A DNA stretch of 64,000 bases from a virus: IMG/VR virus record IMGVR_UViG_3300044956_000431, positions 1 through 64,000 of that record; one strand, written 5' to 3'. Within the stretch, counting starts at the first letter, position 1. Each line of letters starts with the position of its first letter. This document shows, piece by piece, positions 1 to 64,000 of this stretch. The notes under the pieces are model-generated. The model saw only the letters and a program-made list of their open reading frames with translations. It searched no databases and was not told the DNA's origin. The position numbers were made by a program, and so were the translations under genes.

Positions 1-205
1 GAGTATTTTTTTGACTACGGACTAGCCCCTTTGCTTTTACCGCACTTCTCCATTTTTTAGCATAGAGATTAGCACAAGATTTACATTGAGGAATAACAAG
101 CCTATCGACATCTTTCTCAACCTTCAGAAGAGAACTAGGAAAGAAGTGTTCTTCAGAAGACTCTAACAATCTTTTACATTTGCCGCAAGTATAATGTGAT
201 CTCAT
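1..205 (-). CDS. Small zinc-binding protein, N-terminal part, runs off the left edge
   Basis: An ATG at 205 opens a frame that stays open to the window edge, so only the first 68 residues are seen. Two cysteine pairs, CGKC at residues 7-10 and CKSC at 41-44, followed by a basic stretch (AKKWRSAVKAKG) form a zinc-ribbon-like pattern. Such N-termini occur on phage HNH-type nucleases, but no HNH motif lies inside the window, so a nuclease role is only a possibility. The start lies 3 bases after the stop of the upstream gene, so the two are probably co-translated. Confidence 0.6.
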   Translation of the reverse strand, partial: MRSHYTCGKCKRLLESSEEHFFPSSLLKVEKDVDRLVIPQCKSCANLYAKKWRSAVKAKGLVRSQKNT

Positions 206-208
206 TCT

Positions 209-469
209 TCAATTCCATCTCAGTAGTGTAAGTGTTGCCATCTGGGGATCACGGAACCACCATGAGCATCCATAGTCAGCGTCCAGTGGATTTTGATTAT
301 AGGTTCTGCCCCAGTCTTTGTTATACTCACCAACATGGTGAGCCAACCAACGACCAAAGTCAATCTGAGCATCTACTGAGTAGATGCCATCTACTGAGTA
401 GAGGCCAGTGGCATCTATTACCTGATCTAGCCTCAATGCTCGTAATTGTCTTTGATGTATCTTTGTCAT
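209..469 (-). CDS. Small phage protein of unknown function, 86 aa
   Basis: No recognisable domain. The sequence is rich in W, Y and D and looks like a soluble accessory protein. Residues around 24-34 contain the near-duplicate YSVDG/YSVDA, encoded by an 18-base in-frame tandem repeat. Its ATG overlaps the stop of a degraded upstream reading frame (ATGA), and the next gene starts 3 bases after its own stop, so it sits inside an operon of tiny genes. Function not recognised. Confidence 0.6.
   Translation of the reverse strand: MTKIHQRQLRALRLDQVIDATGLYSVDGIYSVDAQIDFGRWLAHHVGEYNKDWGRTYNQNPLDADYGCSWWFRDPQMATLTLLRWN
370..405. repeat. Tandem 18-bp duplication
   Basis: Two adjacent 18-base units, 370-387 and 388-405, are identical except at one position near the 3' end. 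Each contains CATCTACTGAGTAGA, and the first unit is a near-perfect inverted repeat (CATCTAC TGA GTAGATG). Because the unit is a multiple of three, it duplicates six codons of the 86-aa protein without shifting the frame. This is consistent with replication slippage. Confidence 0.8.
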
Positions 470-545
470 TCTTCAACTCCAAAATGTTGTTTGATCAAAT
501 CAGCGTACCAGATTCTAATCCCAGTTTGATGATTCGTTCCTTCAT
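466..545 (-). pseudogene. Remnant of a small phage gene, two frames in 80 bases
   Basis: From the ATG at 545 one frame reads MKERIIKLGLESG and stops after 16 residues. A second frame over the same DNA reads DLIKQHFGVEE and ends in a TGA overlapping the next gene's ATG. These two segments resemble the conserved beginning and end of a common small phage protein family (starts MNERI-like, ends IKxHFGVE-like), whose middle of roughly 50 residues is absent here. An internal deletion that also shifted the frame would produce this. The family link is recalled from memory, not searched. Confidence 0.45.
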
Positions 546-547
546 TT

Positions 548-763
548 TTATTTGCCTTCAGATATTTTAATTAAAACTTCATGTTCGATCTCACGCATTA
601 GATTAAATCTATCTACATATCTCACAGAAGAAGGCAATATGTATGTTTTACCAAAAAGCCGAGTTTCAACATTATGTTTTGCCCAAATTTCATCTAGTTT
701 TTCATTGGACAATACTTTCGTCAACACTTTCTTTGGTACCACTGTCGATACTTTCTGATTCAT
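548..763 (-). CDS. Small phage protein of unknown function, 71 aa
   Basis: The open frame extends further upstream to 961, but the start is placed at the ATG at 763 because an AGGAG sequence lies just upstream and the upstream extension overlaps a separate 36-aa gene with unlike composition. The product is basic at the N-terminus (VPKKVLTKVLSNEKLDEIWAK) and contains an R-F-N-L-M-R-E-I-E-H helix near the end. No domain recognised. Confidence 0.6.
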   Translation of the reverse strand: MNQKVSTVVPKKVLTKVLSNEKLDEIWAKHNVETRLFGKTYILPSSVRYVDRFNLMREIEHEVLIKISEGK

Positions 764-801
764 GACTAAATCTCCTAATAATGCAAGTCTAAAATGGTTC
801 C

Positions 802-912
802 TCAACAATGGCGGAGTAAACGGAACTTGATTGCGGCAATGATGCTGTCTAGTTGATCGTTGGTGAGATCGCCTTGCATGATAGCTTGATTGATTTCTGA
901 AATAGTGGGCAT
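802..912 (-). CDS. Tiny phage protein, 36 aa
   Basis: The frame starts at an ATG preceded by AAAGGAGA and reads MPTISEINQAIMQG then DLTNDQLDSIIAAIKF, ending in a short basic tail. The helix-turn-helix-like spacing (EINxAIxxGxxxxDxLxxIIxAIK) is typical of a very common small protein of T4-like phages whose function is unknown. The sigma70-like promoter immediately upstream (943-971) supports expression. It is too short to be confident about folding on its own. Confidence 0.65.
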   Translation of the reverse strand: MPTISEINQAIMQGDLTNDQLDSIIAAIKFRLLRHC

Positions 913-942
913 CCAGCTCTCCTTTTTGTTTACTATGCCCAT

Positions 943-971
943 ATTTTAGCAAAATAGGCATTTCTGGTCAA
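943..971 (-). promoter_or_regulatory. Sigma70-type (early-like) promoter
   Basis: On the minus strand TTGACC, 17 bases, TAAAAT. The spacer closely matches that of the promoter at 1212-1240 (it contains AGAAATGCC and ATTTTGC). It lies 31 bases upstream of the 36-aa gene start. Confidence 0.8.
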
Positions 972-981
972 CCAAACTAGG

Positions 982-1185
982 TTAGTGCCCACTAACCCGG
1001 TCAAAGATGCTTTGTTGTAAAAGAGCCACATCTTCGCGGTCTACGTAAAAATCAGTGCGAGGGTCCCAGTACTCGCCAGCCCGGGGATCATAGTACAAGA
1101 CCTGTCCGTTGGGGTAGTGGAACGGGCCTTCCAGTCCTGGGCGTGAACCGTAGTTTTGATTGTGCTTGAAAACTGAGTAGGTCAT
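982..1185 (-). CDS. Small phage protein of unknown function, 67 aa
   Basis: ATG preceded by TTAGGAG. The product is hydrophilic and aromatic, with repeated Y-D-P-R patterns (LYYDPRAGEYWDPRTDFYVD, residues about 30-49), and no transmembrane segment. It is served directly by the promoter at 1212-1240, so it is probably among the first products made after infection. Small early proteins of such phages often act on host functions, but nothing in this sequence shows which. Confidence 0.65.
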   Translation of the reverse strand: MTYSVFKHNQNYGSRPGLEGPFHYPNGQVLYYDPRAGEYWDPRTDFYVDREDVALLQQSIFDRVSGH

Positions 1186-1211
1186 GGTAAACTCCTAACT
1201 GTTGAACCCAT

Positions 1212-1240
1212 ATTGTAGCAAAATGGGCATTTCTGGTCAA
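1212..1240 (-). promoter_or_regulatory. Sigma70-type (early-like) promoter
   Basis: Minus strand TTGACC, 17 bases, TACAAT, nearly consensus. The spacer AGAAATGCCCATTTTGC differs from that at 949-965 by one base. It drives the 67-aa gene. Confidence 0.85.
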
Positions 1241-1279
1241 CCGCAATAAAACTTTTATATTTTGCGGCAGTGCAATACA

Positions 1280-1285
1280 TAAATA
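1280..1285 (+). promoter_or_regulatory. Late-type TAAATA promoter element
   Basis: Plus-strand ATAAATA in an intergenic gap. By analogy with T4 late promoters, transcription would begin near 1291, giving a leader of about 35 bases before the ATG at 1326. Confidence 0.4.
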
Positions 1286-1325
1286 TCATTAAAAACACTA
1301 ATATGGTTTCTACTAAGGAGAATAT

Positions 1326-1448
1326 ATGAAAAAAATATTAGAAAAAGTTTGGGAATTTTTAGTTGCGCTTGGCGAAGCTCATTATGCCGCTAAACTGGCT
1401 CGCAATGGTCGTGTGGAAGAAGCCAAAAGAGTATATCAAAATGATTGA
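1326..1448 (+). CDS. Small conserved phage protein, 40 aa
   Basis: ATG preceded by AAGGAG. Reads MKKILEKVWEFLVALGEAHY then AAKLARNGRVEEAKRVYQND. An amphipathic helix followed by a basic, Arg/Lys-rich tail matches a family of about 40 residues seen in many freshwater phages. Function unknown. It overlaps the following 24-aa frame by 8 bases and converges on the minus-strand gene ending at 1493. Confidence 0.65.
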   Translation: MKKILEKVWEFLVALGEAHYAAKLARNGRVEEAKRVYQND

Positions 1449-1515
1449 AATACTAACATGGTGGCCTGTGACTGACGAAGAGTGGGAACAGCTTAACTAT
1501 CCTGGTAAACGATAG
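1441..1515 (+). CDS. Possible 24-aa peptide
   Basis: An ATG inside the end of the 40-aa gene opens a short frame (MIEILTWWPVTDEEWEQLNY then PGKR) ending in TAG. The composition looks protein-like (acidic, tryptophan-rich) and the overlap is typical of coupled phage genes. The length and the overlap with the convergent gene's 3' end make it uncertain. Confidence 0.3.
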   Translation: MIEILTWWPVTDEEWEQLNYPGKR

Positions 1516-1948
1516 GTTCCAGTAACCAACCCTGACCGGTAATGCCGTGCCTCCATTGATAGAATGGCCGGTCGATGTCTAACTTCCAACTACCGTTGAT
1601 TCCTAGATAACTCGTTGGTCCCTGCAGACCACGTTCGGTGTCGTACACAGCCAAATGGTTCCAGGCTGGCACCAGCTCAAACCCATCTATACGCACACTG
1701 TCAATCTTGATGGCTGTTTCACGCCGTTGATCATATCGCTTGTCGATCAAGCCTATTTCGATTTGCAATGGTTCTCGCAAGGCCACTTCAAACTGATGTT
1801 CCACTGACTCAGTGAGCTGTAGGTACTCGATTACATCCTGATTTACACGCACACTGGCACCCGGATAGCCATTGTCTGTGATCACTGACAGTTGTATGAT
1901 CACTGAAATTGTAGGTTCAGTATCCGGCAGATCGGAAAAGTTCTTCAT
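1493..1948 (-). CDS. Conserved phage protein downstream of radical SAM gene, 151 aa
   Basis: The start overlaps the end of the radical SAM gene by 32 bases, so the two are translated as a unit. The protein is beta-strand rich with no signal or membrane segment. A region near residues 112-145 (GPTSYLGINGSWKLDIDRPF then YQWRHGITGQGWLLEP) is rich in G and W and resembles a lectin-like or binding fold only in general character. The tight pairing suggests it may be a partner or substrate of the radical SAM enzyme. That is inference, and no motif proves it. Confidence 0.65.
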   Translation of the reverse strand: MKNFSDLPDTEPTISVIIQLSVITDNGYPGASVRVNQDVIEYLQLTESVEHQFEVALREPLQIEIGLIDKRYDQRRETAIKIDSVRIDGFELVPAWNHLAVYDTERGLQGPTSYLGINGSWKLDIDRPFYQWRHGITGQGWLLEPIVYQDS

Positions 1949-3206
1949 ATTCGGGCAAGTAGTCTAGCACACAGTTACGACGACTGTGTTCCATGGTTTT
2001 TAGATAGCTGATCAAATCAGGAAGTCTGTGGCTTTCGTCAGGTTGAGTTTCAAGATATTTCACATAGCTCAAAGCATCTTGCAGTACCTGCGCTGTGGAT
2101 TGATTGGGGTCTCTGGTGTTGATCACAGGGATCTCTGCCACGGTGTTTTGTTTTTTGATCCAGGTTTGCAATCGATCAATGACAGTTTCACGATGCTCAC
2201 GTGTCAACACAGTGGGCCGCATGAACGCAGGATCATTGAGAAAGTTACAGCTCTCTACAGCAATACCTTGTTGCATAGCAAACTCATAGATAGTATTAAG
2301 ATGCAACACAGTGAGTATGGTTGGAGTGATGCGTATCTGCATAAGCCAATCCTGCTGGCGTGCCATATCAATCCAACGCTTCATCATGCGTTCTACCGTG
2401 GCAAGATTACTGCCATATCTTGCGTAGTCATTTACCGGGTGTAAACATTCCACACTCATACCAAGATTGACTTCTTTAAACTCGCACAATAACTTTACAA
2501 TGTCTGAATCCCAGGTAGTGAGATTGGTAGTAAAACCAATACTGACCTGTTGGCATAGATTGTTGTCTACCAGAGCCTGCAATATTTTACGGAACGCAGG
2601 TGTGATCAAGGTCTCGCCGCCTATGAAATGTAGATAGGCCAACCTTGGAGTGCGTTCTAAGGTGGTAATAAACATGTCCATGCTGGCAGGATCGTCTACC
2701 CAGGCTTCAGGAGGAAGCTCTTTGATAAAACCTATGCGTTTGAACTCCGAAGCTAGACGACTGCTGGAATGCGGTTCACAGAACAAGCAGGCCGAGTTAC
2801 AGAAGTTACCAAGGTCGATCTGCCAGTCCTGTGGCAGTTGATCTGTGGCGCCATCTCTGTCCTTACTATTTTTAAACTCTTGGAGCCAAGGCGAACTCAG
2901 CATGGTTTTGTCAAAATCTTGCACTGTAACTCCTATCTTGAGTAGTTGTCTTTGCCGACCAGACACTTTGCCGTGCTGTTCCATTTGATAACACTCGCTG
3001 CAGCCCACTGGCTGTTGGCCATCCAGCATCTGCTGACGTATTGTACTCATGCCATATTGGAACCAGTACACTGTACTGTGCGTGCGTATACTGGGCAGAC
3101 CCTGTCGATCATGCTTCACGGCCCAGCGACAGTATTCATAGTTGCCTGAGTTGTTGATCCTGGTATGGAACCAAGGACTAGGGCAGAAACTGTCTTTGAG
3201 ACTCAT
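1917..3206 (-). CDS. Twitch-type radical SAM protein, 429 aa
   Basis: The radical SAM cluster motif is CNSACLFC (CxxxCxxC) near residues 136-143, preceded by WQIDLGNF, which forms the first strand of the partial TIM barrel. The N-terminal 100 residues hold extra cysteines (C8, C26, CSEC around 69-72) as in twitch or auxiliary-cluster proteins. These enzymes use a [4Fe-4S] cluster and S-adenosylmethionine to start radical chemistry. The substrate is not evident. Its start abuts the stop of clpP and the next gene overlaps its end, so all belong to one operon. A second, unrelated-looking radical SAM gene is at 52863. Confidence 0.85.
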   Translation of the reverse strand: MSLKDSFCPSPWFHTRINNSGNYEYCRWAVKHDRQGLPSIRTHSTVYWFQYGMSTIRQQMLDGQQPVGCSECYQMEQHGKVSGRQRQLLKIGVTVQDFDKTMLSSPWLQEFKNSKDRDGATDQLPQDWQIDLGNFCNSACLFCEPHSSSRLASEFKRIGFIKELPPEAWVDDPASMDMFITTLERTPRLAYLHFIGGETLITPAFRKILQALVDNNLCQQVSIGFTTNLTTWDSDIVKLLCEFKEVNLGMSVECLHPVNDYARYGSNLATVERMMKRWIDMARQQDWLMQIRITPTILTVLHLNTIYEFAMQQGIAVESCNFLNDPAFMRPTVLTREHRETVIDRLQTWIKKQNTVAEIPVINTRDPNQSTAQVLQDALSYVKYLETQPDESHRLPDLISYLKTMEHSRRNCVLDYLPEYEELFRSAGY

Positions 3207-3799
3207 TACTCTCTATGCTCAATGATGCGGTCAACCAAGCCATACTCCAAGGCTTCCTGTGCAGACATAAAGGTATCTCTATCCATGTCACGTTCAAAGT
3301 CTTGATAGGTTTTGCCTGCGGTGTTGTGTCGGACATAGAGTTCAGTCAAGATATGCTTCATCTTAGTGATTTCTTTGTACTGGATTTCAATATCACTTTG
3401 CATTCCACGAGCACCGCCCGATGGTTGATGGATCATGTGGCGAGCATAGGGCAGGATCATGCGTTTGCCTGCGGCACCCGCATTGGCTAGAAAACTACCC
3501 ATGGAGCAGGCCTGACCCATCACAATAGTCTGCACATCGCACTTGATAAACTGCATGGTATCATAGATGGCCATACCTGCTGTGATCACGCCGCCCGGTG
3601 AGTTGATGTAAAACGAAATGTCCTTGGCAGGATTTTCTGCTTCCAAAAACAGCATCTGGGCTACGATTAATGAAGCTGAATGTTCGTTGACATCTGTGTC
3701 CAGCATGATCACTCGATCTCGTAGCAATCGGCTGTAGATATCGTAACTGCGTTCGCCGCGGCTAGTTTGTTCTAGAACTATGGGCACTAGATTAGGCAT
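3206..3799 (-). CDS. clpP: ClpP protease subunit
   Basis: 197 residues, the usual length for ClpP without a propeptide. The catalytic triad is visible: Ser99 in GQACSMGSF, His124 in [10 protein letters not shown], and Asp171 in ERDMDRD. The handle-region motif [11 protein letters not shown] is present. ClpP forms a two-ring tetradecamer that degrades proteins fed by ClpX or ClpA. A phage ClpX is encoded at 29203, so the products may work together or with host partners. An AAAGGAA site precedes the ATG. The gene overlaps its SGNH-hydrolase neighbour by 8 bases. Confidence 0.95.
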
Positions 3800-4523
3800 T
3801 TTTTTCCTTTATGAAGTTGTAGATTTGGTCGGCATAATATGCTTGGCTCAACGGGCCAGGGTGTGTATCAGCCTCCGACACTGAGTCTAGTTTACATGAT
3901 TGCCAGCTGTTTGTCAAGTTTATCCATTTTGTTTGATCAACTCGATCACAGGACGATTTTACTTTGTTCAGCAGTTGCTCTAACATTTTGTCATCAAACT
4001 CATCAACCTGCAGTAAAAACTCTAGAAAGCGATTTTTGGTTTGTAAAGGGATGTTCCAATCAACATACCAAAAATCTTGGTCCCACGGCAACATTCCATT
4101 GATGAAATAAATGTTTTCCTGTTGTTGTAATATCTCTATCATATCTATGAGATCAAAAAAGTGTTTCCAATCTTGATTGAGCAAAGTCAAAAGCCGCACA
4201 AAGTTTGAAATTTCTTGGGCATCGACGCCTGGTAAAGATTGTGCCAAATAAGTGTTGTTGTGGGAAAGAACTATTTTGGGATTGACAGGCGATGGCGACA
4301 CTGTGATACGGTTTAAAGCTGTCCATTGCACCAGTTTTATATCTGCTGATGTGGTTCTAGCCTTTAATATTGATAGAAAAATATCATGATTACTGTCGGC
4401 TGTTTGTGCAAGATTAATTAGGTTTACCCCAAGTTTATGAGCAAGCATTTGCGACCATGTTTGCATTGGATTTCTAAATCCCCATCCTGAACTGAACGAA
4501 CATCCTGTAACCAATAGAGTCAT
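3792..4523 (-). CDS. SGNH-like hydrolase, 243 aa
   Basis: Block I reads GCSFSSGWG with Ser9 as the likely nucleophile, and the C-terminal DTHPGP supplies the Asp-His pair of the SGNH fold. It shares VQWTA and the WQS...DxHPGP ending with the protein at 55287, so the two are paralogues. SGNH enzymes remove acyl groups from sugars, lipids or peptidoglycan. Several phages use them to trim host surface O-acetyl groups, but the substrate here is unknown. No signal peptide is seen, so it acts in the cytoplasm or in the virion. Confidence 0.75.
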
Positions 4524-4544
4524 ATGTTATAAGTATCCAGGATA

Positions 4545-4573
4545 AGTATAGCATACACAGAAAAGCATTGCAA
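4545..4573 (-). promoter_or_regulatory. Sigma70-type promoter for the SGNH-clpP operon
   Basis: Minus strand TTGCAA, 17 bases, TATACT. It ends 21 bases upstream of the SGNH gene start and overlaps the start of the divergent 522-aa gene. Confidence 0.6.
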
Positions 4574-6141
4574 TGAGAGACCTACTAAATCTAGTCGATG
4601 AGTTTTCAGAAGCACGTGGACTCAGCGCCAGAAAACCTGGCGAAATCTATGCCCGTGTTGGCAGTGATGCCGAAGATGACCAAATAACCTTTCAAGCTCT
4701 GGATTTTTATCCAGATCGCGGATCCTACGAGTCCATGGATCAAATGATGGATGTGTTGGATCAACTAGAGACCCAAGCAGGCATAAAGTTTGAGCCTATA
4801 AATCAACCCAGCAACCGCACCAAAGCCTTTGGTGTGGCTGCCTTTGATACCGCAGTGGGTCGCAGATATCTAGTAAAGTTTGCCGCAGACATCAAGCCTG
4901 TGCGTACTCAAAACACTTTTTTCCAGACCAAAGACATTCCGGGTGGGTTCAGCCAAACTGATGTTCGCGGTTCAAAGGAAAAAGTTGGATACAAGCCCAG
5001 TGACGTGCTTGAAGATTTCAAAAGCCAGACACCTGCTTCAATTTTGGCTCAGATAGCCAAACGTTTCAGTGAAGACAGCGATGAGTACAATGCTGCTGTG
5101 ATCATTGCCAATGCCAAACAGTTTCCTGTGTTGGTACCCGCAGGCAACATGAACTTCAAGGGCTTTCGTGACTACTTCTGTGAAATGCTACAGCCCTGTG
5201 TGCTGATCAATGGTGCACCGGTGAGTGGCAATGCGGCCAAGGCTGTCCAAGTGTTCATGGGCCAAAATGGATTCTCGGACTGTGTGGTCAGCTTCAACAC
5301 CAATGTATCAGGCACGTTGTATGATTCGCTATTGGTCAATCCTAAAGGCAAGCAGATCAAACTGTCTAGCAAGGGTGCCAAAGGCGCCATGGCTTCAGTG
5401 ATCAATCTGTTGAAATCCGCACGTGAACTGGAAGAAGCTGGTTTAGGCAACATCGTGGAACCTTACCAACAAATCATCGACGTACTAAAAATCATCGACA
5501 ATGGCGATCACAACTCGGGTCCATTAAACTTGGCCATACAACAAGAAATGATCACGCCCGAAGAAGCACAGCAAGTGATGTTGCTGAAATCAGCGGCTGG
5601 GAAAAAAGGGTTTGATATCGATCAGACCAATCTCACAGACAACTTAAAAGCCATATACAAAGAACGCACAGCAGAAGATCCCAGCAAAGTAGTGCCACTG
5701 AACCACATGGTAGCTTCTATCGCTTACAAAGTCTGCAACAAGATCAACACCAGCACCAACTTCTCCGAAGCGGCTGCTGACATCCTCAACAACTCGGCCT
5801 TTGTACAGATGTACACTGATGCCGCACAAAAAGGAGATCAGTTTGTGATCAAAGGTTTTACCACTGTGTGGCCTTCAAAACTGTTTACTGATGTAACGCT
5901 GGAGGCAAAAAAAAGCTATAGTTCGACCACCAGCTCGGGCGGCAAGTTGGTATTCAACATCAACAAAGAACCCAAGGCTGTACCCAACACAGAACAAAGT
6001 TCTACCACAGATGCTCCGGGTCCAAGTCGTGCCGGGGAACTGGTTGATTATATTCCGCCGCGCAGTGATCTCAAGGCTGCAGATACAGCAAAGGCCGGCA
6101 ATGATGCGGCCCTGGGTCGCAGACGTAGGAAAAGTTTTTAA
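4573..6141 (+). CDS. Large phage protein of unknown function, 522 aa
   Basis: No known domain recognised. The N-terminal 60 residues are acidic. Residues about 170-330 contain a mixed alpha/beta region ending in KQIKLSSKGAKGA and a helix-rich stretch with NGDHNSGPLN. The C-terminal 70 residues are low complexity (Ser, Thr, Pro) and end in the basic tail GRRRRKSF. The KxSSKG segment and the folded core recall phage nuclease-like families, but this is only an impression. It is a plus-strand island between two minus-strand ClpP-type genes. No Shine-Dalgarno site is obvious. Confidence 0.7.
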   Translation: MRDLLNLVDEFSEARGLSARKPGEIYARVGSDAEDDQITFQALDFYPDRGSYESMDQMMDVLDQLETQAGIKFEPINQPSNRTKAFGVAAFDTAVGRRYLVKFAADIKPVRTQNTFFQTKDIPGGFSQTDVRGSKEKVGYKPSDVLEDFKSQTPASILAQIAKRFSEDSDEYNAAVIIANAKQFPVLVPAGNMNFKGFRDYFCEMLQPCVLINGAPVSGNAAKAVQVFMGQNGFSDCVVSFNTNVSGTLYDSLLVNPKGKQIKLSSKGAKGAMASVINLLKSARELEEAGLGNIVEPYQQIIDVLKIIDNGDHNSGPLNLAIQQEMITPEEAQQVMLLKSAAGKKGFDIDQTNLTDNLKAIYKERTAEDPSKVVPLNHMVASIAYKVCNKINTSTNFSEAAADILNNSAFVQMYTDAAQKGDQFVIKGFTTVWPSKLFTDVTLEAKKSYSSTTSSGGKLVFNINKEPKAVPNTEQSSTTDAPGPSRAGELVDYIPPRSDLKAADTAKAGNDAALGRRRRKSF

Positions 6142-6722
6142 CGACTGATGTTGGCAATGTGATTGCAGATGCCCAGTTCCAGTGCTTCTTGGGCAGATAA
6201 CCAAACATCATTGGGTGGTAACAGTTTGGTTTTTATAGTTTCTTCATATAGTCCAGTGGTTTCTCGATAATGATTGATCATGCGCTGTTGGGTCAGGCCA
6301 AACTCTTTGGTTATAGCAAACAGTTCGTGATGCTTGCCATCTGACCCCCACGAATACTGATGACTCAAGATTGAAGTATTGGGAGTCAGCACTCGCCGGC
6401 CTTGTGTGCCTGCTAAGAAAATCAACAAGCCACAGCTGGCTATCTGTCCCAAGCCCACTGTTTTGATAGGAATGTTACTGCTCTTCATGACATCTATTAG
6501 CGCAAAGGCTTCTTCTATATTTCCGCCACGCGAACAAATCATCAAGATCAGCTCTTTCTTTTTCTTCTGTTTGACGATGTAGTTTTCATGCAAGATCCAC
6601 TCAATGATGGGCAACATGTTATTTTCATCGACGTCGCCCATAAAAGTATAGATACCACTCTTTTTGAGGTCGTCACCGGGAGAATATGTAATATCGTCTT
6701 TGTCTTGGATCATTGATGTCAT
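6138..6722 (-). CDS. ClpP-like serine protease, second copy, altered triad
   Basis: 194 residues with ClpP/crotonase-type core: SRGGNIEEAF (oxyanion strand), Ser96 in QIASCGLL and His121 in ILSHQYSWG. The C-terminal SAQEALELG aligns with the canonical clpP at 3206, but the position of its catalytic Asp171 is a Leu here (LLPPND), leaving only a nearby Asp172. It could be a non-canonical or inactive partner subunit in a mixed ClpP ring, as known for paired ClpPs in some bacteria. That role is inferred. Its last 4 bases overlap the convergent gene. Confidence 0.85.
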   Translation of the reverse strand: MTSMIQDKDDITYSPGDDLKKSGIYTFMGDVDENNMLPIIEWILHENYIVKQKKKKELILMICSRGGNIEEAFALIDVMKSSNIPIKTVGLGQIASCGLLIFLAGTQGRRVLTPNTSILSHQYSWGSDGKHHELFAITKEFGLTQQRMINHYRETTGLYEETIKTKLLPPNDVWLSAQEALELGICNHIANISR

Positions 6723-6757
6723 AGTCTAGAAAAAGTGCTGTTGAATAAAGTATATAT

Positions 6758-6766
6758 ATTATAACA
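6758..6766 (-). promoter_or_regulatory. Extended -10 promoter upstream of the ClpP-like gene
   Basis: Minus strand TGTTATAAT (TGn-TATAAT) with no good -35. It lies 35 bases upstream of the ATG at 6722. Confidence 0.45.
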
Positions 6767-6816
6767 TAAGTTTTGAACAGCTCACATACTTATGAGCAAA
6801 TCCAAAATCGGCTCAG

Positions 6817-7917
6817 TTAATTCGGGCATTGAGTATGGCGCACAACCTCCATTTTTACTGTGTCCAGCACCGGTGTTGTAGGGGTTAGATTAAAGGACAC
6901 ACGAGCATCCAATGTCAAATATCCATTGATCTGTAACCCATCGTTGGTTGGCTGTAGTAATCGCTCGTTAGGCACATACCCGCTCATCACATTGTCCAGC
7001 TCGCTCCAGCGTTGGCATCCGCGCCAGACCCTGCGTCCTTGCCGATCATCAATGGTGATCAGCACAGCAGGACGACTTTCAATTAGATTCTGGTATATCA
7101 AGGTCAGGGTGATTGAATCATCAAAAGCTGCTGTACGACTCCATCCGTGTGTGCCCGGGCGAGCTTTGATTGTGACATAGCCTTGGTAGGAACACCGACG
7201 GGCATTGAGTCCAATACAGTCTCCTGCATTGGCATTCTGACTTACGGTAGCCAGGGCTTCGCGCAGATTTTCTAGATACGCATGTCTCCATTTCAACCGG
7301 AAACTGAGCTCTAGTTGTTGTTGCCGCTGATCGTTGTAGTAGACTCTGCTGGGCCCTTGCTCGATTTCAAAAACTCTGCGTGGGAAATCAGCCAAGACCA
7401 TTTGTAACAATCGATCTCCTTGCTGTCGACTGTGTGTCAAAGTTTCGGCTTGCGCCTGTAATCGTTCTCCGTCAATATGCCCCGGAGTTCGATGATCTCC
7501 CAACAATCCATCCGAGAGTCGGCTACGTTTGACATACACATCCATGGTCATGACCACAAAACCGTTTTCTTGGGAGATATTTTTTACTTCGTAACGATCC
7601 ACAAAGCCAGCCGCATACTGCACCACTTCACTGCGTTGCAGCCGTTGTCCTGATACTTCTCGCTCTGAGTTTACAACGGATCCCACTGCCTGATCCACTG
7701 CGCCACGAAGAGCTTGAGTTTTGGCTTCTTCGGTGGTTTGCCCATAGCCTTTGACTGTGACAAAGTAGTAGCGTTCGCTGTCTTTGAGAAACCAAGGAAC
7801 CACTGTGAGAATCACACTGACCGGGTGCGGTTTCAACACCGACGCTGTGTAGGCCGATTGGGCTGTTGCATTGGCCGAGAACAGCAAGGCCAATGCCCAT
7901 ATCCACAGACGCATCAC
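6817..7917 (-). CDS. Secreted LPP20/FlgT-like protein, 366 aa
   Basis: A signal peptide (hydrophobic residues 3-17, cleavage likely after ANATA) directs it to the periplasm. Residues about 48-115 carry the signature VTVKGYGQTTEEAKTQALRG followed by AVDQAVGS and YAAGFVDRYEV, which matches the N-terminal domain of flagellar assembly protein T-like and LPP20-related outer-membrane proteins. The rest is beta-rich with four cysteines. Its start overlaps the end of a lipoprotein gene, so the pair likely works at the outer membrane. This bacterial-looking module is unusual in a phage. Confidence 0.75.
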   Translation of the reverse strand: MMRLWIWALALLFSANATAQSAYTASVLKPHPVSVILTVVPWFLKDSERYYFVTVKGYGQTTEEAKTQALRGAVDQAVGSVVNSEREVSGQRLQRSEVVQYAAGFVDRYEVKNISQENGFVVMTMDVYVKRSRLSDGLLGDHRTPGHIDGERLQAQAETLTHSRQQGDRLLQMVLADFPRRVFEIEQGPSRVYYNDQRQQQLELSFRLKWRHAYLENLREALATVSQNANAGDCIGLNARRCSYQGYVTIKARPGTHGWSRTAAFDDSITLTLIYQNLIESRPAVLITIDDRQGRRVWRGCQRWSELDNVMSGYVPNERLLQPTNDGLQINGYLTLDARVSFNLTPTTPVLDTVKMEVVRHTQCPN

Positions 7918-8594
7918 TGCATCATTTCACGCATGATCACGCGGCGCTGGGTGTTGTCTTTGCGATCCCAGCGAACGATGACCTGCACGTTGCGGCCATC
8001 ATTGATCACTTTGCCTTGTTTGATCACAACACCACCCAAGATACCCGACCGTTGGATGCTCACAGTGGCACGGATGTTGGATGCAATATTGAGCGCATCG
8101 TTGCGTACCGCAGTGTTCTCCTGGCGATTGACTTCTCCTTCTTGGGCGGTTTCTGTGTCCGAAGTTTCAAAATCAGCATCACCTTTGCGATTGGTAGCAA
8201 AATTGTTGGTCTTGTTGTCTCTGGCTTTTTCCACGTTGCGAGCGATAGTATCTACCACTCGCTTGCTGGTGATATTCTCTGGATGCAAGAATGAACTCAT
8301 TCGATCTTTGGCTAAAACATAGGCAGTTTCATAGGCCTGTTGCAAGGTATTTTGGCTGTTGCCCCACACCGCTGCATAGCCCACAGCTTCTACGGCCTGC
8401 AAGTCGCCTGTGAATGAATAAATCACTCGTACACCTTCGCGCTTGAAATCTGAAGCCGCACGTTGTTCAGAGATTGCTTGTTGTGTGCCCAGAGGTACAG
8501 CAGTACCTGAGCCCACGTCTGAGACCTTGGTTGAGCTACAGGCAGTGAGACCCAATGCCATGACCACGGCTAGATAGAGTGCTGTGTTTTTCAT
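7914..8594 (-). CDS. LPP20-like lipoprotein, 226 aa
   Basis: The signal peptide ends in a lipobox LTAC with the acylated Cys19, so the product should be anchored to the outer membrane. Residues 60-110 (YAAVWGNSQNTLQQAYETAY then VLAKDRMSSFL) resemble the repeated LPP20 helix-strand pattern. The centre is acidic and disordered, and the C-terminal part (RATVSIQRSGILGGVV) is beta-rich. The ATG overlaps the stop of the entericidin-like gene and the stop overlaps the start of the secreted gene below, giving a three-gene envelope operon. Confidence 0.75.
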   Translation of the reverse strand: MKNTALYLAVVMALGLTACSSTKVSDVGSGTAVPLGTQQAISEQRAASDFKREGVRVIYSFTGDLQAVEAVGYAAVWGNSQNTLQQAYETAYVLAKDRMSSFLHPENITSKRVVDTIARNVEKARDNKTNNFATNRKGDADFETSDTETAQEGEVNRQENTAVRNDALNIASNIRATVSIQRSGILGGVVIKQGKVINDGRNVQVIVRWDRKDNTQRRVIMREMMQ

Positions 8595-8713
8595 TTGTTT
8601 TTAATCCATTCTCCAACTTTAGAAAGATCTTGGCCAGCGCCGGAAACCGCGCCCCCAATCGTGCCACAGCCTGTCATACAGGTTACCAGTAATAGTACAA
8701 CCAAGTGTTTCAT
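8591..8713 (-). CDS. Entericidin-like small lipoprotein, 40 aa
   Basis: Reads MKHLVVLLLVTCMTGCGTIG then GAVSGAGQDLSKVGEWIKNK. A signal sequence with lipobox (MTGC, Cys16), followed by a Gly/Ala-rich segment and an amphipathic basic helix, matches the architecture of entericidin A/B (EcnAB) lipoproteins of proteobacteria. In E. coli these form a toxin/antidote pair affecting cell lysis. Only one member is present here. A GGAG site precedes the ATG, and the stop overlaps the next ATG (ATGA). The role in infection, possibly lysis or envelope effects, is inferred. Confidence 0.7.
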   Translation of the reverse strand: MKHLVVLLLVTCMTGCGTIGGAVSGAGQDLSKVGEWIKNK

Positions 8714-8736
8714 AGTAACTCCTAAAAGATTGGTCA

Positions 8737-8781
8737 TAAAAAAATCCTACTATGTGTGTATTATTACACAAGTAGGATTTT
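8737..8781 (-). terminator. Intrinsic terminator after the phasin gene
   Basis: On the minus strand a long stem built on AATCCTACT/AGTAGGATT encloses an AT-rich inner hairpin and runs into seven T residues. It lies just downstream of the phasin stop and upstream of the envelope operon. Confidence 0.8.
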
Positions 8782-8817
8782 CTGGTCTAGCTACAGTTTA
8801 ACCGTTTTTTAACCGAT

Positions 8818-9093
8818 TTAATTGGTTTTGGTCTGTGCTGTGTATGCTTTCATGATGCCTTCACCAAACTTGGTGTAGTCAAACTTGGCGGCTTCTTGGG
8901 CGTGTTTCACAGTTTCTTGGATCACCGTGATACCTGCGTCGATGGTGGCTTTGACAGCTTTTTTAGTGTACTCAGTCTGGTTGTCGATGAACTGGTTCAG
9001 TGCGTCAGCGATTTTTTCGTCTGTGACGAAAGTCTTTACGAACTGCTTCTTACCTGTTTGTACTGCGTCGATTGTTGCGTCATATGTAAACAT
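8818..9093 (-). CDS. Phasin-like protein, 91 aa
   Basis: All-helical and amphipathic, with Lys/Ala/Gln-rich heptads (DQNQTEYTKKAVKAT-like region, residues 38-75) and no cysteine, matching the short phasin family (Phasin_2-like) that coats polyhydroxyalkanoate granules in Proteobacteria. AAGGAG precedes the ATG. The gene has its own promoter with a palindrome, a leader hairpin and a terminator, so it is an independently controlled single-gene unit. It could redirect the host's carbon store during infection. Another short coiled-coil function is possible since the family is low in sequence specificity. Confidence 0.65.
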   Translation of the reverse strand: MFTYDATIDAVQTGKKQFVKTFVTDEKIADALNQFIDNQTEYTKKAVKATIDAGITVIQETVKHAQEAAKFDYTKFGEGIMKAYTAQTKTN

Positions 9094-9125
9094 TGTTTTC
9101 TCCTTGATTAAGCTGGTTTACTAAA

Positions 9126-9151
9126 CAAGACCCGCCCTATGCGGCATCTTG
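9126..9151 (-). promoter_or_regulatory. Leader hairpin of the phasin message
   Basis: In the transcript, CAAGA...TCTTG pairs around an inner GCCGC/GCGGG-type stem. It lies between the predicted start of transcription and the ribosome site and may protect the message or modulate it. Confidence 0.45.
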
Positions 9152-9162
9152 TGTGTTGCATT

Positions 9163-9195
9163 ATTATATATGATACTTATGTTGCAATGCAACAT
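9163..9195 (-). promoter_or_regulatory. Phasin promoter with overlapping palindromic operator
   Basis: Minus strand TTGCAT, 18 bases, TATAAT. The -35 lies within the perfect 17-base palindrome ATGTTGCA A TGCAACAT (9179-9195). A repressor bound there would block RNA polymerase. PhaR-type repressors of phasin genes are known to bind TGC-rich repeats, so host PhaR is the natural candidate. That is inference. Confidence 0.6.
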
Positions 9196-9223
9196 AAATT
9201 ATGCCCAGATTAAGGCATTTTGG

Positions 9224-10159
9224 TTATTTTAACCAAAGTGCTCTTTGTTGTTCAATTTCGCGGCGCCATGCTGTGGGATTGGTAAATCTTGTATCTAAAT
9301 CCATTAGCGCATCTTCTCTGCGTTGTCGATTGTCATCTGTGGCCATGGCACGATTGAGTTCGGTAGTGTACCAATCAACTACCGCTTTGTCAGTGCCGCG
9401 TGGCAACATAACACCCCAATGGTTCTCGTGTACATATCCCGGCAATGCTTCTCGGGCAAGACTAACAGTTTTGATTTTTTCAATACGGTTAGAACCTGTC
9501 TGTGCCACAAACTTTACTTTGCCGTCCAAGTATAAACCATAGGCAATGGGAGCAGACAATAGTGCAAAAGGTAAATGTCCGCCAGCAACATCTAATGCGG
9601 CTTGGTTTCCGCTTTTGTACGGAACAGAGATTGCTTGATGATCACGAACTCCAATTAAGTTGAACAAATGCTCAGTTGGAATCTTACCGCTGGTTCCGAT
9701 ACCGATTTTAATCTGACGACTGTCTTTGCGGAAGTATTCAACAAACTCCTTCATGTTGTTTACCAGAACGCCAGGATGTGCTATCAAAACAAAAGGTGCT
9801 TTGCCGATGCTGATGACCGGTGTATAATCGTCCAGACTATAGCGCATGGCCTGTTTATTGTAGAGTTCGCTGATGATAAATGTAGCGTCTATAGAGATTA
9901 CTTGTATGTGATGTCCATCATTGGGCATCTTAACAAACTCGTTGCTACCAAGTACAGTTTCAACTCCAGGGATGTGTTGGTTAATAAACTTTGCACGACC
10001 TTCGCGTTCTATCAAAGAAGCAGGAATACTAAAAGCACGTTCATTGCCCGACCCAGGGCCAATACCGTAGACTACTGTGATGGGTTTTGTAGGTTGCCAC
10101 TGCGCCAGTGCAAGGACTGGCAACAGTGACAATATTAGCGTAAAGAAATGTTTTTTCAT
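9224..10159 (-). CDS. Bug/TctC-family periplasmic solute-binding protein, 311 aa
   Basis: A signal peptide (MKKHFFTLILSLLPVLALA) is followed by the WQPTKPITVVYGIGPGSG loop, the carboxylate-binding region of tripartite tricarboxylate transporter receptors. Further family features are GTSGKIPTEHLFN and VPYKSGNQAALDVAGGHLPF. Length is close to the usual 300-330 residues. These receptors are greatly expanded in Burkholderiales and bind carboxylates such as citrate or aromatic acids. The ATG at 10159 is preferred over an upstream GTG because it begins the signal peptide. No TctA/B membrane partners are seen, so it would feed host permeases. Confidence 0.85.
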   Translation of the reverse strand: MKKHFFTLILSLLPVLALAQWQPTKPITVVYGIGPGSGNERAFSIPASLIEREGRAKFINQHIPGVETVLGSNEFVKMPNDGHHIQVISIDATFIISELYNKQAMRYSLDDYTPVISIGKAPFVLIAHPGVLVNNMKEFVEYFRKDSRQIKIGIGTSGKIPTEHLFNLIGVRDHQAISVPYKSGNQAALDVAGGHLPFALLSAPIAYGLYLDGKVKFVAQTGSNRIEKIKTVSLAREALPGYVHENHWGVMLPRGTDKAVVDWYTTELNRAMATDDNRQRREDALMDLDTRFTNPTAWRREIEQQRALWLK

Positions 10160-10180
10160 GGTCACCTATAACTAAAAATA

Positions 10181-10876
10181 TTAGTTATAAGCGTTTTCCA
10201 TGAGCTGGCGACTTTCTTCAAGCATGCCTGTTTTGCTACATGTGATAGCAAAAAGATCGCGACGCATTTCGTTAATGATAGAAACCACACGTTGTTGATT
10301 CTGTTCATCACGGCAGAGCTTTTCCAACTTCAAACGACCAATGTCGCTGTGGAACTTTTCGTCTTTGGCAATTTTAGCGTAAGTGCTGGCAATAAATGGA
10401 TCTTCAATACATTGACTCATCATTGCCCAGTTACGTGCGGCACGGCCTTCGGCAACAAACTGATACAATGCCAACATTAGCTCATCTTCTTGAGCTTCGT
10501 ATTTGGCAATAAGACTTGCACCTTTTTGATGCAGTTTGTCTTTGTGTGTAGCAATAGCGGCTTCCATGTCAATCTTGTGACCCAACAAATGCTCAACTAC
10601 GTCACGCACCATGCGGAAGTGTTTGGCTTCGTCTAAGGCCTGCTTGGCCAGCATTTGAACTTCGTCTGGGTCAGCATCTTCGGGCATGTTGGCCACTTTG
10701 TTGCTGATTTCAACCATGTTCATACGCTCATTGACCATGCGACCAATAAAGTTATCCACCAACTCTTCTTGGCTTGGATTGCTGTCATAGTATGCTTTGA
10801 TTTGTAGTTCAGAAGCGCGAAAAAGTGCTTCATTGTCTTGTCCAAGTTTATGGACAAATTCTCTTGCTGATAGCAT
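10181..10876 (-). CDS. Ferritin-like diiron protein, 231 aa
   Basis: Helix-rich with two metal-ligand motifs expected of a diiron four-helix bundle: E...DEAKHFRMV (ExxH type, around residue 89) and E...KDEKFHSDI (around residue 173). An earlier Glu (NERMNMVEI) could complete the site. Family members include MiaE-like hydroxylases and uncharacterised ferritin-like oxygenases, so the product may oxidise a substrate using O2 rather than store iron. AGAGGA lies upstream of the ATG. It lies between the Bug receptor and the divergent PP-loop operon, and its role in the phage is unknown. Confidence 0.65.
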   Translation of the reverse strand: MLSAREFVHKLGQDNEALFRASELQIKAYYDSNPSQEELVDNFIGRMVNERMNMVEISNKVANMPEDADPDEVQMLAKQALDEAKHFRMVRDVVEHLLGHKIDMEAAIATHKDKLHQKGASLIAKYEAQEDELMLALYQFVAEGRAARNWAMMSQCIEDPFIASTYAKIAKDEKFHSDIGRLKLEKLCRDEQNQQRVVSIINEMRRDLFAITCSKTGMLEESRQLMENAYN

Positions 10877-11000
10877 TGTGTCTGTTTCCTCTAATCAAGT
10901 TAGTTTCAACAGATGTTGAACCCTTCAACACCTGTAGTGTTGATAAGATTATTAACTTCTCCCATCAGACGCTTTTATTTAGTAAAAAAATATCCAAAGT

Positions 11001-11006
11001 TAAATA
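11001..11006 (+). promoter_or_regulatory. Late-type TAAATA element 4 bases before a start codon
   Basis: TAAATA then CAGC then ATG, with no Shine-Dalgarno site. With T4 late spacing, transcription would begin at the start codon. Confidence 0.4.
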
Positions 11007-11010
11007 CAGC

Positions 11011-11700
11011 ATGTTTTATCACTCTGGATACCCAAAATCCTGGAATACCCCTATACGACTCTATGCTATCTACGAGCACACTCACGACTGTTTTTTATAT
11101 GTTCATTACGATAAGAACTTGGTTAAAAAAGTCAAAAGTTTGTTGTCTAGCAAAACAATGACCTGGTTGTATGAACTGCGACTACCGGCAGATCAGTCGT
11201 TGACCCAAACCATAACCAATGCCAACGCCACGGACTATACTCTGCAGTCTGACGCCGTTAGGCCTGATCCTGTGTTCTATTTACACACGAGCACCAGGAT
11301 GGCAGCCACAATCAACTGCACAGTAAATATTCTTGGGGAAATATCTGGCCTAGAATACATGCCAAAGCTACATGATCCAGCACTGCAAACTCTACAGGAA
11401 TGGACTCAGTTTGTTGCATGGGTAATCAATGAAATACAAAACGATGAAATCTTTGATGATGAATTGATCACGCGAGCACTAATAGCAGACATCAACAACA
11501 ATAAATCGCAGATGTTAGACAATAACATGTATATGATTGCCAGTAAAATCTATAAAGTTCTTCTATTAGAACAAGACATCAAAGAAACCTGCTGTAAAAT
11601 TGGGCAGATTGCATTGCAAGCTCAGAACGCAAATAGTGTTGACGTAGGTCTTAGACCCTACAAAAACATAGCCAAACTCCGACATGATTCTGCGCCGTGA
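11011..11700 (+). CDS. Phage protein of unknown function, 229 aa
   Basis: The frame is open from 10825, but ATG 11011 is chosen: the upstream part is shadow sequence across an intergenic gap, while from MFYHSGYPKSWNTPIRLY onward the composition is protein-like. Mixed alpha/beta with no recognised motif. Its last codons overlap the GTG start of the PP-loop ATPase gene, so both are made from one message. It may be the acceptor or partner of that enzyme. Confidence 0.6.
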   Translation: MFYHSGYPKSWNTPIRLYAIYEHTHDCFLYVHYDKNLVKKVKSLLSSKTMTWLYELRLPADQSLTQTITNANATDYTLQSDAVRPDPVFYLHTSTRMAATINCTVNILGEISGLEYMPKLHDPALQTLQEWTQFVAWVINEIQNDEIFDDELITRALIADINNNKSQMLDNNMYMIASKIYKVLLLEQDIKETCCKIGQIALQAQNANSVDVGLRPYKNIAKLRHDSAP

Positions 11701-12857
11701 ATCTGTCCCTAATCCACTACCGTCATTTGGTTTCGGATCAGCTGAAGTCGTCCTGGCCCACTGCTCAACATGCCACAGATGTATGCATGGTCTCGGGCAT
11801 GGAGATCACTGCCAAGCGTAACTGGCTATTGCCTATGAGAGGCATCAACAACTTACCGTTTGAACCGTCATTGGTTCTTGATAGAATACAAAATCACATA
11901 CCAATTTCAGACTGCGAGCCTGACTACAGTACAACCTGGGCTAATGTCACGGATTCTTTGGCACCTGAACTCATTGCGCGTGCCAAGGCCAACAACAAAA
12001 AAATCATGTTGTCCTGGTCCGGTGGTGTGGATTCCACTGTTATTTTGATTGCCTTGTTGAAACATCTGTCTCACAGCGATCAAGATCTACTGACCATTGC
12101 CCTCACAAGATCTTCAATATTTGAAGCCAGTCAGATATATTTCAAATATGTGCATGGACAGTTTGCCATTGTGGACTTTGATCACTTTGTTGACAACTGC
12201 TCTCTAGACCAATATCAAAAATATATCCACGTCAACGGTGACCCTGCTGATCAACTGTGTATAGCTATAAACAGCACCAGTACGGCATTTTTGGAAGATA
12301 CCAGCTGGGGTCGACGATCTTTCAGAGATATTGGCCAGCTAGAAACTCTGCTGACTGACACATTCAATCAAGACATTGCCAAATGGCTGGCACCCAAGTT
12401 GATTGAAAACATTGAATCAACCACAGCTCCTATTGAATCCTGTTATCAAGCTGTTTGGTGGATATCATTTAACTATTTGTTCAGCGGTAGTGCCTGCGCT
12501 ACTTGGTGCCATACTTGGTGGCTCAAAGGCTTGCTGTTTGACCAATGGCTAGACCACCAGTTTTTTTGGTTTTGTGATTTGCGCTATCAACGCTGGGCCC
12601 TGGCCAACTGCGGTAGATATGATGTGCTGTTTGGGCCTAATATCAATCACTGGAAGTGGATGAGTAAACAATACATCGTAGACTACACCAAAGATCAGTT
12701 TTGGTTGAGATATAAAACAAAGATGTCGTCCAACAATAGACGTACACAACGATCCAACCCACCTTGGGTAGCATTGCATGGAAATCGTTTGCTGACATTG
12801 GAGCAAAATATTGACGAACTGAGTGAACTGTTGCCACAGTGCCTGCGTCAATCGTGA
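11697..12857 (+). CDS. PP-loop ATP pyrophosphatase, asparagine-synthetase-like, 386 aa
   Basis: The ATP-binding PP-loop SWSGGVDSTVIL lies near residues 104-115. Members of this fold adenylate a substrate before amide or sulfur transfer (asparagine synthetase C-domain, QueC, thiouridylases). The C-terminal half is rich in tryptophan and aromatic residues and does not resemble QueC zinc motifs, so an amidoligase-like role on a small molecule or polymer is more likely than deazapurine synthesis. It begins with GTG overlapping the upstream stop and ends one base before the convergent membrane gene. Confidence 0.75.
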   Translation: MNLSLIHYRHLVSDQLKSSWPTAQHATDVCMVSGMEITAKRNWLLPMRGINNLPFEPSLVLDRIQNHIPISDCEPDYSTTWANVTDSLAPELIARAKANNKKIMLSWSGGVDSTVILIALLKHLSHSDQDLLTIALTRSSIFEASQIYFKYVHGQFAIVDFDHFVDNCSLDQYQKYIHVNGDPADQLCIAINSTSTAFLEDTSWGRRSFRDIGQLETLLTDTFNQDIAKWLAPKLIENIESTTAPIESCYQAVWWISFNYLFSGSACATWCHTWWLKGLLFDQWLDHQFFWFCDLRYQRWALANCGRYDVLFGPNINHWKWMSKQYIVDYTKDQFWLRYKTKMSSNNRRTQRSNPPWVALHGNRLLTLEQNIDELSELLPQCLRQS

Positions 12858-13058
12858 CTATCTATTGACTTCTAGTGCAGATTTCCCTAGTTGTACACTG
12901 AGTGGTAGACTGGGATCTATCATGGTCATTATGACGTGATTTAACCAAGGTGGAGGCGATGCAAAAAACCCACGCCATTGTTCCGCTAACCAGATTATCA
13001 CAGACACTGCCACGGTGATTGTAAGCATCCATAAAAAATGTTTTTTTGTCAGTTTCAT
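12858..13058 (-). CDS. Single-pass membrane protein, 66 aa
   Basis: A basic N-terminus (MKLTKKHF) followed by a hydrophobic segment (LWMLTITVAVSVIIWLA, residues 9-25) gives one transmembrane helix with a short periplasmic or cytoplasmic tail. GGAAG lies 3 bases before the ATG, and a TAAATA element directly upstream. Small single-pass proteins of this kind include holins, antiholins and envelope modulators. Nothing decides between them. Confidence 0.55.
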   Translation of the reverse strand: MKLTKKHFLWMLTITVAVSVIIWLAEQWRGFFASPPPWLNHVIMTMIDPSLPLSVQLGKSALEVNR

Positions 13059-13094
13059 TGCTTCCTATTTAGGCTGAGGTTTTGTCAGGCAGTG

Positions 13095-13100
13095 TAAATA
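13095..13100 (+). promoter_or_regulatory. Late-type TAAATA promoter element
   Basis: GTGTAAATAAC in the divergent gap. Predicted start near 13106, followed by ATAGGAG and the ATG at 13127. Confidence 0.5.
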
Positions 13101-13126
13101 ACTAACACAACATATAGGAGAGTGTA

Positions 13127-13375
13127 ATGTTAATGTTTCTAAAAAAGTTTTTTGGTGAAAGACCCACTGTATCGCCTTGCCCTGAAGCACCATACAAAAT
13201 AGAAAATCCAGTGGTCATACCCGAAACCACTGTAGCTGCGGTACCTTTGACCACACAGCATGTGCAATCACCATCTGAAGAAGCCAAAGCTGCGGTCAAG
13301 AAAAAGCCAGCCGCTCGTAAGCCTGCTGGCAAAAAGAAACCCACTGCGCGAGCTAGAACTAAAAAATCATCCTAA
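13127..13375 (+). CDS. Small protein with basic, histone-like C-terminal tail, 82 aa
   Basis: The N-terminal 15 residues are hydrophobic/basic (MLMFLKKFFGERP), the middle is Pro/Val-rich, and the last 32 residues are almost entirely Lys, Ala, Arg and Pro (repeats like KKPAARKPAGKKK). Such tails bind nucleic acid in histone H1-like and AlgP-like proteins. The gene has a good ribosome site and a late-type promoter. It could coat DNA or bind RNA. It overlaps the convergent gene by 17 bases. Confidence 0.6.
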   Translation: MLMFLKKFFGERPTVSPCPEAPYKIENPVVIPETTVAAVPLTTQHVQSPSEEAKAAVKKKPAARKPAGKKKPTARARTKKSS

Positions 13376-13646
13376 TCAATCCAATACTGTCAATGGTTGT
13401 TAGCAGGATATAGTTAGCCAACATGCCAAATGATTTCCTAGTGTAACTAGCCCAAGCATACATAGCACAACCACTAATCCAAATGGGATAAAGCACAAGC
13501 AAAGGAGGGTTGGGTACAGTGACTGCCATTGTAATAGCACAGCCAATGCTAATAGCCCAAGCCAACAACTCAACAACAAAACGAAAAGGATTAGAATGCC
13601 AATCATCTTGTATCCATTCTAGTGTGGGTCGAAATATATCAATCAT
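13359..13646 (-). CDS. Membrane protein of unknown function, 95 aa
   Basis: The ATG at 13646 overlaps the stop of the UV endonuclease gene (ATGA). After an amphipathic start (MIDIFRPTLEWIQDDWHSNP) there are two hydrophobic segments (about residues 24-43 and 48-66) and a third weaker one near the C-terminus. It is of a type seen repeatedly beside DNA-metabolism genes in freshwater phages. Function unknown. It ends in TAG, one of the clear uses of TAG as a terminal stop in this window. Confidence 0.65.
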   Translation of the reverse strand: MIDIFRPTLEWIQDDWHSNPFRFVVELLAWAISIGCAITMAVTVPNPPLLVLYPIWISGCAMYAWASYTRKSFGMLANYILLTTIDSIGLIRMIF

Positions 13647-14671
13647 AAAATCTCGATGGAGTTGACAAAACCATCGCGAGCAAGATTTTTGCCCTTGGCT
13701 TCGCACTGTATGTCAAACTGCGCACCAAAACTGCCCGCCCACTCGTTTACAGCTTGATTCCAATAGAAGTCTGAGTGGGCACGGAGTTGCTGTTTCTTAT
13801 GACCTCGTGCAAGAAGTCCAGCAAGATCTGGGCGAACTCGGGTATCATGACCAACAAGAATATCTTCGCGACTAACACTGTAATGCATAGCAGGGCGACA
13901 ACCACGCCAAGACTCAACCACACGCTGAACACGACTGTCTGTTGGGGAGATGTATTCTCCTGTTTTGACCCAATGATGATGAATGTCCAGCACAAGAGCC
14001 ACGTTATCAGCCACAAGCAGAGTAAGGTCTAAGCCATTTGATATCTCGTCGTTTTCAATAGTTATGAGGTTGCGAGCCTCGGGCGATAGTTTGCCAAGAC
14101 TGCGTAGGAACTTTTCAGGACCGCCTTTGCCTGACAAGTGTACATTGATCTTAAAACCATGATCATGCCATGAGCTGCCATAACCCATCCAACGAGCCAT
14201 GTCCGCATGATATTCAAACTCCAAAATAGAGCGTTCCACAATGCCATCATTTTCAGAAGCCAGTACACAAAACTGCCCTGGATGGAAACTCAGTCGTACG
14301 CCCAGCTCTCTAGCACAAGCTCCCACAGGAGCAAAGATTTTTTCAAGATGTCGCTGGATGTCGGCCTGTTGCCACCAATCGATCCAGTTGGGTTCTGTAT
14401 AGCCCTGTAGCATTTCTGAACCCAAGCGTACCATGCGGAGATGTTCGGGCAAAGCACCCACTCGTTCAACCATCATCAATGCGGCACGAGCATTGTGATT
14501 CATGATATCCCATTGACGCTGTTCAGCCTGATCTTTGTGCTCGCGGAGCCAGCGCATAGTAGTTGATCGGCCGTTGATATCACGGTCCTTGGCATTGACT
14601 TTCATGCCACCAGTTTCACTGGAGTCATTGAGCCATTTGCAACAGAAACCAAAACGAGTGTGTGTAGTCAT
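13643..14671 (-). CDS. uvsE: UV damage endonuclease UvsE/UVDE, 342 aa
   Basis: TIM-barrel AP-endonuclease-like enzyme that nicks DNA 5' of UV photoproducts. Visible motifs: RFGFCCKWLNDS at the start, SFHPGQFCVLAS (metal ligand His), the IENDE stretch, VLDIHHHWVKTGE and HSDFYWN near the end, in family order. The start is the ATG at 14671, because the upstream extension begins only with TTG inside the -35 hexamer of the promoter and the family starts at this point. The promoter geometry predicts a leaderless transcript. It would let the phage repair sunlight damage on its own genome. Confidence 0.85.
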   Translation of the reverse strand: MTTHTRFGFCCKWLNDSSETGGMKVNAKDRDINGRSTTMRWLREHKDQAEQRQWDIMNHNARAALMMVERVGALPEHLRMVRLGSEMLQGYTEPNWIDWWQQADIQRHLEKIFAPVGACARELGVRLSFHPGQFCVLASENDGIVERSILEFEYHADMARWMGYGSSWHDHGFKINVHLSGKGGPEKFLRSLGKLSPEARNLITIENDEISNGLDLTLLVADNVALVLDIHHHWVKTGEYISPTDSRVQRVVESWRGCRPAMHYSVSREDILVGHDTRVRPDLAGLLARGHKKQQLRAHSDFYWNQAVNEWAGSFGAQFDIQCEAKGKNLARDGFVNSIEIL

Positions 14672-14677
14672 AGTGTT

Positions 14678-14707
14678 ATTGTACAGCTCTTTTTGTTTTG
14701 TTGTCAA
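14678..14707 (-). promoter_or_regulatory. Sigma70-type promoter of the UV endonuclease gene
   Basis: Minus strand TTGACA, 18 bases, TACAAT. The -10 ends 6 bases before the ATG, so transcription should start at or next to the A of the start codon. Confidence 0.75.
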
Positions 14708-14724
14708 GATTTACCTTGTTTGGA

Positions 14725-14732
14725 CTAAATAC
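14725..14732 (+). promoter_or_regulatory. Late-type CTAAATAC promoter
   Basis: Plus-strand CTAAATAC, then a short leader containing AAAGGAG and the ATG at 14755. Confidence 0.55.
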
Positions 14733-14754
14733 CTATATCAAAAGGAGTCCAAAT

Positions 14755-15060
14755 ATGGCAATTTACAGCAGATCAACCTTTAACTACAGTGCTTCGCAAG
14801 CAATCAAAGATCAGATGACAGCTGGTATTGCTCCAATCATACAGCCTTATGTCACTGCTGGAGTTTGTTTAACTGATTTTACTCATACACCAGCACTACC
14901 AGATGGCAAATATCCACCAGCCACGGGTGAATATATGGCTCAACGAAGCTGGACAGATCTGGGTCAGGCACAGACTTGTATTGCGGCAGTCAATGCTTGG
15001 TTAGATGCCAATCCTGAATGTAAAGCCTACAACTACGGCCCAACAGTGGTACAAGTTTAA
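14755..15060 (+). CDS. Small conserved phage protein, 101 aa
   Basis: AAAGGAG precedes the ATG at 14755. An upstream in-frame ATG at 14698 lies inside the divergent promoter and is rejected. The product has no signal or membrane segment. It has a central stretch with repeated Ala and Tyr and two cysteines in its second half. The late-type promoter and plus-strand isolation suggest a virion or late function. Not recognised otherwise. Confidence 0.65.
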   Translation: MAIYSRSTFNYSASQAIKDQMTAGIAPIIQPYVTAGVCLTDFTHTPALPDGKYPPATGEYMAQRSWTDLGQAQTCIAAVNAWLDANPECKAYNYGPTVVQV

Positions 15061-15063
15061 CAG

Positions 15064-15609
15064 TTACTTCAACAACTGTATCACGCTGTCAAAACTATCT
15101 TTTGTTAGATTTGGCATCGTTATTTTTTTGGTCACAGCATTTGGATGATCTATCAGTATCCACTGTGTGTTTGGGTAAGTGCTTAGAGTGGCACGAAAGG
15201 CATTGATATAGTTCAATCGTTTGTGTGTTTCAAATTTGTCAGTGTATTCTTTATCAGACAAATCAAAACCCAATAACAACACCAAATCGTTGTGTTCGGC
15301 TACCAAATGCATAGCAATAATTTCTTCTGGCCTGTCTAGTTCACCCGGGAAGTCACCTTCATAAAGATTTACCTTGAGTGGTCTGCCTAATGCGGCATAG
15401 TTTTTTTTGGCAGTGTAAAAGTTGCAAACGGAATGAAATGCTCGTTGAATAAGTTCTTGTGCCTTGCCAGCATTGTCACACAATACATTATCGGTATTCC
15501 AGGCTCGCCAGGTTTTCCAGCTTCCCCAACTGGGTGCGATATCTTTGAGTTGTTCAGCTGTGGTATGTGTGCTGGCAAACTCTTCACCGATGACCCAACA
15601 AACTCTCAT
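15064..15609 (-). CDS. Phage protein of unknown function, 181 aa
   Basis: Alpha/beta composition with strands such as VLLLGFDLSD and WILIDHP alternating with helices, which fits a Rossmann-like or SGNH-like core without a clear active site. It begins right next to the stop of the tail fibre gene (1 base apart), so it is probably a fibre-associated protein such as a chaperone or small subunit. That role is inferred from position. Confidence 0.65.
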   Translation of the reverse strand: MRVCWVIGEEFASTHTTAEQLKDIAPSWGSWKTWRAWNTDNVLCDNAGKAQELIQRAFHSVCNFYTAKKNYAALGRPLKVNLYEGDFPGELDRPEEIIAMHLVAEHNDLVLLLGFDLSDKEYTDKFETHKRLNYINAFRATLSTYPNTQWILIDHPNAVTKKITMPNLTKDSFDSVIQLLK

Positions 15610-16902
15610 TTATTTGGCTCGCAGAGCTTGCCAACGGAAAGCACCAAGACATATCCAGGCAAAAACTCCCTCAGCAGTGGTGTTGACGTTGAACACTATG
15701 TCGCCTTTGGTACCGCTGTATCCTGGAGTTTCAGCTGACCAAGATATAGTGTTACGTCCAATGCGGAGTCGTTGCACGGTGGTCAACCCATCGCCATCTA
15801 TCTCAATATGATTCTGACGATTGGTACCCAGTACCAACTGACCTTTACGACCAGTGCCAACAAAGGCTGTGTTCTTGCTGAGCTTGCCCATGCTTACATT
15901 GACTTCTTCATCCCATACACTCAGTGCTGAATCAGGATCTTCTGTGTTGATACCTACTCGTCCGCGAGTGACTGTGACAGTGTCTCGCAAACTCACGTTG
16001 CCATCTACTTGCAAACTTTCCAAGGCTCCCACTGACACAAGATTGCTGTGTTTGATGCCCGAACTTAATGCGCCACCAGACACCAATGGCCAACCGTCAA
16101 CTGAAACGTCTTGCAGATTGATACCACGTCGAATGCTTGTCAGCATGGAGTCAGTGAGCTCTTTGGCAAAATCTTGTTTGATACGATCATAAGTTATGGC
16201 ACCTACATGGTCACTGAGTTCTTGCCAGCTTTTGTTGTCCACAGCGATCTTTCCTTGCACACCGAAATTTCCTTTGACCAGTAAACTTCCGTTGAGTGTG
16301 GTGTTGCGTTCCACCGAAAGATCTTGAGTGACTGTTTCGCCTTCTATCACAACCACTCCGTCCATAACAGTGAGCTGTGTAGTAAGGGCACGATCTGCTA
16401 TGCCTTGACTGGTGAAATTTTTAACCAGTTCATTTACAAGATGATCTTTGTTTTGTAACACTGCTTGAGCCAGTGCCTGATTGAGATCCACCTCTCGCAG
16501 CCTAGATCGTACTCGATCTTCTGTGCGTTGCGCTATCAAATTTTCTATCTTGGTTACCCACGCAGGATCTATGCTGAGAGCATCAATAGTTTGTTCTACA
16601 AACTTTTCCACGCCCAGATCCACTGCTTGCCGAATACGAGGTTGATCCACATAGTTGGCTAAATCAGGTACAAATCCATTGGCAAACATTTCACCAACTC
16701 GCTGTTCCACTGTGGCTACCAGGTCGGGCAAAGTGCCAATATTGCTGAATCGTGCCGTGATACGGTCTTGAACAAATCCTACGATTTGTTTTTCAAGGTC
16801 TTCTATCCAGGCTGTTTGGCTCACTGCCTGTTGCACCTGTTGCGCTACTGCGGTTCGTATTTCTTGTTCTACCAGCTGAGCTAGTTGTTGTGCGTCAAGC
16901 AT
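15610..16902 (-). CDS. Tail fibre-like structural protein, 430 aa
   Basis: The N-terminal 170 residues are helical (coiled-coil prone, rich in Gln and Val). A beta-rich region follows with repeated strands (VIEGETVTQDLSVERNTTLN region) and then RGRVGINTEDPDSALSVW, a sequence style characteristic of phage fibre shafts and tips. The ATG at 16902 has GGAGA upstream and overlaps the amidinotransferase stop by 8 bases. Placement at the end of a surface-chemistry operon suggests a fibre or an accessory virion protein that contacts the host. Confidence 0.75.
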   Translation of the reverse strand: MLDAQQLAQLVEQEIRTAVAQQVQQAVSQTAWIEDLEKQIVGFVQDRITARFSNIGTLPDLVATVEQRVGEMFANGFVPDLANYVDQPRIRQAVDLGVEKFVEQTIDALSIDPAWVTKIENLIAQRTEDRVRSRLREVDLNQALAQAVLQNKDHLVNELVKNFTSQGIADRALTTQLTVMDGVVVIEGETVTQDLSVERNTTLNGSLLVKGNFGVQGKIAVDNKSWQELSDHVGAITYDRIKQDFAKELTDSMLTSIRRGINLQDVSVDGWPLVSGGALSSGIKHSNLVSVGALESLQVDGNVSLRDTVTVTRGRVGINTEDPDSALSVWDEEVNVSMGKLSKNTAFVGTGRKGQLVLGTNRQNHIEIDGDGLTTVQRLRIGRNTISWSAETPGYSGTKGDIVFNVNTTAEGVFAWICLGAFRWQALRAK

Positions 16903-17815
16903 GTTGTCTCCATAGATCCAAAGTAACACAGTGAAATCCTCCGCCTAGTGTGCGGCTGTGACTGAGCTTATGAGGTATAACAGTTATACCGTACCTTTCA
17001 ATCTCTCTTCTCAAAACCGTCTGGTCTTGATCCATGATCACAGTGTTGGGGTCCACTACCAACATATTTAACGCAATCCACTTTGAAGCAAAGGGGTATT
17101 GATAAAACCCTTGTTCTTCAACATTATCCACATACAAAACCTCCCAGTTTTTCAATGCTTTGGGCAAGGTATCGGGGGTGACACGAGCCGCATTGACCAG
17201 AACCAGGCCTTCACGCAAGGGTGTTATTGTTGAATCAATATGTACTCCTGCATAGAAGTTACAAAGTTCTATGGTAACATTGGGAAACTGATCACACAAC
17301 CATTCATAGGCTTTACGATTGCCTGATGCGCTTTCCAAATACAACCAGGTGTCTCCTAGTCTGCAGATATTGGCTGCATCTAAAATCATGCCTTCGTTCC
17401 TGGGCATGTGTAGATAGCGTTCACAAGCGTAAACTATGTTATAGTACGCAGCCAACTCCATGTCTCTGCAAGGATACAACATGGCTGGATCTACAATGCT
17501 AGTTCCTGCTACCAACAGTCGATCTCTTGGGCAATAGTTGTACATACCGCCTAACTTAACAAAGTTTATTTCTGTAGGACGATGTACTTCAACTCCTAAA
17601 TCAGTGAGTTTGTGAGCCAACTCATCTAGTTCAGCTTCGGCTTGGTCAACAATCCAAGCAGGCACAGGACCAGCAGGTACAGGTGTTTCTTTCCACAGAG
17701 TTTTTTTACTTTCCAGCGCAAACACAGGATCTTGTGTAGGCCAGTTGGCATGTTTGGCACTGCCAACTACTATGCTTCGCAGTGGGTCCCACTCGTTATA
17801 GGAATGGATCTTCAA
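16895..17815 (-). CDS. Amidinotransferase-family enzyme (GATM/StrB-like), 306 aa
   Basis: The three catalytic residues of glycine amidinotransferase are identifiable: Asp146 in MILDAANICR, His192 in GVHIDSTIT, and Cys296 in LGGGFHCVTLDL. Family enzymes move an amidino group from arginine to an amine, making for example guanidinoacetate or a guanidino sugar, by way of a covalent Cys intermediate. Length is shorter than animal AGAT, near the bacterial size. It overlaps the neighbouring 2OG-oxygenase-like and fibre genes, so the acceptor may be a surface or fibre-related molecule. The acceptor is unknown. A second relative is at 61547. Confidence 0.8.
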   Translation of the reverse strand: MKIHSYNEWDPLRSIVVGSAKHANWPTQDPVFALESKKTLWKETPVPAGPVPAWIVDQAEAELDELAHKLTDLGVEVHRPTEINFVKLGGMYNYCPRDRLLVAGTSIVDPAMLYPCRDMELAAYYNIVYACERYLHMPRNEGMILDAANICRLGDTWLYLESASGNRKAYEWLCDQFPNVTIELCNFYAGVHIDSTITPLREGLVLVNAARVTPDTLPKALKNWEVLYVDNVEEQGFYQYPFASKWIALNMLVVDPNTVIMDQDQTVLRREIERYGITVIPHKLSHSRTLGGGFHCVTLDLWRQHA

Positions 17816-18329
17816 TAGGTACTCCTGTGATTTGTAGTGTGTATCTGTCGGTCATTCCGTTGTTTGCTGCAAGATGTTTGACATCATTTTGCCAAATGTA
17901 TACATCACCAGCAATCCATTTTGTCATTGGGTTGCCGTCAACTTCAAGATAGTGTCCACTTTGCCAATCCTCTAACATTACGATAGCCCGATATATTGAA
18001 TCGTCGTCTGTGATGTTGTAGAGTTTCTTAAATCTTGCATAGGTGTCGGAGTGATTGGGCAAAACTGTTCCTGGAGGCATGCGATACACGGACCAAGAAA
18101 AATGCTGCCAGGGAAAGTGAAATCTAAACTGTGCAATCCAAGCTGGTTCGGGATTACGCATGTCATACATGTCGCCTGTGAATTTGGTTTGAGTATAACC
18201 TAGTTTTCTCCATAACTCCAAGCTGTCAGGATCATTAAATGGCTCGTTGGTATAGGGCAAGTCTCTATGATTCACCCACCAAGATTCAATCCAGGTCTTA
18301 CTCCATTTAGTTTTTTCTTGTGTTACCAT
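17796..18329 (-). CDS. 2-oxoglutarate/Fe(II) oxygenase-like protein, 177 aa
   Basis: Double-stranded beta-helix pattern with iron ligands HSD (in LPNHSDTYARF, around residue 92) and a distal His (VKHLAANN) followed by an Arg (TDRYTLQ) positioned to hold 2-oxoglutarate, as in aspartyl/asparaginyl beta-hydroxylase-like enzymes. It would hydroxylate a substrate. It lies between a nucleotide-sugar dehydrogenase gene and an amidinotransferase gene with overlaps on both sides, so the three probably act on one pathway. Confidence 0.65.
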   Translation of the reverse strand: MVTQEKTKWSKTWIESWWVNHRDLPYTNEPFNDPDSLELWRKLGYTQTKFTGDMYDMRNPEPAWIAQFRFHFPWQHFSWSVYRMPPGTVLPNHSDTYARFKKLYNITDDDSIYRAIVMLEDWQSGHYLEVDGNPMTKWIAGDVYIWQNDVKHLAANNGMTDRYTLQITGVPIEDPFL

Positions 18330-19554
18330 AATGAATAACGGTGTGATTTCCTGTTAGTCCTAGCTTGCGCCATGGGTCAACGATAACTGACCCTTGTGGA
18401 ATGTCACAATAGAATGTATCGTCGCGTACATCGCCGGTATAACCATAGGTAATCTGGCGGTTATGTGCCATGAGCAACACGCAGGGTTGGTCAACACGAT
18501 CTACCACATTGGTTTTGTCATCTGCCAAGGGATCAAGGTACACCACCTTGCGACCCATTTCTTCAATGTAATAACCAATCAGTGTAGAATAACTGCCAAT
18601 ACAGTAAGGAACATCAGGCTTGTAGGCTTTGCCATGAATCACTATAGGCAAGTCCTGCCCAACAATATAACTGTCAGCTTGGTCTACCAGAAACTTGGCA
18701 AGGTTTTTGGCCTGTACTTCACGTGCGGCCATGATAGTGTCAAACAAATCATAGCCAATGTCGTATTCTTCTGCCAGCCAACGTAGAGCAATGTTGTCTC
18801 TGGGGTGGCAAGCACCTGCGTCACCCATGCCTGCTGTCATGTACTTGGGTCCCATGATGCGCATGGTTGATTGTGCTAGAGCGTCTGTTACAACGTCCAC
18901 ATTGATGTTGCCAATCTTCAATGCAAAGTCCTGGATCATGTTTACCAAACCAACCTTGGCTGAAATGAATGTGTTGTAGAAAATCTTGATAGCTTCGCAT
19001 TCGTCCCAGGTGCCTGTGACATAGCGAGGATTGTTTTTCATTAACGGACGATACAAGTCAATGAGATCGCGCATTTCACTAGGGTTACCTGTTTCTGTGC
19101 CAATCATAACCATTTCTGGATTGGCCATGTCCCATTTCACCGAACCCATGGCGATCAAATAGGGATTGTATAAAAACTGATGTTTAGAATCCAACAACGT
19201 GGCAAAATGTCTACGTGTAGTACCTGGTAGCACAGTAGAAATCAATACCACTCGTTTGGGCTCCTTGGCATAGGTGTTGACATAGCCAATGGCTTGTTTT
19301 ACGGCGTCGTGTCCAAAGTCGCGAGGCTCCATGTGTGAGCTGGGGACTGATCCATCATAGCCTTCGGCATGTGGTGTGGGTACTGCAATAAACAACCAGT
19401 CACTGTTGTCTAGTACTTCTTCTACTGTGGTGCAAACTTTCACTGTGTCACTGTATCGTGGATATATATCGTATCCGTAAACCGTGTAGCGTTCTGCAAA
19501 GACTTCTGCACAGTCCAAACCCAGTTTACCCAAACCAATAAAACCTATTTTCAT
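18307..19554 (-). CDS. UDP-glucose/GDP-mannose dehydrogenase-family enzyme, 415 aa
   Basis: Rossmann NAD motif GLGKLG near residue 7, AVPTPHAEGYDG, STVLPGTTRR, the helix KIFYNTFISAKVGLVN, and the active-site Cys in GACHPRDN follow the family order of UDP-sugar 6-dehydrogenases, which oxidise a nucleotide sugar to the uronate. GGAGG before the ATG at 19554 decides the start over one 12 bases upstream. It heads an operon with oxygenase, amidinotransferase and fibre genes. The product may be a sugar acid for host surface or virion glycan chemistry. Confidence 0.85.
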   Translation of the reverse strand: MKIGFIGLGKLGLDCAEVFAERYTVYGYDIYPRYSDTVKVCTTVEEVLDNSDWLFIAVPTPHAEGYDGSVPSSHMEPRDFGHDAVKQAIGYVNTYAKEPKRVVLISTVLPGTTRRHFATLLDSKHQFLYNPYLIAMGSVKWDMANPEMVMIGTETGNPSEMRDLIDLYRPLMKNNPRYVTGTWDECEAIKIFYNTFISAKVGLVNMIQDFALKIGNINVDVVTDALAQSTMRIMGPKYMTAGMGDAGACHPRDNIALRWLAEEYDIGYDLFDTIMAAREVQAKNLAKFLVDQADSYIVGQDLPIVIHGKAYKPDVPYCIGSYSTLIGYYIEEMGRKVVYLDPLADDKTNVVDRVDQPCVLLMAHNRQITYGYTGDVRDDTFYCDIPQGSVIVDPWRKLGLTGNHTVIHYGNTRKN

Positions 19555-19566
19555 TGTATCCTCCAT

Positions 19567-20889
19567 ATGTCGGTTCCTACAGATAATTTATATGATTTTA
19601 TCCACCAGGCTACAGAAAAGCGGTACTGGATGCTACGATTTTACCCTTGGGGTAGTAGGCGTTTGTTGGACTGCGGTGACTATCAGTCCAGTCTAGAACA
19701 TCTAAAAGGTCCCAACGGAATACCCAATCCTGTGGTCAATCAACTGTTGTCTGAACTTCTTACTGAACTGCCTTACGAAAGACAAGTACGCATCTTTCAA
19801 CCCATTTTGTTTTGCCACGACCAGGAACCCCTCAACTATAATTTGTATCAAGACCAAAGTTCTGAAATGACAGAATATTGCAATAGTTCAGCTTGGGATT
19901 CATCTTTTCCGCATCCTGATTTTAATTTAAGAAACACCATTGTTTGGAGTTGGCAACGAACTTGGACTTTATTGCACAGCGAACTTAATAGTCCTGAAGT
20001 TGAAAAATACGAACGCACTGGAAAATATGCAGGTGCTTATTGGTGGAGCCATGCTATGATTTCGCTTGACTGGTATCGGTATGCCAAACACGATCAAAGT
20101 TTACAATACAGTGATATAGACAAACTGTTTTTAATATATGCTCGTGACTTCACAGGTACCAGAACTTATAGAAAAGATTTTTTAAATCAAATCACGGCCA
20201 TCAAATCTCACTGTCAAATAGGATCAGTTGGTACGCATCATCAAGTAACGTCGGCCAGCAGTGCAGCATATTGCAGTGAAGATTTCAACTGTACTGGTAT
20301 CAGTGTAGTGCTAGAAACACTGTGTGATGATCCTCGTATCTATTTAACAGAAAAGACCTTGAGACCCATTGCCTGCGGGCACCCATTTATTCTTGCGGCC
20401 GGTCCTGGCAGCCTAGCATTGGTTCAAAAATACGGATTTGAAACTTTTAGTCCTTGGGTCAACGAAAGCTACGACACCATTGTTGACAGTCAACAACGCC
20501 TGGCTGCTATTGTAGCAGAAATGCAGAGATTGTCCAGTCTCAGTGCAGAACAACAGAAGTGGGTATTAGAATCCTGTCGTGCAGTGGCTGAAAGAAACAA
20601 GAAAAGATTTTTCCACTCTGACTTTTTTGATACCATTGTTGATGAACTGGTGGATAATGTCAACTCGGCGTGGCAAAGACATCAGGGCCAGTTAAGCCCT
20701 GATTTCTATTGGAAAACTCTACGCTGGAGACGTAGACATAAACCTGATTATTTTACTCCAGATAAAGTTGCTAACCTGCGAATGTTGTTACCGCTGGTTA
20801 GACAACTACGGCAATCACTTAAACAAAATCAAAGACATCAACACCGCCTGGACAATAAATCCAGCGCCAATGGTAATGATATTCAATGA
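19567..20889 (+). CDS. Glycosyltransferase-like (exostosin-type) protein, 440 aa
   Basis: The C-terminal half contains YLTEKTLRPIACGHPFIL then AAGPGSL...FETFSPWVNESYD, a nucleotide-sugar-binding pattern found in a phage-wide group of GT-B-like proteins, and the same pattern occurs in the protein at 45400. The first 230 residues are unlike any family I can name. It is divergent from the dehydrogenase gene, with only 12 bases between starts, so their promoters must overlap the opposite genes. It probably joins a sugar to a host or phage target. No acceptor can be named. Confidence 0.65.
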   Translation: MSVPTDNLYDFIHQATEKRYWMLRFYPWGSRRLLDCGDYQSSLEHLKGPNGIPNPVVNQLLSELLTELPYERQVRIFQPILFCHDQEPLNYNLYQDQSSEMTEYCNSSAWDSSFPHPDFNLRNTIVWSWQRTWTLLHSELNSPEVEKYERTGKYAGAYWWSHAMISLDWYRYAKHDQSLQYSDIDKLFLIYARDFTGTRTYRKDFLNQITAIKSHCQIGSVGTHHQVTSASSAAYCSEDFNCTGISVVLETLCDDPRIYLTEKTLRPIACGHPFILAAGPGSLALVQKYGFETFSPWVNESYDTIVDSQQRLAAIVAEMQRLSSLSAEQQKWVLESCRAVAERNKKRFFHSDFFDTIVDELVDNVNSAWQRHQGQLSPDFYWKTLRWRRRHKPDYFTPDKVANLRMLLPLVRQLRQSLKQNQRHQHRLDNKSSANGNDIQ

Positions 20890-21138
20890 ATCTTTAAGTA
20901 TCACTGCACGACCAAACAGTAACAACAGTCCAGACCACATCAATAAAATAATGTCTACACTGGGTGTGCGATCACTGAGTCCAGTGAGTATGGCCAATAG
21001 CGTGGGCACTGTGGTGCAGTGGATCAAGATCACTGCCAACCAACCCAGTGTTTCAGCTGATACTGTATGCAGGCTTTCTCGGATCCATTGATTGAAGTTG
21101 GTTGTTACCCGATCAATAAAATTAAAAAATCGACTCAT
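20815..21138 (-). CDS. Polytopic membrane protein, 107 aa
   Basis: Three hydrophobic segments (about residues 28-52, 60-78 and 85-105) after an amphipathic N-terminus. Its 3' end overlaps the convergent glycosyltransferase-like gene by 75 bases, unusually long. Its start overlaps the stop of the lysin gene (ATGA). A small membrane protein next to a lysin is often a holin. The three-segment topology fits class I holins, but there is no decisive motif. Confidence 0.6.
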   Translation of the reverse strand: MSRFFNFIDRVTTNFNQWIRESLHTVSAETLGWLAVILIHCTTVPTLLAILTGLSDRTPSVDIILLMWSGLLLLFGRAVILKDSLNIITIGAGFIVQAVLMSLILFK

Positions 21139-21740
21139 TGCTTGGATTCCTTTTTCTTGTAGAATAAATGATTACCAAACTTGGCCACGTATTGCATATT
21201 GGGCCAGGCAGGGTTTACATAATCAGCATGAAAATAAAGAGCATCTTTCAAACTGGGCAAACGAAATCCTTCTAACAGCACTTTCTTGGCCACTTCCATG
21301 CTTTCATCCCATAGTGCAGGATGCACAGGGCGCACTTTGTGTGTGGATTCGCAGTACCATGAAAACTGGCAAACTACCTTTTCGTAGATGACGTTCTTTT
21401 GGTATACCACACCGCAGACGTCTTTGCCAAAACGTCCATCCTCCACGCGGTTCATGGTTACCTGGGCCACACCTACCTTGCCTTCAAAAGGCTGATTGGC
21501 GCTTTCCCAGTAAATGTTGCGGGCCAAGCATTCCAACTGTTTGAAACGGTCCGCTGTAGATACGAAGCCTTGACGCCATAAGGCTGCTTCGTTATCAGAT
21601 GCAAGTGCATTCAGACGCAAATTTGTGACTGTGATCAAGATCGATGCAACGATCATTAGGCCGATCACACGGGGCAGACTTACAAAAAGTTTGACCATGC
21701 CAACTTGGTGCGTTTCTGACTTTGATGTTGTCTCTGTCAT
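21135..21740 (-). CDS. Cell-wall hydrolase of the SleB (Hydrolase_2) family, 201 aa
   Basis: A membrane anchor (residues about 23-45) precedes the hydrolase domain with ARNIYWESANQPFEGKVGVA (catalytic Glu) and DALYFHADYVNPAW, the two blocks that define SleB-like peptidoglycan lytic enzymes. AAGGAGG precedes the ATG. The N-terminal signal-anchor fits export and periplasmic action, as in SAR-type endolysins. It is coupled to the small membrane protein gene, together forming a likely lysis pair. Confidence 0.85.
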   Translation of the reverse strand: MTETTSKSETHQVGMVKLFVSLPRVIGLMIVASILITVTNLRLNALASDNEAALWRQGFVSTADRFKQLECLARNIYWESANQPFEGKVGVAQVTMNRVEDGRFGKDVCGVVYQKNVIYEKVVCQFSWYCESTHKVRPVHPALWDESMEVAKKVLLEGFRLPSLKDALYFHADYVNPAWPNMQYVAKFGNHLFYKKKESKQ

Positions 21741-21983
21741 AACTTCCTCCTTGTTTACAGGTTATTTTTACCGTAGTAATATGTACATCACATACAACCA
21801 CAGATAACTCGGTATATTTCCAAAAGAGCTATATTTACAAAAAACACTCCAAAAGAAACAAACACAAGCTATATTTTATCCTATTTTGAGATAGAAGTCA
21901 AATTATTTTTTGCCAATACTCAATGGCAGCCAGATCAAGGTAAATATTTCAAAGGATCCCCACAGAGAATCAAAGAAGCTAAA
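21741..21983. other. AT-rich gap without a recognisable gene
   Basis: 243 bases between the lysin start and a degraded frame. The plus strand has a frame open for about 70 codons without a start codon. The minus strand next to the lysin carries its ribosome site and AT-rich promoter-like sequence, but no clear -35/-10 pair. No tRNA or terminator fold was found. Confidence 0.5.
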
Positions 21984-22134
21984 ATGGACTTTTCAAACTC
22001 GTGACCAAGGTTGGTTTTCCAATTGCGGCGGCATGCGCTGGCGGCTACTTCATTTTTCTAACATGGCAGGAGTGATGAGTTGGGTGCAGGGTCTTTTGGG
22101 CATAATCACTGCTCTGGTAAGTTGTCTGTTATAA
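21984..22134 (+). pseudogene. Relic of a small phage membrane protein gene, two frameshifts
   Basis: Three pieces of one conserved small protein (MDF... VTKVGFPIAAACAGGYF... VxGLLGIITAL) are read from different frames: ATG GAC TTT at 21984 in one frame, GFPIAAACAGGYFIFLTW from 22001 in the next, ending at a stop at 22073-22075, then GVMSWVQGLLGIITAL in a further frame ending at 22134. The order and spacing match an intact family recalled from other phages. At least two frame changes make translation as one protein impossible. Confidence 0.55.
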
Positions 22135-22149
22135 TTAAGATTGTCTTTG

Positions 22150-23040
22150 TCATTGTATTTTGAACCTTACATAGTCAACAATCCGTTGTGCCATATCTTG
22201 TTCACAAAACTTGTCCATGCCTTTGAACCCTGGACTTGAATTTGCCTCACAGATTTTGTAACCGTCTCGATCAAATAACAGATCAACTCCGGCAATTTGC
22301 AGTCCTAAAACTCTTGCTGTTTCTCTGGCCAAGTAATCAATTTCTTCGTTTATTTCAAATAATTCAGCAGAGCCGCCTTGACTGATGTTGGCACGGAAGT
22401 CACCATCAACACCTTTCCGCTTCATAGCAACAACACACTTGCCGCCAATTACCCATACACGAAGATCCGTGCCTGGTTGTGCGTCTACAAACTCTTGAAT
22501 GATAAGTGTTTTCTTTAGAGCAATGCTTGACAACAATTCCATTAGACCATCGAATATTTTGCGGCTTTCGCATAGATAAACAGTTTTGCCTCTGCTTCCA
22601 CTTGTGGCTTTTACCACACATGGGAACCCAATTTCTTTTTCAATTAAATCAACATCGACATCACCATTGACCAAAACAGTCTTGGGAATTGATAGTCCTG
22701 CTTGTGCTAGTGCTTGACTGGTAGCCAGTTTGTCTGCCACTGTTCCAACACTGGCACTGTCGTTAATTACAGGAACACTCAATCGTTCAAATTGGCGCAT
22801 CAGTGCCAAAGTGAAATAAGCACTACCCGATCCTGTCCTACTTAGAATTAAATCTGGTAAATCAATACGTTCACCTCTGTAACGTATACTTTTACCACTT
22901 CCACGACTGACAATAATATCAAAATATTTTGGTTCAAGAATTTTGGCTTCTATTTCATTACTAGAAAAGCATTCTAACAATCTTTTATTTTCGTAATTTT
23001 CTATACCGGATGCATGATGCAATATCCAAACTTTTTTCAT
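22150..23040 (-). CDS. RimK-like ATP-grasp ligase, 296 aa
   Basis: ATP-grasp core visible as FPCVVKATSGSRGKTV (P-loop-like), the IQEFV hinge, a DLRVWVIGGK strand, the GVDGDFRANISQGG loop and the metal-binding NSSPGF. RimK and relatives join glutamate or similar amino acids to protein C-termini or small acceptors using ATP and give a peptide-like bond. Here the substrate is unknown. The gene follows an LpxH-like hydrolase (TAATGA junction), so the two enzymes may act on one substrate. Confidence 0.8.
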   Translation of the reverse strand: MKKVWILHHASGIENYENKRLLECFSSNEIEAKILEPKYFDIIVSRGSGKSIRYRGERIDLPDLILSRTGSGSAYFTLALMRQFERLSVPVINDSASVGTVADKLATSQALAQAGLSIPKTVLVNGDVDVDLIEKEIGFPCVVKATSGSRGKTVYLCESRKIFDGLMELLSSIALKKTLIIQEFVDAQPGTDLRVWVIGGKCVVAMKRKGVDGDFRANISQGGSAELFEINEEIDYLARETARVLGLQIAGVDLLFDRDGYKICEANSSPGFKGMDKFCEQDMAQRIVDYVRFKIQ

Positions 23041-23795
23041 TACTCATCCTTTTCTCGAGTCCAAGTTACGATTTCCCAACGGCCATTCCAATGTTCTACA
23101 AGTGCTGTCATTGACTCAACCCAGTCGCCGTCGTTCATGTAGACTACACCATCTATTTCTTTGATTTCTGCGTGATGTATGTGCCCGCAGATCACTCCAT
23201 CGAACCCACGCTTCTTACAGTATGCGGCAAGATTTTTTTCAAACTGGAAAATAAAATCTATAGATTTTTTAACTCTTGTTTTGAGATACTTGCTTAAACT
23301 CCAATAACCCAGTCCTAGTCTGTGTCTCAGAGCGTTGAATTTACTGTTTAAGTCTAGCACAAAATCATACATCTTGTCGCCCAAAAAACTCAGCCATGGG
23401 GCCAGTCTGGTAATGCCGTCAAAAAGATCTCCATGAGTAACCAGATAATGTTTTCCGTCTAAACCAATGTGCTCAGTCTGATTGAAAACTTCAATCATAC
23501 CAAAACCTATACCGTATGGAATCAATGGGCGAAGAAACTCATCATGATTGCCTGCTACATACGCAACACGAGTTCCACGCTTGGCATGCCCTAGGATACG
23601 TCTAACTACGTTGGTATGACTTTGTTTCCAACGCCACCGGTTTTGTTGAATTTTCCACGCATCGATAATGTCGCCAACAAGATAGAGTGTTTCACAGGTA
23701 TTATGTTTGAGAAAGTTATTGAGTTGCTCGGCCTTGCAGTCGCGGGTACCTAAGTGTATGTCAGAAATAAAAATAGAGCGATAAGTCTTTTGCAC
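23040..23795 (-). CDS. LpxH-like metallophosphoesterase, 251 aa
   Basis: All calcineurin-type metal motifs are present: SDIHLGTRD, GDIIDAW, GNHDEF, THGDLFD and GHIHHAEI, in order. This set, with the family's length, matches the UDP-2,3-diacylglucosamine hydrolase group, which cleaves a lipid A precursor. Related phage proteins may act on other diphosphates. It starts with GTG and no ribosome site; a TAAATA lies 5 bases upstream (see findings). Translation of the ATP-grasp gene is coupled to it. Confidence 0.8.
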   Translation of the reverse strand: MQKTYRSIFISDIHLGTRDCKAEQLNNFLKHNTCETLYLVGDIIDAWKIQQNRWRWKQSHTNVVRRILGHAKRGTRVAYVAGNHDEFLRPLIPYGIGFGMIEVFNQTEHIGLDGKHYLVTHGDLFDGITRLAPWLSFLGDKMYDFVLDLNSKFNALRHRLGLGYWSLSKYLKTRVKKSIDFIFQFEKNLAAYCKKRGFDGVICGHIHHAEIKEIDGVVYMNDGDWVESMTALVEHWNGRWEIVTWTREKDE

Positions 23796-23800
23796 AGCAA

Positions 23801-23806
23801 TATTTA
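23801..23806 (-). promoter_or_regulatory. Late-type TAAATA element 5 bases before the LpxH-like start
   Basis: Minus strand TAAATA, then TTGCT, then GTG. There is no Shine-Dalgarno sequence. The T4-late spacing puts transcription start on the first base of GTG. Confidence 0.45.
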
Positions 23807-23828
23807 ATCTCTTGTAGCATGCAGATTA

Positions 23829-24161
23829 TTACAATATTGTAATAGATTTTTTTTGATCGATTTCTTCCTTAACAGATTCAAATTGTTTTATTGATTTAAG
23901 TTGCCCTGGATCCGACTTTTTATCATAAGGAACCGGCATCGTTTGCCATTCTTCTTCGGATACATCTGAAATGACTACCAATTCATATACATGACCATCC
24001 GAACTAAAAAGATTTATTGATTCTAAACCAACAAACCCACGGGCGGCCTTTTCTATAGTTTTAGATAGTTCTAAAAGTCCTTTTTTATCTCCGACAATGT
24101 AAGCACGACCCTGGGGCTCTTTGTGTGAGTGCAGGTGTACTCTACTCAATATTGATTTCAT
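23829..24161 (-). CDS. Phage protein of unknown function, 110 aa
   Basis: Small alpha/beta protein with a segment GRAYIVGDKKGLLELSKTIE (about residues 18-37) and strands VYELVVISDV. This resembles families of small conserved phage proteins tested without known function. Its ATG overlaps the stop of the family-C polymerase gene (ATGA), so it is made along with it and may be a partner. The C-terminal half is charged (KSDPGQLKSIKQFESVKEE). Confidence 0.6.
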   Translation of the reverse strand: MKSILSRVHLHSHKEPQGRAYIVGDKKGLLELSKTIEKAARGFVGLESINLFSSDGHVYELVVISDVSEEEWQTMPVPYDKKSDPGQLKSIKQFESVKEEIDQKKSITIL

Positions 24162-25837
24162 TTTATATGCTCCATTTCCTCTAATTTCATACGTTTATGT
24201 TTGTAAACTGTAACATATTCTGTGTTATTTTTATACCCCAATTTTCCTGTTCCCCATACGATTGGATGATCGTGTAGACTAACAGCATGAGGTAATACCA
24301 CATCAAGATATCGTCCATTGCCGGTGCCTAATGTTATAAATGTAATATAATCTTTTGATCCGCTTTTGAATACACGATAATTGGCAACTAGCCCGCAGAA
24401 TTCTACACTACCCGGTTTTCTTATTTCAGAACACACAGGTATAAACCTATTTGACTGCCATTTTCCTGTTTGTTTTAAATCCTGCACTTCATAGCCCTCT
24501 ATGATAGAAGGTTGTACTGCTCCTGCTAATTTGGCTTCTTGCCAATAAACCCAACGAGCGTAACTGCCCTGACAATGTTTGAGAGCGGCCTGCCAAAACT
24601 TAACTGGGTTATGTGCCTTCTGATAGGCCAAAGCCCAAATCAAACGTCCTAGATTGATAGCATGAGCGCGACACAGACCAAAATGACTGAGTTCTTTGAG
24701 TGCGGCAAACACATCATCTTTTCTAGGATGGTCGCCCACTAACTGCATGAACTCAAACATTTTCTCTTCATTCTTTTTGGCAAAGGCACGACGCCACATG
24801 TCTGCTTCGTATTGATCGCAGCCTAGTATCTCTCCGATTAGATCGATAGCATCGTCTTCAAATACAATAGTATCTTCAAATTTATCTTGGCTCCAATCTT
24901 GAAAGAAACTGGCACGGCGGCGACCTTGTGTGGCCACAGGACGGATCAGTGCTGTGCATAGCACACAGTCATTTCTATTCTGCGGACGGATTGCACGGAA
25001 TAATCTCTTCATAGCAGGCGATTCTGCCTGAGTGACGCCTAAGATATCACCACGACTCAGTAATTCTGCTGTGGCTTCGTCTTCTTCAGGATAATCCATG
25101 AGATCTCGTTGTTCTATTTCCCACAACTGACTTAGGCCGCGGTTGGCCAAGATATCTATCTTGAAGTGTTCGAGATCTTCAATTTCATACTTGTCTAGTA
25201 AGATCTGATTTTCACCGTTGATAAGACTCTTAGGTACACTACGATCAAATATCAGTATACCGCCGCAGTGTTTTGAAATACAGCGTTTTTTACCTAACAA
25301 TTTATTTGCCAGTCGTTCAGCATCCGGTACGAAGCCTTTGTCTATAACTTCTTCAAGTTTGAAATTACGTTTAAGTTTTCCTTTAGCTCCTAATCTCTTG
25401 GCTGCTTCGCGACGAGCAGATTTTTCTTTATAAGTAACGTAGTTGCTTACTCTAGCACTTTGCCCAGGCCAGTGTTTGAATATACGATTCATCACTGTTT
25501 CCTGTTGCCAATGCGGAAAGTCTAAATCAATGTCTGGGAGATCATCACGTTTAGGATTCATAAAACGTGATAAGGGTATGCGTTCTTTGACTGGGTCTAC
25601 TGTAGATATACCTAGCATCCAACAGATTAAACTACTGCCAGCTGACCCTCTAGTTATGTGTGGTATGTCTTTAGTTAAATTTAATATTTCAACTACTCGT
25701 AAGAAATGTTTTGTAAAGCCTAACTTAGCAACAAGTTCCAGTTCTTCTTCTAGTCTAGTTGCATATTCCTTGCCTTCTGGTAAATCTTTAATAAATTTGC
25801 CTACAAGAGTTTCTAATTCTTTATATCTTGATTCCAT
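24158..25837 (-). CDS. Family-C DNA polymerase (DnaE-like) lacking the PHP domain, 559 aa
   Basis: The palm of bacterial DNA polymerase III alpha is recognisable: RGSAGSSLICWMLGI, LPDIDLDFPH (Asp102, 104, 106 region) and HFKIDILANRGL (Asp228), the three-Asp active site, then thumb and fingers with the LGRLIWALAYQKAH motif. The N-terminal PHP domain and the long C-terminal tail (OB and tau-binding) of the bacterial enzyme are missing: 559 residues instead of about 1,160. The start at 25837 has GAGG six bases upstream and lies after a perfect TATAAATA. The in-frame ATG at 25861 overlaps the promoter. The role in replication, main or repair, is not settled by the sequence. Confidence 0.85.
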   Translation of the reverse strand: MESRYKELETLVGKFIKDLPEGKEYATRLEEELELVAKLGFTKHFLRVVEILNLTKDIPHITRGSAGSSLICWMLGISTVDPVKERIPLSRFMNPKRDDLPDIDLDFPHWQQETVMNRIFKHWPGQSARVSNYVTYKEKSARREAAKRLGAKGKLKRNFKLEEVIDKGFVPDAERLANKLLGKKRCISKHCGGILIFDRSVPKSLINGENQILLDKYEIEDLEHFKIDILANRGLSQLWEIEQRDLMDYPEEDEATAELLSRGDILGVTQAESPAMKRLFRAIRPQNRNDCVLCTALIRPVATQGRRRASFFQDWSQDKFEDTIVFEDDAIDLIGEILGCDQYEADMWRRAFAKKNEEKMFEFMQLVGDHPRKDDVFAALKELSHFGLCRAHAINLGRLIWALAYQKAHNPVKFWQAALKHCQGSYARWVYWQEAKLAGAVQPSIIEGYEVQDLKQTGKWQSNRFIPVCSEIRKPGSVEFCGLVANYRVFKSGSKDYITFITLGTGNGRYLDVVLPHAVSLHDHPIVWGTGKLGYKNNTEYVTVYKHKRMKLEEMEHIK

Positions 25838-25862
25838 AAATGCCTCATTTGCCTTGGGCATT

Positions 25863-25870
25863 TATTTATA
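25863..25870 (-). promoter_or_regulatory. Perfect T4-type late promoter TATAAATA
   Basis: Minus strand. Predicted transcription start near 25857, a leader of about 20 bases with GAGG, then the ATG at 25837. Confidence 0.65.
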
Positions 25871-25909
25871 ATTGGAAATATTGAATAAGATGATATTTTG
25901 AGCAAATGG

Positions 25910-25930
25910 AAACCCGCCAGGGGCGGGTTT
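25910..25930. terminator. Hairpin terminator-like structure
   Basis: Stem AAACCCGCC/GGCGGGTTT of 9 pairs with a three-base loop. On the plus strand it is followed by TGTTTCTG and on the minus strand by CCATTTGC, so it may work in both directions, though weakly. It lies in the 207-base gap (25862-26068) that otherwise holds a TTAAATAG element near 26010-26020 and only very short frames. Confidence 0.55.
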
Positions 25931-26068
25931 GTTTCTGTTAGACTATTTTAAGTTGTTTAAATCTGAACCAAAGTCCATTTGTTCATAGTCTGCTCCTTGA
26001 CTTCAACTACACTATTTAACTAGAGCAGACTAATCTAAAACGGCTGTTTAATCTAGATTAAAAGATGA

Positions 26069-26311
26069 TTATTTGATAGGAAGATTTTTCAGAAATTCAA
26101 TACACTCATTGAATACAATTTGTGCATCAAGTTCGCCTGCACTCAGCTGGATGTTTTCTAATCTTTGCAAGTCTGTCATGAGTTCTTGAAACTCACGCTC
26201 ATCAATGTCACCACGGGCCAAGGCATCTCGATAACTCACTGCCAGGCGTACACGATGCCTAAGTTCGCCTTCACTGTTACAAAAGTTATTAACTATGTCT
26301 ATCATACTCAT
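26069..26311 (-). CDS. Small phage protein of unknown function, 80 aa
   Basis: Helical, with patterns IVNNFCNSEGELRHRVRLAV and DIDEREFQELMTDLQRLENI suggesting two amphipathic helices. Its ATG overlaps the stop of the lipoprotein gene, so it belongs to the same envelope/lysis-type operon. Function unknown. It could be a cytoplasmic regulator of the neighbouring lipoprotein. Confidence 0.6.
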   Translation of the reverse strand: MSMIDIVNNFCNSEGELRHRVRLAVSYRDALARGDIDEREFQELMTDLQRLENIQLSAGELDAQIVFNECIEFLKNLPIK

Positions 26312-26700
26312 GATCTAGGTCTCCTGCCACTGACATCCAACATTCTAGTTGTGGCTTCATTTATTATTTTTATTTTTGCCCGGCAGTAAAAATGACTAGG
26401 CTGTTTTTCTCGTTGATACGACATTCGAAAATCTTGTGTGACTCCGGCAAGATTTTTTGTCATGTCTGTCAGTGCATTATTACGTGGTATTGATGCACTG
26501 TAAATTTGTAACCACTGTGCAGAATGATCTATATCTTTTGCAACTGTGGCTATGTCGGCTCGCGCACAAACAGAATCATCCTGGCTCAGCAGGATGATGT
26601 CAGTGATACGAGCTTGTTCGTTGGCATCAAAATAGCTAGGAAATAATGCGCAAGACGATAGTGTGAGTGCAACACTAACTGCTGCGATTGTATTTTTCAT
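26308..26700 (-). CDS. Phage lipoprotein, possible outer spanin-type protein, 130 aa
   Basis: A signal peptide (MKNTIAAVSVALTL) ends at the lipobox LSSC with Cys17 as the lipid anchor. The mature part is helical and charged with two further cysteines (Cys46 and Cys105). Outer-membrane lipoproteins placed near lysis genes are frequently o-spanins, which bridge the envelope with an inner-membrane i-spanin at lysis. No i-spanin is evident nearby, so this remains a candidate. The start lies within the 3' end of the upstream gene. Confidence 0.55.
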   Translation of the reverse strand: MKNTIAAVSVALTLSSCALFPSYFDANEQARITDIILLSQDDSVCARADIATVAKDIDHSAQWLQIYSASIPRNNALTDMTKNLAGVTQDFRMSYQREKQPSHFYCRAKIKIINEATTRMLDVSGRRPRS

Positions 26701-27049
26701 AAACGCCTTTCCAATCTGGACCTGGGCCCTGTTCTTTGTACTTAGCTATTCTATTAGAAATTTCTTGGTAGAAACTGTTTACAGTTCCACCCCAGGCATT
26801 GTGCAAATGCTCCAAGGCTTGTTCACAAAAATTCCAGTTCTTCTTACGATAGTTTTCCATGAGTTTATTGTGTAAAAGCTGTAGATTTTCTATCTTCCAG
26901 ATGTCCTCCAATGGAATCTGTTCTTTTTCCAATATACAGTAAGTATCCAATACCGGACCTTGGGGTTCAATCTGTATGCGATCCAACTCCAATACTGTGT
27001 ACTTTTCTTTCATTTCATTAGCTACTGTGTTGCCAAATATTATGTGCAT
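26675..27049 (-). CDS. Phage protein of unknown function, 124 aa
   Basis: Starts MHIIFGNTVANEMKEKYTVL with AAAGGA upstream. Mixed alpha/beta with a tryptophan-rich C-terminal half (NWNFCEQALEHLHNAWGG). Its last 26 bases overlap the start of the lipoprotein gene. It belongs to a conserved group of phage genes near lysis or replication regions; no domain recognised. It is divergent from the metallophosphoesterase gene with a 24-base gap. Confidence 0.6.
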   Translation of the reverse strand: MHIIFGNTVANEMKEKYTVLELDRIQIEPQGPVLDTYCILEKEQIPLEDIWKIENLQLLHNKLMENYRKKNWNFCEQALEHLHNAWGGTVNSFYQEISNRIAKYKEQGPGPDWKGVYEKYNRSS

Positions 27050-27061
27050 GTTATATCCTTT

Positions 27062-27067
27062 TAAATA
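27062..27067 (+). promoter_or_regulatory. Late-type TAAATA element 6 bases before a start codon
   Basis: TAAATA, TGTATC, ATG with no Shine-Dalgarno site: transcription would start next to the ATG at 27074. Confidence 0.4.
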
Positions 27068-27073
27068 TGTATC

Positions 27074-27865
27074 ATGAAACTTGCATTTGATTTAATTTCA
27101 GATCTTCACATCGAAACTTGGGAAGGATCTTTTGATTGGACCGGGCAATCTACCAGCATGATTTGTGTAGTAGCCGGAGACATCGCTAGAGACAGAGACA
27201 TCGTGATCAAAACTCTTACCCATCTGGGTCAGTGTTATCGAGCTGTGTTTTACATAGATGGCAACGATGAGCATCGTTTTTCTCTGGATGACATGGGCGA
27301 AAGTTATCGTAGTCTGGCCAAACAGATAGAACAAATACCCAATGTGACCTATCTACAGGACAATGTGTGCATTGTTGATGGCGTGGCTTTTCTTGGTACC
27401 AATGCATGGTGGACCTTTGATCTAGACTCAGAAATAGACTATGACCAAAGCAGACAATGGTTCCGTGAAAGATACCAGATCAATGAACCTGAAGTAAACA
27501 ATGTTGAAGCCATGGCATTCAATGACTATGCATACCTAGCCAAAAGTGTGGAACGACTGCAAACACACCGTGATGTAAAAAAAATAGTGCTGGTCACCCA
27601 CACTGTACCATCTCTACAGTTGATCGATCATGATCTAGAGCTTGCTGGTACCTACAGACTCAACTGTACCGGCAACAGCCACATACTCAAAGTTTTCCAA
27701 AATGACACCGAACGCAAGATCAGCACATGGTGCTTTGGACACTATCACAACGATGTTGATCATGAGATAGCAGGTGTACGATTTGTGAATAACTGTCGAG
27801 GACGTAGAGGTACTGCCTGGAGCAAATCAGTGTATTATCCCAAGCGCATAGAAGTGACCCTTTAG
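27074..27865 (+). CDS. Calcineurin-like metallophosphoesterase, 263 aa
   Basis: Metal motifs: SDLHIE, a GDI, GNDEH (usual GNHE, with Asp in place of His), VTHT and GHYHND. Mixed active-site ligands suggest a phosphodiesterase or pyrophosphatase with altered metal use. It is unrelated in detail to the LpxH-like protein at 23040. Targets of phage relatives include cyclic nucleotides and tRNA or nucleotide phosphates, but none is indicated here. It converges on clpS with a 4-base overlap. Confidence 0.75.
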   Translation: MKLAFDLISDLHIETWEGSFDWTGQSTSMICVVAGDIARDRDIVIKTLTHLGQCYRAVFYIDGNDEHRFSLDDMGESYRSLAKQIEQIPNVTYLQDNVCIVDGVAFLGTNAWWTFDLDSEIDYDQSRQWFRERYQINEPEVNNVEAMAFNDYAYLAKSVERLQTHRDVKKIVLVTHTVPSLQLIDHDLELAGTYRLNCTGNSHILKVFQNDTERKISTWCFGHYHNDVDHEIAGVRFVNNCRGRRGTAWSKSVYYPKRIEVTL

Positions 27866-28176
27866 GTCGCGTCAGGCTCGAGTTTGACCTGTAAAGGATA
27901 TCCGGCGCCACGTGCATCAACTGTAACTTCGATGCCTTTTTGCTCGGCCATTTCATAAGGTAACACTGCTACAACAGCAGAACCTTCTTGGTGGATATCT
28001 ATGGTGAGTTTTTCAGCAGTTGAGGGACTGTAATCAAAATGCTCCACCAAGCTGTCAATCACAAACTCCATGCTGGTCTGATTATCATTGAGATAAATGA
28101 CTTTGAACATGGGCGGCTCTTTGATATCTTCTCTGGGTTTTATTTTAGTTTTAGTTTCGGTAGCAGTATATAACAT
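27862..28176 (-). CDS. clpS: ClpS adaptor protein, 104 aa
   Basis: The core PPMFKVIYLNDNQTSMEF followed by VIDSLVEHF and the helix and strand pattern ending at YPLQVKLEP match E. coli ClpS, which delivers N-degron substrates to ClpA. N-degron pocket residues: Asn34, Asp35 and Met40 equivalents are conserved (ND, TSMEF), Asp36 is Asn, the gatekeeper Met62 is Thr (KLTIDIH), and His66 is kept. The altered gatekeeper may change which N-terminal residues are bound. The start (28176) has AAGGGAAAG upstream. The upstream open extension overlaps a hairpin and is rejected. Confidence 0.9.
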   Translation of the reverse strand: MLYTATETKTKIKPREDIKEPPMFKVIYLNDNQTSMEFVIDSLVEHFDYSPSTAEKLTIDIHQEGSAVVAVLPYEMAEQKGIEVTVDARGAGYPLQVKLEPDAT

Positions 28177-28192
28177 CTCTTTCCCTTGCGTT

Positions 28193-28215
28193 GTGTGGGG
28201 GCGTCGCCCCCACAC
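28193..28215 (-). promoter_or_regulatory. GC-rich perfect inverted repeat in the clpS leader
   Basis: GTGTGGGGGCG / CGCCCCCACAC, 11 base pairs around one base. With the TAAATA at 28217-28222 the expected message begins near 28211 and so opens with a blunt hairpin GGGGGCG-A-CGCCCCC. No U-tract follows on either strand, so it is not a typical terminator. Confidence 0.6.
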
Positions 28216-28216
28216 G

Positions 28217-28222
28217 TATTTA
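28217..28222 (-). promoter_or_regulatory. Late-type TAAATAC promoter of clpS
   Basis: Minus strand CGTAAATACG between hsp20 and clpS, followed by the GC-rich hairpin and a ribosome site before ATG 28176. Confidence 0.5.
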
Positions 28223-28243
28223 CGATGCTATGCTAGTATTATA

Positions 28244-28681
28244 TCACTTTGCATAACTAATAACAATACGCTTTGGCTTCATTTCTTCGGGCACAATGCG
28301 TTGCAGGTGTACACAAAGGATACCGTCTTTCATAACAGCGTCACGAACTTCTACATAGTCTGCCAGTTGAAAAGTACGCACAAACTTGCGGGCACTGATT
28401 CCACGGTGTAGATAGTTCAGTTCGCTTTCATCGTTGTTTTTCTCGCCGGTGACAACCAACTGTCCTTCGTGAAAATCCACAGACACTTCGCCTTCGGCAA
28501 ATCCTGCTACAGCGATCTGGATTTCATAGGTGTCTTCACCGGTTTTCAAGATGTTGTAGGGCGGATAGTTTTGGCTCTGTGCGGCATGGTCAAACTGATC
28601 CATGATGCGGTTGAACAAGCGATCAACGCCGATTGTGTTGCGATAGAAAGGTGTGAGATCAAAAGATGTGATTTTAGTCAT
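28244..28681 (-). CDS. Hsp20/alpha-crystallin small heat shock protein, 145 aa
   Basis: The alpha-crystallin domain spans about residues 38-140: YPPYNILKTGEDTYEIQIAV, AGFAEGEVSVDFHEGQLVV, the arginine-bearing ISARKFVRTFQL, and the ending DGILCVHLQRIVPEE, which resembles the IbpA/IbpB group. Such proteins bind unfolding proteins and keep them soluble. T4-like phages commonly carry one. A perfect TATAAATA lies upstream, so this should be a late gene, expected when virion proteins are abundant. It is next to clpS, bS21 and clpX. Confidence 0.9.
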   Translation of the reverse strand: MTKITSFDLTPFYRNTIGVDRLFNRIMDQFDHAAQSQNYPPYNILKTGEDTYEIQIAVAGFAEGEVSVDFHEGQLVVTGEKNNDESELNYLHRGISARKFVRTFQLADYVEVRDAVMKDGILCVHLQRIVPEEMKPKRIVISYAK

Positions 28682-28743
28682 AGTTTTCTCCTTTTAATAA
28701 GCAAGTTGACTAGTGTAGACCCGACCATCGGCATCTACATGCT

Positions 28744-28751
28744 TATTTATA
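28744..28751 (-). promoter_or_regulatory. Perfect T4-type late promoter TATAAATA for hsp20
   Basis: Minus strand, in the gap between the 72-aa gene and hsp20. Predicted start near 28738 and a leader of about 57 bases ending in AAAGGAGAAAACT before the ATG. Confidence 0.7.
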
Positions 28752-28770
28752 ATAGATTTTTTAGAGGGTG

Positions 28771-28989
28771 TCAATAACCTTCGTTGCCGATATTGACTAT
28801 TTTGTAGGGTTCACCTTGCCAGCTCATGCGAAAAAGAGTAAAGTCTCTTTCTCGATTGAGTCCTAAGCGATGTTGATTTTTGATAGTTTTTTGTGTGTAT
28901 TGTATTTGATACTGTTGGGCCCAGTCAGCTATCTGTTGCTTGACTAGTTCTAAGTCAACAACAGATCTGACATCAAATACAATGTACAT
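28771..28989 (-). CDS. Small phage protein of unknown function, 72 aa
   Basis: Begins MYIVFDVRSVVDLELVKQQI, then a basic, glutamine-rich region and a strand pair FTLFRMSWQGEPYKIVNIGN. It looks like a compact alpha/beta protein. Its start overlaps the stop of the bS21 gene (TAATG), so it is translated with it. Being next to bS21 and hsp20 suggests an accessory translation or stress role, but no family was recognised. Confidence 0.55.
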   Translation of the reverse strand: MYIVFDVRSVVDLELVKQQIADWAQQYQIQYTQKTIKNQHRLGLNRERDFTLFRMSWQGEPYKIVNIGNEGY

Positions 28990-29210
28990 TAAAACAATTT
29001 AGGCGGCAGTTGTTGACTGCGTAGATATTTTTGCCAGCGTTTTTTGGCTGCTGATGCTTTGAGCTTGCGCTGTGTAGTAGCCTTGACATGGTGTTCGCGT
29101 TCTTTGAGCTCAAACAACAGACCCGAGTTTTCTATCTTTTTCTTTAACTTGCGCAGGGCTCGTTCTATGTTGCCGTCATTGACTATCACTGATTTTCCCA
29201 AACTATTCAT
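28989..29210 (-). CDS. rpsU: Ribosomal protein bS21, 73 aa
   Basis: Matches bS21 across the conserved region: VIVNDGNIERALRKLKKKIE, the ENSGLLFELKEREHH segment and the AT(T)QRKLKASAAKKRWQKYL basic tail, with the length of a host bS21. In bacteria bS21 sits near the anti-Shine-Dalgarno end of 16S rRNA and helps initiation. Phages of the HTVC008M and huge freshwater types are known to carry it. It overlaps clpX by 8 bases (ATGAATAG), so synthesis of the two is linked. It could bias ribosomes to phage messages, including leaderless ones. Confidence 0.9.
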   Translation of the reverse strand: MNSLGKSVIVNDGNIERALRKLKKKIENSGLLFELKEREHHVKATTQRKLKASAAKKRWQKYLRSQQLPPKLF

Positions 29211-30402
29211 CCTTGTATATTGGTCTAGGATTATTTATTTGGGTCTTGTCAATAACTACGCGATTTATTCCGCGATCGCGATAGCGTTTGATATGATACA
29301 TGTGCGGCAACAACACCCGTTCCATTTCTGAATGCAAAGCACGGGCACCGGTACCAAAGTCTGCGGATCTCTGTGCAATGGTTTCTAGAGCGCCTTGGTC
29401 AAAATCCAAATCAACTTGATCCACTGCAAATAGCTGTTGATACTGGCGTACCAGGCTGTTCTTGGTATCTGTGAGCACATGTATGAGATCATCGGTTGTG
29501 AGCTCATCTAAGTTTACCCAACTAGGAAAGCGACCCACAAACTCAGGAATCATACCAAACTTCACAAGATCATCGGGTACCACTTGATCCAGGCCAACGT
29601 CTTTGGTCTGCCGCACTTCTGCGTTGAAGCCCATGGAACTGCCATACAGACGTTTTTGCACCAGAGCTTCCAGGCCGACAAAAGCACCACCTGCAATGAA
29701 CAAGATGTTGCGTGTGTCTATTTCTATCATCTCGCCACCGGGATGTTTGCGGCCACCCTGCGGAGGTACTCTGCACAGGGTGCCTTCTACCATTTTTAAC
29801 AAGGCTTGTTGCACACCTTCACCGGATACATCTCTGGTAATAGAAGTTGATTCAGATTTGCGGGCAATCTTGTCTATTTCATCCACAAACACTATGCCGC
29901 GTTTGCATCTCTCTACGTCACCGCCGGCTGCGGTGAGCAGTCTAGTAATAAGACTTTCTACATCATCGCCTACATAGCCAGCTTCGGTAATGCTGGTAGC
30001 ATCTGCTATGGCAAAAGGTACGTCAAGATAACGTGCCACTGTCTTGGCCAACAGAGTTTTACCCGACCCTGTAGGACCGAGCATGAGAATATTGGCCTTG
30101 TCTATTTCTACGTCTTTGCTGGTGTGTTGTATGCGTTTGTAATGATTGGCGATGGCCACACTGAGCACGGTTTTGGCTCGATCTTGCCCGATAACATATT
30201 GATCCAAATAGGCTTTGAGTTCTTGCGGATCAATATCGTTTAGATCTTTTTTGTCAGGAGTGGCTTGTTCGTCGATCAGCAGGCTCTGACATAGATCCAC
30301 ACATTCGTTGCAAATAGCTACTTCGTTGCCAACGATGAGTTTCTTTACTTCGTCTTTGTGTTTGTTACAAAAACTGCATTTTTCATAGAGGTTTTCTGCC
30401 AT
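29203..30402 (-). CDS. clpX: ClpX ATP-dependent unfoldase, 399 aa
   Basis: Complete for the family: an N-terminal zinc-binding domain with four cysteines (CSFC and CNEC), Walker [14 protein letters not shown], pore loop GYVG, Walker [10 protein letters not shown], the RKH loop (QGGRKHP), and the ClpP-docking loop (SSMGF instead of IGF), plus the sensor and C-terminal D2-like region. ClpX unfolds tagged proteins and feeds them to ClpP. Gene order clpX-bS21-72 aa-hsp20-clpS forms one accessory cluster; clpP is 25 kb away. It ends in TAG. Confidence 0.95.
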
Positions 30403-30404
30403 GT

Positions 30405-31808
30405 TTATCCTAGTTTGCTGTCAGCACGTAGGCGTTGTTCTATTTGTTGTTTTTCGTTGTCGTTGAGGAGATCAGGATCGTATTCGCCGGATCCAATCTT
30501 GGCAATAAGGTGGTCAATGTATTCATCATTATATGCAAATGTGTCCGTGGAGTTTTTGTCTATCTCGATCCATTTCTGTCCATTCCATTTGAACAGCTTG
30601 GTTGGAAGATAGTCTACTCGTATATATGCATCGCCTTTGACCGGGTCGTTGGGAAACCGAGTGCCAAAGTCAACATCATTGAAATCATCAATGTCATCTG
30701 TTCGTGCTTGGATCACATCTTCCCAAGGCAGTTTTTGTATCCTGCCTTGCTCTAGCAGTTGTTCTTGACGATGTATGGTATCGTCAGGATTTTGTTCTTT
30801 CCACAATCTACGAGCTATCTTTTCAGGATTGTTTTCGTCAGTGGATTCTTTAGGGTAGGTACTCGCTGTTTCTATTTCTGGCTCTAATGGTCTTTGTTCT
30901 GGTTCTGCTTGTGGTGTATCCACCACTGCAACCAAGGGTTGCACATCAGGCTCAGTTCTTGTATCCAATCCCACCAAATTTTTGGCATTAGATTTATCAT
31001 GATCATCCAGTTGGCCGGCATCGTCACTCTCCTTTGTTGTTTGAGTATGTTTTTCGCGTTCCCACTTCATTGATTCAGTGGCGGCAAGCAACATTATAAC
31101 GGCCAAAGGATCAAATACCAAGACTAAAACGATTATAACCCAACTTACTGCTTTTTCCAACAGATTGGCGTCAGGATTGTCACCGTAGATCAAAGCTGCG
31201 ATATATTTTACAGGACCGACCTCAGCTTCTACTTTGCGCAGTTCGCTGGCAACGGGTGCTCGTTCTTCGTTGAGTGCGGCTATTTTTTTCTGTGCTGTGG
31301 TAATATCATTTTGCAATATACCACGCTCACGTGCTTGACTGCGTCTTAGTTGTGCGGCTTTGTCTGCACCTTTTTCATCGTTGCTACGACTCATGGTTTG
31401 ATCCACCGCCTCGTCCATTTGACGCAGAGCTTTGCGGGCGGCTTCTATGTTGTCACGCTCGGTCTTGATTTTTTCATCTATGAGCTGTACTCGGGCGGCT
31501 ACATCTCCTGTGGGCACTACTTGATCTAAATGCGCCTTGCTCAAGAATCCAAATATACCCATCGAAGTGATCAGCATCAGTACCGCCACCGCAGTGACCA
31601 AATACAGTTTCATGCTACGTCTGACCTGTGCCCAGTATTCATGCAACCACACTGTTACAGTGAGCTTGGCGATTTCTAACACGGATCCCATTACAGCAAT
31701 AGGTACAGCTGCCGCGGCAAAGATGACCATGAGACCCACTATAGAATAAAAAGCAGCGATAGCGCTAAGGCACAGTGCCACTCCCAGCATGATATATGTT
31801 AAGAGCAT
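30405..31808 (-). CDS. Phage membrane protein with coiled coil, 467 aa
   Basis: Three hydrophobic segments near the start (about residues 3-25, 28-52, 68-90), a long charged coiled coil (105-190, with KIKTERDNIEAARKALRQMD), another membrane segment (around 220-245), then a disordered acidic region and a C-terminal ordered motif (VKGDAYIRVDYLPTKLFKWN and GQKWIEIDKNSTD). The C-terminal element is seen in several phage tail or fibre-associated proteins, so it may anchor at the cell membrane and project a domain. Function is not known. Confidence 0.6.
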   Translation of the reverse strand: MLLTYIMLGVALCLSAIAAFYSIVGLMVIFAAAAVPIAVMGSVLEIAKLTVTVWLHEYWAQVRRSMKLYLVTAVAVLMLITSMGIFGFLSKAHLDQVVPTGDVAARVQLIDEKIKTERDNIEAARKALRQMDEAVDQTMSRSNDEKGADKAAQLRRSQARERGILQNDITTAQKKIAALNEERAPVASELRKVEAEVGPVKYIAALIYGDNPDANLLEKAVSWVIIVLVLVFDPLAVIMLLAATESMKWEREKHTQTTKESDDAGQLDDHDKSNAKNLVGLDTRTEPDVQPLVAVVDTPQAEPEQRPLEPEIETASTYPKESTDENNPEKIARRLWKEQNPDDTIHRQEQLLEQGRIQKLPWEDVIQARTDDIDDFNDVDFGTRFPNDPVKGDAYIRVDYLPTKLFKWNGQKWIEIDKNSTDTFAYNDEYIDHLIAKIGSGEYDPDLLNDNEKQQIEQRLRADSKLG

Positions 31809-31812
31809 AAAT

Positions 31813-32082
31813 TTATTTACCGGCTCGATGCTTGGCCTCCCCGGCCACCTGCAGACTGTATTTCACTGAAATCCATGTGGCTATGCGTAGGTCTGGCACT
31901 TCAAACCATACCTGAACGCTGGGGCGATCGCAATCATACCTTTGACTTTCGGTCAGCTTGCGCTTGACTCTGGGTTGTGTACGCCAGTTCTTACCAAACC
32001 AAATTCGGCACTCTTGCATGATACCGTACCACTGCTCTTCTGTAGAGACAGATACGTAGATTCGATGTAGTCTAGCTTCCAT
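31813..32082 (-). CDS. Small phage protein of unknown function, 89 aa
   Basis: Basic with many aromatic residues (MEARLHRIYVSVSTEEQWYG) and a central RTQPRVKRKLTESQRYDC loop. No known motif. Upstream TAGTATAAT ends 5 bases before the ATG, a second case where a -10-like sequence sits at a start codon. It precedes the decayed gene region and belongs to the same minus-strand operon. Confidence 0.5.
   Translation of the reverse strand: MEARLHRIYVSVSTEEQWYGIMQECRIWFGKNWRTQPRVKRKLTESQRYDCDRPSVQVWFEVPDLRIATWISVKYSLQVAGEAKHRAGK
31814..31819 (-). promoter_or_regulatory. Late-type TAAATA element 5 bases before the membrane protein start
   Basis: Minus strand TAAATA, AATTT, ATG at 31808 with no Shine-Dalgarno site. 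Transcription start would coincide with the first base of the ATG. Confidence 0.45.
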
Positions 32083-32100
32083 AATATATTATACTAGGAG

Positions 32101-32643
32101 TTAGTCCCAAGTGCGATCCTTTTCGGCAACCCACTCCAAGCCATTATATTCGTCTATTTCTCACTCAATGTTAGCGGGTATTACTTCTACCTTAAGAGAA
32201 GCGAATTGACTGTCTGCTTTTTCACCAAGCTCTCGAACTACTTGTACTAGCACTGGGTCGTCTTGGGCAATGTCTTTATCGTCAAATACTTGCTGTTCGT
32301 GCAGTTGGTTATGTTTTTGTGGTTCAGTCAAAGACATTGCATTCCATGTTGATGCGTCAAGTTCGCTGAGGCGTTGTTCTTCTGGCACCAGCCAATATAT
32401 AGATCCAAGACTACTGTATTTTTTATGAGGAACTACCTAGTGCTCTATACCTTTTATTTCAAGATATCGTTCAACACCTTCTTGGCTTAAACCAAAACCG
32501 CCATGCTGTTTGTTGATCACAACATAGCGGACGCCTTGGATTTCATTGAGAAACTGTTTTTGATCTACTGTGAGATCAGAGTCTTCAAGAGCTTTTATAA
32601 GTTTGCCATGTGTTGGTTTCGTCGTTCCAATGTCGTGAATCCA
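32101..32643 (-). pseudogene. Decayed phage gene, two in-frame stop codons and no start
   Basis: A single frame from 32643 to 32101 contains continuous family-like sequence (DQKQFLNEIQGVRYVVINKQ, the HGGFGLSQ region, YWLVPEEQRLSELDASTWNA, PVLVQVVRELGEKA, and EIDEYNGLEWVAEKDRTW) but is interrupted by TAG after GIEH and TGA after EVIPANIE, where relatives have an ordinary residue, usually Trp at the second. No ATG, GTG or TTG opens its beginning. The original gene is thus broken by nonsense mutations. Recoding is unlikely since other genes end with TAG. Confidence 0.6.
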
Positions 32644-32872
32644 CTATACGCAGATCCACGGTATATCCAAATACATTGATCGTGGCCCAAGGTCCTGCAT
32701 GATCGGTCTGTCGCCAGTTAAAATCTATTGCAAGCTCGAACCAGTTGAATCGATAATAACTAAACTGTAGTTCTACAAACTTATGTTCGGTCAACTGTTT
32801 TGCACCGGCCCAGATATTTCTAAATGGGCTAGCCGGAAATGGATTACGGAGTCGGATACCAAAGTCGATCAT
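32585..32872 (-). CDS. Phage protein of unknown function, 95 aa
   Basis: Begins MIDFGIRLRNPFPASPFRNI and contains a tryptophan-rich beta region (NWFELAIDFNWRQTDHAGPW). It belongs to a group of small conserved proteins of T4-like phages. The ATG overlaps the stop of the upstream, TAG-interrupted gene by 3 bases, and its own end overlaps the relic downstream by 59 bases, so it survived intact between two broken genes. Confidence 0.55.
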   Translation of the reverse strand: MIDFGIRLRNPFPASPFRNIWAGAKQLTEHKFVELQFSYYRFNWFELAIDFNWRQTDHAGPWATINVFGYTVDLRIVDSRHWNDETNTWQTYKSS

Positions 32873-33054
32873 TTGTCAGTCCTTACACAAATAAACTTCA
32901 TGGCCTTGTTAGTGGCTGTGGCCATTTTTACAGCCTAATCACCAGCGGCTTGACATGCTGGTTGATTCTGGAATCCACCAATGCTGGTCATGACCATAGA
33001 GTCAGCGTTGCTTAATGCACCAGCATGCACAATAATAATCTGTATCCAGTTCAT
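32869..33054 (-). pseudogene. Small phage gene interrupted by an internal TAG
   Basis: Frame starting at ATG 33054 reads MNWIQIIIVHAGALSN..., encodes a small protein with a Cys at residue 34 (QPACQAAGD), reaches TAG at 32937-32935, and continues with AVKMATATNKAMKFICVRTDK to a TGA overlapping the next ATG. The parts before and after the TAG together resemble a known family of about 60-residue phage proteins with paired cysteines. The ligase gene's stop overlaps its ATG (ATGA), so coupling of the operon is preserved. Confidence 0.5.
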
Positions 33055-34424
33055 ATTTTTTCTCCTGCTGCCCAACCACGGAATCTCACAAAACGTGGAA
33101 ACCTTAGGCTGTATGTTCCATCTTGATTTTGGGTTACCGCATCAGCTTCGATTTCAACCAAGCGACCAACAAGGTCATCGCGGGCGAGCCAATACTCATC
33201 ACGATCGCTATCAGACAAACCGCTACCAACATTAACGCGAATGTCACGTCCATTGTCAACTCCTTCACAGATTAACGCACCCAAACGATCCGAGTTTCGA
33301 CCGGTGCCTTGTTCGAAACCAACAATATTCAAATCCACAGTGATGGTGGGCTTCCACTTCATCCAGAAACTGCTACGTTTACACTCGTAAGGAGCATCAA
33401 TATCTTTGATCATGATGCCTTCGTAGCCTTGTGTGACAGCATTTTCAGCAAAGCGCCGCATGATATCATGCCCTTCTGATGTGTCAAGATCAACATCCAG
33501 GCCAGGCATCACACGCACACAGTCGCTGGCGTCAATAACGGCCTGGCAATCTTCTAGGATCTGTGTACGCTTGTACTGTTGAGCGTTCCAGAATCCACGC
33601 TCAAAGTCTTGCATAGTTATTACGTCAAACACATAATAAGTCATGCCGTCTGTCTTGGCATCGCTCTTGCGGTGTGCTTGGCGCATGAGTTGTTGAAAAC
33701 TTTCACCCACAATCTCACCATCTAGCACAAACGGGCCCTTGGTTGTGAGACTCATCTTGTTGCGAAATGACTCAATGGCCGCGGCCACTTGCGGAAAGTT
33801 GTCAAAGGGCTTGCCATTGCGGCTGTACAAGTTTACGGTGTTTTTACTGACCACTGCCAGTACACGAACACCGTCTAGTTTACATTCGATACGTTTGGTG
33901 CCTCGGAGCTTGTTTTGGTGATCGTTGGAATCTGTGGCCAACTGGCAAGTAAACACAGGAATCTTCCATTCCGAGTTGCCCAGAACTTTGTTCAAGGTTT
34001 TTTCTGAGATACCACAACGGAGATCTTTGATCAAAACTCGGCGGGCCAGGCTGTTCCACTCCGCAGAGTCAAAACGACTGGCCAGCTCTTCTATCTTGTC
34101 CTTTGCCTTGCCGCCAGTGATGCTACGAGTGCGGAGAGCTTCTGTCAGTGCCCAGAACTCTGTCCAAGGATTGTCCTTGCCTGTGAGCCCTGAGGTTTTA
34201 GGAACTTTCTTTACACCATAGACGAAATAAGGATTGTAGGCCAGGTAGCAGTTGTATAAAAAACACTGCGCCCCTGCCGAGCCCAATCGAGCCGCTACCA
34301 GAGCCTTTTCGATCACTGCTTCTTTGTGTAGCCTAGAGTCTGAGCCTTCGAGATCTTCGATCCAATCTGCCGCCACTTTTAATCCATTGAATTCTTTATT
34401 TTGCCAATTGCAAGCCTGTGTCAT
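33051..34424 (-). CDS. ATP-dependent DNA ligase, 457 aa
   Basis: The nucleotidyltransferase motif I KLDGVR (adenylated Lys in ECKLDGVRVLA) is followed by DGEIVGES (motif III), EGIMIKD (motif IV), and the OB-fold end with WMKWKPT and VDLNIVGFEQGTG. N-terminal DNA-binding residues precede the catalytic core, typical of larger phage ligases (T4 gp30-like length is 487). It would seal Okazaki fragments and recombination nicks. A TAAATA and AAAGG precede the ATG. It sits directly upstream of the decayed small genes. Confidence 0.9.
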   Translation of the reverse strand: MTQACNWQNKEFNGLKVAADWIEDLEGSDSRLHKEAVIEKALVAARLGSAGAQCFLYNCYLAYNPYFVYGVKKVPKTSGLTGKDNPWTEFWALTEALRTRSITGGKAKDKIEELASRFDSAEWNSLARRVLIKDLRCGISEKTLNKVLGNSEWKIPVFTCQLATDSNDHQNKLRGTKRIECKLDGVRVLAVVSKNTVNLYSRNGKPFDNFPQVAAAIESFRNKMSLTTKGPFVLDGEIVGESFQQLMRQAHRKSDAKTDGMTYYVFDVITMQDFERGFWNAQQYKRTQILEDCQAVIDASDCVRVMPGLDVDLDTSEGHDIMRRFAENAVTQGYEGIMIKDIDAPYECKRSSFWMKWKPTITVDLNIVGFEQGTGRNSDRLGALICEGVDNGRDIRVNVGSGLSDSDRDEYWLARDDLVGRLVEIEADAVTQNQDGTYSLRFPRFVRFRGWAAGEKI

Positions 34425-34440
34425 GCCTGTACCTTTTTAT

Positions 34441-34689
34441 TTAAACCAGATCTACTTGGAAATCAATGTCCATTTTTTGCATCTTGCTGTCATATATGCT
34501 GGTACAACTGGCCATGCCCAAGATACCTTTGCGAGCAATACGCTCAAGAGCAGTCCACACAGCCATACGCTGTTCAGTGAAACACATCTTAGTCATGCCT
34601 TGCACAGTAGTGTAGAATCCCAAACCGTTAACAATGACTCGGATTTTTTGGCTGTTGTTCAGACCTTGGATGATTTGTTTTTGACGCAT
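34441..34689 (-). CDS. Small phage protein of unknown function, 82 aa
   Basis: N-terminal basic helix (MRQKQIIQGLNNSQKIRVIV) then a region with G-F-Y-T-T-V-Q-G-M and MCFTEQRMAVWTALERIARK. The composition suggests a compact nucleic-acid or protein-binding domain. A sigma70-type promoter precedes it (34723-34752), so it is among early genes, located just upstream of the ligase gene. Confidence 0.55.
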   Translation of the reverse strand: MRQKQIIQGLNNSQKIRVIVNGLGFYTTVQGMTKMCFTEQRMAVWTALERIARKGILGMASCTSIYDSKMQKMDIDFQVDLV

Positions 34690-34722
34690 GTTTAGCTCCT
34701 GCTTTATTACTCTCTATGCTAT

Positions 34723-34752
34723 ATTATAGCCGAAATGGACGTTTCTGGTCAA
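34723..34752 (-). promoter_or_regulatory. Sigma70-type (early-like) promoter
   Basis: Minus strand TTGACC, 18 bases, TATAAT. The spacer contains CCATTTCG, as in three other promoters of the window. Confidence 0.8.
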
Positions 34753-34780
34753 CTGTTTTAAGATAGTGTGTACAAACCAC

Positions 34781-34803
34781 AAAAAACTCTGCTATTTGCA
34801 GGG
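34781..34803 (-). terminator. Intrinsic terminator
   Basis: Minus strand stem CCCTGC/GCAGAG (one mismatch) with loop AAATA and six T residues. It ends the transcript of the 63-aa gene. Confidence 0.6.
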
Positions 34804-34816
34804 TAAATACTTTAGT

Positions 34817-35008
34817 TTACTTTTTTGTAATTCTAGCACGGAAGTAGTAATCTGGGTTGCCGCCCTCTTCCGAATGCTTTGCATAGTGTTCTGCTTCTTC
34901 CAGGGTGGAAAATAAGCAAGTATCGTTGGGGGCAACCCGCTGTCCCCAGCCCCGCTCGTACTCGATTATACTAACTTTTAACAGTCCGGAAAGTTTGACT
35001 TCTACCAT
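34817..35008 (-). CDS. Small phage protein of unknown function, 63 aa
   Basis: Strand-rich N-terminus (MVEVKLSGLLKVSIIEYERG) then a helix (DTCLFSTLEEAEHYAKHS) and an acidic-basic tail. It forms a single-gene unit with its own promoter (35046-35074) and terminator. AAGGAGCTC lies before the ATG. Small early genes with this architecture are often host-modifying, but nothing identifies a target. Confidence 0.55.
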   Translation of the reverse strand: MVEVKLSGLLKVSIIEYERGWGQRVAPNDTCLFSTLEEAEHYAKHSEEGGNPDYYFRARITKK

Positions 35009-35045
35009 TTTGAGCTCCTTTTTGACTACTACATACTGTAACTAT

Positions 35046-35074
35046 AGTATAAGCGAAATGGAGTTACTTGTCAA
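35046..35074 (-). promoter_or_regulatory. Sigma70-type (early-like) promoter
   Basis: Minus strand TTGACA, 17 bases, TATACT, both hexamers near consensus. The spacer shares CCATTTCG with the others. The -35 overlaps the stop of the 746-aa gene. Confidence 0.8.
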
Positions 35075-37311
35075 CTACGGATTAACAAGGCCTCGGCTTG
35101 TTCTTTGGTGTATTGATTTGGCGCCAAGGTGCCTGGCTCTTCGATTGTGGTTGTGTCAAGGGCAGTGTCTTGTTCAAGGCCAGCCGCATTTAATCTTTGT
35201 ACGTTTCTACCTTCTCTCATGGCCGCGATAATGGCCTGACCGCCTAGACTGTTTGCCACAGCCACACGCTCTAACCACATAGCCGGTCCGCCAAACTCTG
35301 TGCGCTTTCCGTATTCAGGCAGTTGCTCAGCAAAACTCATGGCCACGGTATTGTTTGGTAGAATATCTTCTGCTACCAAGTCTATGCGTTGACGGTTGAG
35401 GTATTCTCGACCCAACTGATCTTGCCAGGCATTTTCATTGTTATATACTGTTTGCGCCACAGGATAGTTTTGGATGATGTCTACATTGGCCAATGCTGTA
35501 AAAGGAATGATACCGTTGATCCAGGCGTCTTCGTAGGCCTCTTCTGCTGTGTCAAATGGACCATATGTGCCGGCAGCAGCCCACCCTGCTGGAATTTCAA
35601 CTTCCCATTCAGGAGGGTCTGTTTCAGGATAAACTGCTACGTTAACTGGTCCAAAGATACCTTGGCTAAAGGCCTGGATGGTTTCGTAGATACCTTGTAC
35701 CTGTGTGAACTCATCAAATGCACCAATAGCATCTAGTTCTGCTAACTTTGTTGAATTGTCTTGCAGGTATGATCCACTGTTATAACCGGCGGCAAAACCA
35801 ATCACATCCGATATCACTAGTTGCCCTAGAGCACCAGTGCCCAGCGGAATATCATAATCTTCATTGTACTGTGCTTTCCAATAATCTAGAACACCTTGTG
35901 GCGCATTCTGTGTTTGATTTTGTATCAGTGGTAGACCTTCAAGGTTTTCCAATCCGCTGATTGCCGCGGCTATCAAGTCTGTGCTAGAATTTTGTATACC
36001 TTTGATCTGTAGCAAACTGCGAGCTACCGCATCGTTGGCCACAGCCAAATCATCAGGAACGATGCCTTTGAGATTTTGACCAAGATTATTGAGTTCGGGG
36101 TTTACTGCACCCGAAGAATCTTCATATATGGCCCTAAAGCCCACTGATGCTGTACGTATGGGAGTGGTCAGTGTGGTATAACTCTTTCCAAACAGTTTGG
36201 TTGGATTTAGCAAGTCCTGACCTTGTCTAACACTAGCCTGTGTGTTGTTCAATATAGCCTTGACTTGTGACACTTCTGTTGGATTCAATGTACCCAACTG
36301 CCTATATATTTCTTTTTGTATGGTGGGTGGAAGGTTGGTACCTCTTCTGGCTAGACCATTTAAGTCTACTCCCAGTTCTTTGAGAGTGATATTTTGTGTC
36401 AAGTCTCCTAATCCGGTGCTGGATTTTTTACCAGTGACCACATTAAAAGCCGACGTTACAAGATTGTAACCAAGTTCTTGGGCAGTTTTTTCATTGACTC
36501 GGATCGCTCCCAACTTATCATACATGGGTCCTAGAGTCCCATTATTTTCCATATTGGCCATGAGCTGTCCTGGACTGCCAAGATTTTTGAGATTTTTCCA
36601 ACTCACTGTATCACCAAGGTTGCCAATATCTTCGCCTACGCCTTCTGTCCAGTTCGACACGCCTGTGACTCCAGCAGTGATGGTGTTTTCCATATTGGTA
36701 AATGTTTTTTTAGGGTACTTGTCGCTACGCTCAGCCGCATTGACAAAACTGTTGGTAGTGTCTACATAGCTCTGTGCCGAGTTGAAAATACTTCCCAATA
36801 CTTTAGCATCACCTTGTAAAACTCCCGATACAAACTCTCCAGGGCCGCCTAAGCTAGTACCAGCCCATTTGATGCCAGTTTGTATGGCAGTGCTATAGGC
36901 TTTTTCGGTCACGGTCTCCAAAAACGCGGCTGTTTTGGGTCCGTAGGTTCCTACAGTGCTCAAGAATACTATGTTGTCAGCAGCCACTGGAGCTGTGGCA
37001 ATCTGATTCCAGGCAGTACGCATAGGTTCGGTAAACTCTAGCACAGCAGTTTTCATCTCACCAAGAGTTTGTGTGAGACTGCTGTACCAGCTTTGGCTAG
37101 TTGTAGATAACAGACCTTGTGACGTGGCCTGGGCAGTGCTCATGACCTGGCTAACACCATCAGGAAAAAATGCAGTGACTTCGCCGAGACCGCCCAGGGC
37201 CTCAGCACCCCCAATGGGTGCGCCACCCAGGATATCTGCCAAACCGCCGTTGGCAATAAAGCTGGCGCCCGCAGTCATGATGATAGAGGTAAACCCACCT
37301 TGGCAGGCCAT
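35071..37311 (-). CDS. Large spike/baseplate-region protein, 746 aa
   Basis: Alternating Gly/Ala-rich and helical regions (start MACQGGFTSIIMTAGASFIA), then a globular region (NTVAMSFAEQLPEYGKRTEF) near residue 670. No enzymatic motif recognised. It follows the PAAR gene by one base, so it is probably a tail-spike, baseplate or host-contact protein packaged with the PAAR tip. An early-like promoter begins within its stop codon region, showing that the early and late units share DNA. Confidence 0.65.
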   Translation of the reverse strand: MACQGGFTSIIMTAGASFIANGGLADILGGAPIGGAEALGGLGEVTAFFPDGVSQVMSTAQATSQGLLSTTSQSWYSSLTQTLGEMKTAVLEFTEPMRTAWNQIATAPVAADNIVFLSTVGTYGPKTAAFLETVTEKAYSTAIQTGIKWAGTSLGGPGEFVSGVLQGDAKVLGSIFNSAQSYVDTTNSFVNAAERSDKYPKKTFTNMENTITAGVTGVSNWTEGVGEDIGNLGDTVSWKNLKNLGSPGQLMANMENNGTLGPMYDKLGAIRVNEKTAQELGYNLVTSAFNVVTGKKSSTGLGDLTQNITLKELGVDLNGLARRGTNLPPTIQKEIYRQLGTLNPTEVSQVKAILNNTQASVRQGQDLLNPTKLFGKSYTTLTTPIRTASVGFRAIYEDSSGAVNPELNNLGQNLKGIVPDDLAVANDAVARSLLQIKGIQNSSTDLIAAAISGLENLEGLPLIQNQTQNAPQGVLDYWKAQYNEDYDIPLGTGALGQLVISDVIGFAAGYNSGSYLQDNSTKLAELDAIGAFDEFTQVQGIYETIQAFSQGIFGPVNVAVYPETDPPEWEVEIPAGWAAAGTYGPFDTAEEAYEDAWINGIIPFTALANVDIIQNYPVAQTVYNNENAWQDQLGREYLNRQRIDLVAEDILPNNTVAMSFAEQLPEYGKRTEFGGPAMWLERVAVANSLGGQAIIAAMREGRNVQRLNAAGLEQDTALDTTTIEEPGTLAPNQYTKEQAEALLIRS

Positions 37312-37312
37312 G

Positions 37313-37597
37313 TCAGTTTCCTACTATTACGTTCAAGCTACCCAAGACTCTGGGATCGAAACAGGTGTCTAGTGATCCTACATACACTATGGGTTTACCC
37401 TCGGCCGTGACAGAACGGCTACCCAATGTTGTCTTTGCTCGACAATGTATTTTCATTACGGGGCAAGGTAGGTGTGGCGAGACAGATGTACCTGTAATGC
37501 AGGCTGGACGTCCATTGATCAGTACGCTCCTGGCTCCGGGAGACATAGCAAGTCCTCCCGCTTCGTTTGGATCACCAATTCTAACTGCTGGTGGCAT
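37313..37597 (-). CDS. PAAR-motif spike tip protein, 94 aa
   Basis: A PAAR-type protein: PPAVRIGDPNEAGGLAMSPG start, repeated G-x-x-V-x-I-N-G-x-P, a metal-binding HLPCPVMKIH pattern (His and Cys ligands), and a second repeat ending GKPIVYVGSLD. PAAR proteins cap the central spike of contractile tails and bind metal at their tip to pierce the outer membrane. The gene is next to the 746-aa putative baseplate protein, in keeping with this. Confidence 0.85.
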   Translation of the reverse strand: MPPAVRIGDPNEAGGLAMSPGARSVLINGRPACITGTSVSPHLPCPVMKIHCRAKTTLGSRSVTAEGKPIVYVGSLDTCFDPRVLGSLNVIVGN

Positions 37598-37601
37598 AAG
37601 T

Positions 37602-37907
37602 TTATCCTGTTATGATTTGCTTGGCAGGAGGAGTGACAATGCCTGTGGTGGCTTCGAGATATTTGGCACGTACGTCTTCGCGAGTTTCACCTGTCAATGC
37701 AATACTAGCAGTATTTATATGCACATTTTTATTGGGATTTAAGCTCAACAAACAGGGCATCATTTGTAGCCCTTGCGGGCCCAAGACCATGCAGATGGGC
37801 TGGGCTACTTCGATGCTGTCTGAAGTTTTTTTGTAGACTTTGGCTGTGATTTCTTCACCGCTGACCAGTTTAAAAGTGTAGATCTGGTTGAGTTGTATAT
37901 GGTTCAT
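37602..37907 (-). CDS. Sm-like (LSm-type) phage protein, 101 aa
   Basis: The N-terminal half has the Sm1-like pattern: LVSGEEITAKVYKKTSDSIE then a short loop and VAQPICMVLG. The rest is a linker ending with AKQIITG. Sm-like folds bind RNA or act as small structural rings. In phages of this kind they recur next to tail genes, so either is possible. AGGAACCC precedes the ATG. A perfect TATAAATA lies inside the gene at 37712 for the downstream spike genes. Confidence 0.55.
   Translation of the reverse strand: MNHIQLNQIYTFKLVSGEEITAKVYKKTSDSIEVAQPICMVLGPQGLQMMPCLLSLNPNKNVHINTASIALTGETREDVRAKYLEATTGIVTPPAKQIITG
37712..37719 (-). promoter_or_regulatory. Perfect TATAAATA late promoter inside the Sm-like gene
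   Basis: Minus strand. It would start transcription near 37706 and serve the PAAR and 746-aa genes downstream. Confidence 0.45.
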
Positions 37908-37914
37908 AGGGTTC

Positions 37915-38172
37915 CTAGGTTTTCAGTAAGGCCATACGAGTACGGATCTCGTCTGTGCTCAGCTTACTTAAACCTTGGAATCCACCTTCTACTAATAATT
38001 CACCATTGTGATAGATCTGCGGAACTGTGCGATGTCCTTGGCCAACAATAAAATCTCGTGCGGCTGAGTCTTCGTCGATTTTGATTTCTTCAAACGCAAT
38101 GTCTTTGCTTTGAAGCAGAGCTTTGGCTTGATCGCAAAATGGGCAGTGTTTTTTTGAATATACTGTTAGCAT
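37915..38172 (-). CDS. Glutaredoxin, 85 aa
   Basis: Redox motif CPFCDQAK near residue 10 (CPxC), cis-Pro region TVPQ around 50, and GGFQGLSKL near the C-terminus: a complete glutaredoxin/NrdH-size fold. It donates electrons to ribonucleotide reductase and lies in the same operon as nrdA/B, so that partner is expected. Confidence 0.9.
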   Translation of the reverse strand: MLTVYSKKHCPFCDQAKALLQSKDIAFEEIKIDEDSAARDFIVGQGHRTVPQIYHNGELLVEGGFQGLSKLSTDEIRTRMALLKT

Positions 38173-38173
38173 C

Positions 38174-38833
38174 CTATTTTCCTTGATGTATTTTTGAAGC
38201 TAGAACTATTTTACAAATATGCTCTAGTCGTTCAATGTGTTCAAATGCACGCCACGGAGTGGAATCTATGGCCACGACTCCGTGTTCTTTGATACCTACG
38301 ATATCGTAAGCAACATTGCCTTCATTATCTAGCTCAAAATGATGATGACATTGATCGGCTAGTTCTTGACTGATGGGCGGAACATCTCCTACATTGTAAG
38401 CGACCTTAGTATAGCGACTTAGTTCAGGAAACTTTCGGGCAATAGCCCCTAGTTCAATACCGGCATGCATGGCCGCCACACAATAGGTAGGATGTAGATG
38501 AACTACTACCCGCACATCGGTTGAGTGCTGACCCATGGCTCGCTGTAATCCAAAGTGCAAAGGTAACTCGCCGCTAGGTTTTAGGTTAGCACTAATATCA
38601 GTGTAATAATCTTCTTGCCAGGTTTTGCTTAAGAACGGAGGCACCGTGCTGAGTTGATCAATAATGCGAATTTTCTTGAACTGGTCAGGTTGCAGTGTTT
38701 GTTTACGAACACCACTGGGAGTGATGTAAAAGTAATCACGGTCATGATGACGTATGCTGACATTACCATCGCGACTGGTAATCCAGTTACGACGATATGC
38801 CTCTACTAAAGTTTCGCAGATAGTCTCTAGCAT
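38174..38833 (-). CDS. Class II aldolase/MtnB-like zinc enzyme, 219 aa
   Basis: Characteristic blocks: GNVSIR, a TPSGVRK, KPSGELPLHFGLQ, VVVHLHPTY (zinc His pair), and IKEHGVVA (zinc His). This is the AraD/FucA/MtnB fold that cleaves or dehydrates sugar phosphates using zinc. Its position between glutaredoxin and nrdB, with overlaps of 0-1 bases, ties it to nucleotide metabolism or to shared expression only. It may supply or recycle a sugar phosphate from nucleotide or methionine-salvage turnover. Substrate unknown. Confidence 0.8.
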   Translation of the reverse strand: MLETICETLVEAYRRNWITSRDGNVSIRHHDRDYFYITPSGVRKQTLQPDQFKKIRIIDQLSTVPPFLSKTWQEDYYTDISANLKPSGELPLHFGLQRAMGQHSTDVRVVVHLHPTYCVAAMHAGIELGAIARKFPELSRYTKVAYNVGDVPPISQELADQCHHHFELDNEGNVAYDIVGIKEHGVVAIDSTPWRAFEHIERLEHICKIVLASKIHQGK

Positions 38834-39957
38834 TAAAGACTCATGCCCGTAAATGTGTTTAAGTCAACGTCTTGTTTGGTACCACCAATTACGTAAGAGG
38901 TGATTTCTGTTTCTTGTGGTGCCACTTGCACATCGCCGCCAGCAATCCACTTCTGAGTCCACGGCAGTGGATTTGATTCGCCCTTATAATGATTAGGCAA
39001 ACCCAAGGCAGTCATTCGCTTGTGCGCAATCCACTCTATATAGTCGCGGAGCAACTGCTTGTTGAGACCAAGCATAGATCCGTCTTTGAACAAATAGTCA
39101 GCCCAGGCTTCTTCTTGCGCCACAGCAGAATCAAACATAGCTACAACTTCAGCTTGTGTTTCCTGGCGTATCTTTACAAAATCGGCATCGTCTTGTGGAA
39201 GAATCTTCAACAGACTTTGTGAGAAGCCCAAGTGGACGTTTTCGTCACGTGCAATAAGTTTGATAATCTTGGCATTGCCTTCCATCTTTTTCAGTTCGGC
39301 AAAGGCCCAGCTACAAGCAAAGCTCACATAGAAGCGAATGCCTTCTAGCACATTGACCGAGTTAAGGCACAGCCACAGTTTCTTCTTGAGCTCATACTTT
39401 GATACTTCAAACTCAACACCATTGCATGTGTGTTTGCCTGCGCCCAACAGTTGATACCATTGGCTGTAACCTATCAAATCGTCATAGTATTTGGAAATAT
39501 CATTGCCGCAGGCAATGATGTCGTCAATCTCCAGCATCTCGTCAAACACTCTAGCAGGATCTGAATACACATTACGGATGATGTGAGTGTAACTACGACT
39601 GTGAATGGTTTCGGAAAAGGCCCAAGTTTCAATCCAAGTCTCTAGTTCTGGCAGAGTAACAATGGGAAGAAATGCCAAGTTTGGTGAACGACCTTGTACT
39701 GAGTCCAAAAGAATCTGACGCTTGAGGTTGGCGGTAAAGATGTGTTGTTCAAACGGAGTTAGGTCTTTGAAGTCCTTGGCATCACGCAACACATCAACTT
39801 CTTCAGGTCGCCAGAAAAAACCCAACTGCTTGTCAGTGAGCTTGTCAAACTGACGATACTTCAATGTATCATATCGTTGCATGCCCAGGCTACCTTGAGG
39901 ATCAAGAAAGGCCAGGGCGGTGGTATGGTCACGCTTTTTTAGATTAAGTACGGTCAT
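38833..39957 (-). CDS. nrdB: Class Ia ribonucleotide reductase beta subunit
   Basis: Diiron-tyrosyl radical protein: WRPEEVDVLRD, the Glu and His ligands in AFSETIHSRSYTHII, the helix with EGIRFYVSFACSWAF, and RDENVHLGFSQ. The radical-tyrosine helix and C-terminal tail (NTFTGMSL) that docks to NrdA are present. Length 374 residues is normal. It makes dNTPs for phage replication with nrdA. The start overlaps no other gene, with nrdA 12 bases upstream. Confidence 0.95.
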   Translation of the reverse strand: MTVLNLKKRDHTTALAFLDPQGSLGMQRYDTLKYRQFDKLTDKQLGFFWRPEEVDVLRDAKDFKDLTPFEQHIFTANLKRQILLDSVQGRSPNLAFLPIVTLPELETWIETWAFSETIHSRSYTHIIRNVYSDPARVFDEMLEIDDIIACGNDISKYYDDLIGYSQWYQLLGAGKHTCNGVEFEVSKYELKKKLWLCLNSVNVLEGIRFYVSFACSWAFAELKKMEGNAKIIKLIARDENVHLGFSQSLLKILPQDDADFVKIRQETQAEVVAMFDSAVAQEEAWADYLFKDGSMLGLNKQLLRDYIEWIAHKRMTALGLPNHYKGESNPLPWTQKWIAGGDVQVAPQETEITSYVIGGTKQDVDLNTFTGMSL

Positions 39958-39969
39958 ATTTATTCTCTT

Positions 39970-42282
39970 TTAAATTTTACAACTATCGCAGTCGGCATCA
40001 TCTGCGATCATTATGTCAGGTGCTTGGATCAGGATTTCTTGTCGATTAATTCTGTCAACATCTATTTCTCCTGACCCGTCATAGGTATTGAAGTAATAGA
40101 GTTGCTTGCCGCCATACTTATAAAACATGATCATATGCTTGAGCATTTCGCTCATTGGAATCTTTTCATCATCAAAGAATTGCGGATTATAGCTGGTGTT
40201 TACACTGATACCTTGGTCAATGTATTTCTGTAACATTGCCATGATCTTCAAGTAACCTTCGGGCGACTTCTGATCCCACAGCAGTTCGTATTTGTTTTTC
40301 AATCTGCGGTATTCGGGAACCACTTGTTTGAGCACACCGTCCTTGCTTTGTTTCACTGTGACATAGCTACGAGGAGGTTCTACTCCATTGGTCGAGTTTG
40401 AAATCTGTGCTGATGTTTCTGCTGGCATCAACGCCATTAGCGTGGAGTTGCGAATACCCGTTGTCTTGAGTTGTTTGCGAAGTTCTGCCCAGTCTACTAC
40501 ATCAACGTGTGGCACCAGCTCGTCAACTTCACGCTTGTAAGTATCCACAGGAAGGATACCGTCACCGTACTTGGTTTCGTTGCTCTTGGGGCAAGCACCA
40601 AACTCACGTGCAAGATCTGCTGATGCTTTGATCAAATAGTATGACCAGTACTGTGCCCAACGATCTACCACAGGCAAGGCTGCTGGATCACTGTAGCTCA
40701 GATCATTCTTGGCCAGCCAGTAGGCAAAGTTAATGATTCCAACTCCCAACGGACGTCGTGCTTCTGTGGCCAACTGTGCGGCAATGATAGGATAGTTTTG
40801 ATAACTCAACAGTGCATCAAGTCCGCGCACTGACAGTGTGCAGGCTTTTTCCATGTCTTCAGGATTACGGAACACACCCCAGTTGATTGCACTTAGTGTA
40901 CACAAGGCAATCTCACCATTCTCATCATGTACATCGTCTAGAGGTTTGGTTGGCAACGTGATCTCACAGCAGAGGTTGCTCATTTTAACAGGCGCCAAGT
41001 CTGGTTTGAATGATCCGTGAGTGTTGGCGTGATCAACGTTTTGTAAGTACACACGACCCGTGTCCTTACGTTCTTGCATGAAAGCAGTAAACAGGTCAAT
41101 GGCTTTGACTTTTTTCTTACGTAGTTTGGTATTGCGCTCAGCTGTTTCATACAGCTCGCGGAATCGATCTACGTCTGAGAAGAAAGCTTCATACATCTCT
41201 GGCACGTCATGCGGCGAGAACAAGGTAATGTCGCCGCCCATGAGCAATCGTTCGTACATGACTTTGTTGAACTGCACACCGTAGTCCATGTGACGCACAC
41301 GATTGTCTTCAGTGCCTTTGTTGTTTTTAAGCACTAGAAGATCTTCAACTTCATAGTGCCAGATTGGGTAATAGAGAGTGGCGGCTCCATTGCGTACACC
41401 GCCTTGGCTACACGAGCGGGTAGCTGCCTGAAACATTTTGTAAAAGGGAATAACACCTGTATGGTATGCATCACCATTGCGAATAGGTGATCCTAGCGCA
41501 CGAATGCGACCGCCGCCAATGCCAATGCCGGCTTTTTGGCTCACATACTTTACAATACTAGACGATGTAGCATTGATCGAATCCAGACTGTCTCCTGTTT
41601 CAATCAACACACAGCTTGAGAACTGGCGCATGGGAGTACGCACACCGGCCATCACAGGAGTGGGCAGACTCACTTGATGCTGACTAATGGCATCATAGTA
41701 TTCGCGAACCCACATCATGCGGCTGTCTTGGGGATAGTGCTGGAACAAGGTGGCTGCGATCAACGCATAGGCCATCTGCGGTGTTTCAAAGATTTCTTTG
41801 GTCACTCTATTCTGTACAAGATACTTGCCACGGAACTGTTCCATGGCTGCATAGGTCAACTGCTCGTCGCGATCGTGACGAATGAAACTGTTGATGCGCC
41901 GCCATTCATTTGCGTTATATACTGTAAGCAACTCATTGTCATAGAATCCAGCAGCCACATTTTTCTTCACAAGATCAAGGATGTGCCAAGGCTGGAACTG
42001 ACCATAGACTTGTTTGCGAAGATGATAGCAAATCAATCTGCCAGCCACGTACTGATAGTTAGGAGTTTCTTCCGTAATCAAGTCTGCCGCGCTCTTGATC
42101 AGTGTTTCTTGAATGTCTGCTGTTTTGATTCCGTTGTAAAACTGTATGTGTGATTTGATTTCAACTTGACTGGCCGAAACTCCTGTGATACCTTCTGTGG
42201 CCCAAAACACCACTTTATGCAGTTTCTCTAAATCCAGTGGCTCCCGTCGTCCGTCTCTTTTTGTTATTTGTATTTGTGTCAT
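39970..42282 (-). CDS. nrdA: Class Ia ribonucleotide reductase alpha subunit
   Basis: The full enzyme of 770 residues: N-terminal ATP-cone (ITKRDGRREPLDLEKLHKVV), RRQFSSCVLI-like active-site Cys (QFSSCVLIETGDS), SNLCCEITLP, STLMALMPAETSAQIS and the C-terminal redox pair CDSCKI. It reduces ribonucleoside diphosphates. Operon order is nrdA, nrdB, aldolase, glutaredoxin. The ATP-cone suggests allosteric activity control is kept, which is not always the case in phage enzymes. Confidence 0.97.
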   Translation of the reverse strand: MTQIQITKRDGRREPLDLEKLHKVVFWATEGITGVSASQVEIKSHIQFYNGIKTADIQETLIKSAADLITEETPNYQYVAGRLICYHLRKQVYGQFQPWHILDLVKKNVAAGFYDNELLTVYNANEWRRINSFIRHDRDEQLTYAAMEQFRGKYLVQNRVTKEIFETPQMAYALIAATLFQHYPQDSRMMWVREYYDAISQHQVSLPTPVMAGVRTPMRQFSSCVLIETGDSLDSINATSSSIVKYVSQKAGIGIGGGRIRALGSPIRNGDAYHTGVIPFYKMFQAATRSCSQGGVRNGAATLYYPIWHYEVEDLLVLKNNKGTEDNRVRHMDYGVQFNKVMYERLLMGGDITLFSPHDVPEMYEAFFSDVDRFRELYETAERNTKLRKKKVKAIDLFTAFMQERKDTGRVYLQNVDHANTHGSFKPDLAPVKMSNLCCEITLPTKPLDDVHDENGEIALCTLSAINWGVFRNPEDMEKACTLSVRGLDALLSYQNYPIIAAQLATEARRPLGVGIINFAYWLAKNDLSYSDPAALPVVDRWAQYWSYYLIKASADLAREFGACPKSNETKYGDGILPVDTYKREVDELVPHVDVVDWAELRKQLKTTGIRNSTLMALMPAETSAQISNSTNGVEPPRSYVTVKQSKDGVLKQVVPEYRRLKNKYELLWDQKSPEGYLKIMAMLQKYIDQGISVNTSYNPQFFDDEKIPMSEMLKHMIMFYKYGGKQLYYFNTYDGSGEIDVDRINRQEILIQAPDIMIADDADCDSCKI

Positions 42283-42289
42283 CGCTATC

Positions 42290-42721
42290 TCAGTTAATTT
42301 TCTTTACTACCACTTGTGAATCTACGCTCCTCTTTATGCTTACTTGTGTGGATGTCATATTTAACAACTCCCCCGATGCCCAATTCAGGATATATTTTCC
42401 CCCGTTCACTAGAACTAAATTGTCCCCGGAATCACCATTGTCGGCTATGTGCATGGCGGTTATGTCAGATCTTCCGGTCATTTGGATAGTATACACTATG
42501 CCCAGAGCTTTTGCAAGACTGCAAAAGTGATTGTCAACCAATAACTGCCAAGGATCTGGCCAATCATGCAAATCGTCCCAATGCAAATAATGATTGACCA
42601 TGGGTGCCTGTTGCCACCAATCATTGATGGCCAACAGTGCTTGATCGATTGGATTATTTTGGTTGGCAGTGCGTAGTTCTCTCCACTGAACCAACCGTTC
42701 TTCATAACGGTCAGACCACAC
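42290..42721 (-). CDS. Tailspike-associated phage protein, 143 aa
   Basis: The product is acidic with the beta-rich region TAMHIADNGDSGDNLVLVNG. It begins with GTG 2 bases after the stop of the tailspike gene, so it is probably its chaperone or attached small subunit. The N-terminal half is helical with WQQAPMVNHYLHWDDLH. No domain was recognised. It ends just upstream of nrdA. Confidence 0.55.
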   Translation of the reverse strand: MWSDRYEERLVQWRELRTANQNNPIDQALLAINDWWQQAPMVNHYLHWDDLHDWPDPWQLLVDNHFCSLAKALGIVYTIQMTGRSDITAMHIADNGDSGDNLVLVNGGKYILNWASGELLNMTSTQVSIKRSVDSQVVVKKIN

Positions 42722-42723
42722 AG

Positions 42724-44343
42724 TTATCCTAGATAGCTGATGGAATATTTTAATGTGCCGCCAGTGGCAATGCCACCCAGTGTGTACTGTACGTTGATAT
42801 TGCTACCGCTTTGGGTCACACTCAATACCAAGTCTGTGGGATTGTTTTCAGTATAATCATCTGTGTAGCTCAAGGTACCTGCCGAATCATCGCTGTCTTG
42901 TGCTACCACTGTTAGTGTGCCAAAACGTATGGTTAAGTTTAAATCGTCTCTAAATCTGTATTGCATAGTAAACGCCTGTGCTTCTGCTGTATTAATAGTC
43001 ATCACAGTAGTTGGTGCACCAGTAAGATCTAGATAGACCTGGTCGCCTGCGTTTTGAATATAGGTACCAAACTTGTAACGTTCACCTTTGTCTAAGGCAA
43101 AAACTTTTTTATTATTAACCTTGATTCTAGGCTCAACAATGTTGAACGCTTCATCTCGCTCAAACATGTCTCCTAGCGACACGTTGTTGTCATTTTGTAT
43201 GTCAACGATGGGTGCTGTGGGAGTCTGGTTACCGCCCTGGAAGTTTGTGGCCACATCCAAGAAGATGTTATAGCCAGTCATGTTGTTTTCAACAGCACCA
43301 ATAATGATGCCTTCTTGCGCTATATTATCAAACAGATTATGCAACACACGGAAGCCTACAGGTCCGCCGTTGACGGGTGCACCTGTGCCTAACAATATGC
43401 CTTGGTACAGTACATTGAACTTAGAGTTTTGTACGGTCACGCCCTGTATCTGCTGGTCTGCGTTAAATGCATAGGTCATGCCTGTGTAGTGGCAAAAATC
43501 AAACGTGATGGTGTTGGTAATATAACTCACAGTGCTGGCAAATCTCACACAGACAATGTTGGCCGTGGTTACATCGCCGGCATTGTTTTCAATGTAACTC
43601 TGACTAAAAGGACCTCGAAAGCTAACGTTTTGAAAGGTGATCTGTTCAGCGTCTTCAACCAAGAAAAGATCAACTTCTTCGTTGCTTTGGAAACCCATGT
43701 TGTAGATTTCAATGTTCTGTGGAGGTGCGGCACCATTGTTACCAATGTTTACACCTGTTTGCTGTAGACTGTCAGCAGTGCGAGCCGCATAAGATGCCAC
43801 TGTAGAGTCATCTCTAGCAACAAGGAATATGATAGAACTGTCACCACCTTCGCCATATAGTTTGGCGTAAGGCGGAATGTTAATGGTCTCATTGACAAGA
43901 TACACACCAGCTGGAAAAAACAAACTACGGCGCACTTGTGGATTGGCTTCGCGACAGAACATCTGGAACAGCGCACGATTGATAGCATCTGTATCGTCGG
44001 TTTCTCCGTCTCCAGTGGCACCAAAGTCCTTGACTGATGCCATTTCGTCCAGTACCGACTGTAGGGTACGTTTTACAGGATTGCTGGATGTGGGACCTGT
44101 TTGTACAGTGTATCCACCAGCTTCGCCTTTGTAGGTATAGAGTCCGGCGATAGCAAATATGTCAGAATACTGTGTGAGTATTTCAGTGTTGCCAATGGCA
44201 GGTGCACCTTCTTGTATGGTGCCGTTACCAATGAAAAGCCGACGCTCGTCAATGACCCAGCCAAACTCTGCACCTGCTAGTTGCGGTAAGTTTTCACTGA
44301 GTCCTTTGCGCTGGGTGATACGTGATATCTGAACTATTGCCAT
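42724..44343 (-). CDS. Tailspike with pectate-lyase-like beta-helix, 539 aa
   Basis: The N-terminal segment (VQISRITQRKGLSENLPQLA then GAEFGWVIDERRLFIGNG) is a virion-attachment domain shared by many phage fibres. The centre opens with DFGATGDGETDDTDAINRAL, the entry strand of a right-handed parallel beta-helix, followed by many beta repeats and a C-terminal beta-sandwich. These proteins bind or cleave host polysaccharides. GGAGA precedes the ATG and a CTAAATAC late-type promoter lies upstream. Confidence 0.8.
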   Translation of the reverse strand: MAIVQISRITQRKGLSENLPQLAGAEFGWVIDERRLFIGNGTIQEGAPAIGNTEILTQYSDIFAIAGLYTYKGEAGGYTVQTGPTSSNPVKRTLQSVLDEMASVKDFGATGDGETDDTDAINRALFQMFCREANPQVRRSLFFPAGVYLVNETINIPPYAKLYGEGGDSSIIFLVARDDSTVASYAARTADSLQQTGVNIGNNGAAPPQNIEIYNMGFQSNEEVDLFLVEDAEQITFQNVSFRGPFSQSYIENNAGDVTTANIVCVRFASTVSYITNTITFDFCHYTGMTYAFNADQQIQGVTVQNSKFNVLYQGILLGTGAPVNGGPVGFRVLHNLFDNIAQEGIIIGAVENNMTGYNIFLDVATNFQGGNQTPTAPIVDIQNDNNVSLGDMFERDEAFNIVEPRIKVNNKKVFALDKGERYKFGTYIQNAGDQVYLDLTGAPTTVMTINTAEAQAFTMQYRFRDDLNLTIRFGTLTVVAQDSDDSAGTLSYTDDYTENNPTDLVLSVTQSGSNINVQYTLGGIATGGTLKYSISYLG

Positions 44344-44360
44344 TCTTGTCTCCGATCACG

Positions 44361-44366
44361 TATTTA
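44361..44366 (-). promoter_or_regulatory. Late-type CTAAATAC promoter of the tailspike
   Basis: Minus strand GCTAAATACG. Predicted start near 44355 gives a 12-base leader holding GGAGA before the ATG at 44343. Confidence 0.55.
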
Positions 44367-45074
44367 GCTGGTCAAGTAGTAGAGATCCACACGCTTGTTC
44401 CACTCATTTTTCCAGTGCGCAAACTCTTCTTTTTCTATCACAAACTCCTGATATTCGGGGGTTGTATAGGTGTTGTCTTCCAACAGTTTGGGCTGGGCAG
44501 CCATCAAAATTACGCCCGTGTCTATGTCTGTGCCATGCATGTGATCATGAGCTTGTGCATAGGCCGCCAGTTGAATGAAGTAATCGCTGATCCATTCACG
44601 ACGTTTGGGTTTGTTTGTTTGTTTAAAGTCCATGATTGCAGGACGCCCTTTCCAGATACCAACACAGTCTGTGGTCCCTGCGTACAGTCCTGAATAATAC
44701 AGCGGAACTTCGCTGCCCCAGTATTCGTCAACATTGCACAGTCCCTGGAGTATGACTTCTGCAGCCATGAACCACGACGGGTGTGCAAAAGGATTGCCTG
44801 GCAAAGGTTTCATATCATCGCTGAGAATATAACGTTCAAGATAAGCATGCATTCTCGTGCCACGATTGGCGGCTTCTGTGGTAATAGTCTGTGCCTGTTG
44901 CTCGCCCACTCGCTTTTTCCAGTTGGCCAAAGCTTCACGTTGTTCTGCGGGCTTGGTTCGGTCTAAAATAGTTGTTACCGAAGGAACTTTTGAGCCATCG
45001 GGTAGACAATAGTGTCGTTTGCCTTCTAGTGTAGTGCGATCCAACGGTGCATAGTTGTAGCATTGTGTTATCAT
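44364..45074 (-). CDS. RecB-like PD-(D/E)XK exonuclease, 236 aa
   Basis: The family pattern is complete: NRGTRMHAYLE, the conserved metal-binding D in GTTDCVGIWKG, then AIMDFKQTNKPK (D-(E)xK signature) and YFIQLAAYAQAHD (motif with Q). Such single-domain enzymes of T4-like cyanophages are thought to process DNA ends in recombination. The start at 45074 is set by the TAATG overlap with iscA. A longer upstream frame has no start of its own. Confidence 0.85.
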   Translation of the reverse strand: MITQCYNYAPLDRTTLEGKRHYCLPDGSKVPSVTTILDRTKPAEQREALANWKKRVGEQQAQTITTEAANRGTRMHAYLERYILSDDMKPLPGNPFAHPSWFMAAEVILQGLCNVDEYWGSEVPLYYSGLYAGTTDCVGIWKGRPAIMDFKQTNKPKRREWISDYFIQLAAYAQAHDHMHGTDIDTGVILMAAQPKLLEDNTYTTPEYQEFVIEKEEFAHWKNEWNKRVDLYYLTS

Positions 45075-45403
45075 TAAACTCGGAAACTTTCTCCGCAACC
45101 ACAGCGATCACGTTCATTGGGGTTAACAAAATCAAATCCTTCATTGAGTCCTTTACGGACCCAATCCATGATCATACCTTCAAGGTAAGGACGATGTTTG
45201 GGATCTACATAAATGCGCACACCATTGACATCATAGTGCGCTATACAGTGTTCTCGGCCCTGCTCTGTATCCACATATTCCAAAGTGTAGGCTAGCCCCG
45301 AACAACCTGTGGTTTTTACTCCAATCTTGATACCTAGACCGCGCCCACGACGTGCAATGTTTTCCTTGACTTTGCAGGCAGCTAGTTCAGTTATATTAAT
45401 CAT
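45074..45403 (-). CDS. iscA: A-type Fe-S carrier protein IscA/ErpA
   Basis: 109 residues with the cysteine set of the family: Cys34 in TTGCSGLAYT, and the Cys-x-Cys pair near the end, GCGESFRV. The intervening FDFVNPNERDRCGCG region matches A-type carriers, which hold and pass [2Fe-2S] or [4Fe-4S] clusters. The gene is separated from iscU by a glycosyltransferase-like gene with overlaps, so the three are coexpressed. The phage thus carries a scaffold and a carrier but no IscS, HscA or ferredoxin in this window. Confidence 0.95.
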   Translation of the reverse strand: MINITELAACKVKENIARRGRGLGIKIGVKTTGCSGLAYTLEYVDTEQGREHCIAHYDVNGVRIYVDPKHRPYLEGMIMDWVRKGLNEGFDFVNPNERDRCGCGESFRV

Positions 45404-46392
45404 TGTTTGAAATATTTTCCAATCAAACTAGCGTAGATATCGCGATTGTAATCTGCAATAGCATTGATTTGAGTCAGCATCTTTTGTTTCTGCTCATAGT
45501 CCAAAGATGCTATACGACGTATTTCGTCTTTGATCATGTCAAAACGTTTTTCTGGGTTTGACTCTTTATCGTAGTCTTCGTTGATCCATGGATCAAAAGT
45601 CTTGAACCCTAGGCCTCTCAAATCAACTAACTGCCCCTGAGTGCCTAACAGAATAAAAGGTTTACCTGATACCAAACACTTGGCAGTTTTTTCTGTCCAC
45701 CAACCACATTCATATACATTGGTTTCTATTACAACTTCTATATGATACAATGGAAAAACATTGTGATAATCTGGCAAGCAGTTGAATCCATCTACTCGCC
45801 CATTGTATCCACCTTCGATGGTAGCATTTTTCTCTTGTCTTGATCGCAACCAATCAAGTTCTTTAACAAACCATTTCTTTACGGATTCAAATTCGTATTC
45901 TGCCCATTCAATCTTGGGTTGGAACGCCACAACACTGTGTTGTGCTATCTCTGTTTCCAAAAAATACGCCATCAAAAATCTATGAGGAGTAAATCTTCCA
46001 AAAAAGCCCCCAAACATCCTGGCGTTGGGATCTCGAATGCATTTGTCAACCTTAATGTCTCTGAGCGCCTGTGTTAAACTTGTGCTAGGTCTCGTTATCA
46101 CCGTAGCCCAGGGAGTTTCAAACAGTGGAACATGATCGTAGGTATCCAACACAAGTCTGTGTTTGGGCAGTGACATCGTAGTAGCTACATGTTCTAACAC
46201 ACGATCAAATGCTACCATCCTAAAAGGTTCTGTTTCGTGAGACAAGAATCTCACGGTGCGGGTACTGATAGTGTCGCTGAGCTGATAGAGAGTCCTATAC
46301 AGTTCTGGTAAATGATGCACATATCCGTCATGTTTGATATAATCGGTTAGACGTACAATCACTTCATTGTCTGTGACGTTTACACAATCCAT
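45400..46392 (-). CDS. Glycosyltransferase-like (exostosin-type) protein, 330 aa
   Basis: C-terminal block WWTEKTAKCLVSGKPFILL then GTQGQLVDLRGLGFKTFDPW matches the corresponding block of the protein at 19567, so the two are members of one sugar-binding family. The N-terminal 200 residues have no known domain. It lies between iscA and iscU, overlapping iscA by 4 bases and adjoining iscU by one base. The conserved TEKT and FDPWIN(E) elements suggest nucleotide-sugar binding. The acceptor is unknown. Confidence 0.65.
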   Translation of the reverse strand: MDCVNVTDNEVIVRLTDYIKHDGYVHHLPELYRTLYQLSDTISTRTVRFLSHETEPFRMVAFDRVLEHVATTMSLPKHRLVLDTYDHVPLFETPWATVITRPSTSLTQALRDIKVDKCIRDPNARMFGGFFGRFTPHRFLMAYFLETEIAQHSVVAFQPKIEWAEYEFESVKKWFVKELDWLRSRQEKNATIEGGYNGRVDGFNCLPDYHNVFPLYHIEVVIETNVYECGWWTEKTAKCLVSGKPFILLGTQGQLVDLRGLGFKTFDPWINEDYDKESNPEKRFDMIKDEIRRIASLDYEQKQKMLTQINAIADYNRDIYASLIGKYFKQ

Positions 46393-46779
46393 TTAGGCCT
46401 GATGTTTTTTACGATAATCGTCTACTGCGGCCTTGATAGCATCCTCGGCCAGGATTGAACAATGTATCTTTACTGGTGGAAGTGCTAGTTCTTCTGCAAT
46501 GGCTGAGTTTTTGATTGAACTGGCTTGGTCGAGAGTTTTACCTTTGACCCACTCTGTGACCAGACTTGAGCTTGCGATAGCCGATCCGCAGCCATACGTT
46601 TTAAATTTCGCATCTGTAATAATACCTGTAGCATCATCTACCTTTATCTGTAGTTTCATTACATCCCCGCAAGCAGGTGCTCCAACCATACCAGTACCAA
46701 CGGTAGGATCAGACTTATCAAGACTACCAACATTACGGGGGTTTTCATAGTGATCTACGACCATATTGCTGTACGCCAT
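46393..46779 (-). CDS. iscU: Fe-S cluster scaffold protein IscU
   Basis: Near-complete IscU features: Cys37 in GAPACGDVMKL, Cys63 in YGCGSAIASSS, and Cys106 in KIHCSILAEDA, with the Asp39 partner and the LPPVK sequence (residues near 100) that host chaperone HscA recognises. So the protein could assemble [2Fe-2S] clusters with the host IscS and be served by the host HscA/B. It is driven by its own strong promoter (46797-46825). AGGAGG precedes the ATG. Confidence 0.97.
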   Translation of the reverse strand: MAYSNMVVDHYENPRNVGSLDKSDPTVGTGMVGAPACGDVMKLQIKVDDATGIITDAKFKTYGCGSAIASSSLVTEWVKGKTLDQASSIKNSAIAEELALPPVKIHCSILAEDAIKAAVDDYRKKHQA

Positions 46780-46796
46780 AAGAACCTCCTTTTGTT

Positions 46797-46825
46797 ATTA
46801 TACTAGATTATTTACTTTAGGTCAA
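46797..46825 (-). promoter_or_regulatory. Sigma70-type promoter of the iscU operon
   Basis: Minus strand TTGACC, 17 bases, TATAAT. The -35 lies inside the 3' end of the upstream 111-aa gene, and the ATG of iscU is 18 bases beyond the -10. Confidence 0.75.
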
Positions 46826-47147
46826 TGGCACGTTTGGCCATTTGGTTCACGGTTTTACGGGCTTGATCCACACTCATTTTTTGATTGCTGGCATCTGGAG
46901 TTTTAGAACCTTTCCAAATAATCTCGCCGTTTTGAATAGAGTCAATGACATTGTTGAGCGGTGGTTGTACTGCCAAGGTTTCCAGGCGTTCGGCTGTCAT
47001 GTTGATACCATTCTCGTGAGCAAGACTGATAAATGCATCCACATTCATGGGTTTGATTGCGTCTGTATCTTGAGCCCGCTTGAGTAAAAAATGGCCTATG
47101 GCGGCCAGTTTTGTTGAGTCTGGATCCCGGAACTCTCGGATCAACAT
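46812..47147 (-). CDS. Phage protein of unknown function, 111 aa
   Basis: Start at ATG 47147 (TAATATG junction with the preceding stop) rather than the upstream frame. Helical, with MLIREFRDPDSTKLAAIGHF then LLKRAQDTDAI and a C-terminal SVDQARKTVNQMAKRAIDLK helix. It resembles small head-related proteins that lie beside the large, Ala-rich protein above, so it may be part of the same assembly. No domain was recognised. Confidence 0.55.
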   Translation of the reverse strand: MLIREFRDPDSTKLAAIGHFLLKRAQDTDAIKPMNVDAFISLAHENGINMTAERLETLAVQPPLNNVIDSIQNGEIIWKGSKTPDASNQKMSVDQARKTVNQMAKRAIDLK

Positions 47148-47148
47148 A

Positions 47149-48147
47149 TTATCTACGCTCTCGGCCCAGGGCCTTGGCAGGGATTTCTTCGCTGTCTTCT
47201 GGTGGAAGATTAGCATCAAGATCTAAATCTGCACTCATGTCTACTTCGCCAGTGTCAGCACCGGATACATTGCCTCCTGGAAGGGTAGGTGCGTCGGCAT
47301 CAGCATCTTGTCCTGGCACCACTGGGGCTTGGCCTGTAAGTACACCTTGTGCGGTTTCCAGCTGGGTTTTGGAACCCTGAAGTCCCTGGATGAGACCTTG
47401 TAGTGCGGTTGTGACGTCATTGTTAAACTGTTGTGCTTGATCCATGCCAACATCGTTGCGGATAGAATCTACAAGAGCAGGAAGATCTTTGAACTGCATG
47501 GCCGAAACTTGTTCGATCATTTTCTGGATCTGATCAACCATGTCTTGAGCGGCCAGAACAACTTGTGCTTGTTGTAACTCGCTGGCTTCGCGCAGTCTGC
47601 GTCCACGATGTTTTTTGCTTTCTGCGGCAGTGGCTTTTTTCAACATCTGCTGCAGACGTGACGCTGTAGCTGGATCGCTCATGGCTTTTTGTAACCCACC
47701 TAGTTGTGTGCCGAGTGCGGTACGTTGTCTAGGATCTAGTATTTTGCCTGCCACTGCTGTATCAATGGCTTTGCCAAGTAAATTGGCCTGAGCACCTTGT
47801 CCTGTGGCAGCGGCAACTTTTCTAACTCCAGCGGCTGCGGCTGCGGCTTGCTTGGGGTCTTGTTGCGCCATGGCCATGCCTGGTGCGGCGCCTGGTTGTG
47901 ATTCTTTTACGCGGCTTTCAAGAGCACGTTCCATTACCACTAGTTTGAGATAAGCTGGATTGCGCTCACTGCGATGAAACTCAGAAGTTTCGCGATATTC
48001 GCGTATCAATCCCCGTACACGTTTGAGCATGGTCTGTGCCTGACCAGGTGTCATAGTATCAATGGCCAAATTCTGACCAAAGTGGCTTTCAAAGACTTCC
48101 AGGCTTTGTTGTGTTTTGGTTTTTGATTCCAATTCTTGCAGTTTCAT
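47149..48147 (-). CDS. Ala/Gln-rich phage structural protein, 332 aa
   Basis: ATG at 48147 is chosen because AGAGGA and the CTAAATAC promoter lie right upstream, and the extended frame lacks a proper start. Sequence: helical, Ala/Gln-rich stretches (VRKVAAATGQGAQANLLGKA), a long coiled-coil centre, and an acidic tail (VPGQDADADAPTLPGGN). It resembles virion or scaffold-type proteins of T4-like marine and freshwater phages. Precise role unknown. Confidence 0.6.
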   Translation of the reverse strand: MKLQELESKTKTQQSLEVFESHFGQNLAIDTMTPGQAQTMLKRVRGLIREYRETSEFHRSERNPAYLKLVVMERALESRVKESQPGAAPGMAMAQQDPKQAAAAAAGVRKVAAATGQGAQANLLGKAIDTAVAGKILDPRQRTALGTQLGGLQKAMSDPATASRLQQMLKKATAAESKKHRGRRLREASELQQAQVVLAAQDMVDQIQKMIEQVSAMQFKDLPALVDSIRNDVGMDQAQQFNNDVTTALQGLIQGLQGSKTQLETAQGVLTGQAPVVPGQDADADAPTLPGGNVSGADTGEVDMSADLDLDANLPPEDSEEIPAKALGRERR

Positions 48148-48574
48148 CGTTGAATCCTCTTTGTTGCCAGTATTTAGCACGATTTAAACATTCTTCGAGA
48201 TGTTTTTGAGCGTATTTTAGGCGTGCCTGGCTTTCCCATAACCTATCGCTGACCACGGATTTTCTTATAGCATCTTCGCTGTGCTCTAGCGTGTATCTAT
48301 AATGAGCTATTTCGTTTTGGCGTCGCTCTATTTCCTGGTCCAGCATTAGCAGTTGGTGTGCCAATGTGTCTTTACCATACTTGTCCGCCACACACCAACT
48401 GAGAGCTACCTTGCCGGAGCTGGGTTCAGCAGCCAAAGTAGCACTGCGATATACCTGATATCCAGTGGTATTCTTCGTTATTGTATATTTGCCAAACGCT
48501 CGTATTGCATCATACAAGCGTATGATAGCGTTGGGATTGTTTAATAGATGATCTCGGGTAAGGCGTTCCAGCAT
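48089..48574 (-). CDS. Helical phage protein of unknown function, 161 aa
   Basis: Start at ATG 48574. The frame upstream is the shadow of the 86-aa membrane gene. Content: MLERLTRDHLLNNPNAIIRL then YDAIRAFGKYTITKN, and a coiled-coil region (LDQEIERRQNEIAHYRYTLE) around residues 85-115. The 3' end overlaps the following gene by 59 bases, unusual for this window and perhaps a sign of a recent extension. Function unknown, likely structural. Confidence 0.5.
   Translation of the reverse strand: MLERLTRDHLLNNPNAIIRLYDAIRAFGKYTITKNTTGYQVYRSATLAAEPSSGKVALSWCVADKYGKDTLAHQLLMLDQEIERRQNEIAHYRYTLEHSEDAIRKSVVSDRLWESQARLKYAQKHLEECLNRAKYWQQRGFNDETARIGIKNQNTTKPGSL
48171..48176 (-). promoter_or_regulatory. 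Late-type CTAAATAC promoter
   Basis: Minus strand GCTAAATACTGG upstream of the 332-aa gene. Predicted start near 48165, and a leader of about 18 bases with AGAGGA. Confidence 0.55.
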
Positions 48575-48594
48575 GAGCTGGGTCTGGCGTTCGC

Positions 48595-48855
48595 TTACTT
48601 TAAGACGTAGTGTGTGAGAAACCAGCCTATTATCCCTGCTAGGAACACTATGATCCCGATCCCCCAGTTGATCAGTCGATCCGTGTGCTTGTCGCTCATT
48701 TTTTGCATCATGCCATGGATCTCTTGAATCACTGTGTTGAGATTTATCATGTTTTGTTCTACGTTTTCCAGCTTCTCTTCCAGATACTTGTACCTCTGGG
48801 CGCATAGTTCCACGTGAGTTTCTAGACTTTTCTTTTCGATGTCCGTTGTTTCCAT
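48595..48855 (-). CDS. Membrane-anchored coiled-coil protein, 86 aa
   Basis: An N-terminal coiled coil (METTDIEKKSLETHVELCAQ, then RYKYLEEKLENVEQN) ends in a single hydrophobic helix (WGIGIIVFLAGIIGWFL, around residues 64-80). This is the shape of phage lysis-timing membrane proteins (DUF-type holins) and of small tail-associated ones. Because it lies in a block of likely virion genes and lacks a lysin neighbour, both remain open. Confidence 0.6.
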   Translation of the reverse strand: METTDIEKKSLETHVELCAQRYKYLEEKLENVEQNMINLNTVIQEIHGMMQKMSDKHTDRLINWGIGIIVFLAGIIGWFLTHYVLK

Positions 48856-48878
48856 TGGGGTCTTTCCTGGTTGACTGT

Positions 48879-49355
48879 TTATTTATTTGTTTTGGCATAA
48901 TAAATGATATTAATGTTAGGGCCTTGTGTTTTAATCCAAGGTTCCATTTTTGCTGTTTCTGTTAATCCTAATAGTATAGGAGTAAGTTCGCTGTCGGCTT
49001 TTAAAATACAAAAATTGTCTCCGTCCACAGTCCATTGTGATTGAGGTTCTATTTCAAATGTAAATCTCCATACCCGACTCTCAGTGCCTGCCCATGCAAA
49101 CTCTGGTGGTATGTCGGAAGTGATTTCAGATTTAGAGATTTCAAATACTTGTGTTCGCATACCCAATAACTGCAATACAGTATCTAAGTTGCGTTGTTGA
49201 TTTCTAGCTTGCGCCAAGTCTCGAGGGTTGTTGATCTCAACCCCACTACGACTGACATAAGGATATTCTACGTTGCGTTGATGTCCATTTACGGCTGTAG
49301 ATGTGATATCAAACAAGCACCAACATTCAACCTTTTGCAGGGTACTTGAGTTCAT
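48879..49355 (-). CDS. Phage protein of unknown function, 158 aa
   Basis: Beta-rich with strands such as SRVWRFTFEIEPQSQWTVDG. Its start overlaps the end of the upstream 80-aa gene by 29 bases, and the ATG is not preceded by a good ribosome site, so the exact start could be further in. The N-terminus MNSSTLQKVECWCLFDITST contains two cysteines. It probably belongs to the structural group of genes between 46.8 and 50 kb. Confidence 0.5.
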   Translation of the reverse strand: MNSSTLQKVECWCLFDITSTAVNGHQRNVEYPYVSRSGVEINNPRDLAQARNQQRNLDTVLQLLGMRTQVFEISKSEITSDIPPEFAWAGTESRVWRFTFEIEPQSQWTVDGDNFCILKADSELTPILLGLTETAKMEPWIKTQGPNINIIYYAKTNK

Positions 49356-49569
49356 AATATACTCGGACCTGATCTAACATTTCTTTGAGCGCAGGATCAT
49401 TTAAACTAGCACGACGAATATCACCCCAGAGTTTATCTTCTTTTAACCTGTTGAGTTGGTCTTGAGTTTCTCTATCCACTGAGACTAGTTCTCTATCTTG
49501 TTTGCCCACGTACCGACGATATACAGTGTGTCCACCATCGGGGCTTTCAAAAACATATTCTCCGCTCAT
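49327..49569 (-). CDS. Small phage protein of unknown function, 80 aa
   Basis: Starts MSGEYVFESPDGGHTVYRRY and ends with a helix (LKEMLDQVRVYYELKYPAKG). Proteins of this type, about 80 residues with a PDGG-T-V-Y-R-R motif, occur widely in T4-like phages; function unknown. It has no Shine-Dalgarno site but a TAAATA five bases before the ATG, so its message is expected to be leaderless. Located between two likely structural genes. Confidence 0.55.
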   Translation of the reverse strand: MSGEYVFESPDGGHTVYRRYVGKQDRELVSVDRETQDQLNRLKEDKLWGDIRRASLNDPALKEMLDQVRVYYELKYPAKG

Positions 49570-49574
49570 GCAGG

Positions 49575-49580
49575 TATTTA
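49575..49580 (-). promoter_or_regulatory. Late-type TAAATAC element 5 bases before a start codon
   Basis: Minus strand TAAATA, CCTGC, ATG. It sits right after the terminator of the preceding structural gene and gives a predicted +1 on the ATG. Confidence 0.5.
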
Positions 49581-49585
49581 AGCCG

Positions 49586-49614
49586 TAAAAAAAACCCTAG
49601 TTAAAGAACTAGGG
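49586..49614 (-). terminator. Strong intrinsic terminator
   Basis: Minus strand perfect stem CCCTAGTT/AACTAGGG with loop CTTT, followed by eight T residues. It ends the transcript of the 127-aa gene. Confidence 0.9.
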
Positions 49615-49639
49615 CTTTTTAGGTCTGATCTAACTGCTA

Positions 49640-50023
49640 TTAAGCGGCTAGTTTGAAACCGTTTGCTGTTGCGCTGTCCAACTGGAAACCAGTGTAAGTG
49701 ATGTTAGCGGCTGCCAAGAAAGCGGCTGCGTCTTCAAATGCTTTGGTTGGGTACACAGCAACAGAAAGTGCTGTGTTGTCAACTTGGTACATAGCTACTG
49801 TAGCTGTTTGCGAGATCGCTTGGATCACGTTTGCAACATACTCTGCAACACCGCCTTCACCGTTGATGCTAGTGTTAGCAACTGCACGGAAGAAGTCAAG
49901 TTTAGGACCTTGTGGTTGTACAGGAACGCCTGCCAACGAAGTTGAAGGTGCAACTGGACCGTTTTGTGTGTCTAGCGCGAATACTGGTTGTGAATCACCA
50001 TTGACTCTTGTAAATTGTGCCAT
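49640..50023 (-). CDS. Likely abundant virion protein, 127 aa
   Basis: Starts MAQFTRVNGDSQPVFALDTQ, acidic, Ala/Val-rich, without cysteine. It has a perfect TATAAATA promoter upstream, a good ribosome site (AAGGAG) and a strong terminator after it, the signs of a highly expressed single-gene unit. The protein has a beta-rich part in the C-terminal half and is conserved in T4-like freshwater phages. Exact position in the particle is unknown. Confidence 0.65.
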   Translation of the reverse strand: MAQFTRVNGDSQPVFALDTQNGPVAPSTSLAGVPVQPQGPKLDFFRAVANTSINGEGGVAEYVANVIQAISQTATVAMYQVDNTALSVAVYPTKAFEDAAAFLAAANITYTGFQLDSATANGFKLAA

Positions 50024-50063
50024 TTCAAATCTCCTTGATATGTGACCTCATTGGGTCTACTTT

Positions 50064-50071
50064 TATTTATA
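50064..50071 (-). promoter_or_regulatory. Perfect T4-type late promoter TATAAATA
   Basis: Minus strand. Predicted start near 50058 and a leader of about 35 bases to the ATG at 50023 of the 127-aa virion gene. Confidence 0.75.
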
Positions 50072-50094
50072 CCAAAATGGAGAAATCGGCAGTA

Positions 50095-51960
50095 TCAGTC
50101 CAGATCAGGATTATTGCGGACAAAGTTTGCCTGGCTAAAACGCATGCGATCAACGTATTTCATGCCCTGCCCTACATAACCTTCGTGTCCAGGTTCTCCG
50201 TTGATTGATGCTTGTACATCGTGTGCTTGTGCATCTAGTTGACGCACTAACTCATTTTTAAGACTGCTTAGATCTAAGAATGCTTGAAACACAGCGGCCA
50301 GGGCTGCTTTGTTTTCGTTGGCCCATTCAAAAATACGCAGTGCTTTAGTGGATTCCTTGGCTTGTACCCAAGGCCCAAACCCGGCCAACAAATCATTGAA
50401 GTTTCCTTCTCGAACACGGCTATTGATATATGCCTTCATTAACTGTGGAAGGTTGCTGATTTTCCTAGCTCTGAGCTCTTGAGGGTTAAAGAGCTGGTCA
50501 ATGGCCGCACCTTGTGCTGTGGCTATCTTTTTTAGATTTGCCACAGTGCTGGCGTTGAGTTTGATATTTCTAGGTTCTTTAAGGCTGGGGTCAAGAATCA
50601 ACAAGCCCGGCACTGGTTTGAGCGCGGCTGCTCGTATGGGCTGAGGTTGTGCGCCAGGCGCTTCTAACGAAGTGTGTATTACTACAGCGGCTTCGCTCTT
50701 GCCAACCTGCTGGCCCAAGGACGAGTCTGCAGGAATAGAATATGTCACAGTGTTGGGTTGGAAAACATAGGAACCGTTGACTAGCTGTGGTGTTTGACTG
50801 TACAACAAATCGCCCTGAATATATCCGCGGAAGTCTGGCGGTACAGCGGCCCTTAGTAGTGGAAATAGCTTTTGGTACAGTGCTACAAGTTCACCACGCT
50901 CGCCACCACGTTGAGCCATGATCTGTGCGATCTGTTGCGGGCTAGTGGCCAGGCCATCATAGCCTTTGGCTAAAAATCCACTTTTGTCTGTGAGCACAAA
51001 ATCACCGTTGGGTTTGCGACCAAATATAATAGCTGGCTTGCCATCCCATTTCACTGTGGCAGTGTTGGGTTCACGTGCTGTGTTGACAATACCTGTGATG
51101 GCTTGTTGTATGCCGCGACTGCCCATGTCAAATACCATGTCTTCAGGATGCTCAATACGCACACCCTCCATGATCATAATCATGCCTTGGTTCACAATAC
51201 GATCACGCAGGCGTGCCAAGAAGTGTACGTCATTTTCTGCCACAGGTGCATCAGGATCAGTCAGGCCTTCACGTGCTAGATATTCTCTGAAGTCAGCCAG
51301 TTTGGCATCACGCTGTGGGTCTCGGGCCAGGGCCGCATAAATGCTTTCTACGTTTTTTAAGTTTTCCCGAGTGGACTTTTTGCCCAACAATGCCTGTGCC
51401 ACATAATCAGGATCTAAACCGCCGTCGACTAGTTCATTGGTAGTTCTGCTGAACATGCCATTGGCGCCAACTTTGAGTCCTAGATACTTGGCTATGGAGC
51501 TCATCAATACATTGCGTACCATGACTTTGTATGCACTGTTTTCGCCACCAGCATAAAAGAATGTGCCCCAATCTAAGTTAGGGAAAAACATAAAGTCTGT
51601 TTGAACAAACCCACGTTTTGGGTCGCCAGCAATGGGTGTGCGCAAATGAACTTCGCCACTCTTTTTGACCCATAACTTTGGATCTTCACCGTGGCTTTGC
51701 GCCCACTGAATAAGTTTGGCTGCCAGTTGATCCTTGCTAACTTCATTGACATCAACTGCCATATCTAAATCGCCTGATGTTGTGTCTCGCCCTGTGGAAC
51801 CTAGCCAGCGTTCTCGAGGAAAATCTATACCTGTGAGTTGCTCCAGCCACATCACAGTGGCAGGAACATCGCTTTGATTGATACGTTGTGTGAGTGGGTT
51901 GCCGTCTTTGTCTTTGAAGACGTTGCCACCTTCAAATAGTTGCCGCACCGCTACCACCAA
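50095..51960 (-). CDS. Nucleotidyltransferase/ligase-like fusion protein, 621 aa
   Basis: Residues 55-70 read GSTGRDTTSGDLDMAV, the GS..DxD active site of nucleotidyltransferases of the pol-beta type. Around residue 300 a second motif TVKWDGKPAIIFGR resembles the K-x-D-G site of ATP-dependent DNA and RNA ligases and capping enzymes. The C-terminal 150 residues are helical. The combination is characteristic of large T4-like phage proteins (annotated elsewhere only as a domain of unknown function) and may repair or modify RNA or DNA ends. It starts with TTG; a GTG 12 bases in is an alternative. Confidence 0.7.
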   Translation of the reverse strand: MVVAVRQLFEGGNVFKDKDGNPLTQRINQSDVPATVMWLEQLTGIDFPRERWLGSTGRDTTSGDLDMAVDVNEVSKDQLAAKLIQWAQSHGEDPKLWVKKSGEVHLRTPIAGDPKRGFVQTDFMFFPNLDWGTFFYAGGENSAYKVMVRNVLMSSIAKYLGLKVGANGMFSRTTNELVDGGLDPDYVAQALLGKKSTRENLKNVESIYAALARDPQRDAKLADFREYLAREGLTDPDAPVAENDVHFLARLRDRIVNQGMIMIMEGVRIEHPEDMVFDMGSRGIQQAITGIVNTAREPNTATVKWDGKPAIIFGRKPNGDFVLTDKSGFLAKGYDGLATSPQQIAQIMAQRGGERGELVALYQKLFPLLRAAVPPDFRGYIQGDLLYSQTPQLVNGSYVFQPNTVTYSIPADSSLGQQVGKSEAAVVIHTSLEAPGAQPQPIRAAALKPVPGLLILDPSLKEPRNIKLNASTVANLKKIATAQGAAIDQLFNPQELRARKISNLPQLMKAYINSRVREGNFNDLLAGFGPWVQAKESTKALRIFEWANENKAALAAVFQAFLDLSSLKNELVRQLDAQAHDVQASINGEPGHEGYVGQGMKYVDRMRFSQANFVRNNPDLD

Positions 51961-52603
51961 TGGTTATAGTGCTACCTGACGCGGCCGCGGCTTGATCCAT
52001 GGCCTGTTGTACTAGATCAGAATGTAATGCAGTGTAGGTAGGTACCTCTGCGCCACGAGCATCCACGAAACGTCCTTTGGAGCTATCCCAGGTATAAGTT
52101 ACCTTGCTGGTTTTTCTGCCCACAGTGGTTGTGGTATCTATTTTAGTACCATTGGGTATGACAAACACAGGGTTGGTTTGTGCTTTGAGATATCCTGGGA
52201 TAAAATGTTGGGTGAAATAGTTTTTTACTGCTTCAATACTCTGCACAGGTATCAATGTTTTTAATGGTGCGTTGTTAACGTTGACCTTGGCTGCTTTTTC
52301 TAGCCAGGATCTAAAAAGTCCGCGGTATTCATCATCAGTAAAAGGCTTACCTGCGGCAGCTTCTATTCGTTTTAATTCTTTGTCCCAGGCCGCTGTCCAT
52401 GCATTGGCCAGCATACCTGCCTGTTGTTTGGCTTTTTCAGCTCCGACCTTGTCAGACAGATCTTTGTACCATTGAGGAGTTATCTCACCACGAAATACTG
52501 AGAGAGCTTGTTTGATTTTTTGTGCGTTCTGTGCTTGACTGGCCTTGCCTATAGCTCTTAGATCATCAAACACACCTTCATTGACTATGTCATTGACTTT
52601 CAT
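51932..52603 (-). CDS. Phage protein of unknown function, 223 aa
   Basis: Helical N-terminal half (MKVNDIVNEGVFDDLRAIGK, then QAQNAQKIKQALSVFRG) and a C-terminal Ser/Gly/Thr-rich low-complexity end (AAASGSTITIGGSGAAT). The start MKVNDIVNEG is the same kind of leader as in virion-packaged proteins processed by the T4 prohead protease, whose sites follow (I/L)xE. Whether a cleavage occurs is not shown. The stop region overlaps the NTase fusion gene by 29 bases. Confidence 0.55.
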   Translation of the reverse strand: MKVNDIVNEGVFDDLRAIGKASQAQNAQKIKQALSVFRGEITPQWYKDLSDKVGAEKAKQQAGMLANAWTAAWDKELKRIEAAAGKPFTDDEYRGLFRSWLEKAAKVNVNNAPLKTLIPVQSIEAVKNYFTQHFIPGYLKAQTNPVFVIPNGTKIDTTTTVGRKTSKVTYTWDSSKGRFVDARGAEVPTYTALHSDLVQQAMDQAAAASGSTITIGGSGAATI

Positions 52604-52838
52604 CAGTGCGCCTTACTGTACGGGTAAACTTAGATGCATCGCGCATCTTTATGGCGTTGATCAGTTTGCGCTGTAGATTTTCTGCTGATTCAGTGTTGTA
52701 GGTCTGCTCGATCTGTTCCAAGAGACGGATAGCACTGGCAATGATATTGCTGGCGCGATTTTCTATCACATGACGTCGATCTCTCTCGATGTACATAGCA
52801 TCAAGTTCTTCTAATATACTACGGGTCTTTTTTTGCAT
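52590..52838 (-). CDS. Small helical phage protein, 82 aa
   Basis: Start chosen at ATG 52838, because the GTG before it would only add two residues. Content: MQKKTRSILEELDAMYIERD then RRHVIENRASNIIASAIRLL. Amphipathic helices make a likely dimer. Its end overlaps the following gene by 14 bases. It is located in the structural-gene block; no function recognised. Confidence 0.55.
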   Translation of the reverse strand: MQKKTRSILEELDAMYIERDRRHVIENRASNIIASAIRLLEQIEQTYNTESAENLQRKLINAIKMRDASKFTRTVRRTDESQ

Positions 52839-52862
52839 GATCACAAAGCCTTTGTTTTATAT

Positions 52863-53870
52863 TTATTGGCTTTGTCCACAAACGTCATTGCAAATAACCA
52901 AGCGGCCCTGCTCAAAGGTAGATATTTTCCAGGATTTTTCCACGGTTACGAACCAGTCTATGCAGGATTCCAAATCATTTTCTAGAGCATTGTTGTTTTT
53001 TAATATAGATTTAACTTGTTTATTGGCTGCTTGATGGTAGTTGCCGTGCCCATAAGTGCTGGGATTGAATCCTAAAAAACAACAAGGGTAAACATCGCCA
53101 GTACTGCTGACATAAACTGATTTGTTTTTTTGTATTTGACAAGCGATGGGCTTAGGGGCCCGACTGGGAGTTATATCTTCCAATAGCACTTCGTCAGTTT
53201 TTCTGCTGTCAAACAATATTTTAAACTCTGTTTGTTTAGGAGTACCAATCACATGAGTTAGTTCACCGCGAGAGTTGTAAACAGGTGTCTGATCTCTACC
53301 GTGATTTACCAACCGAAACTCTTGAAATCCTAGCTCTTGTGCCAACTCACGGGCCTGGCCCCATTGGTGCTGATTATGTTCAAACTCAATCATTTTCCAC
53401 ACAGCATGACCTCCTGCCAAAATAAAAGTTTCAGCATTTTTCATCACAGTGGAATACAAGGTGTTTTGTCTATAGAGACTGTGCGTGTCCTCAAGCCCAT
53501 CAATACAGAAAATCACTATAACATTTAACTTGGCCAATGCTTGCCAAAATTTACGATCGCGAGCGCCACCATTGGTGCTGACTGATATTTTTATGTTGGA
53601 ATTTTGTGTTCGGAAATAAGTTAAAATATCAACTGTGTCAAGATTCATCACAGCATCGCCAAAGTTACCATTGACGTAGAGTTGGTCAAGTTGTGCTATG
53701 AAATCAGGGTGAAATATCTTTTGTGCTTCCTCCAAGGTCATGTCATGTTCAACATAACCATCATTATAGGGATATCCGTAAAAGTTCCTGGGGCACAGTG
53801 GGCAGGCGGCATTGCACCTACTGGATATTTCTAAATGAACGTGACGTATCTGATTGAAGCTGTATATCAT
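52863..53870 (-). CDS. Radical SAM/SPASM-like protein, 335 aa
   Basis: The radical SAM motif CNAACPLC (CxxxCxxC) at residues about 19-26, preceded by LEISSR, is followed by a TIM-barrel pattern with STNGG and GDVYPCCFLG. Further cysteines (ACQIQ, PCC, SCID, CNDVC) near the C-terminus fit the auxiliary-cluster arrangement of SPASM or twitch enzymes, which often modify peptides. It overlaps the helicase gene by 4 bases. Possible targets are proteins or nucleic-acid bases, none indicated. Confidence 0.8.
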   Translation of the reverse strand: MIYSFNQIRHVHLEISSRCNAACPLCPRNFYGYPYNDGYVEHDMTLEEAQKIFHPDFIAQLDQLYVNGNFGDAVMNLDTVDILTYFRTQNSNIKISVSTNGGARDRKFWQALAKLNVIVIFCIDGLEDTHSLYRQNTLYSTVMKNAETFILAGGHAVWKMIEFEHNQHQWGQARELAQELGFQEFRLVNHGRDQTPVYNSRGELTHVIGTPKQTEFKILFDSRKTDEVLLEDITPSRAPKPIACQIQKNKSVYVSSTGDVYPCCFLGFNPSTYGHGNYHQAANKQVKSILKNNNALENDLESCIDWFVTVEKSWKISTFEQGRLVICNDVCGQSQ

Positions 53871-55273
53871 CCGTTGGCTTTGATATTGCTTAACATCTTT
53901 TTCAACGCAGAGCTTTGTACATCTGCGGATACCTTTAATACTTCGCCGGTTTCTTCATCTAGAGATTCACTGCCACTGACTTGACTCTTAGCTTTGATAG
54001 ATTCATAAATGCTGGGTTTCTTTACAAAGCCTGAACTTTGTTGCTGATCTTCCCCTAGGTCTCTGATGCGCAGACTTTCAATGTCAAACTCTAAGTCTAC
54101 CTTTTGTCCAACACCGCTGGAACTACGAGTTTTCATCAGCTGAATCTGATAACGTCCACGCTCACGCATAGCGCGGCTAGTAAAAATACCAAATACGTTA
54201 TCCGCAGTATTAATCTTTGAAATACCACCTGAAATATGTGAGTGATCAAATTCAATCTCCTCTACAGCCGCACGGTTCAACTGCGATGCTGTGACAAATA
54301 GCACATTGAGTTCTTTGGCCAAGTTACGCAGTTCTTCACTCACGTACTTGTCTTTGACAAACAAGTCATTGGGAGATACTTTTGCGCTGACAGGCATGAT
54401 CAAGTCCAAGTAGTCAACACACAAAAAGTCCACACGCTTGCCAGTTTTAACTTGTAGTTCTTTAAGATAAGCACGAATGTCGTTGACTGTGCTTTGTGCT
54501 GGCATGTATTTGATTTGCAGTGCGCCCGACTTCTTCTGCATCATTTTGACTTTCATTTCAACTGTGTCAATATCTCGGAAAATCTCTTTGGCAGACGTAT
54601 TGGTCATCATAGAATCAATACGCATTGAACACAAACCTTCTGAAAGTTCTAGTGTGATATAACAACCATTGAGTCCGGCCTGTGCCCAGTTTACAGCCAA
54701 GTTCTGCATGAACAAACTCTTGCCTGACCCTGAACCACCAGCAAAGATCTGTAGTTCGCCACGATTGAATCCGCCATATAGTAGTTGGTCCAACGCAGGC
54801 CAACCTGTGGAGTTTTGTCCGTTGTTGTTTTTAAGTGCCATGAGTCGAGCACGTGGATCGTCGAAGTAATCTGTGCCTAAGTCTTTGGTCAATGATATCT
54901 GCACAGCATCTTTGATCAACTTCTCTACAGGATCAAAGTTTCCTTTTTCCAACAAGTCTGCTGATTTAAGAATAGCACGTTCTAGTTCTTGGCGTCTAGT
55001 AAAGCCTTCAAACTCTTCCATGAACCAGTCAAGATGGCCATCATTGAGTTCAGGTATTTCTTCCAAGCTCACACTGGTCACTGCTCGCACTTGTTTGCGG
55101 TCAGGCAATGTTTTGTGTTTGTCTGCATGTTCTTTGATAAACTTTGCGGCACTGCGTAAGCTACGATCAAAGTTTTCGTCGTTGTAGATATTTTGCACTC
55201 GCACAAAACTCTGCGCATCTTGCATCATGATCTCAAGAAACAATCGCTGTACTTCTACTGGGTAATCTTTCAT
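53867..55273 (-). CDS. DnaB-type replicative helicase (gp41-like), 468 aa
   Basis: RecA-like motor with Walker A GGSGSGKSLFMQNLA, Walker B FLCVDYLDLI, the H-motif Gln (TASQLNRAA) and the arginine finger region (RYQIQLMKTRSSSG). The N-terminal 130 residues form the helical collar domain. It unwinds DNA at the fork as a hexamer and pairs with the primase at 57215. The position relative to the radical SAM gene is conserved only by coupling, not by function. Confidence 0.9.
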   Translation of the reverse strand: MKDYPVEVQRLFLEIMMQDAQSFVRVQNIYNDENFDRSLRSAAKFIKEHADKHKTLPDRKQVRAVTSVSLEEIPELNDGHLDWFMEEFEGFTRRQELERAILKSADLLEKGNFDPVEKLIKDAVQISLTKDLGTDYFDDPRARLMALKNNNGQNSTGWPALDQLLYGGFNRGELQIFAGGSGSGKSLFMQNLAVNWAQAGLNGCYITLELSEGLCSMRIDSMMTNTSAKEIFRDIDTVEMKVKMMQKKSGALQIKYMPAQSTVNDIRAYLKELQVKTGKRVDFLCVDYLDLIMPVSAKVSPNDLFVKDKYVSEELRNLAKELNVLFVTASQLNRAAVEEIEFDHSHISGGISKINTADNVFGIFTSRAMRERGRYQIQLMKTRSSSGVGQKVDLEFDIESLRIRDLGEDQQQSSGFVKKPSIYESIKAKSQVSGSESLDEETGEVLKVSADVQSSALKKMLSNIKANG

Positions 55274-55286
55274 GGTGTCTTTCGTA

Positions 55287-55976
55287 TTACGTATCTATGC
55301 GTTCTAATATGAGTTTGACAAGTTTTGCATGAGTATCTGGGCCTGGATGTGCATCCATTGGTGCTTTATCCGTTTGCATGTTGGCAACACTTTGCCAAGG
55401 ATTGGCCCATGATTTCCAATCAACTAGTTCAAAGTTATTGACCAGTTGTTGCGCAAAGTTTGCTCGTTGTTCTTTTTTTAGATCGCACAAAAGATTTTCA
55501 AACTCAGTACTCATTGGTAGACTACTGTCAGCCATGTCCGGAGTCATATCAATCCTTCCATTGATAAAAACTACCTTTTTGTTTTTACACTTGGCTATGT
55601 CTTGTATTATACGACAAAAATCTATAAGTTGCATTATATTTCCGTAGTCATGATTTCTTTTCTGAAACTCTGCTACAAATCTCGTGTCATCCCCACTTTC
55701 TAGTGGTGTGCCAATAAATAATCCCGAATCAGGTGTAGGATAAAGCCAATGGCGATGTATTGCCGTCCACTGTACTACAAAAATTTCACATTGATTATCA
55801 ATAAGGGCTTTGCAAGTCCGTAAAAATATTTTAAGATTGCTAGAGCCGCCTTCGGCATCGTTAATCACATCCATCTTTAATGCTTGGGCCAAAAGATTTG
55901 GATAGATCCTAGCATCGACTTGCTCTTGTTCAAATCCTGCACCTGTAGATATGCTACAGCCTCCTATATAAATCAT
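55287..55976 (-). CDS. SGNH-like hydrolase, 229 aa
   Basis: Block I GGCSISTGAGF (Ser8), central VQWTAIHRHW and the terminal AHPGPDTHA give the SGNH triad and oxyanion positions. Clear homologue of the protein at 3792 (shared VQWTA...WQS...HPGP). First of four genes of this fold in a row between 55.3 and 58.9 kb, with overlaps of 4-8 bases between neighbours. No signal peptide. Substrate unknown, likely O-acyl groups. Confidence 0.75.
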   Translation of the reverse strand: MIYIGGCSISTGAGFEQEQVDARIYPNLLAQALKMDVINDAEGGSSNLKIFLRTCKALIDNQCEIFVVQWTAIHRHWLYPTPDSGLFIGTPLESGDDTRFVAEFQKRNHDYGNIMQLIDFCRIIQDIAKCKNKKVVFINGRIDMTPDMADSSLPMSTEFENLLCDLKKEQRANFAQQLVNNFELVDWKSWANPWQSVANMQTDKAPMDAHPGPDTHAKLVKLILERIDT

Positions 55977-56518
55977 ACCATACGCTCCTTGATATATTGA
56001 TAAATTTTACTGTTGCCCTGTGTATCAAGATGATTGATGTTGCCTGGATTAGTTTGTCTTAGTGTGAAAAATGAATGTATGTGAGTATTACTAAGATCAA
56101 ATCCTGTGCAATGTATTGCACTCTGGCACTGCTGGAATAATCTATCTAACAAAAGATCAAAAAGATCATCTTGAAACTGCTGATCATAAAAGTTTTTGTA
56201 ATATCCTTTGACGATATCTGCCCACCCTACTTTGTCTAAACTGTCATTGGCCAGCATATCGCAGTAGGGATGTGTTTGTAAGGTGCGACTAGGGTGAGTT
56301 ACATGATCCGGCACAAATACTCGGTCAGGGTTGGTATGAAATACTATGATATGATTGTAGTTTGTTAGATCCCGTTGCTGTATGCTTTTATAAATGCGGT
56401 ATTCGCTAACTCCGCGCTGTGCAAAGTTATCAACTTTGAACTCTCTAGCTAACTGCGACGCCCAGGAATCTGCTCTGTCAATGGTAGCAAAACTATCTCC
56501 AAATATTGCTACTCTCAT
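55973..56518 (-). CDS. SGNH-like hydrolase, 181 aa
   Basis: Start set at ATG 56518, which overlaps the upstream stop (ATGA); the longer frame reads through the upstream gene. GDSFATI marks block I with Ser9, and NHLDTQGN near the C-terminus the catalytic His. It is more distant from the 3792 type and shorter than usual, so activity is uncertain. Part of a four-gene set of the same fold. Confidence 0.7.
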   Translation of the reverse strand: MRVAIFGDSFATIDRADSWASQLAREFKVDNFAQRGVSEYRIYKSIQQRDLTNYNHIIVFHTNPDRVFVPDHVTHPSRTLQTHPYCDMLANDSLDKVGWADIVKGYYKNFYDQQFQDDLFDLLLDRLFQQCQSAIHCTGFDLSNTHIHSFFTLRQTNPGNINHLDTQGNSKIYQYIKERMV

Positions 56519-57222
56519 ACCCATCCCAACTGTTGTAGCTTGGGTTCTAACACTTGTTCCCACCAACGCTGATTACCATCGGATCCATAATGACCGTGCC
56601 AGCCAAACTTGTCAAAGTCTACAGGACAATAGACATCTTTGTTGACACTGTAATAGGTGTCATCAAATATGATGCTGTGTGGATCAGCTGAAAATCTTCG
56701 TTGGATACTGCCTAATACTGGCCAATCAGTCTTGGGTTGAAACGGTTCTGCTAGATTTACAAACAAGTACTGATCAGTCCATCCTTTGATGTATCTACTT
56801 AACAAAAAAAGTTCTCGCAAAGTTTGTGCTTCTTGCCAACTTCGATTCCAAGCCGTCACATATCCACGACCCAGTTGATGTGTAGTTACCTGACGTAGAC
56901 CATCATGCTCCGGCAGTTCTGGCTGATCAATGGGTTGAAGATTTCCAAACATTTTGTGATATCGGGGCGGCCGTGATTCAGTATCGTACACTGTAAAACG
57001 TTCAATGGGTGGCACACCAACTACAACATAGTCATCTTGAGCAAATCCTGCACCAGCAACAATGAGATGAGATATGCTGTCTATATTGTTGCCTGGCCAG
57101 CTGTAGTTTTCTACTGTGTCAACTTGTAGTGCCCAAGCCATCAAACCCCACCAAGAGTCCTGTGGTTCTACACAAAATCTTGGTGTGCTGTAGCTATCTC
57201 CGTAGATAATCAGTCTAGACAT
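56515..57222 (-). CDS. SGNH-like hydrolase, 235 aa
   Basis: MSRLIIYGDSYSTPRF starts with block I (Ser10); the C-terminal GWHGHYGSDGN holds a His in the usual place, but the Asp-x-x-His spacing differs from its neighbours. It begins 8 bases inside the end of the primase gene and is followed by the next SGNH gene at an ATGA overlap, so it is translated with both. Confidence 0.7.
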   Translation of the reverse strand: MSRLIIYGDSYSTPRFCVEPQDSWWGLMAWALQVDTVENYSWPGNNIDSISHLIVAGAGFAQDDYVVVGVPPIERFTVYDTESRPPRYHKMFGNLQPIDQPELPEHDGLRQVTTHQLGRGYVTAWNRSWQEAQTLRELFLLSRYIKGWTDQYLFVNLAEPFQPKTDWPVLGSIQRRFSADPHSIIFDDTYYSVNKDVYCPVDFDKFGWHGHYGSDGNQRWWEQVLEPKLQQLGWV

Positions 57223-58174
57223 TGAGTTTCCTTGCTAGATTTTTTTTGGACATTTCTATACGTATGCGATTACTATTTCTAGCTTCAAAAATACTCAGCA
57301 GTGTGGCTGCACGTCCATATTTTCTCACAGCATCATTGACGTCTTTGATATCTAAGCCCCAGTTGGGTATACTTACTGCCCAGCCCAGTTCCAGGGCACG
57401 ATCTATCAACCGAATGCCTGCTTCATCTTGATCAGGCACAACTGTTATTTTTTTGCCCAGGCTACAGATCAGACGTACTTGGGCATCGTTGATTTCTGCG
57501 TGTAACACTGCTAGACCGCTGACGCTGAGTGCATCAAACACTCCTTCCATGATCAGAACATGTTGCCATGAATCTTTCTGCAAGTCTGTGCCAAATACAT
57601 AGCCATGCTGGATATCTTGTATGTACTTGGGTGTGCGATCATCTAAAAATCTTGTGGTGTGTCCTACCACTTGGCCATCGTGTGTGAATGGAATCACTAT
57701 GCCCGGGCGTGGCATGGTCTTATACAAGAAAGGATAGTCCAACGGTACTGAACGGTTGTTGAGATATGATTGCGCGACATCTGTAAGTGGTTGAGTATCC
57801 GTGGGCAACAGTCGATCTTCAAACTCAATGTTTTGTAGTTTTTGAACTATCTGTTGACGCTCGGCTACCAGGCCTTCTATGTTACGATGTCGAAGGCTTT
57901 CTAAGTTGATGCGTTCAATCTCATTACGATCTATATTGAGCCACCCCAACAGCTTGCGAGCTTTGAAACTGAGATTCCTACCTAGCACAAAGCTGGCAGT
58001 GAATCCGCAGTTGAAGCAATGATAACTCCATCCTTGAGCAGTGACCTTAATACCACCTCGCTGACGTCGGTCAGCTGACTCTCCATTGTGTACACAGCAA
58101 GGTGCATTGAAGCTTGTCCAGCCTGAACTGGTGTTTTTGCGCTTTATGGGTAGGTAGGAAAGGACATCGATCAC
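57215..58174 (-). CDS. DNA primase with CHC2 zinc and TOPRIM domains, 319 aa
   Basis: A zinc finger of CHC2 type is formed by CCVHNGE and HCFNCGF (residues about 25-57). The TOPRIM core follows with LIMEGVFDAL (Glu) and VVPDQDEAG (Asp pair). The order is that of bacterial-type primases and of the T4-like phage primase family, which lay RNA primers for the DnaB-type helicase. The fusion with helicase seen in T7 is absent, so the helicase gene at 53867 would be its partner. Confidence 0.9.
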   Translation of the reverse strand: MIDVLSYLPIKRKNTSSGWTSFNAPCCVHNGESADRRQRGGIKVTAQGWSYHCFNCGFTASFVLGRNLSFKARKLLGWLNIDRNEIERINLESLRHRNIEGLVAERQQIVQKLQNIEFEDRLLPTDTQPLTDVAQSYLNNRSVPLDYPFLYKTMPRPGIVIPFTHDGQVVGHTTRFLDDRTPKYIQDIQHGYVFGTDLQKDSWQHVLIMEGVFDALSVSGLAVLHAEINDAQVRLICSLGKKITVVPDQDEAGIRLIDRALELGWAVSIPNWGLDIKDVNDAVRKYGRAATLLSIFEARNSNRIRIEMSKKNLARKLNV

Positions 58175-58911
58175 TCTAATATTTTAGCATGTTTTATGTG
58201 TTCAATCAAGTGATCTGCTATGATCTGATGGCCTTTTTCATTGGGATGACCGCCAGATGCAAAAGGCTCTATGCCCAGTTCTTGTTTTTTTTGGTACAGG
58301 ATTTCTCGCCAGCTTAGACCTGGATAGATAAGGCTGGGTGCCGTAACTCCATAACGGTTAGGCAACACTGAAAACTGTATGACCGGAATCTTGTAACGAC
58401 TAGTGGCCTGATCAAACAAGTTGATTGATGTCTGAAAGTTGTACTCGGCCCAATCTGCGTGAAAACTCATACCTAACCAAAGTTTCTGTAGACGGAACCA
58501 GTTTTCGTCAATGTCAGGATTGGGCTGAGTGAGCCATGTGCCATGCATGTGTCGATTCCATTGTGGATCCTTGCGACTTATTTCGTGCAAAGGATTGAAC
58601 CAACTCTGGCGAGTGGCGTCTGTGTGTCCTACCAAAAACAATACATCATCAATGCTTTGTCCGTTGCGCAAATACCACATAAAGTTCCAGCGCATGCTTT
58701 CCAAGCTAGAACCAGGAAAGGCCATGTTGTCCAGTTCGAGACCAAACTTATCGGCTACTAGACCTGCGTAACCGTGTTTCAATCTGTAACTACGATTTTC
58801 ATCGTAGTGATCTCTAAACTCAGACGCCGATAACCCTCTAAACTCAGGCGTCACAAGTTCATCGCCATAGGTCCAGCTATCGCCAAATACTACCAGTTTG
58901 CGTATCTTCAT
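58171..58911 (-). CDS. SGNH-like hydrolase, 246 aa
   Basis: The most complete of the group: GDSWTYG (Ser12), LFLVGHTDATR (block III Gly/Asn/Asp region) and ASGGHPNEKGH (the Asp/His dyad region) all present. It lies between a virion protein gene and the primase gene with 4-base overlaps. Substrate not shown. Confidence 0.8.
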   Translation of the reverse strand: MKIRKLVVFGDSWTYGDELVTPEFRGLSASEFRDHYDENRSYRLKHGYAGLVADKFGLELDNMAFPGSSLESMRWNFMWYLRNGQSIDDVLFLVGHTDATRQSWFNPLHEISRKDPQWNRHMHGTWLTQPNPDIDENWFRLQKLWLGMSFHADWAEYNFQTSINLFDQATSRYKIPVIQFSVLPNRYGVTAPSLIYPGLSWREILYQKKQELGIEPFASGGHPNEKGHQIIADHLIEHIKHAKILE

Positions 58912-59903
58912 CTAAATGCTATTGACGTGATAAATCCGTTGTTGATGGCGGCGTTGGGATTGTTGACATAGCCTTCACCACCAGTGATCACAAAGGCGCC
59001 AGTAACATTGCCGCCTGATGCTTCTGCATAGGCAGTGGCTCCTGTGCCCTCGCCGTGGATTTCAATATTGGGCAAAGGTGTAGATATCCACTGACTGCCT
59101 TGATTGTTCATGGTAATGTTGGTGACTTGACCACCACTGACTATGACATTGCCCACTTTGGCTTTGTAGCCATACTGATTTATTTCAAACCGTATATAGT
59201 TGTGATAGCCTTCAATGTTCCAATGATCGCGAACTTCTTGGTTGATATATTGGCGTTGGCTACCAATGTCATACCAAGGGCCCAACTGTGTGTTGGAACC
59301 CTGTGGCTTCACATTGCCCGAAAAGTTATCAAAAGTCATTTGAAACGTAACCAGGGGGCGGCCCTGTACATACACAGCAGATGTGTGATTTCGATTGGGA
59401 TTGCTTTGGCTGATCTCTGGATTGGCAGGTATGGTCATGATTTCGCTGGGCACGAAATCAGGGTACACTGAATCTACCACATCAGCTTTGCCACGACCAC
59501 CGGAATAGGCATCTGTAAACACAGGTTCGTACAGTGTGCTGGTCACTGTGTTGCGTTCAAGACTCCAGCCCACGGGCTGTGCATCTATAGAATCCAGTTC
59601 AGTTGACAGCAAGGTCACTTTGGCTCTTCCAAAGGTGGCATTTAGGATTTCCAAGTCTTTGCTCAACAGTAATATGTCTCCATTGGTGCTGATCAGTCTA
59701 AATGTGATAGTTGATTCTGTGATATTCACAGGCTTTTCGTCTTGATTGACGAACTGAAACAATATGACGTTGTCTACGCCACGATGTATTTTTAGATTTT
59801 TTGTGTACACAGGTTGCCACCTCCGGTCAAAGTAAGCACCACTGGTATCAATCAATAATACCTGTTGTTTTTGCTGATATAAATAGGCAGTGGTAGAATA
59901 CAC
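58908..59903 (-). CDS. Phage tail/baseplate-associated protein, 331 aa
   Basis: Beta-rich throughout. The N-terminal region (KIHRGVDNVILFQFVNQDEK) resembles baseplate upper-protein attachment domains, and the C-terminal region has repeating Gly/Asn/Thr strands (GQVTNITMNNQGSQWISTPL). It starts with GTG after AAGGA. Its genome place between hydrolases and a plus-strand gene fits a host-contact component. No enzymatic motif. Confidence 0.65.
   Translation of the reverse strand: MYSTTAYLYQQKQQVLLIDTSGAYFDRRWQPVYTKNLKIHRGVDNVILFQFVNQDEKPVNITESTITFRLISTNGDILLLSKDLEILNATFGRAKVTLLSTELDSIDAQPVGWSLERNTVTSTLYEPVFTDAYSGGRGKADVVDSVYPDFVPSEIMTIPANPEISQSNPNRNHTSAVYVQGRPLVTFQMTFDNFSGNVKPQGSNTQLGPWYDIGSQRQYINQEVRDHWNIEGYHNYIRFEINQYGYKAKVGNVIVSGGQVTNITMNNQGSQWISTPLPNIEIHGEGTGATAYAEASGGNVTGAFVITGGEGYVNNPNAAINNGFITSIAFR
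59878..59885 (+). promoter_or_regulatory. Perfect T4-type late promoter TATAAATA, plus strand
   Basis: It sits inside the start region of the divergent tail gene. Predicted start near 59891, and a leader of about 36 bases to ATG 59927. Confidence 0.6.
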
Positions 59904-59926
59904 TTTAATAATTCCTTAAGATATTT

Positions 59927-60304
59927 ATGGGCACAGAGATCTTCGCCAAAATAGCAGAACGCTATCCTTTCATTACATTCTGCACCTATGCAGGCAATGA
60001 GTACATCGGAGTAGTACAAAACCGCGACGATGCAGTGACCACTATCTATGATTTTGGAAATATTCCACACCCAGAGCTAAAAAAAGTGTTCTTAGAACTG
60101 GCCAATGTATGGTGGTGGGAAAGCAATCGTAGCATACCTATCAACATATTTCTCAAGCAAGATTGGGAAGTGTTCCGTCCGTTCCTGCGAACGTTTACCA
60201 ACAAAGATCTTGAAATATTGCACGGGCCTTGTACCAGCCTAACAGACATTGCCCGTAAAAAATCCAAACGTAAATCAATCACCCTGGTCCGCAGAATGGA
60301 CTAG
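59927..60304 (+). CDS. Conserved phage protein of unknown function, 125 aa
   Basis: A plus-strand gene opposed to its surroundings. Sequence: MGTEIFAKIAERYPFITFCT then WWWESNRSIPINIFLKQDWE, and a basic tail (ARKKSKRKSITLVRR). It belongs to a group of T4-like phage proteins of unknown role. The basic tail might bind nucleic acid. Its last 30 bases overlap the end of the miniature polymerase gene, transcribed the other way. Confidence 0.65.
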   Translation: MGTEIFAKIAERYPFITFCTYAGNEYIGVVQNRDDAVTTIYDFGNIPHPELKKVFLELANVWWWESNRSIPINIFLKQDWEVFRPFLRTFTNKDLEILHGPCTSLTDIARKKSKRKSITLVRRMD

Positions 60305-60850
60305 ATTCATGTGCAAGGCTACTAGCTGTGCGTAGCCTACAGCATGGCTTTTCTTGAAAAAATAACTGTCGTCCTGCGGGCGAGTCCAGATATCTTTGGC
60401 TATTGCAGACCACCCGCCCTGTGCTAGATGGCGTTTGGCCGGGCGGATCACTGCCAACAACATGGCCATTCTGGGTATGTTATCAGGCTGTAGTTGATGT
60501 ACTAGATCATAGTGGTTACCAATGTGCGCAATCTTTTCACAGAAATCACGCTCCTGCAAACGACACCACGGCGGTTCTTGTGCCAACATTGAATCATAGT
60601 GTGCTTGATCACGCACAAGCTGATATACTGTCATGTTCAACAGGTCTATCTTAAAATAGCCACGCTGTTTGGCTTCTTGGTAGTCTATGGCCGCACACTG
60701 ATTAACAGGATCTCTAGGTATGTCTGTGATATAAACACCAGAGTTATGCCGGCGCACACAACCGTCTACAATCTGTCGAGCAGACACATGCTGTATCAAC
60801 TTCAGCACTTGCTCTCTATCTGCTAGATCAATGTCTACATCTGCACTCAT
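60275..60850 (-). CDS. Miniature family-C polymerase-like protein, 191 aa
   Basis: Starts MSADVDIDLADREQ, matching the PDxDxDF metal site of DNA polymerase III alpha, followed by RRHNSGVYITDI, AIDYQEAKQRGYFKIDLLNM (second Asp, Asp69), a helical region with LAVIRPAKRHLAQGG and a final FKKSHAVGYAQLVALHMNL like the end of the polymerase palm. All three acidic residues of the palm are thus present in a protein a sixth the size of DnaE. It is coupled by TAATG to the C2H2 gene. It cannot be the full enzyme; it may be a regulator, a decoy or a specialised nucleotidyltransferase. Confidence 0.75.
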   Translation of the reverse strand: MSADVDIDLADREQVLKLIQHVSARQIVDGCVRRHNSGVYITDIPRDPVNQCAAIDYQEAKQRGYFKIDLLNMTVYQLVRDQAHYDSMLAQEPPWCRLQERDFCEKIAHIGNHYDLVHQLQPDNIPRMAMLLAVIRPAKRHLAQGGWSAIAKDIWTRPQDDSYFFKKSHAVGYAQLVALHMNLVHSADQGD

Positions 60851-61533
60851 TACCAACCTGCCCGGGCCAATATGTCTTTGACGTATTCTTGATCTGCTAG
60901 ATAGTCTCGAAACTTTTTCTGCCAGAACTCAGGATCAATCCAGGGCCAGATTATGGCCAGTTGTTCCCGGTCTAGATCGTCAAGGAACTGCTGACCAGAC
61001 GCACAGTTATACAACACCCAAGCACTGACACGCCCTGTGCTCACAGCATAGACCACTGCATTGGCATTGCCGTACCGTAAGAAATCGCTGGCTGGATGCT
61101 GGTGTGTTTCACTCCAGACAATCGAATGTTCAATGGCCCGTGCAAGTGCATCTGTAACACTTTCCTTGCGCATGTACTCATTGAGGTATTCTGTGTATAC
61201 ACTGTCTCTGCACCAATGATCAATCTTTTTGTTTTTTTCAACTACCCAATCAATAAACCGGGATGTGTTCACTGCATTGATAGCTACACAATACCTTCCA
61301 AACTTTACAAAGGCACGATAGTAAGGACTGGTCACAAAATCATCAAAAGTTTTGAGCTTGGCTGATCCTTGAGTCATTTCGTAAAATCGGAGATATGCCT
61401 GTAGACCCAACCTCACTCCTGGATCATCTTTGCTTTGGTAACGTTGTTTTTGCTCGCAGACATGTACAGAAAGACTGGTCTCTCTTTGAAAGTCTTTTTT
61501 GCAATATTGGCATGTATACTTTACTGCTTGCAC
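60850..61533 (-). CDS. C2H2 zinc-finger phage protein, 227 aa
   Basis: Residues 8-30 hold YTCQYCKKDFQRETSLSVHVC, a classical C2H2-type finger. The rest is helical and aromatic without a recognisable domain. It is coupled to the miniature polymerase-like gene by TAATG and starts with GTG. The same pair recurs in cyanophage-type T4-like genomes as I recall, suggesting a DNA-binding partner of that protein. Confidence 0.7.
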   Translation of the reverse strand: MQAVKYTCQYCKKDFQRETSLSVHVCEQKQRYQSKDDPGVRLGLQAYLRFYEMTQGSAKLKTFDDFVTSPYYRAFVKFGRYCVAINAVNTSRFIDWVVEKNKKIDHWCRDSVYTEYLNEYMRKESVTDALARAIEHSIVWSETHQHPASDFLRYGNANAVVYAVSTGRVSAWVLYNCASGQQFLDDLDREQLAIIWPWIDPEFWQKKFRDYLADQEYVKDILARAGW

Positions 61534-61546
61534 GATTTATTGTAGC

Positions 61547-62707
61547 TTACTTGAACCAGTTTTGTACAGAGCCTTGCCGAGAAATATCATTGGTCACGCA
61601 ATGAATACCACAGTCCCAAAAATACTTGTGACGGAATGGCACTACATGAACTTCGATTCCATGTCGAGCACAGGCTTTCTCCACTTGATCGTTGTGGGTT
61701 GACACAACAATATTTTTTGGATCCATTATCAGTATGTTGACATCAAACACTGTTTCCGACACCTGGCCTACCCACTCATCAAAATAATGATCTACCATGT
61801 GTATGAGATTGTTGTCTTGTTCAAATCCAGGTATAAACCAACGACCTTTGTTGCGTTTCATTGAAAACTCAAACTCTCGCATGTGAGCATAGTTTGACGG
61901 TGGCAAATATACCACCTCCCAATCTGGGAATGTGTCAGTATAAGTGGGTATATCATTAAGGCTAATGATAAGTCCTGGAGCAACAGGGCAGTACACAGCA
62001 TCACCATGGCCGCCAGAGTTCACTACTTTGTTCACTGTGCGAGGGAACAGTTGATTAACTTGTTTCAGTATAGCCTGTTTATCATCGTGATATGTTTGTG
62101 TGGCAAAAAACAAGTTCTCACCAATGCGACTAACAAAGCAACCGTTGACAAAGTCTAGGTCGGTATATACAATCTCGTTACCTTGAGCACGTATTTCATC
62201 AAACACGTGATTGTAAAAACTCAACTTGCTGTCCAAATGACGTTGATCTGTTTCGCAAAACTTTGCAAACTTTTCACGAATCTCTTGAGCATGGTTAGGC
62301 CAGGCTTGGTAAAAATCATCTGGGCGTTCATAGTCTGGACAATGTACAGGTTTGTTTTGTCTGTAAAAAACTGACCAAGCATGACTGGCATTGGGTACAC
62401 GTGGTACCCAAAAACGATCTTCAATCATCAAGAAGTAGTCGCGTGGTGCAGTAGGAGGCTGGACCCACTTGCCATCAATATATAACTCATTTAGATCGCT
62501 AGGAAACTCAGGACGATGTATGCGTACACTAAAGTGTTGGGTCAATAGCTTGATCAGTTCTTGATAATCTTCCTCTGTTTCTTCTGCCAGCCGTTCAAAT
62601 CGACTGCGTGTCTCTGCGTCATTGATCCAGCTGTAGAACTCAGGAGGATAGGTAAGTCCCACTAAGCAAACCTTTAACGGATCCCAATGTTGGTATACTG
62701 AGTACAT
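61547..62707 (-). CDS. Amidinotransferase-family enzyme, 386 aa
   Basis: The same N-terminal motif as the 306-aa enzyme (QHWDPLKVCLVG), a His in NSGGHGDAVYCPV, an acidic segment YTDLDFVNG for the Asp, and the catalytic Cys in DCGIHCVTND near the end. The product is longer and divergent (extra region residues 90-170), so it may use a different acceptor. It begins with a TAATG junction to the clamp-loader-like gene. Two such enzymes in one phage are exceptional. Confidence 0.7.
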   Translation of the reverse strand: MYSVYQHWDPLKVCLVGLTYPPEFYSWINDAETRSRFERLAEETEEDYQELIKLLTQHFSVRIHRPEFPSDLNELYIDGKWVQPPTAPRDYFLMIEDRFWVPRVPNASHAWSVFYRQNKPVHCPDYERPDDFYQAWPNHAQEIREKFAKFCETDQRHLDSKLSFYNHVFDEIRAQGNEIVYTDLDFVNGCFVSRIGENLFFATQTYHDDKQAILKQVNQLFPRTVNKVVNSGGHGDAVYCPVAPGLIISLNDIPTYTDTFPDWEVVYLPPSNYAHMREFEFSMKRNKGRWFIPGFEQDNNLIHMVDHYFDEWVGQVSETVFDVNILIMDPKNIVVSTHNDQVEKACARHGIEVHVVPFRHKYFWDCGIHCVTNDISRQGSVQNWFK

Positions 62708-63147
62708 TATTCTTTGTGTCCTTGATTTTTCAATATTTCTTTAAGTTCAGTCTTGGTCATCATGGCTGCCATGGTGTCAATGTCACTCATCTTCATGGCT
62801 GGATATAAGTCTACAAGAGATTTCTTTATTTCATTGTTTGCTGTTTCTTTTTTCTTGGGAGCAATCCATTGATGCCTATGTGTGCCTATGCCAGGACTCA
62901 CACTTGTGGCCATGAGCCACTGTAGCTTTGGATGTCGGTTTACTGCAAAGAAATGTTTGTTGAGTCGTTCGTTTGTGGCAATAACATAGAACTCTTGTAG
63001 TTCTTTCGATCCTTGCACACTGGATCCCCAACGTATCATAAGATAGTTAGAGAACTTCTTGCGTTCTTCCTCGGTGAGACTATCGTAGAACTCTCGATCT
63101 TTACGATCAAAGCACGTCATCTCGTTTTGTATTGAGAGTTTTTCCAT
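62707..63147 (-). CDS. Possible clamp-loader small subunit (gp62-like), 146 aa
   Basis: Start at ATG 63147 (TAATG). Contains FSNYLMIRWGSSVQ, LQEFYVIATNERLNKHFF and W-L-M-A-T-S-V-S-P...THRHQW, a pattern in the order of the T4 gp62 family (F-M-V-x-x-x-L...M-N...A-x-P-x-G-x-x...W). It would help load the sliding clamp with gp44. The homology is weak and the annotation tentative. Confidence 0.4.
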   Translation of the reverse strand: MEKLSIQNEMTCFDRKDREFYDSLTEEERKKFSNYLMIRWGSSVQGSKELQEFYVIATNERLNKHFFAVNRHPKLQWLMATSVSPGIGTHRHQWIAPKKKETANNEIKKSLVDLYPAMKMSDIDTMAAMMTKTELKEILKNQGHKE

Positions 63148-63656
63148 TACCAAGCCTTGTTGTAATCTACTATCTCACAGTTACGACTGATGTCTTTGAC
63201 AAAATAAACACAATCGGGTTCTGGATCATTGTTCAGCGGTATGCACAGCATCTGTCCATTTTTTAGCTTAGGTGCAAACCACGCAACATCATGATACACG
63301 TCTACAATCTCAATGTCAAGAAAGCTGGGTCTAAAGCTGGTCAGAGGATTGAACTGAAATGCTTTGAACCCACGGTCATTGATTGATGTCAGTGGTAGCA
63401 TTTCTAAATCGCCAAGGTCGGGCTCTCCAATCAGGATTTGCCAGTCAATGGGCATCTTTAAACGATGCTCGCCAATCTGTAAAACCAACGCAGGTGAGTT
63501 AAAACTCTCTAAAAAGATTAATGGTATGTAGTGGTAGTCTGGGTCAGATGGGTCTGAGTTATCTAAAATAGCAAACCGCATGTCATCTACTTCTTCGGGT
63601 AGCGTATCTAGATCATAGGCTTTGTTGTCTAGTGTCAATATTTTCATGTTATCCAT
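63147..63656 (-). CDS. Conserved phage protein of unknown function, 169 aa
   Basis: Starts at ATG 63656 (or 63647). Beta-rich with an acidic N-terminus (DLDTLPEEVDDMRFAILDNS) and central LDIEIVDVYHDVAWFAPKLK. Coupled by TAATG overlaps to the putative clamp-loader gene and to the methyltransferase-like gene. Possibly a replication-region protein; no known motif. The alternate ATG at 63647 has GGA upstream and may be the real start. Confidence 0.6.
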   Translation of the reverse strand: MDNMKILTLDNKAYDLDTLPEEVDDMRFAILDNSDPSDPDYHYIPLIFLESFNSPALVLQIGEHRLKMPIDWQILIGEPDLGDLEMLPLTSINDRGFKAFQFNPLTSFRPSFLDIEIVDVYHDVAWFAPKLKNGQMLCIPLNNDPEPDCVYFVKDISRNCEIVDYNKAW

Positions 63657-64000
63657 TATACAATATTATTACGTATTCCGCGACCAAGGATCACTCCGTA
63701 ATCGCCGGATTTTATAATTTGATAACCATTGATTATCAAATACGGTACCACAGCACCGCCCTTGCCTGTATAAACTGCATTGTGCTCATAGGTGTCGTCC
63801 ACACAGATAATACTCTTTGTTGCCATGCTAGGTAACAGGCCCATTATCTGACTGAGATGATTAACTTGGCAGTTGATATTGGTCATATCTATACCCATTT
63901 TGCAATACCAGGCCTGCTGTTGTCTCATATTATCGCTGGGCTTGTGTGATTCCCAATCCCAATCAAAGTTATCCAGATACAACACTTTGATAAGTTGGTG
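63656..64000 (-). CDS. Class I methyltransferase-like protein, C-terminal part, runs off the right edge
   Basis: The frame is open to the window end. Visible: LYLDNFDWDWESHKPSDNMR, a region resembling the motif I/post-I part of SAM-dependent methyltransferases, SIICVDDTYEHNAVYTGKGG (the DDT acidic loop of FkbM-like or cephalosporin hydroxylase-type enzymes) and the ending GDYGVILGRG. The first part lies beyond the window, so the SAM motif itself is not seen. It would be the first gene of the operon running to 60275. Confidence 0.6.
   Translation of the reverse strand, partial: HQLIKVLYLDNFDWDWESHKPSDNMRQQQAWYCKMGIDMTNINCQVNHLSQIMGLLPSMATKSIICVDDTYEHNAVYTGKGGAVVPYLIINGYQIIKSGDYGVILGRGIRNNIV

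Follow-up and report, generated by a model that had tools for sequence, protein, structure and literature searches.

A Clp set encoded by a phage is already known, and so are phage tmRNAs. In 2018, ClpX, ClpA, ClpB, ClpP and ClpS were described together in one jumbo phage, Agrobacterium phage Atu_ph07 (PMC6102473), and phage Melnitz carries a permuted tmRNA in two pieces (PMC9004378). Related genes are found in the cultured Sinorhizobium phage Phosso (PV764938), with a genome of 469 kb, and in the Wroclawvirus-type Pseudomonas phages Deifobo, Paride and PA5oct (288 kb), which encode bS21, Hsp20 and ClpS, in this order in Deifobo, plus ClpA. The bacterial systems available for comparison are ClpXP/ClpAPS of E. 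coli and the ROSE_3 thermometers (RF02523), which belong to a small heat-shock gene and consist of a hairpin followed by a UUGCU-type helix against the Shine-Dalgarno (SD) sequence with one bulged G.

Here, we present the analysis of a 64,000-nt stretch of viral DNA (the window), which belongs to a contig of 110 kb and hence to a fragmentary genome, and of its relatives in IMG/VR, comprising at least 220 ClpS, at least 309 ClpA and at least 474 ClpX. On the minus strand, the genes for ClpX, bS21, a small 72-aa protein, Hsp20 and ClpS form a tight cluster in this order, and those for ClpP1 and a divergent paralogue, ClpP2, are located about 25 kb downstream (Table 1). The initial annotation of this DNA had placed ClpX, bS21, Hsp20, ClpS, ClpP and a ClpP-like gene at these positions, and each of them was confirmed with Pfam.

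Table 1. Features of the window discussed in the text
Feature	Position	Strand	Evidence
ClpP1, 197 aa	3206..3799	minus	Pfam, 8e-78
ClpP2, divergent ClpP paralogue	6138..6722	minus	Pfam, 2e-28
Second ROSE-like leader copy	9091..9170	minus	model R1, 37.9 bits, E 1.6e-6
ClpS adaptor	27862..28176 from likely ATG (104 aa); 27862..28215 from GTG	minus	Pfam PF02617, 5e-23
Hsp20 small heat-shock protein, 145 aa	28244..28681	minus	Pfam PF00011, 1e-17; phrog_432
ROSE-like leader of Hsp20	28679..28756	minus	Rfam ROSE_3 match below cut-off, own model, covariation
Putative sigma-70 promoter, -10 hexamer TATAAA	28746..28751	minus	consensus reading
Putative sigma-70 promoter, -35 hexamer TTGACA	28769..28774	minus	consensus reading; 17-nt spacer
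72-aa ORF	28771..28989	minus	ORF reading; found in many, not all, relatives
Ribosomal protein bS21, 73 aa	28989..29210	minus	Pfam PF01165, 5e-16
ClpX, 399 aa	29203..30402	minus	Pfam zf-C4_ClpX 2e-14, AAA_2 2e-30
467-aa protein	30405..31808	minus	weak, sub-threshold DUF4407 match

A common gene order connects the lineage of the window with Atu_ph07, Phosso and Deifobo. In Atu_ph07, ClpX, Hsp20 and ClpS show the same order and direction as in the window, and ClpP lies about 28 kb downstream of ClpX, compared with 26.6 kb here. Unlike the window, this phage encodes ClpB and has a thymidine kinase between Hsp20 and ClpS; its ClpS, 29% identical to that of the window over 84 aa, is without N34 and H66. 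In Phosso, ClpX, bS21, Hsp20 and ClpS are ordered as in the window, with many genes inserted in a clpX-clpS gap of about 17 kb, and ClpA, ClpP1 (69%) and ClpP2 (48%) are encoded elsewhere in the genome. In contrast to the window, the Wroclawvirus-type phages have no ClpX beside bS21.

Within the cluster, clpX overlaps the bS21 gene by 8 bases and the latter overlaps the 72-aa ORF, which had no match in Pfam or PHROG, by 1 base. The gene of the 467-aa protein, a neighbour conserved in relatives, immediately precedes clpX and has the same orientation. For ClpS, the ATG at 28176 with the SD sequence AAGGGA is the more likely start as compared with the GTG. The -35 hexamer of the putative sigma-70 promoter is also present in many relatives. 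A T4-like late promoter, TATAAATA, was rejected, as it showed no clear genome-wide enrichment (5 seen and 2.5 expected in the window, 12 and 9 in the relative G003) and is better explained as a -10 box behind TTGACA.

Judged by sequence, the genes of the cluster and both clpP genes retain their catalytic or binding residues, and the selection acting on them is strongly purifying. The complete ClpX with zinc domain, Walker motifs and RKH loop that had been reported earlier was borne out: the protein harbors four zinc cysteines, Walker A and B, the GYVG pore loop, the RKH loop, the arginine finger, sensor 2 and MGF as the ClpP-binding loop. The C4 zinc domain, Walker A/B, GYVG, the arginine finger and sensor 2 are invariant in all 55 phage ClpX sequences compared, the variable points being the RKH loop and the first residue (I, M or L) of the ClpP-docking loop. 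In the tree, phage ClpX forms a single phage clade (support 100) on a long branch, and a recent acquisition of clpX by theft from a host was rejected on these grounds. The Ser-His-Asp triad is intact in ClpP1 (18/18 sequences) as well as in ClpP2 (15/15). ClpP1 of the window and E. coli ClpP are 66% identical; ClpP2, a candidate ring partner of ClpP1, matches the E. coli protein at 27%, shows changed residues in the chaperone-docking cleft and is missing from four of 11 large ClpS-selected records; its AlphaFold model was of too low confidence for use (pLDDT 45). In ClpS, the residues N34, D35 and H66, which contact the alpha-amine of the N-degron, are invariant in 64/64 sequences, and so are E79 and K84, which we take to be contacts to the ClpA N-domain. 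The hydrophobic pocket residues M40, V43 and L99 are unchanged or almost so. Since the pocket departs from that of E. coli by M62T (63/64) and D36N (56/64), the specificity of ClpS may differ. Parts and active residues are the same as in E. coli ClpXP/ClpAPS, and the degradation logic is assumed to be the same; the phage set differs by M62T in ClpS, by a ClpP1 without propeptide, by the additional ClpP2 and by an IGF loop in ClpA (15/15) in place of IGL.

ClpX, ClpP2 and Hsp20 might alternatively act as remodelling chaperones or as a head protease for virion assembly or DNA replication and not in general degradation. PHROGs classes ClpP-type proteins as head maturation proteases, a function of ClpX in phage replication was suggested for Atu_ph07 (PMC6102473), and a part in capsid scaffolding was suggested for Hsp20 (PMC7674155). 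We regard this as unlikely, given that the I/M/L-GF docking loop is kept in 55/55 phage ClpX and its counterpart in every ClpA examined, that ClpP1 is a canonical ClpP and that the lineage tolerates the loss of ClpX. General degradation therein could be directed primarily at the host, with the phage Clp proteins mainly destroying proteins of defence, the ribosome or cell division, or sigma factors. The purifying selection (dN/dS 0.03-0.05 for ClpX and 0.03-0.13 over the set) argues against such a takeover, as diversification is frequent in tools that act on changing targets in the host. It has been proposed in the literature for phage ClpP and ClpS (PMC7824862), and the altered ClpS pocket could mean altered targets. 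The linked Hsp20, GroESL, DnaK, bS21 and tmRNA, however, represent maintenance functions, and we hold it to be improbable, if the least so of the alternatives considered.

ClpA had been noted as absent, from which it had been concluded that ClpS must use either host ClpA or phage ClpX; the relatives do not support this conclusion. The absence is true of the window and is an artefact with respect to the lineage, whose large records encode ClpA: the contig is truncated and ends before the expected ClpA position. For this fragment, ClpA and tmRNA are therefore deduced from relatives, and the complete genome is predicted to have clpA about 83 kb and a tmRNA about 150 kb downstream of clpX. ClpX, ClpS and a ClpA of full-length type occur together in 14/14 relatives whose records reach about 300 kb or more; the distance from ClpX downstream to ClpA is fixed, at 66-87 kb. 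These ClpA ORFs of 753-772 aa match E. coli ClpA end to end at 41-42%, comprise a Clp_N domain and two AAA+ modules, and retain E28 and T81 in 15/15 cases.

Co-inheritance was evident irrespective of the gene used for selection. All 11 ClpS-selected records of at least 299 kb contain Clp_N, ClpX and ClpP. In the reverse test with ClpA-selected records, ClpS and ClpX were found in an identical set of 14, and for the remaining eight (up to 200 kb) the expected ClpX/ClpS position was placed off the contig. Among ClpX-selected loci, ClpS is present wherever the DNA continues downstream for 5.9 kb or more (57/57); in the six loci without ClpS, the DNA ends 0.26-1.2 kb after ClpX. The exceptions, where the DNA is long enough, are small lineages that lost ClpX and retain ClpS; in G034, ClpA and ClpP were retained as well. 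The distances of ClpS, ClpX, ClpA, ClpP1 and ClpP2 correlate with each other (r 0.41-0.87, permutation p at most 0.004). As read from these genomes, the gene set is real, conserved and co-inherited far beyond chance; the genes do not occur merely one by one in relatives, and the repertoire of the lineage comprises ClpX, ClpA, ClpS, ClpP1 and, in a part of the records, ClpP2. The rarity claimed for a near-complete set was overstated in view of Atu_ph07 and of the numbers of relatives in IMG/VR.

These data also bear on the partner of ClpS. Delivery of substrates to phage ClpX, suggested by the neighbouring genes in one cluster in most members, is highly improbable and was rejected: ClpS is retained where ClpX is lost, several loci keep ClpS with no ClpX nearby, E79 and K84 are invariant, and the N-domain of ClpX is of the zinc type and not Clp_N. 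As G034 keeps ClpA and ClpP after the loss of ClpX, ClpS most likely serves phage ClpA. For jumbo phages that encode ClpS, a reprogramming of host ClpA-ClpP by phage ClpS, and perhaps ClpX, has been put forward (PMC7824862). Mixed complexes are plausible because of the similarity of ClpP1 to E. coli ClpP and the conserved ClpA contacts of ClpS; large relatives, however, are equipped with a ClpA, in its constant position, and a ClpP of their own, and we doubt that the host enzyme is the main partner.

A permuted tmRNA is encoded in most full-size relatives, scoring above the cut-off in 21 of 38 records (Rfam RF04321, RF01850) and reaching 124 bits (beta_tmRNA) and 128.8 bits (tmRNA_permuted) in G003. 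RF04321 was used instead of RF00023, whose sub-threshold matches were mostly tRNAs. Many of these tmRNAs specify -ALAA degron tags, for example ANDEQFALAA. Two of 14 large records have no tmRNA above the cut-off, and the window fragment has no permuted tmRNA. Compared with that of Melnitz, the tmRNA of the lineage is of betaproteobacterial type and stands alongside phage-encoded ClpX, ClpA, ClpS and ClpP. Since SmpB, SspB and Aat were not found in the records searched (Bpt was outside the search), the making of N-degrons and trans-translation need host partners.

The leader of Hsp20 forms a predicted bulged-G hairpin followed by CUU(G)CUU, which would pair with the SD sequence AAGGAG, and ends at the start codon. 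In the window it matches ROSE_3 with 31.9 bits (E 5e-5) and our own model with 87.3 bits, the near-identical L352 being a training sequence of the latter. The leaders stay below the ROSE_3 gathering score of 43 bits (31.9-36.6 bits), with none above it in 12 further loci. The second copy ends at the start codon of a 91-aa ORF (8818-9093, minus strand), and its element is also found in G003. The hairpin is kept in 111 of 113 leaders with 21 different stems, CUUGCUU together with AAGGAG in 89 of 113, and covariation amounts to 174 double-change cells versus 52 in shuffles. A covariance model was used, as RNAalifold on a MAFFT alignment misaligned stems of unequal length. In the energy model, SD pairing is 0.72 at 10 °C and 0.60 at 45 °C, a weak melting. 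Unlike the ROSE_3 thermometers, the leader occurs in phages, and in the clusters of some relatives it also precedes DnaK, and GroES-GroEL with the leader further upstream; in the latter cases, most of the leaders read have an ATG that starts a minute ORF, of about 8 aa in L053, and GroES follows about 105-140 nt beyond it. As far as could be found, a ROSE-type thermometer before DnaK has not been described in the literature. Among the cultured phages, the Hsp20 leader of Atu_ph07 is a weak match (23.4 bits), that of Phosso is not significant (17.4 bits) and the Wroclawvirus-type leader gave no match to model R1 within E 5, while the Deifobo leader reads as a bulged-G hairpin with CUUGC near the SD sequence. 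Hsp20 and the chaperones of relatives look temperature-switched by a putative sensing RNA.

The lineage is a family of giant freshwater phages with complete bacterial-type degradation machinery and heat-shock chaperones, and therefore might manage protein quality control by itself during infection, without that of the host. The cluster is probably the visible part of such a self-contained proteostasis system in a jumbo-phage lineage of 300-364 kb. Phage ClpS would deliver N-degron proteins to phage ClpA by docking on its N-domain, and ClpA, through its IGF loop, and ClpX, through its I/M-GF loop, would both dock on ClpP1. Where ribosomes stall on mRNAs of the phage or on decaying ones of the host, phage tmRNA with host SmpB may rescue them, the -ALAA-tagged products going mainly to ClpXP. 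Warming would melt the Hsp20 leader and free the SD sequence, so that more holdase is made. More tentatively, a temperature-sensing network could be formed by tmRNA feeding ClpXP, ClpS feeding ClpAP, and Hsp20 and the relatives' DnaK, perhaps GroESL, under ROSE-type thermometers. The likely net role would be to keep folding and degradation running through a long infection with host gene expression off; the breakdown of certain host proteins may be a secondary use. Chaperones, tmRNA and heat-shock-type leaders point at least equally to the upkeep of the phage's own quality control.

What is new, on the basis of the genomes compared, is the lineage-wide conservation, the ancient synteny, the combination of Clp with tmRNA and the thermometer-like leaders. 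Whether Clp and chaperone genes are retained by jumbo phages for host takeover or for self-maintenance becomes testable, with Phosso, Atu_ph07 and Deifobo/Paride as cultured models, and the lineage is a natural source of compact Clp parts and of candidate RNA thermometers that evolved separately from their bacterial counterparts. If the proposed system holds true, large phages can carry an orthogonal quality control of such completeness that phage proteostasis is separable from that of the host, and such phages would have a heat-shock-type response of their own.

The window is clearly phage DNA, since genes for a DnaB-type helicase, a primase, a DNA ligase, a ribonucleotide reductase and tail-type proteins were found in its record; it comprises the first 64 kb of this IMG/VR virus record of 109,984 b. 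A profile search showed that all genes named in the initial annotation are real, and each Clp protein proved to be a member of its family. On the minus strand the order is 467-aa protein, ClpX, bS21, 72-aa ORF, Hsp20 and ClpS; at the first junctions, neighbouring genes overlap or lie only slightly apart. The ClpS start is better placed at 28176, where a Shine-Dalgarno sequence (AAGGGA) lies just 5′ and the length fits the approximately 104 aa of its relatives. ClpP1 lacks a propeptide, since its start coincides with that of mature E. coli ClpP. Its divergent paralogue ClpP2, found in 7 of 11 large records, has an intact triad, a changed docking cleft and ordinary ClpP proteins as nearest solved relatives; it may join ClpP1 in one ring or act as a protease on its own. 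One TAG occurs inside the ClpP2 reading frame of the related record G009. A RimK-like ATP-grasp protein is a possible further ribosome-modifying gene near bS21.

Coordinates of features in the window and in related viral loci
Feature	Location	Strand	Match
ClpP1	window 3206-3799	-	
ClpP2	window 6138-6722	-	
Second ROSE-like leader and 91-aa ORF	window 8818-9170 (ORF 8818-9093)	-	R1
RimK-like ATP-grasp protein	window 22150-23040	-	PF08443, 8e-43
Leader and ORF pair of relative G003	L088:4268-4619		
Leader before phasin-like protein	L010:19239-19325		
Full-length DnaK	L022:7567-9447		
GroES and GroEL	L053:7506-9434		
ClpS of Atu_ph07	L428:31272-31574		
tRNA with anticodon CTA of G003	L094:8959-9033		

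ClpA had been described as missing, which is true of the record, where it was not found in any of the 109,984 b, but the phage lineage does possess it. In relatives, ClpA is located 66-87 kb downstream of ClpX, and the contig of the window stops 30 kb downstream of ClpX. A Clp_N protein, with frames nearly all of about 760-790 aa, is present in 18 of 35 related records, including all 11 of at least 299 kb; with the ClpA-selected records G043, G045 and G055 included, ClpA, ClpS and ClpX occur together in 14/14 records of this size. Among 22 ClpA-selected records, 14 contain ClpS and the same 14 contain ClpX; in the other eight the expected ClpS/ClpX site, worked out by hand from positions, is off the contig. 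An uncertain case is G031, with 77.6 kb downstream lacking ClpA; in the related record G032 the gene lies at 73.4 kb. The fetched phage ClpA genes are intact (753-772 aa, n=17) and encode both AAA+ modules and the IGF loop.

Phage ClpS has been proposed to feed host ClpAP (Iyer et al., PMC7824862), and the initial annotation considered host ClpA or phage ClpX as its partner. Neither choice is favoured by the present data, as the lineage has its own ClpA. ClpS residues E79 and K84 are invariant in 64/64 sequences, and E28 and T81 on the ClpA side in 15/15; in E. coli ClpS, E79 and K84 make contact with the N-domain of ClpA. No ClpX lies beside ClpS in eight loci (L017, L069, L074, L075, L077, L078, L080, L081), and a zinc-domain ClpX was not found anywhere in the 149-kb record G034, which contains L077. 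G034 keeps ClpS, ClpA and ClpP, and it is a natural deletion experiment favouring phage ClpA as the ClpS partner. The ClpS of Atu_ph07 has no residues matching N34 and H66; its N-degron binding may therefore be unusual.

Phage tmRNAs are already known (PMC9004378), and the nearest full-size relative, G003 (343.6 kb), has a permuted one (Rfam beta_tmRNA 124 bits, cut-off 84; tmRNA_permuted 128.8, cut-off 47) with the tag ANDEVYALAA. Across 38 records, tmRNA scored above cut-off in 21, and 12 of these belong to the 14 largest. ALAA is the ending of many tags; those of G022, G046 and G057 differ, and the tags given for G020, G034 and G055 look misread. The betaproteobacterial tmRNA type gives no more than a hint at the host group. 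Searches for SmpB, SspB and Aat found none in the records covered. A G003 tRNA with anticodon CTA, called tRNA-Pyl, is a possible amber suppressor.

The most surprising part, absent from the initial annotation, is a family of RNA leaders. Sequence reading revealed TTGACA-N17-TATAAA upstream of Hsp20, followed by a conserved leader whose closest Rfam family is ROSE_3 (RF02523); the score of 31.9 bits is below the cut-off of 43, too low for ROSE membership by this measure, although the architecture fits. The bulged-G hairpin is kept in 111 of 113 distinct leaders with 21 different stems, and exact CUUGCUU and AAGGAG motifs occur in 89. In an alignment of 109 matches, which is model-fitted and so leans towards structure and includes some second-site copies, 88.9% of cells are paired (79.8% in shuffles, at most 67% when slid) and 174 cells show double changes versus 52 in shuffles. 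Covariation sits in helix 1; helix 2 is mostly fixed and is therefore neither proven nor disproven by it. Melting of the leader is predicted to be weak by the energy model. The covariance model R1 was trained on 60 leaders including L352, which is near-identical to the leader of the window, so the 87-bit score of the latter is not independent.

R1 matches before DnaK, GroES and the 91-aa ORF are sites outside this training set. ROSE elements have been described as always tied to bacterial small heat-shock genes (PMC4166951); other phage thermometers include lambda cIII and blyA of prophage SPbeta (PMC10586365). Some relatives carry an insert between bS21 and Hsp20, which can be DnaK (HSP70 1e-260) or GroES and GroEL (Cpn10 8e-33, Cpn60 3e-76). 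Full-length DnaK lies there in L018, L020, L022, L024, L028, L074, L075, L077, L080 and L081, also in the group lacking ClpX; its start codon is the leader end in ten loci, namely the first nine of these and L380, and L081 comes close to this. GroES and GroEL occupy the same place in L053 and similar loci, whose GroEL proteins are 81-98% identical to that of L053. The leader is found about 105-140 nt upstream of GroES in nine loci; for the majority of these leaders that were read, the ATG is the start of a tiny ORF, which in L053 has about 8 aa. The 91-aa ORF of the window had no confident Pfam match; G003 has the same pair. The protein following the L010 leader is phasin-like by eye. One subgroup (L061, L073, L026, L071) has a 775-795-aa protein upstream of Hsp20 on the ClpX side, whose start shows a lipoprotein-like signal and a run of glycines.

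Within the openly licensed literature, which the searches covered, seven Clp-family proteins of Atu_ph07 were listed in 2018 (PMC6102473), and Chen et al. pointed out that phage bS21 has Hsp20 and Clp genes in its neighbourhood (PMC9723584). The same gene order is seen in Atu_ph07 (ClpX, Hsp20, tk, ClpS, ClpP1), Phosso (ClpX, bS21, Hsp20, tk, ClpS) and Deifobo (bS21, Hsp20, ClpS), and the cluster is therefore old and spans several phage groups. For the Hsp20 leader, Phosso gave no significant match and Atu_ph07 a weak one of 23.4 bits (E 0.003 in 81 kb). The order ClpX, bS21, Hsp20, ClpS is kept in most of 80 loci fetched from 220 viral ClpS relatives. Co-occurrence of ClpX and ClpS holds in 57/57 ClpX-selected loci that extend 5.9 kb or more downstream; the six loci lacking ClpS are each cut 0.26-1.2 kb past ClpX. 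For ClpX and ClpS dN/dS is 0.03-0.07, and the protein distances between genomes are correlated among the five Clp proteins (r 0.41-0.87). When 54 phage and 79 bacterial ClpX sequences were placed in one tree, those of phages formed a single group (support 100) on a long separating branch, which rules out a recent host origin of clpX and argues for an old phage lineage. The phage proteostasis set is real, ancient and widespread.
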